Origin: Planctomycetia bacterium
Lineage (GTDB): Bacteria > Planctomycetota > Planctomycetia > Gemmatales > HRBIN36
Direction: 5' to 3'
DNA length: 36,948 bases
NCBI GenBank assembly: GCA_016795155.1
Contig: JAEUIE010000009.1
Span: 1-36,948, forward strand
Shown here piece after piece: positions 1 to 36,948 of the stretch. How positions within the stretch are numbered: the stretch's first letter is position 1; each line of letters starts with the position of its first letter. The translations under genes and the position numbers were made by a program. The notes below the pieces were generated by a model that ran no database searches, was not told the origin of the DNA, and was given only the letters and a program-made list of their open reading frames with translations.

Positions 1-180
1 CTCGCTCGACGCAACACCGAACATGGAAGTGGGTTGGGAATTTACCGCTGGGTCATTGAGCGATCCATCAGTTGGCTACATCAATTTCGACGCTTACGGG
101 TTCGCTATGAACGACGCGATGACATCCACGAAGCGTTCATGATACTCGGGTGCATCGTCATCTGCGGCTACTTCCTCTAA
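1..180 (+). CDS. IS5-type transposase, C-terminal fragment (runs in from the left)
   Basis: Frame 1 is open from the window edge to a TAA at 178-180 and encodes the last 59 residues of a DDE transposase. The fragment carries RWVIERSISWLHQFRRL followed by VRYERRDDIHEAF, which matches the C-terminal W-V-(I/V)-E-R...W-L...F-R-R-L...R-Y-E-R pattern of IS5-family transposases; the Glu in WVIER is the third acidic residue of the DDE triad. The start and the first two acidic residues lie outside the window, so I cannot say whether the gene is intact. No inverted repeat closing the element was identified in 181-325. Confidence 0.8.
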   Translation, partial: LARRNTEHGSGLGIYRWVIERSISWLHQFRRLRVRYERRDDIHEAFMILGCIVICGYFL

Positions 181-325
181 TGTTCTTTTTGTTAGATGCT
201 CTAAAGTATCCGGATGAACCAAGGCATACCATAGGACATAGGCACTCGTGTGAGTAGAAAGTAAATGAAGATAGTCCGTGGATGTGTGCGAGTGGATATG
301 CAACTTATAAACGCAATATCAAAAA

Positions 326-351
326 TCTCTCGTCCTAAATAAAGTCTACAC
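326..351 (+). repeat. IS3 left terminal inverted repeat
   Basis: Aligned with the reverse complement of 1631-1656, this end shares CGTCCTAA and AGTCTACAC, separated by four bases that largely differ. The outer five bases match at three positions. It lies downstream of OrfB, at the 3' end of the transposase genes. Confidence 0.7.
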
Positions 352-415
352 ATAAGTAATAGTAGTCCAGGGGGGTCTGGGGGGATATTGACATGTCAAT
401 AACCTCCGGGGTTGA

Positions 416-1297
416 TCAGGCAGCCCGTTCATACATCTCCTGTGGAGTACGTAAGCCCAGGCTCCAGTGAGGTCGTTTGGTGTTGTACACCTCCACGGCT
501 CGTACGACAGCCGTTTGTACGTGGTTGATGTTGAGGAACTCCGCATCCAGGTTGAACTCATCCTTGAGAATGCCATTGATCCGTTCGGCGATGGCATTCT
601 GATAACAATGATCAGCGTCGGTCATGCTCGATTCCATCCCGTGCGACTTCAGCATCGCCAGGTACTCATGGCAGCAGTACTGGCAGCCTCGGTCCGAATG
701 ATGAATCACGCCCTGACCCGTCACGCCTTGAGCAGTCTTCATCCTGTCCACCGCTTTGGATAAGGCGATCACTGCCGAGTAATGCGACAAGTCCCGACTC
801 ACGTGATACCCGACGATCCGCCGCGTGTAGGCATCGCTCACCAGGAACAGGTAGGCGAACTTCCGACCAAACACCCTGAGATAGGTGCAGTCAGACACCA
901 GCACGTGATTTGGCTTATCGATCGTCAGCTCCTTGATCCGGTTCGGTGCCACCGCATAGCCATGATGTGAATAAGTCGTCTTTTCAAAGCGTTTTTTCGC
1001 TTTTACCAGACGACCTGATTCACCCAGGAGGGCGAACAGATGATCCCGGCCTACCTCCGTGTCGTGATGCTTCTTCAGCTGATCCACCAGTTTACGCGTC
1101 CCCAGCCGGGGCTGTTCCTGGCGAATCTCGTCGACCAGTTGCAAGATCGCCGCCTCCTCGTTGCTGTCGTCCTGGATCCGCTGATAATGCTTGTAATACG
1201 CATCCCGGCTACGCCCTTCCGCCTGGCAGAGCCGTTCGAGGCTGGCGGAGGTTTCTCCGCGAGACTGCTCGACGCCTGCGGCCCAAAAGTTTTTTTT
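416..1297 (-). CDS. IS3 OrfB transposase (DDE integrase core), expressed by -1 frameshift
   Basis: This is the catalytic half of the IS3 transposase. The frame is open from the A8 frameshift run to a TGA at 416-418 and has no convincing start of its own; a TTG at 1142-1144 is the first candidate. Upstream of that TTG the frame already encodes OrfB-like sequence (LCQAEGRSRDAYYKHY), which supports expression as an OrfAB fusion. The rve core carries the DDE triad: Asp in LVSDCTYL, Asp in HHSDRGCQY, and Glu in NAIAERINGILKDEF. The C-terminus (YNTKRPHWSLGLRTPQEMY) is also family-typical. No internal stop or truncation is visible, so the element may be active. Confidence 0.88.
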   Translation of the reverse strand, partial: KKNFWAAGVEQSRGETSASLERLCQAEGRSRDAYYKHYQRIQDDSNEEAAILQLVDEIRQEQPRLGTRKLVDQLKKHHDTEVGRDHLFALLGESGRLVKAKKRFEKTTYSHHGYAVAPNRIKELTIDKPNHVLVSDCTYLRVFGRKFAYLFLVSDAYTRRIVGYHVSRDLSHYSAVIALSKAVDRMKTAQGVTGQGVIHHSDRGCQYCCHEYLAMLKSHGMESSMTDADHCYQNAIAERINGILKDEFNLDAEFLNINHVQTAVVRAVEVYNTKRPHWSLGLRTPQEMYERAA

Positions 1298-1599
1298 AGA
1301 TCCACCTTGTACTTCTTGCTGGCCACCTCGATGATCTTCTCATGCACCAGCAGCTTCAGGTGGGCGTCCGCCAACGCCTTCTCCAGGGCGGCAATCTTCT
1401 CTTCTTCGCTCTTCATAACCACCTCGACGATGTCACGCTTGGGTTGATACTTGCCATACTCCTTCAGCCACAGTTGTATCCGGCTGACCGTCGTATGCCC
1501 ACGCGCCGCCGCCTCGCGCAGCGAAAGCTGACCGCTCTCCAACTCCTCCACGATCGCCCGCTTCACCTCAGGGCTGAAGGACATCTGTGCTCGTTCCAT
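1075..1599 (-). CDS. IS3 OrfA (helix-turn-helix DNA-binding protein)
   Basis: OrfA of the IS3 element; in this family it supplies the DNA-binding N-terminal part of the OrfAB transposase. Residues 1-50 have the HTH_Tnp_1 pattern (FSPEVKRAIVEEL...SLREAAARGHTTVSRIQLWLKEY). Residues about 60-90 are a charged, leucine-containing stretch (EEEKIAALEKALADAHLKL) typical of the coiled-coil dimerisation segment. The family-like part ends near KKTFGPQ at the A8 run; the remaining 70 or so residues are probably an open frame by chance over orfB, so most functional product is expected to be the -1 fusion. The start is the ATG at 1597-1599. Confidence 0.85.
   Translation of the reverse strand: MERAQMSFSPEVKRAIVEELESGQLSLREAAARGHTTVSRIQLWLKEYGKYQPKRDIVEVVMKSEEEKIAALEKALADAHLKLLVHEKIIEVASKKYKVDLKKTFGPQASSSLAEKPPPASNGSARRKGVAGMRITSIISGSRTTATRRRRSCNWSTRFARNSPGWGRVNWWIS
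1290..1297 (-). other. Programmed -1 frameshift site (A8 run)
   Basis: Eight consecutive T on the plus strand read as A8 in the orfA mRNA (codons CTA AAA AAA ACT). Slipping back one base moves the ribosome into the orfB frame, whose translation continues without a stop into DDE transposase sequence. Slippery A-runs at the orfA/orfB junction are the standard IS3 mechanism. Use of the site here is inferred from the frames. Confidence 0.75.
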
Positions 1600-1630
1600 T
1601 CCTACACTCCTTGTTCAAAACTTCGGGGGA

Positions 1631-1656
1631 GTGTAGACTCAGGTTAGGACGGGACA
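1631..1656 (+). repeat. IS3 right terminal inverted repeat
   Basis: Read on the minus strand it begins TGTCCCGTCCTAACC and ends AGTCTACAC. It lies about 30 bases upstream of the OrfA start, where an IS3 element normally carries its transposase promoter. It pairs with 326-351. Confidence 0.75.
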
Positions 1657-1660
1657 TTAT

Positions 1661-1709
1661 AAACGTGTCCTGCATCATCATAGTGGGTCAAGATTCCAAT
1701 CTTGACTAC
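1661..1709. repeat. Palindromic intergenic repeat, apparently cut by the IS3 element
   Basis: GTCAAGATTCCAATCTTGAC at 1687-1706 is a perfect inverted repeat with 9-base arms and a CC centre, framed by GTG and CAC on the outside. Just upstream, AAACGTGTCC (1661-1670) matches one arm of the hairpin repeat near 12911-12920. The layout suggests a degenerate copy of the same repeat family, truncated where the IS3 element ends at 1656. The rest of 1710-1873, upstream of gmd, shows no gene and no clear promoter. Confidence 0.5.
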
Positions 1710-1864
1710 ACAGTGAAATAACTTAGCGATTAACCACAGTGAAAAGAATTGGAATTCTGTTCCACAATCTGATTCGTCAATTCGAATGCTGCCCCACCCT
1801 GCCTTGTTTTCATTACTCCGCTTCGTAACTAATGAAGTATTCACACACTTGGCGAATCCATTGA

Positions 1865-2926
<1,062 letters not shown>

Positions 2927-2930
2927 TCGT

Positions 2931-3881
2931 ATGATCGATCTGGCAAGAGAAAGAATTCTGGTGACTGGCGGAGCGGGCTTTCTTGGCAGCATCGTCTGCC
3001 AACTGTTGCGGGAACGAGGCGTTGCCGACGAACAACTGCTGGCCCCACGCAGTTCGCAATATGACCTGACCCGGCAAACCGATGTCGAACGACTTTATGC
3101 AGAATGGAAGCCTACCGTTGTCATTCACCTGGCAGCACGGGTGGGTGGCATTGGTGCTAATCAACGACATCCGGGTGAATACTTCTTTGCCAACATGGCG
3201 ATGGGTCTGCATCTGATTGAAGCGGCCAGGAAAAATGGCATTCGGAAGTTTGTCCAGGTGGGTACCGTGTGTGCCTATCCCAAATACACGCCAGCGCCGT
3301 TCCGCGAAGAAGATTTATGGAACGGTTACCCGGAAGAGACTAATGCACCCTATGGCGTAGCCAAGAAGGCGCTGTTTGTGATGCTCGATGGTTATCGCAG
3401 GGAGTATGGCCTGCCCAGTTCAGTGGTAATACCGGTGAACCTCTATGGCCCCAACGACAACTTCGATCCGCAATCTTCCCATGTAATACCAGCCCTCATT
3501 CGCAAATGCGAAGAGGCGCGGGTGCAGAAACGTACACATATTGATGCCTGGGGAACCGGCTCCGCTTCGCGGGAGTTTCTCTACGTCTATGATTGCGCCA
3601 ATGGCATCGTAGCTGCTGCGGAACGGATGGAAGAACCAGTTCCCATCAACCTGGGTACTGGCAACGAGATTTCCATCAAGGCGTTGACGGAGCTGATTGC
3701 CCGGCTGTGCGACTTTGAAGGAGAGATTCGTTGGGACACCAGCAAGCCTGATGGCCAGCCACGTCGGCAACTCGATGTGAGCCGGGCCAGGCAACTTTTG
3801 GGCTGGTCGGCACAGATGCCGTTTGAAGAAGGCCTTCGCCGCACCATTGCCTGGTGGCGAAATTCACAGGGCGCGTCATGA
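2931..3881 (+). CDS. fcl: GDP-L-fucose synthase
   Basis: Epimerises and reduces GDP-4-keto-6-deoxymannose to GDP-L-fucose using NADPH, completing the pathway begun by gmd. The 316-residue length is normal. The nucleotide-binding motif is TGGAGFLG (residues 12-19). Catalytic positions correspond to E. coli Fcl with a constant offset of five: T112 in place of Ser107, C114 for Cys109, Y141 and K145 in YGVAK, and H184 for His179 in SHVIPAL. Residues REFLYVYD and GTGNEISI match the substrate region. The stop codon overlaps the ATG of the following glycosyltransferase (ATGA), which suggests translational coupling. Confidence 0.95.
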   Translation: MIDLARERILVTGGAGFLGSIVCQLLRERGVADEQLLAPRSSQYDLTRQTDVERLYAEWKPTVVIHLAARVGGIGANQRHPGEYFFANMAMGLHLIEAARKNGIRKFVQVGTVCAYPKYTPAPFREEDLWNGYPEETNAPYGVAKKALFVMLDGYRREYGLPSSVVIPVNLYGPNDNFDPQSSHVIPALIRKCEEARVQKRTHIDAWGTGSASREFLYVYDCANGIVAAAERMEEPVPINLGTGNEISIKALTELIARLCDFEGEIRWDTSKPDGQPRRQLDVSRARQLLGWSAQMPFEEGLRRTIAWWRNSQGAS

Positions 3882-5107
3882 TGAACCGGCCGCCCCGCAT
3901 CACCATCCTCTACCATTTCTTTCATCCTGACAATGTCGTCAGCGCCCAGTTGTTCTCCGACCTGGCGGTGGATCTCGCAGCAAAAGGATGGCAGGTAGAA
4001 GCAGTTACCAGCAACCGTTCCTGCCATGCACAAACAACGTACAGGCCGACACGGGAACACTGGAACGGCGTGAACATCCAGCGTATCTGGCGGCCACAGT
4101 GGAAGCAATCATCGGCAAAAGGACGCATCTTGAATGCCCTCTGGATGATTGTCGCCTGGTGCCGTATTGCCTTTCGCAGCAAAAAAAACGTGCCCGATGT
4201 TCTGTTTATCGGTACCGATCCGGTGTTGTCCATTCTGGTTGCGAGAGTGGTTCGCCTGTTTCGCCCCTGCGTGAAGATCGTGCACTGGGCTTATGATCTG
4301 TACCCCGAGGCAGCATTGGCTGATGGCCTGATGCGGGATGATTCCCGATTCATACGTTTGATAAAATCATTGCTGCGATCATCTTATCGTTCGTGCGATC
4401 TGGTAGCTGACTTGGGACAATGCATGCGTCAACGGCTGGAAGCCTATGGACTTACATGCCGAAAATTCACCGTCCCCCCTTGGGCACTCGCTGAACCGAA
4501 AACTGTGGAACAGGCCGATCCGGCTCTGCGTGCGAAACTCTTCGGCAATGCTAAGTTGACGCTGCTCTACTCAGGCAACTTCGGTCGTGCTCATGAGTTT
4601 ACCGAGTTCCTGGCGTTAGCCCGGCAACTACGGAACACGGACATCGTGATGGGTTTTTCCGTGCGGGGCAACCGCGTGGATGAGTTGCGTGATGCTGTGA
4701 CAGCAGACGATACCAACATCCGCTTTCTGCCTTTTGCTGAAGAAAGCGAATTGAGCCGACATCTGGCCACGGGCGATATTCACCTGGTGAGCCTGCGACA
4801 GAACTGGACCGGCATTGTCGTGCCTTCTAAGTTCTTCGGCTGCCTGGCATCAGGCCGGCCTGTGATCTTCGCTGGTGAAGAACAGTCGTGCATCAGCCAG
4901 TGGATAGGGGAATATCAGCTTGGCTGGCACCTGAGCGAAACCAACATCACCGAAATCGCTGAGGCACTCAAAACTATCAGTCAGTCGCCTGGGCAACTGC
5001 AAACCAAGCAGCAGCACTGCTGGGAAATTTACCAGAAGCAGTTCAGTCGAAAGCATTTATCCGAAGAGATGCACCAGGAACTCACCAGACTGTTATCGCC
5101 CTCATAA
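3878..5107 (+). CDS. GT4-like glycosyltransferase (WcaI/WbuB type)
   Basis: A 409-residue GT-B-fold glycosyltransferase resembling the WcaI/WbuB group, which acts in exopolysaccharide or O-antigen assembly and may transfer a fucose. The N-terminal half begins ITILYHFFHPDNVVSAQLFSDL, the usual start of this group, and contains HWAYDLYPEAALADG. The C-terminal half carries LLYSGNFGRAHEF and the nucleotide-sugar segment NWTGIVVPSKFFGCLASGRP. Two tandem ATGs lie at 3878 and 3881; the first overlaps the fcl stop, giving a 4-base overlap, and is preferred over an upstream start at 3854 inside fcl. Donor and acceptor cannot be told from sequence; GDP-fucose is inferred from the neighbours. Confidence 0.85.
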   Translation: MMNRPPRITILYHFFHPDNVVSAQLFSDLAVDLAAKGWQVEAVTSNRSCHAQTTYRPTREHWNGVNIQRIWRPQWKQSSAKGRILNALWMIVAWCRIAFRSKKNVPDVLFIGTDPVLSILVARVVRLFRPCVKIVHWAYDLYPEAALADGLMRDDSRFIRLIKSLLRSSYRSCDLVADLGQCMRQRLEAYGLTCRKFTVPPWALAEPKTVEQADPALRAKLFGNAKLTLLYSGNFGRAHEFTEFLALARQLRNTDIVMGFSVRGNRVDELRDAVTADDTNIRFLPFAEESELSRHLATGDIHLVSLRQNWTGIVVPSKFFGCLASGRPVIFAGEEQSCISQWIGEYQLGWHLSETNITEIAEALKTISQSPGQLQTKQQHCWEIYQKQFSRKHLSEEMHQELTRLLSPS

Positions 5108-5115
5108 GGTTAGTC

Positions 5116-6786
5116 ATGCAGCAGAACCGGTTACGGCTTGGCATTCTCTGTCAGGGCTATTCCTGGCCTGAATCAAGCCTGAATATGGTGCGATCCATGC
5201 TGCAACTGCCCGGCGTTTCGCTGGAACTGCTCGTGTTCAATCGAACTCCACCAAGCACCACCACCCGCTGGCAGAAAATCAAAAAAGTGCTGACCGGCCG
5301 GGGGCTGCTTTGGGGCCTGCGCAACCGCTGGTTTAAGAAGCCCACTACTAAAGCCTGTTTCGACATGCAACAGGAATGGAAGCACATTCCGGTGCTGGAA
5401 GTAACTGCTGTTCAAAAGGGAAGATTCACCCAGTTGTTTCGCGATGAAGATGTTGAAGTTCTGAAACAGCATAACCTCGATGCTCTGCTCAAGTTCAGCT
5501 TCGGCATTCTGCGGGGCAAAGTACTGACAGCTGCTCGATACGGCATCTGGTCGTTTCATCATGGCGACCCGCAGCAGTATCGTGGCGGGCCGCCGGGCTT
5601 CTGGGAAGTGCATGATGGTTCGCCTACCACCAGTGCCATTCTGCAAAGATTGACTGAAAAGCTTGATGGCGGCATTATTCTGCAGCAGTGTACCGCCCTG
5701 ACAGTACTCACCTCAGCATCTCGAAATTATGAACGCATTCAAGCGGTTGCCAATCATCTGCCGATCGCTGCCTGCCGGGATATTCTGAACCGGCGATTGG
5801 AAGCTGTGAACCGTGCGCCTGTTGTTACGAATGCTCCCATCAAGGTTGCACCCACCGATGTGCAGTATTTGCGATACTGGTGGCGAACATGCTATCGACG
5901 ATGGAAAGCTCGGCTTCGCTACCTCTTCAATGATGAAATCTGGGTAATCGGCATAATTAAAGAGCCCATCCATCGACTGCTGGAACCTGATTTTATTCCA
6001 GCCATGCAATGGATTACTGCTGAACAGTCCCATCAATTCCTGGCTGATCCGTTTGCATACAAGCGTAATGACCAACTGCGCATCGTTGCTGAGCAGTTCG
6101 ATTACCAGCGTGGCAACGGGAAGATTGTCAGTGTCGCCATCGCAGATGATGGCACGGCAGGTAAACAACAAGTCGATCTCAATACCGGCACACACCTTTC
6201 TTACCCGTGCACCGTTTACGATGGCAAGCACTGGTACATGATTCCGGAAAACATAGAGCAGCAGAGGTTAGTGCTCTATCAACTTCAGCCGGATAACTCA
6301 TGGAAGGAATACGCTGCGATACCTACTGGCGAACCGGTCATTGACCCGACGCTGTTTCAGCATAAAAACCGCTGGTGGCTGATGGGCACTTCCATTCGAC
6401 ATGCTGATACCGAACTGCTGGCCTGGCATGCGGAATCGTTGACCGGTTCCTGGTATGCTCATGCTGCCAACCCGATCAAGCTCGATCCGCGGAGCAGTCG
6501 ACCCGCAGGCACGCCCTTCTTGCATCATGGAGTTCTCTATCGCCCGGCGCAGAACAACTCGATGACGTATGGCGGATCGGTAATGCTCAACCGTGTTGAT
6601 TGTTTGACGCCTGAACTGTTTGTTGAAACGCCTCTCCGTGAAATCAAACCACAACCTAATTGGCCTTTTCACGATGGTTTGCACACCATCAGCAGCGCGG
6701 GCGAGTGGACGGTGATTGATGCGAAGAAAGTGAAATTTGCACCCAGCCGGATAATGACCAAGATCTTTCAGCGTTTTACATCCTGA
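5116..6786 (+). CDS. Formyltransferase-like domain fused to a GIPC-transferase-like beta-propeller domain
   Basis: A 556-residue, two-part protein. Residues about 8-230 resemble formyl-transferase domains of sugar N-formyltransferases: WSFHHGDPQQYRGGPPGFWE corresponds to the Asn-x-His motif and EKLDGGIILQQ to the catalytic Asp motif. The usual Asn is Ser here (S146), while H148 and D184 are kept with the expected 36-residue spacing. Residues about 285-550 look like the five-bladed propeller of glucosamine inositolphosphorylceramide transferase or GH43-like proteins (FLADPFAY, HLSYPCTVYDGKHWYMIPE, PVIDPTLFQHKNRWWLMGT, AGTPFLHHGVLYRPAQN). It sits nine bases after the glycosyltransferase, as the last gene of the operon, so a role in modifying or attaching a surface sugar is likely but unproven. 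Its end overlaps the convergent gene by 19 bases. Confidence 0.75.
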   Translation: MQQNRLRLGILCQGYSWPESSLNMVRSMLQLPGVSLELLVFNRTPPSTTTRWQKIKKVLTGRGLLWGLRNRWFKKPTTKACFDMQQEWKHIPVLEVTAVQKGRFTQLFRDEDVEVLKQHNLDALLKFSFGILRGKVLTAARYGIWSFHHGDPQQYRGGPPGFWEVHDGSPTTSAILQRLTEKLDGGIILQQCTALTVLTSASRNYERIQAVANHLPIAACRDILNRRLEAVNRAPVVTNAPIKVAPTDVQYLRYWWRTCYRRWKARLRYLFNDEIWVIGIIKEPIHRLLEPDFIPAMQWITAEQSHQFLADPFAYKRNDQLRIVAEQFDYQRGNGKIVSVAIADDGTAGKQQVDLNTGTHLSYPCTVYDGKHWYMIPENIEQQRLVLYQLQPDNSWKEYAAIPTGEPVIDPTLFQHKNRWWLMGTSIRHADTELLAWHAESLTGSWYAHAANPIKLDPRSSRPAGTPFLHHGVLYRPAQNNSMTYGGSVMLNRVDCLTPELFVETPLREIKPQPNWPFHDGLHTISSAGEWTVIDAKKVKFAPSRIMTKIFQRFTS

Positions 6787-7982
6787 TCCTTCAGCAGTTT
6801 TTTCTTCACCAGCGCCTTGATCATTGTCTCTACCACCAACCGATTGCCCTTCACCGTGTAATGGCAATCATCATAAAGATAATCGAGCGACTTGGGGATG
6901 GCTCGATCCAGATCGAACGACTGCACACCATCAGCACCGCTCACGTGCAGCAACGTCTGGTTGTAATCGTGCATCACTTTAGAAAGTGTAGCAGACGATG
7001 GATACTCCTGATGGAAATATTGATGTCTGACCAGACACTCCACTTTCTGCATCATGAAGGTATTCTTCTCCGCCTCGGTATTATCAGTCTTATACAACGT
7101 AGGCTGGGTCATGAGCAGGCAAGGCGTGTTGTGCAGTATCATCCACTGGCACAGCCGTTTGAGATGTCGGCCATACGTTGCCCGTGCTCGGTAGGCATCG
7201 AGCGGACTATCCACTTCATGCACCCGGAGCGAACGGTACCAGCTAAACTGCAGACGATCATAGATACGCGATTCCAAAGTGGGCAGTCGTACTGCCGGGT
7301 AGGCCACATAGAAAAAGTGAGACCATTCGTCGTCGTACGGACCAACCGCCAGCCCTTCTGGCGAAAAACTGCGGATCATCTCGTTGATGCCAAAGAGGCC
7401 AATGACCAGGTCAGGCTGCCACTGGTCGAAATGGGTGCAATACCGGATGAGTGCATGCTTGACGGTGTAACTGTTTTGCGCCAGGTTTAACAGTTCGAAG
7501 CTGCGATTCGGATATTGGCGACGTAACTCATTGAGCAGTAGTTCAGGGTAGTGGAGCGACGTTGAGCCACCGAGCGTAATGATCAGGAACGGCCGATCGG
7601 GCTTGCTGCGTTGTTGCTGTAACTGTTCAAGCCGCGATGCATCCATCGCCACCGGCCTCGCCTGCAGATAAGGATCAAATGGCGGCTTGTGGCGAACCCA
7701 TTGATAATAGGTCATGCTGGTGATGGCATACGCCGTGATCATGAAGATGCAGGTAAGAAACGTGAGCAGTTGAAACCGCCGCCTGCCCAGTTTGCAGTAC
7801 AACCAGCGAAGAAGGAGTGGAATGAGAAAAGGTATCGCCAGCAGTACCAGCAACAGCAGATAATCGCCCGAGTAGTTACCGACGAGGGGATGCACCGAAC
7901 GATGAAAAAAGAACCCGGCATAAACGCAAGCATAGAGCAGCACGAAGAGAAGGTAAGTGACTGAAAATCGTGTAAACTTCAT
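6768..7982 (-). CDS. Membrane-anchored SGNH/GDSL-hydrolase-like protein
   Basis: About 404 residues from the chosen start. The N-terminus has three hydrophobic segments (about 8-27, 41-60, 72-94), then a soluble SGNH-type domain. Block I is LIITLGGSTSLHY with S140 as likely nucleophile, block III is GLFGINEM (N200), and block V is DDCHYTVKGNRL near the C-terminus (D371, H374). This combination is typical of membrane-linked esterases or O-acetyl transferases and esterases of surface glycans, which fits the adjacent sugar operon. The frame is open to an ATG at 8120, but that would overlap the upstream gene, and the region before 7982 lacks conserved features; I chose MKFTRFSV just before the first membrane segment. 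Confidence 0.7.
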   Translation of the reverse strand: MKFTRFSVTYLLFVLLYACVYAGFFFHRSVHPLVGNYSGDYLLLLVLLAIPFLIPLLLRWLYCKLGRRRFQLLTFLTCIFMITAYAITSMTYYQWVRHKPPFDPYLQARPVAMDASRLEQLQQQRSKPDRPFLIITLGGSTSLHYPELLLNELRRQYPNRSFELLNLAQNSYTVKHALIRYCTHFDQWQPDLVIGLFGINEMIRSFSPEGLAVGPYDDEWSHFFYVAYPAVRLPTLESRIYDRLQFSWYRSLRVHEVDSPLDAYRARATYGRHLKRLCQWMILHNTPCLLMTQPTLYKTDNTEAEKNTFMMQKVECLVRHQYFHQEYPSSATLSKVMHDYNQTLLHVSGADGVQSFDLDRAIPKSLDYLYDDCHYTVKGNRLVVETMIKALVKKKLLKDQDVKR

Positions 7983-8085
7983 GCCGAGCGCCCGCAAGTA
8001 CCCAGCAGGCATCTTATCAAAACGCAAAGAGCCGCGCACGAAGTAAGCGGCATTGCACTCTTGCCCAACCGATGGTCCCCGAACT

Positions 8086-8724
8086 TCAACGTGATTTTGA
8101 ATTGAACAACTGAGCATCACGCCAGGCCCAGATGGTTAATCCAACCAGCACCAGGCTGAATGCCCATTGAATTGTAATGATGATGAGATACCAGCTATGC
8201 AGCCTGGTAAACAAATCTGAATTCGAAATTACATAAGTCTCGGCATCCAACAATTGATCCAATCTCATATGCAGCCAGCCTAGAAGGCACATCATAACAA
8301 TCAGAAGAATCAGGATAGCCCAGCGAATGTTGCGTCTGATCTTGAGAGTATCTCTTTGCAGAATCAACTCACCAAGCCAAATGATTAAAGCGAGAAAACC
8401 AATGATGTTGAGATAGTTGGTTACCGACTGGGTCACGAAACCCTGTAGGCTTTCCGAACCAAGCACCATGGTTCCTACGGGAACAACAATGGCTCCATAG
8501 AACATGAAACCACCCTGCCAAATCGCAAAGAAAATTATCCAGAAGTATCGCAGGCCTAGGCACATCATGGAAATGGTAATACTGCAATAAGTACAAGAAC
8601 GAAACAGCGGGTATGTTAATCTTATCTGTTGAAGAGAAAACGCAAGGTTACCATGAACAGAATGCATATCAAATGACAGCATAAGAATCTGTAGCTGATA
8701 TTCCCGTTGTTTCGCTGATGACAT
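8086..8724 (-). CDS. Four-helix membrane protein, possibly DUF4149/TMEM205-like
   Basis: Hydrophobic segments cover residues about 57-80, 103-122, 132-150 and 182-204. The first includes FWIIFFAIWQGGFMFYGAIVVPVGTMVLGS, which resembles small integral membrane proteins with a W-x-G-G-x-x-F-x-x-x-V-V-P core (DUF4149-like); I cannot confirm the family by eye. The first 50 or so residues are not hydrophobic and are poorly patterned, so the true start may be one of the two adjacent ATGs at 8568/8565. It lies 103 bases upstream of the SGNH gene on the same strand and may be transcribed with it. No function is assigned. Confidence 0.55.
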   Translation of the reverse strand: MSSAKQREYQLQILMLSFDMHSVHGNLAFSLQQIRLTYPLFRSCTYCSITISMMCLGLRYFWIIFFAIWQGGFMFYGAIVVPVGTMVLGSESLQGFVTQSVTNYLNIIGFLALIIWLGELILQRDTLKIRRNIRWAILILLIVMMCLLGWLHMRLDQLLDAETYVISNSDLFTRLHSWYLIIITIQWAFSLVLVGLTIWAWRDAQLFNSKSR

Positions 8725-8850
8725 TTATGACTGAAGTACCTTCACTGCCAGTTACGTGATCATCGAATTACCCAACTTCCATTCAATTCCTTGACATGTA
8801 CACCAACTTATCGGGTAGGCTTTCGCTGGTACATTTCTACGGAGCAGGGT

Positions 8851-9123
8851 ATGTCACTTCCTTACTGCACCATGACATCGCGTCCTGCAAGGCTGATTCT
8901 CAGCGAACAAGAGAAGAGCAATGCTCTGGGTAAGGTTGCCCGGTTTATTTCTCGAATTAATGTTAAATCACATCCAGTTGGGTTAGCTTACAACGATGTA
9001 AGACTGGTCATTGATGCCAACGAGCGGGTCATCAAGATCATGACCGAACACGAATATCAACGCCTGTACCCCACACTTGCATTAGTCGATCTACTTCCGG
9101 GCAAGAACAGCATGGCTGCGTGA
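8851..9123 (+). CDS. Hypothetical protein, 90 residues
   Basis: Starts at an ATG preceded by GGAGCAGGGT, a convincing ribosome binding site, which is why I prefer it over the ATG at 8791. The product is soluble, with residues 12-70 containing RLILSEQEKSNALGKVARF and VGLAYNDVRLVIDANERVI. I do not recognise a family. It stands alone between a divergent membrane gene and a convergent lipoprotein gene, with a hairpin terminator after it. Confidence 0.5.
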   Translation: MSLPYCTMTSRPARLILSEQEKSNALGKVARFISRINVKSHPVGLAYNDVRLVIDANERVIKIMTEHEYQRLYPTLALVDLLPGKNSMAA

Positions 9124-9167
9124 TGGATTCTAGCTTGCAACGATTTCATGATACAAATCTCACTGCC

Positions 9168-9193
9168 GGTCATCTCAACAGAGCGAGATGACC
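9168..9193. terminator. Hairpin between convergent genes, probable bidirectional terminator
   Basis: GGTCATCTC and GAGATGACC form a perfect 9-bp stem around an 8-base loop. It lies in the 76-base gap between the plus-strand gene ending at 9123 and the minus-strand gene ending at 9200. There is no strong T-run on either side, so termination is inferred from the stem and its position. Confidence 0.6.
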
Positions 9194-9199
9194 ACAAAC

Positions 9200-9781
9200 T
9201 TACAGCTTCTCTTTCAACTTGCTGATAATCGCTTCTTCCATGCGTGTGTCGCGGCCTTTGTCGATCCAGCGTTCGTTCAATAATTGTTGCGGTGCATTGT
9301 TGTACGCATCCACCGTATCATCAGGTCGGACCCTGCGTATCTGCAGCGGATTAACCGCGCGGCCTGGGTCTTCCAACTCTTTGATGACCTTTACCAGAAC
9401 AAAGTAACCACCTACTTCAGCCGGCGTGATCTGCACCAGCAGGCGACGGCGCATCGATTGTGTAGTCGATTCCCATATTTCATAACCATCGTACCAGCCC
9501 GTGCTGCACCAGTCGAACACTCCGCCGGAAACGCGAGGTACGCCGACAATTTCGCCCGCATACATGTTGCTGTTGGCTATGTCGAAATAAGTCTGACAGA
9601 CATCATAAACAATGTCGTACACCCGCTGATACTGCTGCGGATCGTGTCCTTGAGGCACAAACAATGGGTTTTCAAAAGGAATGCTGCCCCGGACTGTATA
9701 GGGATTTTCCTGAATGGGTGTGCTGGCACAACCGGCAAGGCTTACCAGCAGGCTAATTCCCAGGTATCGCAGCCACGTCAT
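9200..9781 (-). CDS. Putative lipoprotein, planctomycete-type hypothetical
   Basis: A 193-residue protein with a lipoprotein signal: MTWLRYLGISLLVSLAGC ends in the lipobox LAGC with Cys18 as the lipidation site. The mature part contains YDIVYDVCQTYFDIANSN, GGVFDWCSTGWYDG and RRRLLVQITP, a layout seen in short planctomycete lipoproteins of unknown role. Two further cysteines in the mature part could form a disulfide. It is probably exported and membrane-anchored. It is a single gene, divergent from the xerD pair; the divergent spacer 9782-9950 shows no clear promoter. Confidence 0.7.
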   Translation of the reverse strand: MTWLRYLGISLLVSLAGCASTPIQENPYTVRGSIPFENPLFVPQGHDPQQYQRVYDIVYDVCQTYFDIANSNMYAGEIVGVPRVSGGVFDWCSTGWYDGYEIWESTTQSMRRRLLVQITPAEVGGYFVLVKVIKELEDPGRAVNPLQIRRVRPDDTVDAYNNAPQQLLNERWIDKGRDTRMEEAIISKLKEKL

Positions 9782-9950
9782 ACCATCCCCCTACAGAAGG
9801 CCCATTCGTTGCGACACAGCCGCATAACAGGGTTTCCTGAATGCTGCAAGACCTCTTTCCGGGAATCCATGAAGAGAAATCCCCCAACTTGCCGATAGTC
9901 CCAGAGTCTATCTGCCAGTCAATCTATCTGGTCGTTTTGTGGGGTGGTTC

Positions 9951-10193
9951 ATGCAGCGCGAAATGAATGTCCTGGCGCTCCACAAAGGCACAGAACACTA
10001 TTTGTTCCTGTACGATGATGACAGCCTGCCTGCCCTGGTAGATCTCTTTCGTCGATATGCATCTGATTCGGAACTCAGCTTCAACTGGTTCGATGCTGCA
10101 GTAATGACTGACAAAGGCAAATCGCAGATGCAGGCTGAAGCGAACAAGCCGGTTCAACACTCGCCTCGCTTTCCAGCGGAGACCGCAGGATGA
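9951..10193 (+). CDS. Small hypothetical protein coupled to xerD
   Basis: An 80-residue protein starting at an ATG behind GGGGTGG, chosen over an in-frame start at 9939. The N-terminal 50 residues (MNVLALHKGTEHYLFLYDDDSLPALVDLFRRYA) look like a compact alpha/beta fold; the tail is polar and probably disordered. The stop overlaps the ATG of the recombinase gene (ATGA at 10190-10193), so the two are likely translated together. I do not recognise a family. Confidence 0.65.
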   Translation: MQREMNVLALHKGTEHYLFLYDDDSLPALVDLFRRYASDSELSFNWFDAAVMTDKGKSQMQAEANKPVQHSPRFPAETAG

Positions 10194-11086
10194 CCGAGGC
10201 TCTTGCCTCCTTCCTCAATCATCTGGTTATCGAAAAGAACGCCTCCGAACATACGACCAAGGCCTATCGCGAAGATTTGACGCAGGCCGTGGATTATTTC
10301 CGCACGCAGTTGGGCAAAGACGCCACTATCAAACAGGTAAGCACCCGCACCATTCGCAGCTTCCTGGCTCACCTTCATGAACAAGGGCTGAGCAAATCAA
10401 CCATTTCCCGCCGATTGGCTGCAGTGCGCTCTTGGTTCAAGTATCTTTGTCGTGAACAGACCTTGATCACCAGCCCGGCAGAAGGTGTGCGCGGCCCCAA
10501 GAAAGACAAGAAGCTGCCCAAGTTTCTGACCGAAGAGTCAACAGACAAGGTATTGCTTTCACCCGAAGACGATGAACAGAGCGGCCCTCGCGACCGGGCG
10601 ATTCTGGAGACGATTTATTCTGCCGGCCTGCGTGTCAGTGAATGTGTGCAGCTCAATCTGCAGGACATCAACCTGGATGACAACGTACTGCTGGTGCGAG
10701 GCAAAGGCAAAAAGGAACGGCTCGCGTTCCTGGGTGAATCGTCGCTGAAGGCCATCACCAACTGGCTCGATGAAAGAGGAAAGCTGCTCAAGGCTAAAGG
10801 CCAGGAAACCGAAGCGGTCTTCATCAACAAGTTCGGCACCAGGCTGACCACCCGCAGCGTTGGCCGATTGCTGGCCAAATATCTCAGACAACTGGGAATG
10901 TCAGGCCAGGCAAGCCCGCACACCCTGCGACACAGCTTCGCTACCCATCTGCTGGATCGCGGTGCGGAAATCAGAAGTGTACAGGAACTCTTAGGCCACC
11001 GAAGCCTGACGACGACACAAATCTACACGCATTTAACCACCCAACGATTGCAGGAAAGTTACAAGAAGGCGCATCCGCGAGCGTAA
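10190..11086 (+). CDS. xerD: Tyrosine recombinase, XerD/XerC type
   Basis: A 298-residue site-specific recombinase of the kind that resolves chromosome dimers at dif with a partner Xer protein. Residues 1-90 form the SAM-like N-terminal core-binding domain (LNHLVIEKNASEHTTKAYREDL). Residues about 110-290 are the catalytic domain, with all six active-site residues at the positions they have in E. coli XerD: R148, K172, H244, R247, H270 and nucleophile Y279. Motifs are AGLRVSE, HTLRHSFATH, LLGHRS and TQIYTHL. The numbering favours XerD over XerC, but the assignment by position alone is soft. It is coupled to the small gene upstream. Confidence 0.9.
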   Translation: MTEALASFLNHLVIEKNASEHTTKAYREDLTQAVDYFRTQLGKDATIKQVSTRTIRSFLAHLHEQGLSKSTISRRLAAVRSWFKYLCREQTLITSPAEGVRGPKKDKKLPKFLTEESTDKVLLSPEDDEQSGPRDRAILETIYSAGLRVSECVQLNLQDINLDDNVLLVRGKGKKERLAFLGESSLKAITNWLDERGKLLKAKGQETEAVFINKFGTRLTTRSVGRLLAKYLRQLGMSGQASPHTLRHSFATHLLDRGAEIRSVQELLGHRSLTTTQIYTHLTTQRLQESYKKAHPRA

Positions 11087-11183
11087 AGTAAGGTAGTCTG
11101 CTGGCGGGTTCCAGTTGCACACTCCTACTGTAGTGAACGTTAACAAAAAATATGACGACTACAATGCAGTCACCTTTCCCGAA

Positions 11184-11264
11184 GTGGGACACGTTTCAAT
11201 GTGTCATGATGCGATGACACGTTGGGACGTTTTACATTCCTGGTACGATACAATCGTGCCCCAC
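11184..11264 (+). repeat. Double-hairpin intergenic repeat, copy A
   Basis: The 81-base unit starts GTGGGACACGTTT and ends CGTGCCCCAC. It contains two hairpins: GACACGTTTCAATGTGTC at 11188-11205 and GGTACGATACAATCGTGCC at 11242-11260, each with one mismatch or wobble pair. The reverse complement of copy B (12842-12924) aligns to it closely at both hairpins, with a diverged middle. The unit lies just downstream of the stop of the DUF2330 gene at 11274. Confidence 0.75.
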
Positions 11265-11273
11265 GAAACATTC

Positions 11274-12722
11274 TCACCCCACTGAAAACCAATCCTGCAT
11301 CGCATAACAAACCAATGTCACCAATCCAAGGTGGGCAAGGATCAGCAGCAAGAGCTCCCAGCAGGTTCGTTGACACCGATAACAAACGAGCCAGATAATC
11401 CACGCCGGGATAAAAAACAGAAACACCACCAGGCCAAGCGTGGTGAACGGATCGCTGGATGCCCAGTTGGTAGTCGAGTCTGCTGGCTCGTTGCGTCGCC
11501 ACAGATAATAAAACAAACTGCAGACAAGCGGAGTGCCAGCCAGGCCAGCGCCCGTCAGTAGTGCATATCCCGTATCTCGCCAGGTAACGGATCGTTGGCG
11601 AATGAACAGTAGCATCAATGGTGCAATCAGGATTCCCAAGACTGCCGATGCCATCACCAGGATAGTGGGCGTTCTACCCGCGATCCAGCCGGCAACCGTT
11701 TCGCGGACATCATTGCTCGATTCCAGAGTAAGGTCTTGATGCCAATCTGCCGGGTTCGGGCTGAGCGTGATTTTGGTAACCGGCCTGACGCGAACTGCTT
11801 CCAGTTGCGAGGGTGTCAATCCACTCCCCATGCCGCTACGTCCGAGCGCGGCATCATCTGTTGGGACAACGATTTTCCCCAGCATTCGATGACACGCCAG
11901 CCCTGGAATACGCATGTCCGTCGTTGCCTGATACCAGCCTCGAAGATAGACAGTGGTTTCCACAGGCGTAGGATTCGCCCGCGTCGGCAGAAGCGGGTAG
12001 AACGGCTGGGGACAGGCAAAGTCAATCACCACCGCCCGGCCTGTTCCAGGCGTATCGCCACGCCAACTACATACAAATGAGTACTGTGCTCCGTTTTTAG
12101 CACCGAAATACTCTTTCAAGCTGGTCAGTTGCTCAGCTTTAATATCAAGCTGCTTCTGTTGAAAATATTTGTTCAGCGCATCCCCATCTTTGGCTGTCAG
12201 CACTTCGACGACCATGCCGAGCGCCTCAATATGACTATGTACCACCACCAATGGCTCGCGGTGGCTTCCTCCGTTTGCGGCACCAAGAGCTGAATCCGCG
12301 GTCGAAAATGTCACTGATTTGGGCTGTGATCCGACTGACTGGAAGAAGAGCCTGACTGGTGAAAGCATGTAGCCGGTATCCCACATTAATGCCAACTCAC
12401 GGGTTTGCTGCAGATTCTCGCGTGCGCGGGGAATGGGGAAATAGGGCTGGTAGACACTCGGCATCCGTTCAATCGGCTTGGCTGAGACTCGACCCGGTTC
12501 ACAAGGAATCGGAATGATCCAGACAGTGGGCTTATCTGTCTTTTCAGATTGCGTCTTTACATACAGCCGTTCCTGGCTGGCTTCCCATTCAATGAACGCA
12601 TGCTGCTCGCTCTCACTGACAAAGCCCCCACCTTTCTTGGCAATGATCCCATCACTATGGGCTACTGTTGCACAACCAAGAACGGCGATGATAACAACAA
12701 GAAATCGAATAACAGCAAGCAT
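11274..12722 (-). CDS. DUF2330-like secreted/membrane protein
   Basis: A 482-residue protein starting MLAVIRFLVVIIAVLGCATVAHS, a signal peptide probably cleaved before DG; an upstream in-frame start at 12866 would lie inside repeat B and is rejected. The exported part opens with DGIIAKKGGGFVSESEQHAFIEW, then ERLYVKTQSEKTDKPTVWIIPIP, the pattern of DUF2330 proteins. Residues about 350-482 carry four hydrophobic segments, so the C-terminus is a membrane domain. Function is unknown. The gene stands alone and is enclosed by inverted copies of a hairpin repeat, with no co-oriented partner other than the LOG gene 200 bases upstream. Confidence 0.75.
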   Translation of the reverse strand: MLAVIRFLVVIIAVLGCATVAHSDGIIAKKGGGFVSESEQHAFIEWEASQERLYVKTQSEKTDKPTVWIIPIPCEPGRVSAKPIERMPSVYQPYFPIPRARENLQQTRELALMWDTGYMLSPVRLFFQSVGSQPKSVTFSTADSALGAANGGSHREPLVVVHSHIEALGMVVEVLTAKDGDALNKYFQQKQLDIKAEQLTSLKEYFGAKNGAQYSFVCSWRGDTPGTGRAVVIDFACPQPFYPLLPTRANPTPVETTVYLRGWYQATTDMRIPGLACHRMLGKIVVPTDDAALGRSGMGSGLTPSQLEAVRVRPVTKITLSPNPADWHQDLTLESSNDVRETVAGWIAGRTPTILVMASAVLGILIAPLMLLFIRQRSVTWRDTGYALLTGAGLAGTPLVCSLFYYLWRRNEPADSTTNWASSDPFTTLGLVVFLFFIPAWIIWLVCYRCQRTCWELLLLILAHLGLVTLVCYAMQDWFSVG

Positions 12723-12841
12723 GGCACACCCAATTATCTTTGATTCATGCTCCAAAATGATAACAAAGTTGTTTGCATTTGCTCCATGCAAATGTCTGAC
12801 AGTTGAATGCCACTGATCAGCGGTATGCGAAGTTCGTGGCA

Positions 12842-12924
12842 GTGGGGCACGATTGTATCGTGCCAACGGGATAAATTATCTCTCCAAGCATCATCCAAAA
12901 TGACACGTTTAAAACGTGTCCCAC
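12842..12924 (-). repeat. Double-hairpin intergenic repeat, copy B (inverted relative to copy A)
   Basis: The unit starts GTGGGGCACG and ends AACGTGTCCCAC. GGCACGATTGTATCGTGCC (12846-12864) is a perfect 8-bp stem with a TGT loop, and GACACGTTTAAAACGTGTC (12902-12920) is a second strong stem. Its reverse complement reproduces copy A at both ends. It lies between the start of the DUF2330 gene and the end of the LOG gene, six bases from the LOG stop. Confidence 0.75.
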
Positions 12925-12930
12925 TGCCAA

Positions 12931-13722
12931 TTACTCCCCCAGCCACCACCTGCGCTTCGGCCTCTTGTACTTGAGTCCAAACTGTTTAATCGCTACTTCA
13001 GAGACTGCCTTGGCTGCTTCCTCAGGCGAATCGGTTACCAGTATCCGGTCGTAATCGCCCTGGCTGATCGTTCTCGCCTTGATCATGCATTTCAGAAAAT
13101 CGAGCATCGGTTCCCAGTAGGCTTTGCCCATCAGCACCAGGGGGAAGTTGTGAATCTTGCCGGTTTGAATCAGCGTGGCGGTTTCAAATAACTCATCCAG
13201 TGTGCCATATCCGCCAGGTAGAATGACGAACGCGTACGAGTACTTCACCAACATTACCTTGCGGACAAAGAAGTAGCGGAACTCAACAAACTTGTCGAGA
13301 TACGGATTCGGATGCTGTTCGTGGGGCAAGACAATATTGCAGCCTACCGAATAACCACCCGCATCTTTGGCGCCACGGTTAGCAGCTTCCATGATGCCCG
13401 GACCACCACCTGTCATGATGGTGAACCCACTCAGTGCCATCTGCCTGCTGACTTCACGAGCCAGAATATAGTAAGGATGATCTTCCTGAAACCGCGCCGA
13501 ACCAAACACGGTCACGCAGGGACCGATGAAATGAAGATTGCGGAAGCCCTTCATCACTTCCAGGAAGATGCGCAATGCTCGCCAGAGTTCCGTGCCACGC
13601 CTTTGTGGGCCTTCCAGAAACCGGCTGTCATCCAGCGTGGTCGCTTGCTTACCCCAGTTCGGCCCTTTTCCCGGTGGGACCACTTCAGGCAATTTCGGCT
13701 CCTGGCCAGTCGGTAAGGTCAT
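12931..13722 (-). CDS. LOG-family protein (Rossmann fold, possible nucleotide 5'-monophosphate phosphoribohydrolase)
   Basis: About 263 residues with the LOG/TIGR00730 signatures: VTVFGSARF, TGGGPGIMEAANRGA, and VILPGGYGTLDELFE, the P-G-G-x-G-T-x-x-E motif that binds the phosphoribose and carries the catalytic Glu. Proteins of this family cleave cytokinin or other nucleoside monophosphates to base and ribose 5-phosphate; the native bacterial substrate is often unclear. Of two close starts, the ATG at 13722 has AAAGGA nine bases ahead, whereas the one at 13731 directly abuts it. The N-terminal 45 residues are longer than in minimal LOG proteins, and the C-terminus is basic (YKRPKRRWW). Confidence 0.85.
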   Translation of the reverse strand: MTLPTGQEPKLPEVVPPGKGPNWGKQATTLDDSRFLEGPQRRGTELWRALRIFLEVMKGFRNLHFIGPCVTVFGSARFQEDHPYYILAREVSRQMALSGFTIMTGGGPGIMEAANRGAKDAGGYSVGCNIVLPHEQHPNPYLDKFVEFRYFFVRKVMLVKYSYAFVILPGGYGTLDELFETATLIQTGKIHNFPLVLMGKAYWEPMLDFLKCMIKARTISQGDYDRILVTDSPEEAAKAVSEVAIKQFGLKYKRPKRRWWLGE

Positions 13723-13816
13723 ACTTTTCATTCCTTTGCTGAAGTGGTCCGGTTTTTACTCTGTACAGTTGACAGTTGCTTCGTCAGTCAGAGAGTATCA
13801 CTATGGTTATATCATT

Positions 13817-13837
13817 CTCCCCCTTGCCAAGGGGGAG
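13817..13837. repeat. 21-base perfect palindrome, intergenic repeat type
   Basis: Arms CTCCCCCTTG and CAAGGGGGAG surround a single C. Just downstream, GTGGGGGT (13841-13848) can pair with AACCCCAC (13866-13873), giving a second nested stem. Short C/G-rich palindromes of this type recur in intergenic DNA of many bacteria with large genomes. It lies between the divergent LOG and rarA genes and may act at the RNA level. Confidence 0.55.
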
Positions 13838-13895
13838 TTAGTGGGGGTAAGTATTTGCAAGCCCCAACCCCACCCAGCCTCCTCTTTTATCAATG

Positions 13896-13938
13896 GGAGG
13901 AGATACACATGGTGAATACCGATGGCGAATCTCTTTGA
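13896..13938 (+). promoter_or_regulatory. Strong ribosome binding site leading a 9-codon ORF that overlaps the rarA start
   Basis: GGAGG at 13896-13900 lies eight bases before an ATG at 13909, which opens a frame encoding MVNTDGESL and ends at a TGA (13936-13938), inside rarA. The rarA ATG at 13922 is 21 bases from the Shine-Dalgarno, is in another frame, and has an in-frame stop just upstream (13913-13915). Translation of the mini-ORF terminating over the rarA start could couple or meter rarA initiation. This is inferred from spacing only. Confidence 0.45.
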
Positions 13939-15220
13939 CGACGATCCTCTACCGATCCCGGCTCCGCGTAAGCAGTCTGCATCAGCGCCACTTGCAGAGA
14001 AAATGCGTCCCCAGTCGTGGGATGATTTTCAGTATGAAGATTCATTCGACAAAACACTCCTGTCGTTTTTGCAGACCGGCCAGAGCTCTCCTCCTTCACT
14101 GGTGCTCTGGGGACCGCCTGGCACTGGCAAGACCACCTTTGCCAAACTGGTCGGCCAGAGTTTTGGCTTGCCCTTTATTGAATTCTCTGCGGTGCTGGGC
14201 GGCGTGCAGGAGATTCGGCAGATTGTCGCTGCTGCACAAAAACAATCCAAGCCTACATTATTGTTCGTCGATGAAATACATCGGTTCAATAAATCCCAAC
14301 AGGATGCTTTCCTGCCTCATGTTGAATCGGGAACGATTATCCTGATTGGAGCGACTACGGAGAACCCGTCGTTTGCCTTGAATAGTGCCCTGCTCTCCCG
14401 AATGCGTGTGCTCGTCTTCAAATCACTCTCCGCCAGTGCACTGCAAACGCTTCTGAAGCGAGCAGAAAAAACCATAGGCCTGACGCTCAGCGAAGAAGCC
14501 CGCGATGCCTTCATCCAACTCGCCGGTGGCGACGGCAGGCGTCTACTGAACTGGTACGAATCATTCAGCACCACGCGAAGTGATCGCATCAAACCGGTGC
14601 AGGCCGACGATGTGAAATCCTATCTGAAGCAAGCACAGACGCAGTTGTACGATCGGGCAGGCGATCAGCACTTTGATACCATTTCAGCATTCATCAAGAG
14701 CTTGCGAGGTTCCAATCCGGATGCAGCCCTCTTGTACGGCTTCCGTATGATCGAGGCTGGCGAAGACCCACGATACCTTATACGAAGAATGATGATCTTT
14801 GCCAGCGAAGATATCGGCAACGCTGATCCGTATGCACTCTCGCTGACCGTCTCCACTGCTGAGGCCTACGACAGGCTCGGCTTGCCCGAAGGCAAGATAC
14901 CCATTGCCCAGTGCATCACCTACCTGGCCACCGCGCCAAAATCCAACCGCAGCTACCTGGCGATGGGGCAAGTGCTGCAGGATATCCGCAATCACCCGAA
15001 CATCACCATCCCCATGCACCTCCGCAACGCCCCCACACCCATGATGAAAGAAATGGGCTACAACCAGGGCTACCAGTACCCGCACGACAACCCATCAGGC
15101 TATGTCGCTGGTGTTCAGTATCTCCCCGATGAACTCGCTATGGCAGATTACTACAAACCAAGCGAACATGGACATGAAAAGTTGATTCATGAGCGGATGC
15201 AGCAGCGTAAGAAGAGTTAG
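13922..15220 (+). CDS. rarA: Replication-associated recombination protein RarA (MgsA), AAA+ ATPase
   Basis: A 432-residue clamp-loader-like AAA+ ATPase that acts at stalled forks with SSB and the replisome. The order is Walker A GPPGTGKT (residues 64-71), Walker B LLFVDEIHRF, sensor 1 GATTENPSF, then a sensor 2 region with GGDGRRLLNWYES. The C-terminal tetramerisation domain includes SLRGSNPDAALLYGFRMIEAGED and the family-specific FASEDIGNADP, followed by QCITYLATAPKSN and the conserved C-terminal GYQYPHDNP. The length is normal. The start is the first possible in-frame ATG after a stop. It appears to be a single gene. Confidence 0.93.
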   Translation: MANLFDDDPLPIPAPRKQSASAPLAEKMRPQSWDDFQYEDSFDKTLLSFLQTGQSSPPSLVLWGPPGTGKTTFAKLVGQSFGLPFIEFSAVLGGVQEIRQIVAAAQKQSKPTLLFVDEIHRFNKSQQDAFLPHVESGTIILIGATTENPSFALNSALLSRMRVLVFKSLSASALQTLLKRAEKTIGLTLSEEARDAFIQLAGGDGRRLLNWYESFSTTRSDRIKPVQADDVKSYLKQAQTQLYDRAGDQHFDTISAFIKSLRGSNPDAALLYGFRMIEAGEDPRYLIRRMMIFASEDIGNADPYALSLTVSTAEAYDRLGLPEGKIPIAQCITYLATAPKSNRSYLAMGQVLQDIRNHPNITIPMHLRNAPTPMMKEMGYNQGYQYPHDNPSGYVAGVQYLPDELAMADYYKPSEHGHEKLIHERMQQRKKS

Positions 15221-15283
15221 TCTGTATGCGTTGAAGATCTCGCTGAGCACGCAGGAGGCAATCCGAAGGCTTACAGTCAAACA

Positions 15284-15931
15284 TCATACAGCACGGGCGA
15301 GCATCACAAACTGCTTGATCCGCCGCCTTGTCCATGGATGTTCCATGCCCAGCCAGTAGGTCATGAGAAACTGGCCGAGTTTTCGCCAGTTCGCCCGATC
15401 ATCAAAAGCCCATACCCGTTCCACCTTCCAGCGATTCTCCACAAGTAATTTCTGCAGTTCGGCCAGCGATGGCTTATACTGCCACGCCGGATGGTGACGA
15501 CGTGCATCGTCGTAACGCTTTGCTGCGAAGTTGATGATGCTGAGCACCATCGGAGAATTTTCAGGAACCAGTTCCCGCAGCATGCTCAAGAGCCTGCCCG
15601 GGTTATGGAGATATTCCAAGACGCCACCGATATGGACACAATTGATGTGACTGGCGCGGAAGAAATCGAGGGAGAAGTCACTATTGAAGTCAACCTGCAC
15701 AAAGTGTCCGGGTGGAAGTATCGAAGCCGCTTTGGTAGAAATATCAACGCCATAATACTCGACATCTTCCGGCAGCAGTTGTTTCAGGGTAGCTGTGGAG
15801 CAACCGACGTCGAGCACCCGTTTTTCCGGAAGTTCCCTGAGAATATCAGCCATCAATCGCAGGCGTGCATGCGGATTGCGGTACTGAAGCGTTTCCGTGT
15901 TCCAGTATGTCGTTCCCCACTTGGCGGTCAT
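15284..15931 (-). CDS. Class I SAM-dependent methyltransferase
   Basis: A 215-residue protein with motif I RVLDVGCSTATLKQLL (residues 38-53), motif II YYGVDIS, and a post-motif region CVHIGGVLEYLHNPGRLLSML like those of methyltransferases related to MetW/UbiE. The substrate is unknown. The C-terminal half (KRYDDARRHHPAWQYKPSLAELQKLL, and FDDRANWRKLGQFL) would form the substrate lid. It is convergent with rarA across a 63-base gap that holds no obvious terminator. Methyltransferases of this type often modify small molecules, quinones or glycans. Confidence 0.8.
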   Translation of the reverse strand: MTAKWGTTYWNTETLQYRNPHARLRLMADILRELPEKRVLDVGCSTATLKQLLPEDVEYYGVDISTKAASILPPGHFVQVDFNSDFSLDFFRASHINCVHIGGVLEYLHNPGRLLSMLRELVPENSPMVLSIINFAAKRYDDARRHHPAWQYKPSLAELQKLLVENRWKVERVWAFDDRANWRKLGQFLMTYWLGMEHPWTRRRIKQFVMLARAV

Positions 15932-16523
15932 GGAGTTTCCATTCAGAGTGATTCGCTACTGCTTCTACGAAGCAGGGACACTTATGGTTACAGTGATTCA
16001 GAAAATTAAAAGTTGATTTGATCAGACAGCTTCCCTGTCATCTTATTCTGAAACAGCAGGTTTTTGAAGACAGAGTGTTGTTTTGGGTGCCATCTTTTGT
16101 CGGTGTTCCGGCAAACGATGCCCTTGTGCTTCAGGTCGTCGAACTATCAGCGCTACAAACGGGTGAAGGTTATGAACTGAAACACTGGACAGACACCAGG
16201 ATTTGGGAGAAGATTGACTACTGTCACGAGAAGCAGTTACCACGACTATCGTGCCACCCGCACCGTGGCGCAGATTCCGGTAGATTGGAAGACAACGCCG
16301 ATGATCCACACGCGGCTGCCACTGCTTCGCTACTCCGTTACGGTGCCGTATCAGCAGTGGATTTCATATGCCTTGAGCAGGTCTCCCATTCAATGGAGAT
16401 ATCCACATACTTCGTGCGTGGTTCTGGTCATCACCGAAAAACATTCAACGAATCTCTTCCCATGCGCCGCAGAAACATTACACTGTAGACCTGCCCGATT
16501 TCTTTCCATTCTTGGAACCCGTC
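15932..16523. other. 592-base region without a supported gene
   Basis: Several frames are open here (for example 16018-16488 plus, 16043-16309 minus, 16214-16582 plus), but none has a convincing ribosome binding site, hydrophobic pattern or recognisable motif, and they overlap one another. It probably contains the promoters for the divergent methyltransferase and PVC dehydrogenase genes. No clear -35/-10 pair or hairpin stands out. Confidence 0.4.
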
Positions 16524-19500
16524 ATGATGCGTTGGATTTCTGGTCTCTCCTTTATCATCCTGCTGGCTGCCTGTCTGAATGAGGTGCAAGCTGACGATCA
16601 GCAGGACGTGTTGCCTAAGCAGGATGGCCGCTCACTGAACTTTGATTTTGAAACTGGCGACCTGCGCGACTGGACAGTCGAAGGTGAAGCTTTCGTGGGG
16701 CAACCTATCGAAGGCGATACGGTCTACCCTCGTCGCAACGATAATAAAAGCCAGCACCAGGGCAGGTTCTGGATTGGCGGCTTCGAGAAAAAAGGGGATA
16801 CGCCCCGAGGCAAACTCATCTCGGTTCCATTTCAGGTAACACATCCCTGGGCATCGTTTCTCGTAGGCGGTGGGCCATACCTGGAAACATGTGTTGAACT
16901 CGTGGACCATGCCCGCAACGAAGTGATCTTTCGGGTCAGTGGCCTTGAAGAAGAAAATCTCCGCCGGGTTGCGGTCGATCTGCAGAAGCATGTTGGCAAG
17001 ACAATCTTCATCCGCCTGATTGATAACCACACCGGCCACTGGGGGCATCTCAATTTTGATGACTTCCGTTTTCATAATGCCAAGCCGACCGTGCCACCTC
17101 GTCCGCAGGCCAAGCTCGAAAACGACAACTATCCCCATGCAGGTCTGTCTCCTGAAGAATCAGTCAAAGCCATGACGGTGCCCGAAGGCTTTAGTGTCAA
17201 GCTGTTCGCAGGCGAGCCGGATGTACGCCAGCCCATTGCATTCTGCATGGATGATCGTGGTCGACTCTGGGTGGCCGAAGCCTACTGTTATCCGCAACGC
17301 CGCAAAGATGGCGAAGGTAAGGATCGCATCCTGATCATGGAAGACACCAATAACGATGGCAAGTTCGACAAGAGCATTGTCTTTGCTGACAACCTCAATC
17401 TGGTCAGTGGCATCGAATGGGGTTTCGGCGGCTTGTGGATTGGTGCTGCTCCCTACCTGATGTTCATCCCCATTGATGCCTCGGGCGACAAACCTGCAGG
17501 CGAACCGAAAATTCTGCTCGATGGCTGGGGCTGGCAGGATACCCATGAAACCCTCAACACTTTTTCCTGGGGTCCCGATGGCTGGCTCTACGGCTGTCAC
17601 GGCGTGTTCACCCACAGCAAAGTTGGCAAGCCCGGTGCTGCGGACAATGAGCGTACGAAGATCAATGCAGGCATCTGGCGCTATCACCCCATCCGTCATC
17701 AGTTTGAAGTATTTGCCTGGGGCACCAGCAACCCCTGGGGACTCGATTACAATGCCCAGGGGCAGTTGTTTATCGAAGCCTGCGTCATCCCCCATTGTTT
17801 CCACATCATTCAGAATGGCCGATACCTGCGACAAGCCGGGTTGCACTTCAACCCACACACCTATGCTGACATCGGCACCATTGCCGATCACTTTCATTAT
17901 CTGGGGGCTACCCCGCACGGCGGGAACAATAAGAGCGATTCCGCTGGAGGCGGGCATGCCCACTGTGGACTGATGTGCTATCTCGGTGGAACCTGGCCGA
18001 AGGAATATCATGGTCAGTTATTCATGGGCAACATTCATGGCCGACGGTTGAATATGGATCGGCTGAAAACCAATGGCTCAGGCTACGTCGCCAGCCACGG
18101 CCCCGACTTTCTTCTTGCCAACGATGCCTGGGCCCGATTCATCAACATGCAGTACGGCCCCGATGGCAACGTTATCCTCATCGACTGGTACGATCAGCAG
18201 GCCTGCCATCGCACCGAACCGCACATCTGGGATCGCAGCAACGGCCGCGTTTACAAGATCGTTCATCGCAGCACTGAAAACCGCCAGACCGATCTGCAGA
18301 AACTAGGCGGCGACCTCAGCAAACTCGATAACGATCAACTCTTCAAACTGGTGACCCATGATAATCACTGGTATGTGCGACATGCCCGCCGGTTGTTGCA
18401 GGAACGCAGCGTCACCCAACCCGCTGGTGTCAACCGCCCCGTCTCAATCACTGGTAACAGCAGAATCGCCAACGACTGGAAGCAGGAAAAGAATGCTGAT
18501 AAACGCCTGCAACTGCTGCTCGCTAATCACCTCAGCCAGAAAATGCCAGATGCGGAATATCTTTCTGCCATGAGCGATGATTCCGATGCCATCCGCGCCT
18601 GGGGCGTGCAGCTGGCGGTGGAAGCGGGACATCATTCCACGCAATTCATTCAGCAGTTTGAACAGATGGCGAAGTCCGATGCCTCGCCGATGGTTCGATT
18701 GTACCTCACTTCGTCACTGCCCAGGCTTAATCCATCCAGTCGATGGGGTATTCTTGCCAATCTGCTGCAGCACGCGGAAGACCGGGACGACCACAACCTG
18801 CCTCTTATGTACTGGTATGCAGCAGAAGGGCTGGTAGATACCGATGCCCCGCGTACCTTGAAGCTGGCCCTCGATGCCAAGGTACCCATTCTCGAATTCA
18901 TGGTCCGCCGCATCAGTTCGATGAATAACGAGAACGCCATCAATAATCTGGTAGCGACTTTGAAGTCTTCGACTGATGCCCGCACTCAGCAGATCATTCT
19001 TTCCGGCATCAACCAGGCCATGCGGGGCTTGCGTAATGTCAAGCAGCCAGCCGAGTGGAAGGCAGCCTACGAATCGTTGAGTGGAAAAGCTGATCCCGAA
19101 GTACGACATCAATTATTGCTGCTCGGCATGGTGTTCGACCCTGATACCGTTATGGCCTCTCTTTCCAAAGTGGTTGCTGACCACTCTGCAAAACTGCAGC
19201 ATCGCCAATCAGGCCTGCAGGCGCTCATCACCAGCCGCAAGTCCGAAGTGATGCAACTGCTCATGCAACTGAGCGAAGAGGAACCGATGCGTAGCCTGGC
19301 CATTCGCGGTTTGGCCGTGTTCGATCAGCCTGAAATCGCAACAAAACTGCTGAAGAGTTATCCGAAGTTCTCCAGTAGCGACCGCCGCGATGCCATCAGC
19401 ACACTCTCAGCACGCCCTGCCTGGGGCCTGGCGTTGCTTGAATCGGTTAAGGCCAAGTACATTCCGGCGAACGATATCCCTGCCGATGTTGTCAGGCAAC

Positions 19501-20591
19501 TTCGCCAGTTGAACAATCAACAACTCAACTCACTAATCGCGGAAGTCTGGGGCGTCGTCCGCACCACACCTGCTGAAAGACTGCAGCATATTGCCAGCAT
19601 GAAAACCATGCTGTCCAGCAAGCCCAAAGTGGCTGCTGACCTGTCATTGGGCCGAGCGCTTTTTGAAAAGACCTGTGCCCAGTGCCATCAACTTTATGGC
19701 ACCGGCGGCAAGGTTGGTCCCGACATCACCGGCTCCAATCGGGCAAACCTCGATTACCTGCTCGAAAATATCTACGACCCCAGTGGCGTGATCCCCAAGG
19801 AATACGCTGCCACCTTCTTCGTCACCAAGGATGGCCGCTCCATCACCGGCATCGTCAAGGAACGCAACAGCAAAACGGTTACGGTCGCCACTGCCAACGA
19901 AACGCTGACCTTGGCTCTTGACGATATCGAAGGTGAAAAGCCAAGCGACACCTCCATGATGCCTGATGATCAGATGAAACCGTTCAGCGAGCATGAAATC
20001 CGTTCGCTGTTTGCTTACCTGATGCACCCCACCCAAGTGCCCGTGCTCGCGATGCAGGAGAATGCAGCCACCTTCTTTAACGGCAAGGATTTAACAGGTT
20101 GGACAGGCGACACCAGGCTCTGGAAAGTCGAAGATGGCATGATCGTTGGCTCTACTACCGGCCTCAAGAAGAACGAATTCCTCAAAAGCCAAATGATGGT
20201 GAAAGACTTCAGGCTGTCGGTGAAGGTCAAGCTCACGCCAAATACCGAAAACAGCGGCATTCAGTTCCGTAGCGAAGTGATCGATAATGGTGATGTGAAA
20301 GGCTACCAGGCCGACATCGGCAAAGGCTGGTGGGGCAAGCTCTACGAAGAACATGGCCGGGCACTGCTCACCAAAAACAACGGCGACCAGTTCGTTAAAG
20401 TCAATCACTGGAACGACTACGTCATCGAAGCACGAGGCAGCAAAATCAAAACCTTCATCAATGGTAACCCCTGTGTCGATCTCGACGACAAACCCGGAGC
20501 CCGCCAAGGCATCATCGCCTTCCAACTCCACAGCGGCGGCCCCATGCAGATACGCTTCAAGGACATCAAACTCGAAGTCTTGAAAGACTAA
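16524..20591 (+). CDS. PVC-type membrane-bound dehydrogenase with HEAT-like region, cytochrome c and DUF1080 domain
   Basis: A 1,355-residue exported protein. Its signal is MMRWISGLSFIILLAAC followed by LNEVQA; LAAC could be a lipobox, or cleavage could follow VQA. In order: a carbohydrate-binding-like N-terminal domain (NFDFETGDLRDWTVEGEAF...), the PVC-type beta-propeller (about residues 205-590; VPEGFSVKLFAGEPDVRQP, DDRGRLWVAEAYCYPQRR, IPHCFHIIQNG, NVILIDWYDQQACHR), an alpha-helical HEAT-like stretch (about 600-1000), one haem c site CAQCH (C1051, C1054, H1055), and a C-terminal DUF1080 domain (about 1175-1352; TFFNGKDLTGW). The family is planctomycete-specific and thought to oxidise sugars or similar substrates in the periplasm; DUF1080 relatives bind or cleave keto-glycosides. 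Tandem ATGs at 16524 and 16527 are both possible. Confidence 0.9.
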   Translation: MMRWISGLSFIILLAACLNEVQADDQQDVLPKQDGRSLNFDFETGDLRDWTVEGEAFVGQPIEGDTVYPRRNDNKSQHQGRFWIGGFEKKGDTPRGKLISVPFQVTHPWASFLVGGGPYLETCVELVDHARNEVIFRVSGLEEENLRRVAVDLQKHVGKTIFIRLIDNHTGHWGHLNFDDFRFHNAKPTVPPRPQAKLENDNYPHAGLSPEESVKAMTVPEGFSVKLFAGEPDVRQPIAFCMDDRGRLWVAEAYCYPQRRKDGEGKDRILIMEDTNNDGKFDKSIVFADNLNLVSGIEWGFGGLWIGAAPYLMFIPIDASGDKPAGEPKILLDGWGWQDTHETLNTFSWGPDGWLYGCHGVFTHSKVGKPGAADNERTKINAGIWRYHPIRHQFEVFAWGTSNPWGLDYNAQGQLFIEACVIPHCFHIIQNGRYLRQAGLHFNPHTYADIGTIADHFHYLGATPHGGNNKSDSAGGGHAHCGLMCYLGGTWPKEYHGQLFMGNIHGRRLNMDRLKTNGSGYVASHGPDFLLANDAWARFINMQYGPDGNVILIDWYDQQACHRTEPHIWDRSNGRVYKIVHRSTENRQTDLQKLGGDLSKLDNDQLFKLVTHDNHWYVRHARRLLQERSVTQPAGVNRPVSITGNSRIANDWKQEKNADKRLQLLLANHLSQKMPDAEYLSAMSDDSDAIRAWGVQLAVEAGHHSTQFIQQFEQMAKSDASPMVRLYLTSSLPRLNPSSRWGILANLLQHAEDRDDHNLPLMYWYAAEGLVDTDAPRTLKLALDAKVPILEFMVRRISSMNNENAINNLVATLKSSTDARTQQIILSGINQAMRGLRNVKQPAEWKAAYESLSGKADPEVRHQLLLLGMVFDPDTVMASLSKVVADHSAKLQHRQSGLQALITSRKSEVMQLLMQLSEEEPMRSLAIRGLAVFDQPEIATKLLKSYPKFSSSDRRDAISTLSARPAWGLALLESVKAKYIPANDIPADVVRQLRQLNNQQLNSLIAEVWGVVRTTPAERLQHIASMKTMLSSKPKVAADLSLGRALFEKTCAQCHQLYGTGGKVGPDITGSNRANLDYLLENIYDPSGVIPKEYAATFFVTKDGRSITGIVKERNSKTVTVATANETLTLALDDIEGEKPSDTSMMPDDQMKPFSEHEIRSLFAYLMHPTQVPVLAMQENAATFFNGKDLTGWTGDTRLWKVEDGMIVGSTTGLKKNEFLKSQMMVKDFRLSVKVKLTPNTENSGIQFRSEVIDNGDVKGYQADIGKGWWGKLYEEHGRALLTKNNGDQFVKVNHWNDYVIEARGSKIKTFINGNPCVDLDDKPGARQGIIAFQLHSGGPMQIRFKDIKLEVLKD

Positions 20592-20593
20592 CA

Positions 20594-20935
20594 ATAGGGG
20601 TAGGAAGGATCGCATAATACTGATCCCTCCTCCCTCTGAACCGTGCGGGCGGATTTCCCGCACACGGCTCTCACGCTTGATGGTTTACCCACGAGGGGAT
20701 TGACAGGCCAGGTCTCGGGCTGTCTTCAGACTGTACAGCCCCAGTCCTGCAGAGAAGTCATTCTTCCAGCGTTGATGATCGGATCCTCGCCCACGGCCAC
20801 GACGCCCCGCTCCCCCTATAGGGTGTAAATGCCAGTGTAAAAGTGCAGCGCGGGTGGCAAGTCGAGTGATGTTGTAAAAGTACTGACCCCGAAAAGCTGC
20901 GTTTCGACGGCCACGTGGCAGGTACGTAGATTGAT
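20594..20935 (-). mobile_element. Group II intron remnant, 3' end only
   Basis: On the minus strand, 20594-20670 holds the intron's domains V and VI, ending CCCCTAT at the putative 3' splice site, three bases from the PVC gene stop codon. Upstream, a frame ends at a TAA near 20690 with HQRWKNDFSAGLGLYSLKTARDLACQS, which resembles the C-terminal tail of group II intron reverse transcriptases (R-W-x-N...G-L-x-S-L). That frame can be followed to about 20935 but shows no reverse transcriptase motifs, so the catalytic part, domains I-III and the 5' end are gone. The right boundary is uncertain. The remnant cannot splice or move by itself. Confidence 0.65.
20638..20670 (-). ncRNA. Group II intron domain V
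   Basis: The 33 bases fold as domain V does: a 9-bp lower helix (GAGCCGTGT with GCACGGTTC, including G-T pairs), a two-base CC bulge on the 3' side, a 4-bp upper helix (GCGG/CCGC) and a GAAAT loop. The AGC catalytic triad is at the second to fourth positions. Domain VI would be the next hairpin (about 20595-20637), pairing GGAGGAGGGATC with GATCCTTCC. Confidence 0.8.
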
Positions 20936-21030
20936 ATTATCCCTTTTCTACATAGCAGTATTTATTTCTTCATTTGATCGGTGCATTTACGCTGAACGAG
21001 ATACCGAACCGTTGATGATATCGGGCAGGT

Positions 21031-21834
21031 TCATGGCGCCGGCGGGTCCGGAAAACGTGCGAGTTCTGTCGCACAGGCGCTGGTCAGATTCTTCCAGTTT
21101 TGTCCCGTGTTCAGGGCCACGTGCAGTGACAAATCGACATCCGAAAAGGTGTTTCCCGTCACGGTAAACGGCCTGTTGTCAAAGCCGTCCACTTTCCCAT
21201 GCACTTCTCCTGCAGACAGGCCGGAAAACCAGATCCAGCGGCCGATGCTGCGCGCCCACTTCATGTGATTGCCCTGCGTCTGGAAATGTTGGATATTGTT
21301 GCCTGCTTTGACAACGGGAACCTTGTCCAGTGTGACGGTAGGCACCAAGCCGTTGGGCACGGGGCGCAACTTGAGTGTGAAGTTTCCGAACGGTTTGCCT
21401 TCTGCGCCGTTGACATCCGGAATGGGTTTTGCCTCGAATTTGCCGACATGGCGAATAGGCGAGTCCAGGCCGCCGTCCCACATGGGAGCGTCCGAAAGCC
21501 CCAGAAAGCTGATTTCCGCAACCCCTTTCGTGTTCAGCTCCACAGCCAGTCCCAGGGCCAACGCGCACCCCTGGCTCCTGCCCAGGATGCAGACCTGGCC
21601 GATTGTCTTGAAGTCTGACTTGCAGAAGCTGTTGATATCTTTCATGACCGCGTCGATGTCCTCGTCGATTTTCGGGCCAGCGCCCCGAGAGGCCGCGAGC
21701 AAGTTTCTGGCTTGTTTGACCTGCAGGAGCCGATCGAGGTAGGGCTGGCGGCTGACCTCATCTTCGACTTTGAATTGCGTGGAAAATGGCACGCCACCGC
21801 TGAATATCAACAGGATATCATTGGTCTTGCTCAT
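21031..21834 (-). CDS. Alpha/beta-hydrolase-like protein with GRSQG nucleophile elbow
   Basis: A 267-residue protein with no signal peptide. VCILGRSQGCALALGLAVEL is a typical G-x-S-x-G elbow (strand, Ser, helix) of lipase and esterase-like alpha/beta hydrolases. SFLGLSDAPMWDGG gives candidate Asp residues, and FQTQGNHMKWARS a candidate His in the right order. N-terminal FSGGVPFSTQFKVEDEVSR is unlike standard esterases, so the family is unclear. Its ATG overlaps the stop of the upstream peptidoglycan-binding gene (ATGA at 21831-21834), which means the two are co-translated and probably act together. I do not know the substrate. Confidence 0.65.
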   Translation of the reverse strand: MSKTNDILLIFSGGVPFSTQFKVEDEVSRQPYLDRLLQVKQARNLLAASRGAGPKIDEDIDAVMKDINSFCKSDFKTIGQVCILGRSQGCALALGLAVELNTKGVAEISFLGLSDAPMWDGGLDSPIRHVGKFEAKPIPDVNGAEGKPFGNFTLKLRPVPNGLVPTVTLDKVPVVKAGNNIQHFQTQGNHMKWARSIGRWIWFSGLSAGEVHGKVDGFDNRPFTVTGNTFSDVDLSLHVALNTGQNWKNLTSACATELARFPDPPAP

Positions 21835-22541
21835 GGTAGATCCCCTTGCGAGCGCCGTTTGATTGAAAAGTTACGGCTAGCGCTGAGCCTTTCTTGGACC
21901 TCGAATGCCAGCATCTCGAGGTCGAGGCTACGGATAGTCAATTTGCCGACGATATTGTCCGGAGTGGTCTGGATAGCGGGGTTGATGATTTTGCGCCGCG
22001 TCTTGTACGCCAGGACGGCTTTTGCCGTTTGCGTTCCATAAAGTTGGGCGCGTAATTCATCCGGGCCGATGTTGCCTCCTTCGAGGGTCAGCACGGCGTT
22101 TTGAATCAAGCTGACAAACTCCCCGCGATCCCCGGGAACCACGTGCTGGGCGTCGTTGCGCAGAGTCCGTTCCAGCCGCGGATCTCCGCGCAAAGACGCG
22201 GATAGTAGACCAACCGTTTCCAGATCGGGAAGGCCACGCTCCTTCGCCAGCATCTCGCGATCGAGCGCGGCCATCGTCATCTTGCCGACAATATTGTCGG
22301 CCTGGGTTTGATAGGAAGGGTTGATGATGTTTCGTTTCCGCTTATAGGCGAGGACCGCCGCGGCGGTGGCGGGGCCGTAATTCCCATCCGCAGCGATGGT
22401 CGCGCCATCCAGTGCAATCAACGCCTGTTGAATCTTGCGGACGTGCTCCCCGGCCGCACCCGGCACGATGTGGGCTGGGTCCGACACAGACGCCGCTTCG
22501 AGTTTAGGGTCGCCACGGAATAGTTGCGATTGAACAGCCAT
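21831..22541 (-). CDS. Protein with two tandem peptidoglycan-binding-like repeats
   Basis: A 236-residue soluble protein made of two homologous halves (about 10-100 and 115-212). Each begins with RGDP(K/R)LE, followed by (H)IVPG or (H)VVPG, a helix KIQQALIALDG or LIQNAVLTLEG, then YGPATAAAVLAYKRKRNIINP or YGTQTAKAVLAYKTRRKIINP, and ends DNIVGKMT or DNIVGKLT. This is the PG_binding_1 fold with a longer insert between the helices. There is no signal peptide. The start has GGAAG upstream (AAAGGAAGTTCTA). It forms an operon with the hydrolase-like gene, suggesting a binding module delivering or partnering the enzyme. Confidence 0.75.
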   Translation of the reverse strand: MAVQSQLFRGDPKLEAASVSDPAHIVPGAAGEHVRKIQQALIALDGATIAADGNYGPATAAAVLAYKRKRNIINPSYQTQADNIVGKMTMAALDREMLAKERGLPDLETVGLLSASLRGDPRLERTLRNDAQHVVPGDRGEFVSLIQNAVLTLEGGNIGPDELRAQLYGTQTAKAVLAYKTRRKIINPAIQTTPDNIVGKLTIRSLDLEMLAFEVQERLSASRNFSIKRRSQGDLP

Positions 22542-23136
22542 TAGAACTTCCTTTCGATGCCACCAAACGCCAACAGCTTAGAAGCGGCGGGGGCCGAGTG
22601 AGCTATAGGTCACGAAAAGCCGTCATGCCCCCGCCGTCTGCTGCAGCGCCTGGATACTCATCATAGCCACGCAGGAATGGGGAAGAACCTGTCCCAAGTA
22701 GAACGAGATCAGGGGTTCCCCTGTCTCAGCGTGGAATCTTCAGAGGAGTGTGCGCTCCTCGACCACAATGCGGGCTTGGTTCTCCCCATCCCCAAGAGCA
22801 TATGATGAGATTTTACACCCAGACCCACCAATACTACTGAGGCGTTGATCTCCATGCAAGAAGTATGGGAGAGATGTTTTGGGTGGAAACATCTCTGTCG
22901 AGGGGGGTGCTGTTAACTGGCTTGTATTAGAGAAGTACATTTCTACACTCCGGCTGGGCGGCTTGTTGAACAAGTACCACCGCCGAGCGGCGTGAGTGGC
23001 TGATTCGGTCAGAATGATTAATCGGTTTTGAGTTCTCACTTCTCATCATGGTCATCCGTGATCATGCCTTTGTGGCTATTCGTTCAGTGATGGCGTTTTG
23101 AGCACTTTTGTACCTGACGCAGACGATTCTTAACGA
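22542..23136. other. Intergenic region with small hairpins, no supported gene
   Basis: Two compact stems are visible: AGGGG/CCCCT with an outer GAGA/TCTC (22706-22728) and GAGGAG/CTCCTC around TGTGCG (22743-22760). A 99-codon minus-strand frame (22740-23039) and a shorter plus-strand frame ending LNKYHRRAA (stop near 22996) are both possible but lack ribosome binding sites and known motifs. The region separates the minus-strand pair from the plus-strand DUF58 operon, so it should contain divergent promoters. Confidence 0.35.
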
Positions 23137-23167
23137 TTGACTTATTAGTTATACGATGTAGTATAAT
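23137..23167 (+). promoter_or_regulatory. Putative sigma-70 promoter of the DUF58 operon
   Basis: TTGACT at 23137-23142 is followed by TATAAT at 23162-23167 with a 19-base spacer, or by TAGTAT at 23159-23164 with a better 16-base spacer. The surrounding 60 bases are strikingly A+T-rich compared with the genes. The first start codon of the operon is at 23195. Assignment is by motif only. Confidence 0.5.
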
Positions 23168-23184
23168 GTATACTTAAGTATAAC
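23168..23184. repeat. GTATAC-type palindrome, possible operator
   Basis: GTATACTTAAGTATAAC contains the 14-base perfect palindrome TATACTTAAGTATA. It lies directly downstream of the putative -10 box, where a bound repressor would block transcription. A closely related 17-base palindrome occurs at 31035-31051. Confidence 0.45.
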
Positions 23185-23194
23185 CGTCAGTGAC

Positions 23195-24490
23195 ATGATT
23201 TTCCCTTTGTCTGAATCATCAACAACAGTATGCCACGCCTTATCACGCTGGAAGCGGTTGATGGACTTTATCCATCACGATTACCTGCCTCTTGTGGATG
23301 GCTATCTCATCGACTGGATGAGAAAGCCGCTGGGTATACTGATCCTGGCGACCATTTTTGCCGGGCTGTGTGGCTGGGTCGTGCATCCGCATGGTTATCT
23401 TGTAATGTCGATACTGCTGGCGGTTCTGGTATCAGGGCTGGTCTGGCCCTGGCTTACGATGCTGGGAATATCAGCTGAACTTGAGTTTGGCGGCACGCGA
23501 GGCCGGGAAGGCGAATCAGTGCCAGTGAAACTGCGGATTCAAAACCGCATGCCCTGGAATGCCTGGGGGCTGGGACTGCAGATTACCGAAACAACGCAGA
23601 CTGAAGCCAGTGTCGTTCGTGCAGCAGGCTGGAAGACCACGGTGATTGCCTGGGATTTTGTCCCCATGCAGCGAGGCGAATATCCACTGAACACCCCGAC
23701 ACTCTATTCCGGTTTTCCGTTTGGACTCTGGAAGGCCAGGCGGCAGGTTGCGATATCACAGCGATTGCTGGTCTGGCCGAGTACGGTGCCGGTGGGAGCC
23801 ATGCCCGAAGTTACCGGTTCTGATCATCACGAGGGACAGGTGTTCCGCAACAAGCCGGGCGATGCGGGTGACATCCTCGGAGTCAGGCCGTTTCGCGAAG
23901 GTGATTCGCTTCGCCGAATTCACTGGGCCCAGACGGCTCGTTACGATCGGCTCATCGTGTGTGAACGGCAAACGCCCGGTTTGCCTGCCATTCGCATTAC
24001 CGTCGATACGGATCCAGCCATCCATGCGGGGGAAGGTTCGGAGAGTTCGCGGGAATGGGTGATCCGGCTGGCAGCCAGTTTCTGTACGGAATGGCTGAGT
24101 CAGGGTGCCCAGATCGAGGCAATCATTCAGGGAAAGCTGTATCATGCCGCAGGTGGCACAGCCCAGCTTCGCAAACTGCTGGATGCTTTGGCCCGCGTTC
24201 AGCCTGCGGGCGATCAGCCACTGGCTGAAGTTTCCCGCTTGCCTGCCTGTATTCAGTGCCGGGCGAGTTGCAGTGTGGTCATCACTACCGATCAGGGCAT
24301 GGAACAAATGCCACGCACCGCATTTCGCGGTCAGCATCCGTTATATGTGGTGCTGCATCGCGCAGCAGTGGTAGAAGCTGTATCACAATCATGCACCTTG
24401 CCCCATAAGCCCTGGATGGAAATCCGCCATCGCGATGAACTGACGACCCAACTGCGAACCAGTTGGAAAGGGGGCAACTGTGGCTGTTAA
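23195..24490 (+). CDS. DUF58 domain protein
   Basis: A 431-residue membrane protein with two hydrophobic segments (about 45-64 and 66-86), then a beta-rich domain and the DUF58 signature DILGVRPFREGDSLRRIHWAQTARYDRLIV at residues about 228-257. DUF58 proteins are usually found with MoxR ATPases and transglutaminase-like proteins, as here, and are von Willebrand-like components of poorly understood chaperone or envelope systems. A second start at 23261 (MDFIHHDY) has a better ribosome binding site (GGAAGCGG) and may be the true one. Its end overlaps the next gene by 11 bases. Confidence 0.85.
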   Translation: MIFPLSESSTTVCHALSRWKRLMDFIHHDYLPLVDGYLIDWMRKPLGILILATIFAGLCGWVVHPHGYLVMSILLAVLVSGLVWPWLTMLGISAELEFGGTRGREGESVPVKLRIQNRMPWNAWGLGLQITETTQTEASVVRAAGWKTTVIAWDFVPMQRGEYPLNTPTLYSGFPFGLWKARRQVAISQRLLVWPSTVPVGAMPEVTGSDHHEGQVFRNKPGDAGDILGVRPFREGDSLRRIHWAQTARYDRLIVCERQTPGLPAIRITVDTDPAIHAGEGSESSREWVIRLAASFCTEWLSQGAQIEAIIQGKLYHAAGGTAQLRKLLDALARVQPAGDQPLAEVSRLPACIQCRASCSVVITTDQGMEQMPRTAFRGQHPLYVVLHRAAVVEAVSQSCTLPHKPWMEIRHRDELTTQLRTSWKGGNCGC

Positions 24491-26783
24491 GCTTCCACGC
24501 TGGCAACTGGTGCTCACCTGGCTGCTGGTAGCCTTGGCGGTACTGGCCACTGAGCTGGCAACCATCAAGCCCGGCTTTGCATACGACACGAACCGCTGGT
24601 TGGATTGGCTGATCACTCTGTTGTTGACTGCACCCCTGGCCATCATGGTGGCACGACATCAAGCGGGAAAGTCAGCAACTCGCGTTCCACCTGTTCTGTT
24701 CATTCTGACATTGAGCCTGTTTCTGCTGCCTGTCCTTATGGCCTTGACCGGTCGGTTACTGGGTTACCAGGGTTTGCTGCTGGAGATCATCCTGGCAGCA
24801 TCACTACGGAACCTGGCCATCGCTTTGGCATGCCTGGTGCATTGGCCTCGCTTGATCTATTCTGCAGCGATGGTCAGCCTGTTCCTGATGGTTTTTGCTC
24901 TGGTACAGGGGGAAGGAAAACTGATCCTGGCATGCCTGGCACTCTATTCGGCTCTGGGCTGCTGCTGGCTGCTCAACTGGTACTGGCTGCATCTGGTGAA
25001 GCAGGAACATCGGTGTGCAGCGCCGTGGGGCGCCATCGGCCTGTTGATGCTCATTCTTTCGGGCATTCTGGTGATGACGCTGGTCGGCCCAGCCAAGGCT
25101 GCACAAACCCTCTGGGGTTTTCTGCCCAGTTCAGGAGGCCGCGACGATTACGATCCCTTCTCGCGAGGTGGAGTCAACACCGGTGATGAGGTGATCAAAG
25201 GTTCGCAGGAATCCACCAGCACCGGCATGACCGACAGCGACTTCTTCCTCGACAGCCCGGACGATGCCCTCTACGATGTGGCACACGATCTGTATGGCGA
25301 CGTTATCAAGCCTCGCGACTGGCAGCGAACGATTGCCTTGCCTGCCGAGAAAATGCTCAAGAAGGAAATCATCCCGGCCGAATCGCTGAATGCTTCGAAA
25401 GAGTTTTCACTGTTGCGCCAGCCTCCGCCTCCCACTGGCGAGATGGGCAATCAGGGGCCGAGCGCGCTGCTCTATGTGCAGGGTCGAGTGCCGGTGCACC
25501 TGCGTTTGAAAGCTTACGAACTGTTTGATGGCATTATCTGGAGCGAACCGGAATACCATGGCTCAACTGGTGATGTTCATCGCGATGAAGCGCCGTGGAT
25601 GAAAATCAGTTACTACCAGTGGCCTGAGCTTTTCTCACAGCCTGAAAAACATGTCATCAAGATTGCCAGATTCAAGACCGATGCCTTGCCGTTTCCGCCA
25701 CAGATCCAGCGTTTCCGTGTAGGGAAAATTCATGATCGCACGTTTTTCGGCTGGTCGCAGGATGGCATTCTGCGCATGGTTGAGCGCAACGTGCCAAAAG
25801 GCACGCTGACCGAAGTGGAAACCGCGGTGGTGGATGTCCGCCTGCTTGAAAGTAAAAGACTGGCATGGGACAAACCAACGCGCCTGCTCAACTATGTCAG
25901 TCTGCCGGGCATCGATTCTCTGGTCGAGAAGTTGAATGCCCTGGCCTTGCGCTATGCAGGTGAAACGCCACGGGGCTGGAAACAGATTGAAGCCATCGTC
26001 GCCGGGGTACGACAAGATTTTCAATTGAACCGTAAAGCTCAGCCACCGGCGGATTGCCGCGATGTGCTCAGTCATTTTCTTGAGTGTCGCACCGGCCGCG
26101 ATGTTGATTTCGCCACGCTCACCGCTATGCTGCTGCGAACGCAGGGCTACCCGTGCCGGGTGGTGAGTGGATTCTATGGCGACCCGGCACATCACGATGC
26201 CAATACGGATCACACGCTGATTTTCAAGGATGACATGCATTTCTGGGTTGAAGTGCTGGCAGGCGGCAAAGTCTGGGTGCCCGTGGAACCGACGCCCGGT
26301 TATCAACTGGCCTCGCCGCTCTATTCGTGGATAGATCGCCTGCAACAAGCCGCTGCTGCCTTCTGGCAATGGTGCCTGCAGCATCCGCTGGCTATGGCTC
26401 TGCTGCTGGGGCTGGTGCTGGCAGCGATCATCAACCGGCAGGAACTGCTCGATCGCTGGTATCGCCTGCGCTGGCGCTGGCTGACAGGTCAGTCACCCCG
26501 CGAGCAGTTGCGTTTCACCCAGGCGCTGCTGGATCGCCGCAGCCGGGGCACCGCCTGGCAGCGACCGTGTGGCATCACGCCGAGCCTCTGGTATCCACAG
26601 CAGTGCCCGGAACTGGATCGCTGGGCCGCCATGTTTGCCTGGGCTGGATACGCTCCACCGTATGTCGAGTGTCCCTGGACGGTTCACGAAGTTACTGCCA
26701 CCTGCGATACCATTGTCCAGAGCTATCCCCGACGGCAAGTGCGACGACTTTCGTCATCTCAAACTTCGACTTTATCACCATGA
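24480..26783 (+). CDS. Transglutaminase-like membrane protein (TgpA-type), catalytic residues altered
   Basis: A 767-residue protein starting at a GTG inside the DUF58 gene. It has about six N-terminal membrane segments (residues 8-220), an extracytoplasmic linker, a transglutaminase-like core (about 490-615), one more membrane segment (about 630-650) and a cytoplasmic tail. In active TgpA-type proteins the core reads R-x-G-x-C-x-x-F-A, then H-x-W-V-E-V, then D-P-T-P. Here these are RTGRDVDFA with D541 in the Cys position, MHFWVEV with H587 kept, and VEPTPGY with E603 in the Asp position. The usual thiol chemistry is therefore not expected. The DUF4129-like tail is not obvious. It is translationally coupled on both sides. 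Confidence 0.8.
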   Translation: MAVKLPRWQLVLTWLLVALAVLATELATIKPGFAYDTNRWLDWLITLLLTAPLAIMVARHQAGKSATRVPPVLFILTLSLFLLPVLMALTGRLLGYQGLLLEIILAASLRNLAIALACLVHWPRLIYSAAMVSLFLMVFALVQGEGKLILACLALYSALGCCWLLNWYWLHLVKQEHRCAAPWGAIGLLMLILSGILVMTLVGPAKAAQTLWGFLPSSGGRDDYDPFSRGGVNTGDEVIKGSQESTSTGMTDSDFFLDSPDDALYDVAHDLYGDVIKPRDWQRTIALPAEKMLKKEIIPAESLNASKEFSLLRQPPPPTGEMGNQGPSALLYVQGRVPVHLRLKAYELFDGIIWSEPEYHGSTGDVHRDEAPWMKISYYQWPELFSQPEKHVIKIARFKTDALPFPPQIQRFRVGKIHDRTFFGWSQDGILRMVERNVPKGTLTEVETAVVDVRLLESKRLAWDKPTRLLNYVSLPGIDSLVEKLNALALRYAGETPRGWKQIEAIVAGVRQDFQLNRKAQPPADCRDVLSHFLECRTGRDVDFATLTAMLLRTQGYPCRVVSGFYGDPAHHDANTDHTLIFKDDMHFWVEVLAGGKVWVPVEPTPGYQLASPLYSWIDRLQQAAAAFWQWCLQHPLAMALLLGLVLAAIINRQELLDRWYRLRWRWLTGQSPREQLRFTQALLDRRSRGTAWQRPCGITPSLWYPQQCPELDRWAAMFAWAGYAPPYVECPWTVHEVTATCDTIVQSYPRRQVRRLSSSQTSTLSP

Positions 26784-27730
26784 GTGCACCATTGAATAAA
26801 GCTCCTGTTTCACTTCAATCGTTAGACAGCCTGCGTCACCGGCTCAACAGCACGCTGCTGGGCAAGCCCCAGGTGATTGAGCAGGTGCTTGCGTGCCTTC
26901 TGGCACGCGGCCATCTGCTGCTGGAAGACCTGCCCGGACTGGGCAAAACCACGGTTGCCAAAACCCTGGCAGAATCGATAGGCAGCACCTTCGCCCGTGT
27001 GCAGTGTACGCCCGATCTGCTGCCCGGCGACATCACCGGCTTCAGCATCTTCAATCAGCAGACGCGCGCCTTCGAATTCCGGCAAGGGCCGGTCTTTGCC
27101 GACATCCTGCTCGCGGATGAAATCAACCGTGCCACGCCACGCACCCAGAGTGCACTGCTCGAAGCGATGGCAGAACACCAGGTAACCGTGGACAATGTCC
27201 GCTATCCCCTTTCCAAAATCAGCTTCGTGATGGCGACGCAGAACCCGGTGGAACATCATGGTACCTATCACTTGCCGGAAGCTCAGCTAGATCGCTTTGC
27301 AATGAAGATTACCATCGGGTATCCTTCGCCGGAACATGAAGCGCGGATGCTGGCTCAGGCCATTGAACAGGCAACAACTGCTGAAGTGCCAGGTGCCCCG
27401 AAACCGCTACTGACCATCAACGAACTGATGCAGATGCAGCAGCAGGTGGCGCGATTGCCGGTGCAGGCTCAGGTGCAGCAGTATCTGGTAGCGCTCGGTA
27501 CAGCTACACGCAAGCACAGGCAGGTAACGCTGGGTTTAAGCCCGCGTGGGTTGTTGCAGTGGCAGCGGGTAGCCCAGGCCCGGGCGTTTCTGCTCGGCCG
27601 GGGCTTTGTCACTCCTGACGACATTCAGGATGTTGCCTTGCCGGTGCTCAGCGTGAGGCTGGGCATTGAGCCGGAAGCTGTCAAAACAGTCATTCGTGAT
27701 ATCCTCGATTCCGTCCCCGTACCGGTGTAA
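26780..27730 (+). CDS. MoxR-family AAA+ ATPase
   Basis: A 316-residue AAA+ ATPase of the MoxR/AAA_3 type, thought to act as a chaperone on partner proteins such as the DUF58 family. Walker A is EDLPGLGKTT, Walker B is ILLADEINRATPRTQSALLEAM, sensor 1 is FVMATQNPVEHHGTYHLPEAQLDRF, and the C-terminal lid contains LGLSPRGLLQWQRVAQARAFLLGR. All are intact. The ATG overlaps the preceding stop (ATGA), and a longer in-frame extension back to 26327 is only a shadow of the transglutaminase gene. The permease gene starts two bases after its stop. Confidence 0.93.
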   Translation: MSAPLNKAPVSLQSLDSLRHRLNSTLLGKPQVIEQVLACLLARGHLLLEDLPGLGKTTVAKTLAESIGSTFARVQCTPDLLPGDITGFSIFNQQTRAFEFRQGPVFADILLADEINRATPRTQSALLEAMAEHQVTVDNVRYPLSKISFVMATQNPVEHHGTYHLPEAQLDRFAMKITIGYPSPEHEARMLAQAIEQATTAEVPGAPKPLLTINELMQMQQQVARLPVQAQVQQYLVALGTATRKHRQVTLGLSPRGLLQWQRVAQARAFLLGRGFVTPDDIQDVALPVLSVRLGIEPEAVKTVIRDILDSVPVPV

Positions 27731-27732
27731 CC

Positions 27733-29310
27733 ATGGATCCAGGGCAAATGTTTTTTGGTGGATTGCTGCGAGCCGCCCAGGCGGGATTGGAAGCAGCGCC
27801 AACGCTCATCTGTGGCCTGATCATCGCTGCGGTGTTCAGCCAGATGCTGGGGCCACGACGTACTGCCCAGCTTTTTGGCGAAGGCACCCGACAGGCTCTG
27901 CTGCGTGCCTGGATTCTGGGAATGCTGCTCCCCGTCTGTTCGCTCGGCGTATTCCCCATCATCCGGGAACTGCGGCGCAGCGGCATCTCCGGCGGCAGCA
28001 TTCTCGCCTTTGCCCTTTCGGGACCGCTGTTCAATCCGCTCACGTTTCTTTATGGCCTGACGCTGTCAGAACCGATGGTGATCATCTGCTTCAGCTTTGC
28101 TTCGCTGGCCGTCGTCACGATTGCCGGGCTGGTGTGGGACAGATTGTTCCCTCACAGCGCGATGGAACTGCCTGCGGAACCTCCCCCGCTTCCATACGGC
28201 TTAACGCGGCTTTTTGCTGTGCTGCTGGCTGCCTCACGAACACTGGTCAGTTCTTCCATGCTCTACATGATGATGGCTCTGATCGGCGTGGGGCTGCTGG
28301 GGGCGTTCATTCCCTTCGGCGCACTCGAGACGACCATGAAACACGACGACCCGATGTCTCCCGTCATCATGAGCGGAGTGGCCACGCCGGCCTACATTTC
28401 GCCCATGCGGGCCATGATGCAGATGGGACTACTCTTCGAGCATGGCAATTCGGTCGGCGCCGGGCTGACGCTCCTCATACTCGGTGCCGGGTTTAACCTC
28501 GGTGTCATTGTCTGGATCTGGCGCTACTACCATACACGGGCGATGATCACCTGGCTGTTGCTGCTGGTGCTGACGGTGCTGGCGATTTCTTATGCAATCA
28601 ACACGCCGCTCGATTTTGCTACCAACCGCGAAGGGCATACTCATGCGTTCGATGAATTCACCAATCCGTTCCATCATCCGCTCTTTGCAGCCGAATATCT
28701 CACGCAGATTAAGGCCAAACTCAGCGAAAGAATGGAAGTCCATGAGTATGTCAGCCTGTATGCCCTGGCCGGTCTGGCCGTGCTGGGATTGCTGGTGCGC
28801 CTCAGCGAGCGGTTCGGGTCGTGGGAAAGCTGGCTGCGACGAAAACCACAGAATGCAGAAACCGACGTGAACGCCCCCTGGTGGAACCGGCCCCTACCCA
28901 ACAGGGTGCTGGCAGGCATTGCCCTGGTTGCACTGGTGGCGTTCAGCATCCTCGGGTGTTATCTCTATTATCCTGACGAAAGTGTTTTGTTTGATCAGAT
29001 GCGGGTGTACCGTGTCGAGGTGCAGTCGGAAGTGCTGAGCTACCATCCTGAGAAACCGCAGGATCACCTGCAGCGGATGATTCCCAAGCTCGATGACCTG
29101 AGCCGCAAGCTGGAAGTGAGTCTGTTTCTGCGTCGCTGGACGCTGGACCCGACTATCCATGAACTCGCCGAGGAATACCGCGAAACGCTGGAGCATCTGC
29201 GTGATGGAGCCCGTGAGAAGAAACTCAAGCAGGAAGAACTGCCGGGGTACAATGCCACGATCTATCGTCTCCACGAAGCATTGCGAAAGAAAGTGAAGGA
29301 AGGCGCTTGA
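27733..29310 (+). CDS. Permease of the ArsP/DUF318 (YraQ-like) type with long C-terminal extension
   Basis: A 525-residue polytopic membrane protein with about nine or ten hydrophobic segments. The first half has the ArsP_1 pattern: GLEAAPTLICGLIIAAVFSQML, GMLLPVCSLGVFPIIRELRRSGIS and ALSGPLFNPLTFLYGL, repeated in the second half as MMMALIGVGLLGAFIP and SPVIMSGVATPAYISPMRAMMQMG. Relatives export trivalent organoarsenicals or are of unknown function. The last 120 residues form a soluble, charged, helical tail after a final membrane segment (VLAGIALVALVAFSILGCYLYY). It is placed two bases after moxR, so it is part of the DUF58 operon, which is unusual for this permease. Confidence 0.8.
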   Translation: MDPGQMFFGGLLRAAQAGLEAAPTLICGLIIAAVFSQMLGPRRTAQLFGEGTRQALLRAWILGMLLPVCSLGVFPIIRELRRSGISGGSILAFALSGPLFNPLTFLYGLTLSEPMVIICFSFASLAVVTIAGLVWDRLFPHSAMELPAEPPPLPYGLTRLFAVLLAASRTLVSSSMLYMMMALIGVGLLGAFIPFGALETTMKHDDPMSPVIMSGVATPAYISPMRAMMQMGLLFEHGNSVGAGLTLLILGAGFNLGVIVWIWRYYHTRAMITWLLLLVLTVLAISYAINTPLDFATNREGHTHAFDEFTNPFHHPLFAAEYLTQIKAKLSERMEVHEYVSLYALAGLAVLGLLVRLSERFGSWESWLRRKPQNAETDVNAPWWNRPLPNRVLAGIALVALVAFSILGCYLYYPDESVLFDQMRVYRVEVQSEVLSYHPEKPQDHLQRMIPKLDDLSRKLEVSLFLRRWTLDPTIHELAEEYRETLEHLRDGAREKKLKQEELPGYNATIYRLHEALRKKVKEGA

Positions 29311-29314
29311 ACCA

Positions 29315-29335
29315 GGTGACTGTTGACAGATCACC
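29315..29335. terminator. Weak hairpin between convergent genes
   Basis: GGTGA-CTG and CAG-A-TCACC form an 8-bp stem with one bulged base around a TTGA loop. It lies in the 20-base gap between the permease stop and the end of the convergent lipoprotein gene. No T-run follows, so it is only a candidate terminator. Confidence 0.4.
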
Positions 29336-29756
29336 GCTGTGCGGCAGAATCGAGAATCAGTTCATAGACATTGTCTCTATCGGGCTTCACTTCATACTCC
29401 AGGCCAGACGATTCAAACCGAGCATACTTGGGATTCAGCACCAGTGGTGCGTGGTGTGCCTTGGAATGGGAACCGGCGCCATCGATCACCAGCATTTGGA
29501 TTACAGCCACGCGATAAGCGCCAGGCAAGGCGCCAGGTTTGCCACCCGAGGTAATCGTGAAGGTTCCATCGGGGTTTGTCCTGGCCCGTGCACCGTGTCC
29601 GGCCAATGAACTGAATTCGACGATTGCCCCGGCGACCGGCTTGCGATCCTTCAGGAGCACGCGGCCAGTTACCGGGTAGAGTTTATCGCTCGAAGAGCCG
29701 CAGCCTGCCAGAGAACTGGCTGCGATCAGCAATGCCAGAAAGAATCGGTTGGACAT
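29331..29756 (-). CDS. Lipoprotein with carboxypeptidase-regulatory-like fold
   Basis: A 141-residue protein with a lipoprotein signal ending in the lipobox LAGC (Cys19). The mature part, YPVTGRVLLKDRKPVAGAIVEF, then RTNPDGTFTI and LPGAYRVAV, follows the transthyretin-like, carboxypeptidase-regulatory beta-sandwich pattern common in planctomycete lipoproteins. It is the second gene of a two-gene unit, starting six bases after the DUF1559 stop; planctomycetes very often pair these two gene types. Role unknown, presumably a periplasmic or cell-surface binding function. Confidence 0.8.
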   Translation of the reverse strand: MSNRFFLALLIAASSLAGCGSSSDKLYPVTGRVLLKDRKPVAGAIVEFSSLAGHGARARTNPDGTFTITSGGKPGALPGAYRVAVIQMLVIDGAGSHSKAHHAPLVLNPKYARFESSGLEYEVKPDRDNVYELILDSAAQR

Positions 29757-29762
29757 GAAGAA

Positions 29763-30764
29763 TTAGAAATCCGGAATTTCCCGGCCATCATTGCGATTGC
29801 ACAAACGAGACAGCACTTCGGTACTAATCTGATTGCTCAGCGGTATGACGCGACCATCGACAAAGGCAAACTGGCAGAGTCCGGGATGCCAGCTTCCAAA
29901 GGCAAACAAGCCGAGTCCATTGACATCATCGTTGGGACCATTGGCAATGGGCACCCCTACGCCACCCACTCTGGCGGAATAGTAAAAGCGGGAACCATCG
30001 TAGGCCGGGCCATTGTCGGGAATGGTCGCCAGCTTGTTGGCCTGTACATGCATTTCGCCAATCAAAATGGTTTGCGCGGTGCCATCGCGGACATCAGCAA
30101 TGCGGATGCGGTCGCGCCAGTTGTCGCTGCGGCCACCATCAGTCGGGCGGGCCGAGATCAGCACGCCCGTACCCTGACCACCCCAGTAGAAATCGGTTTC
30201 CAAACCGCTCGCGCCGGGGGAAAGGTCCCCCATGTTGGCAGCATAATCGGAAGCTGCACCGCCGGGCACAATGGCGGGTGGGAACCCGCATCCACAAGGC
30301 AGCACAAATCCACCAGTCGTTGTTGATTCCACTACCGCTTCACTGGGGCTGCGTCGCGTTGGGCAGATATAGAGTTTCACCACATTGCGGCGAACGGATT
30401 CATCATGCGAGCCGAAAGGCTGCATCATATTCCACCGGGAGTATTCATTATCTTTCTCCAGGTAGGGTAAAATGCGCACTTTCCAGGTCGGGAAATCCAG
30501 ATCGGGTGAAACAGCAAAAGGAGGGATATTGTAAGGCTGAAACGCCAGTCGAGCTGGTGGAAAGAAACCGTAGTCATGATGATAATGGAGCGTCGCCAGG
30601 GAGATTTGCTTCAGGTTGTTCTGGCAGAGCAGACGGTTGGCGGCTTCCCGTACTTTCTGAATGGCAGGCAGCACCAGTGCCATCAACAGCGAAATGATGG
30701 CGATCACCACGAGCAATTCAATCAGCGTGAAACCGATTCGTCGAGAACTGGCGAAATATCTCAT
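29763..30764 (-). CDS. DUF1559 pseudopilin-like protein
   Basis: A 333-residue protein with an N-terminal prepilin signal: cleavage is expected after G11 in [26 protein letters not shown], with the conserved Glu at the fifth position of the mature protein. The following helix [21 protein letters not shown] and the globular domain, including [12 protein letters not shown] and [23 protein letters not shown], are the DUF1559 hallmark of planctomycetes, in which there are many paralogues. It is presumed to be processed by a prepilin peptidase and to act with type II secretion-like assemblies. GAGG lies eight bases before the ATG. Confidence 0.93.
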
Positions 30765-31063
30765 GTCAACCTCAATTGAAATCCAACTTCACTTCACACA
30801 TTGATTAAATGGGACAGTGCGGGAATGGGAATTCTCCCAGAACACCGACTGCAAATGGCAAACTGCGCAACATCCCTGCGCGATTCATCAACCTTGATTT
30901 ATTGAAATAAGTATAACCAATACATACGTATTACCCCAAGCATTTTTCCCATTATTGATGGTATATGATGCGTGCAAATTGCATTGTGGTGTCGCAATAA
31001 CTGAAAAATCAATAGAGTAGCTCGAACCCCTCTAGTTATACTAAGTATAACTTCTATGTGATA
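30765..31063. other. AT-rich intergenic region upstream of the DUF1559 gene
   Basis: No gene is visible. It carries AAGTATAACC at 30909-30918 and a 17-base palindrome at 31035-31051, and is much more A+T-rich than the neighbouring genes. The promoter of the minus-strand DUF1559 gene should lie at the left side of the region. Confidence 0.5.
31035..31051. repeat. GTTATAC palindrome, possible operator
   Basis: GTTATACTAAGTATAAC has 8-base arms around a central A. Half-site GTATAAC recurs at 31074-31080, and AAGTATAACC at 30909 and 23177. The same sequence family is next to the promoter of the DUF58 operon. Confidence 0.5.
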
Positions 31064-31138
31064 TTACGCGTTCGTATAACTATGCTCTTCGCCGAATAGA
31101 GCGCGCTTCAAGAAATCCTCTGGTATGTCGAGAGTCAT
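31064..31138 (-). pseudogene. Short gene remnant adjoining the IS5 element
   Basis: The frame MTLDIPEDFLKRALFGEEHSYTNA ends at a TAA. It begins two bases from the probable end of the IS5 element, and the frame remains open into the element, so it could be the tail of a gene whose 5' part was displaced. The I-P-E-(D/E)-x-L start resembles small antitoxin-like proteins, but it is too short to assign and lacks a ribosome binding site. Confidence 0.3.
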
Positions 31139-31155
31139 ACGAGCGTGTTGACAAA

Positions 31156-31605
31156 TTACCTGAGCAGCATCATTACAGAGCCTAACTGGAAGAACCCCAA
31201 GAAGTTCTGTCCAGTTTTTTCGTACTTGGTGGCGATACGGCGGTATCGTTTGAGCCAGTTGAACGTCCGCTCCACGATGTTCCTCATCTTGTACCAATGT
31301 TGGTCATACTCTCGCGGCTCCTTGCGATTCTTGCGTGAGGGAATCACGGCTTCAATCTCTTCTGCTTCCAATGTTTTGACGAACGCTTCACTGTCATAGC
31401 CTTGGTTGGCAATGGCGATTTCCACTTCAACATTTTTCATCAATGCAGGGGCTTGGGTAATGTCATGCACTTGACCTGGAGTAAGGATCATTTGCTGGGG
31501 GTTTCCCAATCCGTCCACGCGCAGATGCACCTTGGTTGTCAGGCCCCCACGAGACCGCCCCATGCCCTGCTTGGCTCGACTCTCCTCGCACGAAAGCCCC
31601 TTTTT
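31156..31605 (-). CDS. IS5-family transposase, second frame (expressed by -1 frameshift)
   Basis: From the slippery AGAAAAAGG the -1 frame reads KKGLSCEESRAKQGMGRSRGGLTTK, matching the usual Q-A-L-G-R-S-R-G-G-x-(S/T)-T-K link. The first internal ATG is at 31563. The second Asp is in IANQGYDSEAF and the catalytic Glu in MRNIVERTFNWLKRYRRIATKYEKT. The C-terminus is complete (QLGSVMMLLR). No internal stop is seen, so the element may be functional. IS427-group elements commonly split the transposase this way. Confidence 0.82.
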   Translation of the reverse strand, partial: KKGLSCEESRAKQGMGRSRGGLTTKVHLRVDGLGNPQQMILTPGQVHDITQAPALMKNVEVEIAIANQGYDSEAFVKTLEAEEIEAVIPSRKNRKEPREYDQHWYKMRNIVERTFNWLKRYRRIATKYEKTGQNFLGFFQLGSVMMLLR

Positions 31606-31928
31606 CTAGCACCCGCAGCATGCTGATGCGCACGCATGATCGTGCTGTCGAGCATGGCTACTTCTTCGTCGGGCTGCTCATTGAGTGCTTGCATGATACG
31701 GGCCCAGACACCCAAACGACACCAATTGGAAAAGCGTTTGAAGACGGTATTCCAAGGACCAAACTCGGCTGGAAGATCACGCCACGGGCAACCGGTTCCC
31801 AGAATGTAAAGAACAGCATGAACGAATCGTCTCGTATCTTTGGGACGGCGACCCACTTTACCTTCCTCAGCCGGAAAGAGGTGACGAATCCGCTCATACT
31901 TCTCTTCGGATATCGAATGCCGTTCCAT
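31539..31928 (-). CDS. IS5-family transposase, first frame
   Basis: The 129-residue N-terminal part of the transposase. It contains the DUF4096-type start ERIRHLFPAEEGKVGRRPKDTRRFVHAVLYILGTGCPWRDLP, then FSNWCRLGVWARIM, and the first catalytic Asp in VAMLDSTIMRAHQHAAGARK. The sequence after AGARK is read in the wrong frame and is not family-like, so the functional product requires a -1 shift at the A5G4 stretch (31597-31605). The start ATG at 31928 is the family-typical one. Confidence 0.85.
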   Translation of the reverse strand: MERHSISEEKYERIRHLFPAEEGKVGRRPKDTRRFVHAVLYILGTGCPWRDLPAEFGPWNTVFKRFSNWCRLGVWARIMQALNEQPDEEVAMLDSTIMRAHQHAAGARKRGFRARRVEPSRAWGGLVGA

Positions 31929-32206
31929 GGCAGAATCTCCTGATTTGACAGAAGACCCTATACCTGATTACGCTGGCTTGTCTAGAGTATTTCCACACGC
32001 CCTAATCTTTTGTTAAGTGGACAAATCTCTGTCGTTTTGCTTGTATTCTGCATTTCTCTCCATTACTATCCGTGCATTACTGGGTTAAGCAAATTGGTTG
32101 AAGCTGCTCATCCACAAAAAGCGAGTGAGTAGTATTCAATCAAACACCCCTGCTTTTACGTTTTTAGCTGGGTAATGGCTCGATATTCTTCATAGGAGTA
32201 GCATCA

Positions 32207-33088
32207 ATGAAAAGGTTGTTATTGCTGTTCGGTATTCTGACTGTACTGGCTGTAGTCAGCCAGATGACAGCGGATGATTCGCCTGCTCGCAAGTCCGCAG
32301 AAGCGGAAATTCGTTCGCAGGCAGTTGCATTTTGCAAAGCCTTCAACCAGGGCAATGCTTCTGCGGTGGCAGCCTTCTATTCCGATGGCTGTGAATACAC
32401 CAGCGAGACGGGACGAAAACTCGTGGGCCGCTCTGCTATCGAAGCAGCTTACACTGAACATTTCAAAACCAACCCGGGAGAGACCATTTCGGTGGATATC
32501 ACATCCATCCGGTTCCCCTCAACTTCCATGGCAATTGAAGAAGGAACCATTGAAACGCGATTCGCCCAAGAGACTGCATTGCCAAACTGTTCCCACTATC
32601 GAGCAGTACATGTGCTGGAGAATGGGAAATGGCTGACTGCCTTGTCACAGGAATGGGGCGTAAGTCAGGACAAGATTAAGGATTTGAGCTGGCTCATTGG
32701 TCAGTGGGACGCTACCACCAAGCAGGGCGTGATCCAACTTCAATTTGAATGGAATGAAAAGAAGAACACTATCCTGACCCGATTCACCATGAAGAATGGC
32801 GACAAGGTACTGGCTTCAGGCAACGGCAGGATTCATCAGAATGGCCGTGGCCTGGTTGGTAATTCCTATCAGGATAATGGAAAACACGGTGAATCGATTT
32901 GGTATCGTGATGGCAACCGCTGGATTGCTGAAGACTCCGAGACCGGTCCCGATGGTGCTGCCTCGCGATCTGTGAACATTCTTACTCGACTGAACGACAA
33001 TTCATTACTGTGGCGGACTGTCGAACGCACCATCAATGGCGAACCAGCCCCCGATGAAGTGCCAGTCAAACTGACTCGCAGCAAATAA
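32207..33088 (+). CDS. Secreted NTF2-like (SnoaL/DUF4440-type) protein
   Basis: A 293-residue protein with a signal peptide (MKRLLLLFGILTVLAVVSQMTA, cleavage before DD). Residues about 30-150 follow the NTF2-like cone fold seen in SgcJ/EcaC or DUF4440 proteins: AFCKAFNQGNASAVAAFYSDGCEYTSETGRKLVGRSAIEAAY. The second half (about 155-290) is a lipocalin-like beta-rich domain beginning LSWLIGQWDA. No catalytic set is recognised. A clear AGGAG lies nine bases before the ATG. The pairing of these two domains is common in planctomycete secreted proteins. It may be co-transcribed with the glycine-rich gene that begins 71 bases downstream. Confidence 0.75.
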   Translation: MKRLLLLFGILTVLAVVSQMTADDSPARKSAEAEIRSQAVAFCKAFNQGNASAVAAFYSDGCEYTSETGRKLVGRSAIEAAYTEHFKTNPGETISVDITSIRFPSTSMAIEEGTIETRFAQETALPNCSHYRAVHVLENGKWLTALSQEWGVSQDKIKDLSWLIGQWDATTKQGVIQLQFEWNEKKNTILTRFTMKNGDKVLASGNGRIHQNGRGLVGNSYQDNGKHGESIWYRDGNRWIAEDSETGPDGAASRSVNILTRLNDNSLLWRTVERTINGEPAPDEVPVKLTRSK

Positions 33089-33159
33089 TAATCAGACTCC
33101 GTGTGAGTCACTGTTTCATTTCCCATTTCATTCGTAAGGACTGCTTAAGGATACTCAAC

Positions 33160-34386
33160 ATGAAAACTCTACGCTGGTGTATGATCGTGCTGGCATTGGC
33201 TTGTCTGGTGCCATTGAATCTGGAAGGTCGAGGCTTTGGAGGCCGAGGCTTTGGTGGTGGAGGAGGCGGTTTTGGAGGCGGAGGCCGCAGCTTTGGAGGA
33301 GGTGGCTTCGGTGGCGGAGGCGATCGCGGCTTCGGAGGTACTGGTGATCGTAGTTTTGGCGGCGGTGGATTCGGTGGTGGCGGTGATCGCGGGTTTGGTG
33401 GAGGCGGCTTTGGCGGTGGAGGCGAACGTAGCTTCGGAGGCGGTGGTGATCGCGGGTTTGGCGGAGGAGGTTTCGGAGGCGGCGGTGAACGAAACTTTGG
33501 CGGTGGAGGAAGCGTTGAACGTAATTTCGGCGGTGCAGGCAGCTTTGCACGTGACGGACGTTCAGGCGAAGGCGGCGTGGGCCGTTTTAACGATGGCAAT
33601 TTCAACCGGGCAGGTACAGCTACCGCTCGCACTGGTGCCTGGTCAAACAACATAAGCCATTACGGAGCATACTCCGCGTCAGGCTATCATGTACAGGCCT
33701 GGAGTCATGGCTACATGAACAGTCACGCTGTAGCGGTACGGGGTAATTTCTACCACTGGAACTGTTTCACACCAGGCTGGTGGGGTCGCTATCCGGGAGC
33801 ATGGACTGCTGCAGGATTTGCCGCTGCCAGCGCCTGGAATGTCGCCACCTGGAGCAGCCTGGCATCTTTCTGCAGCATCCCCGCTCAGCCAGTTTACTAT
33901 GACTATGGCAACACGGTTACCTATCAGGATAACAGCGTTTATGTGAACGGTGACAATGTTGGCTCTGCATCCGATTACAATCAGCAGGCCATTTCGCTGG
34001 CTACTCAGGCTTCATCTGCCAGCACCAAACCAGACGAACCTTGGACACCGCTCGGCGTGTTTGCACTGACACAGGGATCGGAAACTAACTCCGAAAACCT
34101 GTTCCAGCTTGCCATCAGTAAAGACGGAGTCATTCGAGGCAACTACTACAACGGCTTAATGGATCAGACGACTCCCGTCAAAGGTTCCATCGACAAGAAA
34201 ACGCAACGGGCTGCCTGGATCATTGGCGACAAGAAAGATCGTGTTTATGAAACCGGCCTGGAAAACCTGACACGGGATGAAACGCCAGTGCTGGTGCACA
34301 TGGGGTCGGATCATACCGAGCAATTTATGCTCGTGCGGATGAAGAAGCCCGATAATGGCAAAACCAATGGAAGCAAAACACCCTGA
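33160..34386 (+). CDS. Secreted glycine-rich repeat protein
   Basis: A 408-residue protein. The signal MKTLRWCMIVLALACLVPLNLEG is followed by a low-complexity domain (residues about 24-140) of short tandem units such as GGGGFGGGGDRGFGG, with S, R, D and E at regular places. Residues about 165-275 form an aromatic, Tyr/Trp/His-rich domain (SHYGAYSASGYHVQAWSHG, FTPGWWGRYPGAW). The C-terminal 100 residues (PLGVFALTQGS, GVIRGNYYNGLMDQTTPVKGSI) look like a compact beta domain. An ATG at 33103 upstream is less likely; AAGGA at 33147-33151 supports the chosen start. Function unknown, possibly an envelope or matrix protein. Confidence 0.85.
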   Translation: MKTLRWCMIVLALACLVPLNLEGRGFGGRGFGGGGGGFGGGGRSFGGGGFGGGGDRGFGGTGDRSFGGGGFGGGGDRGFGGGGFGGGGERSFGGGGDRGFGGGGFGGGGERNFGGGGSVERNFGGAGSFARDGRSGEGGVGRFNDGNFNRAGTATARTGAWSNNISHYGAYSASGYHVQAWSHGYMNSHAVAVRGNFYHWNCFTPGWWGRYPGAWTAAGFAAASAWNVATWSSLASFCSIPAQPVYYDYGNTVTYQDNSVYVNGDNVGSASDYNQQAISLATQASSASTKPDEPWTPLGVFALTQGSETNSENLFQLAISKDGVIRGNYYNGLMDQTTPVKGSIDKKTQRAAWIIGDKKDRVYETGLENLTRDETPVLVHMGSDHTEQFMLVRMKKPDNGKTNGSKTP

Positions 34387-34414
34387 TCGACGAAGGTGTA
34401 TGATCATTAACCAA

Positions 34415-34441
34415 ACTGCCCCTGTGATGAATAGGGGCAGT
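34415..34441. terminator. Bidirectional intrinsic terminator
   Basis: ACTGCCCCT and AGGGGCAGT form a perfect 9-bp G+C-rich stem around a 9-base loop, followed on the plus strand by TGTTCTTT-like T-rich sequence. It lies between the ends of the glycine-rich gene (34386) and the convergent membrane protein gene (34447). Confidence 0.75.
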
Positions 34442-34446
34442 GTTCT

Positions 34447-34761
34447 TTACAAGGGCTTGTTCCATAGCAATATGTGCGCGATCGTCGATACCAGCCAGCC
34501 CAGCGTAAAAATCACAGGTAGGTTAAAGAGGATTTGCATGCGGAGTGAGGAGGCAACGGACCGATGTCCTGCAGCCAGGTGTTCTTTGCGGGCTTCGTAG
34601 TTGCATAGTATCCAGAGAACGCTGATGACAAACCCGAGAAAAGAAACCGCTGCACGATGCGGATTGGTGTCAGCCGTGCCCAAAGCAGCGACCAGGAAAC
34701 TGCTGGGAATCAGAAAGATCTCAGACAACTTAATCAGATCAGGCAGCTTGGATTCAGCCAT
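34447..34761 (-). CDS. Small membrane protein, three hydrophobic segments
   Basis: A 104-residue protein. Hydrophobic segments are at about 13-30 (EIFLIPSSFLVAALGTA), 37-52 (AVSFLGFVISVLWILC) and 76-100 (ILFNLPVIFTLGWLVSTIAHILLW), with a basic loop between the second and third. I do not recognise a family. It is a single gene facing the terminator. Confidence 0.55.
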   Translation of the reverse strand: MAESKLPDLIKLSEIFLIPSSFLVAALGTADTNPHRAAVSFLGFVISVLWILCNYEARKEHLAAGHRSVASSLRMQILFNLPVIFTLGWLVSTIAHILLWNKPL

Positions 34762-34899
34762 GACATCATCACCCGATAGCAGAAGATGAACTTACTATAT
34801 GGCGCAGGGTTTACGTGAACGTAGTCCAAAAAAAGGGTTACGAATCTAACTGTGTCCTGTTACAATCAGAAAGCTCGTACCGCGATTCAGGAGATAGCT

Positions 34900-35694
34900 A
34901 TGGCTCCTCAGCAATACAGTCCAAATCAGATACTGCTCGGATTGCGATCATTTCTAAAAGATGAAGTAGGCGCGGATACAAGCTTCAATCTGGAAACTAA
35001 TGTTATTCAGTACTTTCATGATCCAGAACTGGCTGAGGTGGACCTGGCAGATGTACTGGAGAGTATGGAAGAGTTCTTTGGTTTTAAATGCGGTCTTGCG
35101 GAATGGGAAGAACTATTCCATTTTGAACTGGCACAAAGCAACCCGGCTCTGTGGAGACAATCCATTGTCCCCACAGTCACATTTGGAAAGCTGGCTGAGT
35201 TTATTGCCCAACGTGCACCAGTCACAACGTCGTTTGCACCAATGATGGTTTTAGGTAATCGCTGTGCAACTGCTGGTATTTTCATGGGATTGATGCAGAC
35301 TGCCTCCCGAGTTGTCAGAGTCGAGAAGCGTTTTGCACCCCATACGCCTATACGCGATGTTCTGAAAGGACGTAAACTCGATAAATTCTGGACTCATTTG
35401 CGTTGGATGACGGAAAACAACATACCTGAACTGCCTGCATCCTGGCGTTTTGCTTGTCATTCAGTGGGATTGTCAGTATTGGCTTTTATTCTGGTGCTTT
35501 TCATTCTTTTGGTTCTAGTCAAAGTCTTTGCCAATCCATGGCTACCAATGGCTGCTCCAGTGTTTGCGATAGTCGTCTATCTATATGGAAAAATGTATTT
35601 GGACTGGGTCAATCCCTTGCCTACGTCCATCGTAACATTTCGCGATCTAGCGATGTTGATCGATGAGAACAGAAAAGCAAATATTAACCCCTGA
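34900..35694 (+). CDS. Membrane protein with acyl-carrier-like N-terminal domain
   Basis: A 264-residue protein starting at the ATG behind AGGAG (CAGGAGATAGCT), rather than at 34852. Residues about 8-65 (LLGLRSFLKDEVGADTSFNLETNV, then AEVDLADVLESMEEFFGFKC) resemble acyl-carrier or DUF1493-like four-helix domains, but no Ser stands in the usual D-S-L phosphopantetheine position. Residues about 66-175 are soluble and unknown. Two hydrophobic segments (about 187-210 and 217-235) anchor it near the C-terminus. Its end overlaps the convergent GalT-like gene by 11 bases. Function unknown. Confidence 0.6.
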   Translation: MAPQQYSPNQILLGLRSFLKDEVGADTSFNLETNVIQYFHDPELAEVDLADVLESMEEFFGFKCGLAEWEELFHFELAQSNPALWRQSIVPTVTFGKLAEFIAQRAPVTTSFAPMMVLGNRCATAGIFMGLMQTASRVVRVEKRFAPHTPIRDVLKGRKLDKFWTHLRWMTENNIPELPASWRFACHSVGLSVLAFILVLFILLVLVKVFANPWLPMAAPVFAIVVYLYGKMYLDWVNPLPTSIVTFRDLAMLIDENRKANINP

Positions 35695-36625
35695 GACTCC
35701 CTGCGGCATATTCAGGCAAGACTGGATTCACATGCATTCCTGAACCCAATTCCAGCCCAGCCCATGTTGTCAGTCGAGGGATGATTTCCAGTCGCCAGCC
35801 AATTGATGTACTTTGGGGTGGCAATCGCCAGACGATGTTGTGGGCAAACAAGCCAAGTACCGATTGCATTCGTTGCAACACATGCTTCATATGGTGTGCC
35901 AACTCTATCCATTCTAATTGCTGCAATTGAAGATAGGGCGTTTCGTTGCGAGGTAGCAGCCAGACTTCGTAAGGAAACCGGCTGACTGGTGGACAAAGTG
36001 ATACAAACATATCAGCTCGATGCACCAGAGTTTGGCTTTTCTCCATCTGCTCCATCAAATGAGCAGCATAAGATTGACCTTGTTCTGCCATCCACTGCCT
36101 TTCACTCTTGGCTTCCACCGCTAATTGTGCAGGAAGATGATTCAATGCCATCACCTGCAGATGGGGATGAGCGAGGGATGCACCTGCCAGCCGACCAACA
36201 TTCTTGAACACCTGAAAGGACTTGATAGCAGCATCATTCTTCCAGCAAAGAAGCCTGTCTGCAGTGACCTTAAACACGCGGCTGAGATCTTCGACTGGTA
36301 TTGTCAGCCAGTCATCGTTATGCCGGGCCGATTCGATCAGAACTTCGTGATAGCCACCTGCTGGCGTGGATGAACCAACTGCCACAGCGGGAAAACGATT
36401 AGGCACCATGCGTTGCTGCCAGGATTTGCCAGTCTCGACCGGCCAACGCCACGTTTCGGGTGGCGTTTCATGTTCATTCCCGGGACAGAACGGACAGAAT
36501 GCATCTGGCGGATATTCGATGCCACCCTGGTGAAAGGCATTGGAACGCGATGCACGGATCGGAGCGTAATAAACCTCCACCCCTGAAATGGGGTCGATAC
36601 AGAGAGTTGTACCAGATTGCGACAT
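35684..36625 (-). CDS. Galactose-1-phosphate uridylyltransferase-like protein (HIT superfamily)
   Basis: A 313-residue member of the GalT group of the HIT superfamily, which transfers nucleotide monophosphates between sugar phosphates and UDP-sugars. C44 and C47 in FCPFCPGNE match the zinc-binding Cys pair. The motif FKNVGRLAGASLAHPH (residues about 140-155) matches the N-x-G-x-x-A-G-A-S-x-x-H-P-H core of GalT, with H155 the expected nucleophile. The usual H-P-H-x-Q is present. Leloir-type function is likely but the sugar is not certain; some relatives use other nucleotides. It appears as a single gene and could supply sugar nucleotides. Confidence 0.85.
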   Translation of the reverse strand: MSQSGTTLCIDPISGVEVYYAPIRASRSNAFHQGGIEYPPDAFCPFCPGNEHETPPETWRWPVETGKSWQQRMVPNRFPAVAVGSSTPAGGYHEVLIESARHNDDWLTIPVEDLSRVFKVTADRLLCWKNDAAIKSFQVFKNVGRLAGASLAHPHLQVMALNHLPAQLAVEAKSERQWMAEQGQSYAAHLMEQMEKSQTLVHRADMFVSLCPPVSRFPYEVWLLPRNETPYLQLQQLEWIELAHHMKHVLQRMQSVLGLFAHNIVWRLPPQSTSIGWRLEIIPRLTTWAGLELGSGMHVNPVLPEYAAGSLRG

Positions 36626-36898
36626 GTCATTGTCTTATCGAAACTGTAATCAATCAGCATTCGATCTCTACATTGCCCTTGTTCAGAAGGAAATCATCAA
36701 ACTGTTCAGATAGGCAACATTGCATCCAGCTATTCGGCTTTCTACTGTTATCGTTGATACTCCTGCCGTACCTTAACCATCGCTTGGATTATGATGCCCA
36801 GAACGTTAGAGCTTTTTGCGCCATGAGCCGAAAGGTATTGCGCGACAACAAGTTGGGCTCCATACTAGGCACCAGAAGTACCACCTTCGGAGCCGATT
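36626..36898. other. Intergenic region at the right end
   Basis: No gene, hairpin terminator or clear promoter was found. It separates the divergent GalT-like gene from the gene entering at 36899. Confidence 0.4.
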
Positions 36899-36948
36899 AT
36901 GGAGCACCAACTCTGGAATGCTATTGTGACCACTCTTGCCGCACTCTG
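36899..36948 (+). CDS. 5' end of a gene leaving the window, possibly a transposase
   Basis: An ATG preceded by GGAG at a 6-base spacing opens a frame to the window edge encoding MEHQLWNAIVTTLAAL. The start (L-W-x-x-I-x-x-x-L-x-x-L) is similar to that of some planctomycete transposases, but sixteen residues are too few for a firm call. Confidence 0.4.
   Translation, partial: MEHQLWNAIVTTLAAL

Follow-up and report, generated by a model that had tools for sequence, protein, structure and literature searches.

The two inverted repeats, A and B, that flank a single weakly DUF2330-like gene in the window (the whole of contig C9, 36,948 nt, from a genome of 5.28 Mb in 68 contigs) can be regarded with high confidence as two independent REPIN copies, that is, doublets with their heads facing outward that lie at gene 3′ ends, and the enclosure of one gene between them is most likely a coincidence. 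On its sequence features, the family to which A and B belong is best classed as REPIN/BIME, since it has GT(A/G)G heads and inverted doublets whose spacing is fixed, together with changes that preserve pairing and a probable RAYT on contig C5. An earlier note had considered three readings of the pair, namely REP/BIME-like repeats, a MITE pair able to mobilise the gene, and RNA processing elements at both ends of a transcript; the first of these was correct, and it can be narrowed to a REPIN family that has a probable RAYT partner.

Read in one orientation, the repeat unit consists of REP-a (GTGGGACACGTTT..AACGTGTC), a spacer of ∼36 bp and an inverted REP-b (GGCACGATACAATCGTGCCCCAC), the GTGG heads pointing outward. 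The coordinates of A and B reported earlier are confirmed (Table 1), as is the presence of exactly one gene between them. The two copies were also described as reverse complements of each other at both ends, and this is upheld by inverted arm pairs at 11241-11264/12842-12865 (24 nt, 96% complementary) and 11183-11199/12909-12925 (17 nt, 94% complementary); the spacers (∼35 bp) are unlike, so that the reverse complementarity is limited to the ends. As to the two hairpins per copy, B forms two clean 8-bp hairpins, and in A the left palindrome is degenerate through one deletion and one substitution. Both copies fold better than their shuffles (for A, z -4.85 on the plus and -2.55 on the minus strand; for B, -4.61 and -3.60 on the two strands). 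The GTGG head is present in each of the four REPs of A and B, and the palindrome is degenerate in just the one REP of A. The spacer of A (window 11206-11241), which has an extra inverted copy, ATGACACGTTGGGACGTTT, is shared with a single REP on contig C50 (L026:3050-3093), and the two perhaps represent a subtype.

Table 1. Repeat elements A and B, the genes around them and the RAYT candidate on contig C5. Coordinates refer to the window unless a locus is given.
Feature	Coordinates	Strand	Description
Copy A	11184-11264	+	81 bp; REPIN: REP-a, spacer ∼35-36 bp, inverted REP-b; GTGG heads outward
REP-a of A	11184-11205	+	Degenerate, GTGGGACACGTTTCAATGTGTC
REP-b of A	11242-11264	-	GTGGGGCACGATTGTATCGTACC; one mismatch to REP-b of B
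Copy B	12842-12924	-	83 bp; REPIN of the A/B family; orientation opposite to A
REP-b of B	12842-12864	+	GTGGGGCACGATTGTATCGTGCC
REP-a of B	12902-12924	-	GTGGGACACGTTTTAAACGTGTC
xerC-like tyrosine recombinase gene	10190-11086	+	Convergent with the enclosed gene; 97 nt from A
Enclosed gene, weakly DUF2330-like	11274-12722	-	482 aa; stop codon 9 nt from A
TIGR00730/LOG-family gene, neighbour	12931-13731	-	Stop codon 6 nt from B
RAYT on contig C5	L011:3229-3915		NF047646, 86.8 bits (cut-off 80)

The DUF2330 label first given to the enclosed gene is a weak one, PF10092 scoring 18.0 bits where the Pfam gathering cut-off is 24.7. The gene is single copy in its own genome, where the segment as a whole does not recur; it is present in three of 41 genomes, its own included, and absent from most relatives. 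A separate scan of a collection of genome contigs with the protein as query gave no relative. Gene order at the A/B locus is not kept in the genomes compared from the taxonomic family, which are of other genera, and the xerC-like, DUF2330-like and LOG-family genes do not occur together in the stretches read from them. There is no transposase between A and B, and no known RNA family in Rfam is matched in the A-B segment. Elsewhere in the window, positions 20594-20672 on the minus strand, directly after a large CxxCH gene, match the group II intron family of Rfam (RF00029) at 56.1 bits, against a cut-off of 40.

A genome-wide search for further copies, which the earlier note had called for, detected a pattern for both palindromes at 55 places with no more than one mismatch in the 5.28 Mb, whereas the reversed control pattern gave none, and the palindrome signal is therefore not due to chance. 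The family comprises ∼55–60 palindromes in ∼30 blocks, which is a modest copy number for a REP family. The note had associated simple REP-like repeats with hundreds of copies unconnected with the gene; the lack of connection holds, in that A and B alone among the ∼30 blocks adjoin the DUF2330-like gene, and the copies are found in tens rather than hundreds, an outcome that speaks against the composite reading. Most places are doublets with ∼58–60 bp between starts (17 units), and the remainder are compact doublets (mostly 47–48 bp), tandem runs joined by ∼6 bp, and singles. Thirty of the 33 blocks listed are located outside called ORFs. Across 40 relatives, repeat counts are near background, except for isolated similar inverted pairs.

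Across 16 aligned units, 97.2% of the cells in the proposed stems are paired, compared with 94.2% when partners are shuffled, a control that is lenient because the units are related sequences. Three stem pairs have changed on both sides, the clearest case being T-A to G-C at stem position 2 of REP-b, a change carried by five of the 16 units, A and B among them. So far as this alignment indicates, stem pairing is in agreement with known REP behaviour, the leniency of the control notwithstanding.

Several further repeats were encountered in the genome. A sister REP family (GTGGGTCAAGATTCCAATCTTGAC and variants) contributes ∼20 more copies, several of them joined to A/B-family copies, and its palindrome is present in the window at 1683-1706. 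A 60-bp compact doublet (L028:3094-3153) is situated in frame within the open frame 2481-3860, to which it would add 20 residues. Near-identical stretches close to the starts of contigs C2 and C3 (L008 and L010), each with an A/B-family doublet and a sister-family doublet, represent either a duplication or an assembly effect.

The position of the blocks relative to genes is highly uneven. When only the 30 blocks that avoid called genes are considered, a gene 3′ end is no more than 15 nt away in 27 of them (median 5.5 nt) and a 5′ end in none. Non-coding positions drawn at random from the same loci would come this near to a 3′ end in 5.5% of cases, or 8.5% for convergent gaps; the gene calls used in this test are those of a codon-usage caller, which missed the RAYT gene on C5. 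A and B conform to this pattern, each following a stop codon by a few nucleotides (Table 1), and because one adjoins the DUF2330-like stop and the other the LOG-family stop, they belong to two different 3′ ends. With each repeat directly past the stop codon of a different gene, the boxed appearance of the gene is most likely coincidental. When 30–40 blocks are placed randomly among 3,500–4,400 gaps, a gap number that is assumed for a genome of this size, the probability that at least one gene is bracketed by chance is 0.18–0.36, or about 1 in 3–5. Bracketing of one ordinary gene in the manner of A and B is not seen at the other blocks.

A search with the RAYT model NF047646 at a cut-off of 80 bits identified three genes in the genome. 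The RAYT encoded on C5 (Table 1) also matches the solved structure of E. coli TnpA_REP (4ER8); PF01797 gives no match to it. Five A/B-family doublets that share one orientation surround the gene, three of them to one side and two to the other. These doublets are of the compact subtype, with REP-b beginning GTGGGTCACG, and A and B are of the longer-spaced subtype, with GTGGGGCACG. Judged from these sequence relationships, the C5 RAYT is probably the partner transposase of the A/B family, and its association with doublets of the family suggests that it probably moved A and B.

Other RAYT genes have repeats of their own. On contig C32, a second RAYT gene (L007, 1474-2025) is located between doublets at 1303-1395 and 2030-2122, which belong to a GTGG family of other sequence and are in direct orientation. 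GTAG repeats surround a RAYT-like gene on C23, and L059 (C22:103266-103736) matches the RAYT model above the cut-off and contains one internal TGA. Several RAYT homologues in relatives likewise have their own GTAG or GTGG hairpins alongside.

As independent REPIN copies, A and B could have arisen through a C5 RAYT that would recognize GTGG-headed hairpins in single-stranded DNA and spread the doublets in trans, with insertions surviving mainly where they fall directly past stop codons. If the RNA hairpins are active at all, they would be expected to act on the 3′ end of the mRNA of the upstream gene, the candidate roles being 3′ protection or ribosome stalling as for E. coli REPs located no more than 15 nt from the stop codon; the target of A would then be the DUF2330-like gene and that of B the LOG-family gene. 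The tight placement at 3′ ends may reflect targeting or survival, which placement counts do not separate. That it results from insertion aimed at gene ends instead of selection after insertion, with the hairpins then tuning the translation or mRNA decay of upstream genes, is considered rather doubtful.

According to one alternative, the inverted REPINs are the ends of a 1.74-kb transposable segment carrying the DUF2330-like gene, in the way that REPs flank RAYT genes. The REP-b ends are indeed inverted and near-identical, the gene is missing from most relatives, and the same genome contains RAYT genes enclosed by such doublets, which makes the composite geometry physically plausible. Against this, the gene is single copy, only A and B of the ∼30 blocks adjoin it, no transposase is found inside, and the spacers of A and B are unlike, which suggests that they derive from different source copies. 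Moreover, A and B are located at different stop codons, just as 27 of the 30 blocks are at some stop codon, and bracketing by chance is not a rare outcome at the probability given above. A composite transposon is thus set aside as unlikely on copy number, on the single-copy gene, on the different stop codons and on chance bracketing, and the suggestion that a MITE pair mobilises the gene is very unlikely to be correct.

According to a further alternative, A and B form a non-mobile pair, co-selected for a function in RNA processing or termination at the two ends of the DUF2330-like transcript. Both elements have strong RNA folding on both strands, and A follows the stop codon of the gene by 9 nt with B 119 nt upstream of its start, but B is only 6 nt from the stop codon of the upstream gene and nearly all family members adjoin some 3′ end, so that the two elements are assigned to separate 3′ ends, A to that of the DUF2330-like gene, B to that of its upstream neighbour, rather than both to one transcript. 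Intrinsic terminators were likewise rejected, since a scan found four terminator-like sites against 2.5 expected from shuffles, with no clear U-tract. One-gene bracketing is not repeated at other blocks, and this regulatory arrangement, too, is highly improbable. The least probable reading of all treats the family as a DDE-type MITE whose terminal inverted repeats start with GTGGG and which is moved by an unrelated transposase. It would account for an 81-bp unit with inverted ends but is opposed by the existence of single REPs and several spacings, and by the RAYT gene that sits among A/B-family doublets; inspection by eye of the junctions of 17 units showed no evident target-site duplication.

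The recognition of A and B as independent REPIN copies removes a false lead, since gene capture by the pair is most likely not the case, and a planctomycete-like genome gains a well-defined REPIN family together with its probable RAYT. Given its strong 3′-end placement, the family offers a fair test case for whether REPs act at stop codons in bacteria other than E. coli and Pseudomonas. Earlier work cited in PMC12306157 reports that E. coli REPs no more than 15 nt from a stop codon stall ribosomes; A and B fall within this distance, the stalling itself being reported for E. coli.

The closest parallels are found among REPINs and GT(A/G)G-headed REPs. Like the REPINs of Pseudomonas fluorescens SBW25 (PMC3116915), the A/B family consists of inverted REP doublets with a similar spacer length that are scattered outside genes, adjoins a RAYT gene of the same genome and displays compensatory changes, whereas it differs in palindrome sequence, in copy number (tens, not hundreds) and in that the two REPs of one unit are not alike (a heterodimer). 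Two features are shared with the GT(A/G)G-headed REPs described together with RAYTs (PMC2817692), namely a GTGG head that precedes a perfect palindrome, itself unpaired over a short central stretch, and the flanking of a RAYT gene by such REPs, although two inverted REPs accompany each RAYT in those systems and the C5 RAYT is accompanied by three plus two doublets, all in one orientation. Among the GTAG repeats described as head-head dimers or conv-REPs, whose hosts include planctomycetes, dimers with outward tetranucleotides predominate, intragenic copies occur and convergent genes have repeats <20 bp from their 3′ ends (PMC3733652). The A/B family, with a GTGG rather than a GTAG head and likened to these repeats by description and not by a sequence match to one of the 24 families, resembles them in the predominance of head-outward dimers, the 3′-end placement and the presence of intragenic copies.
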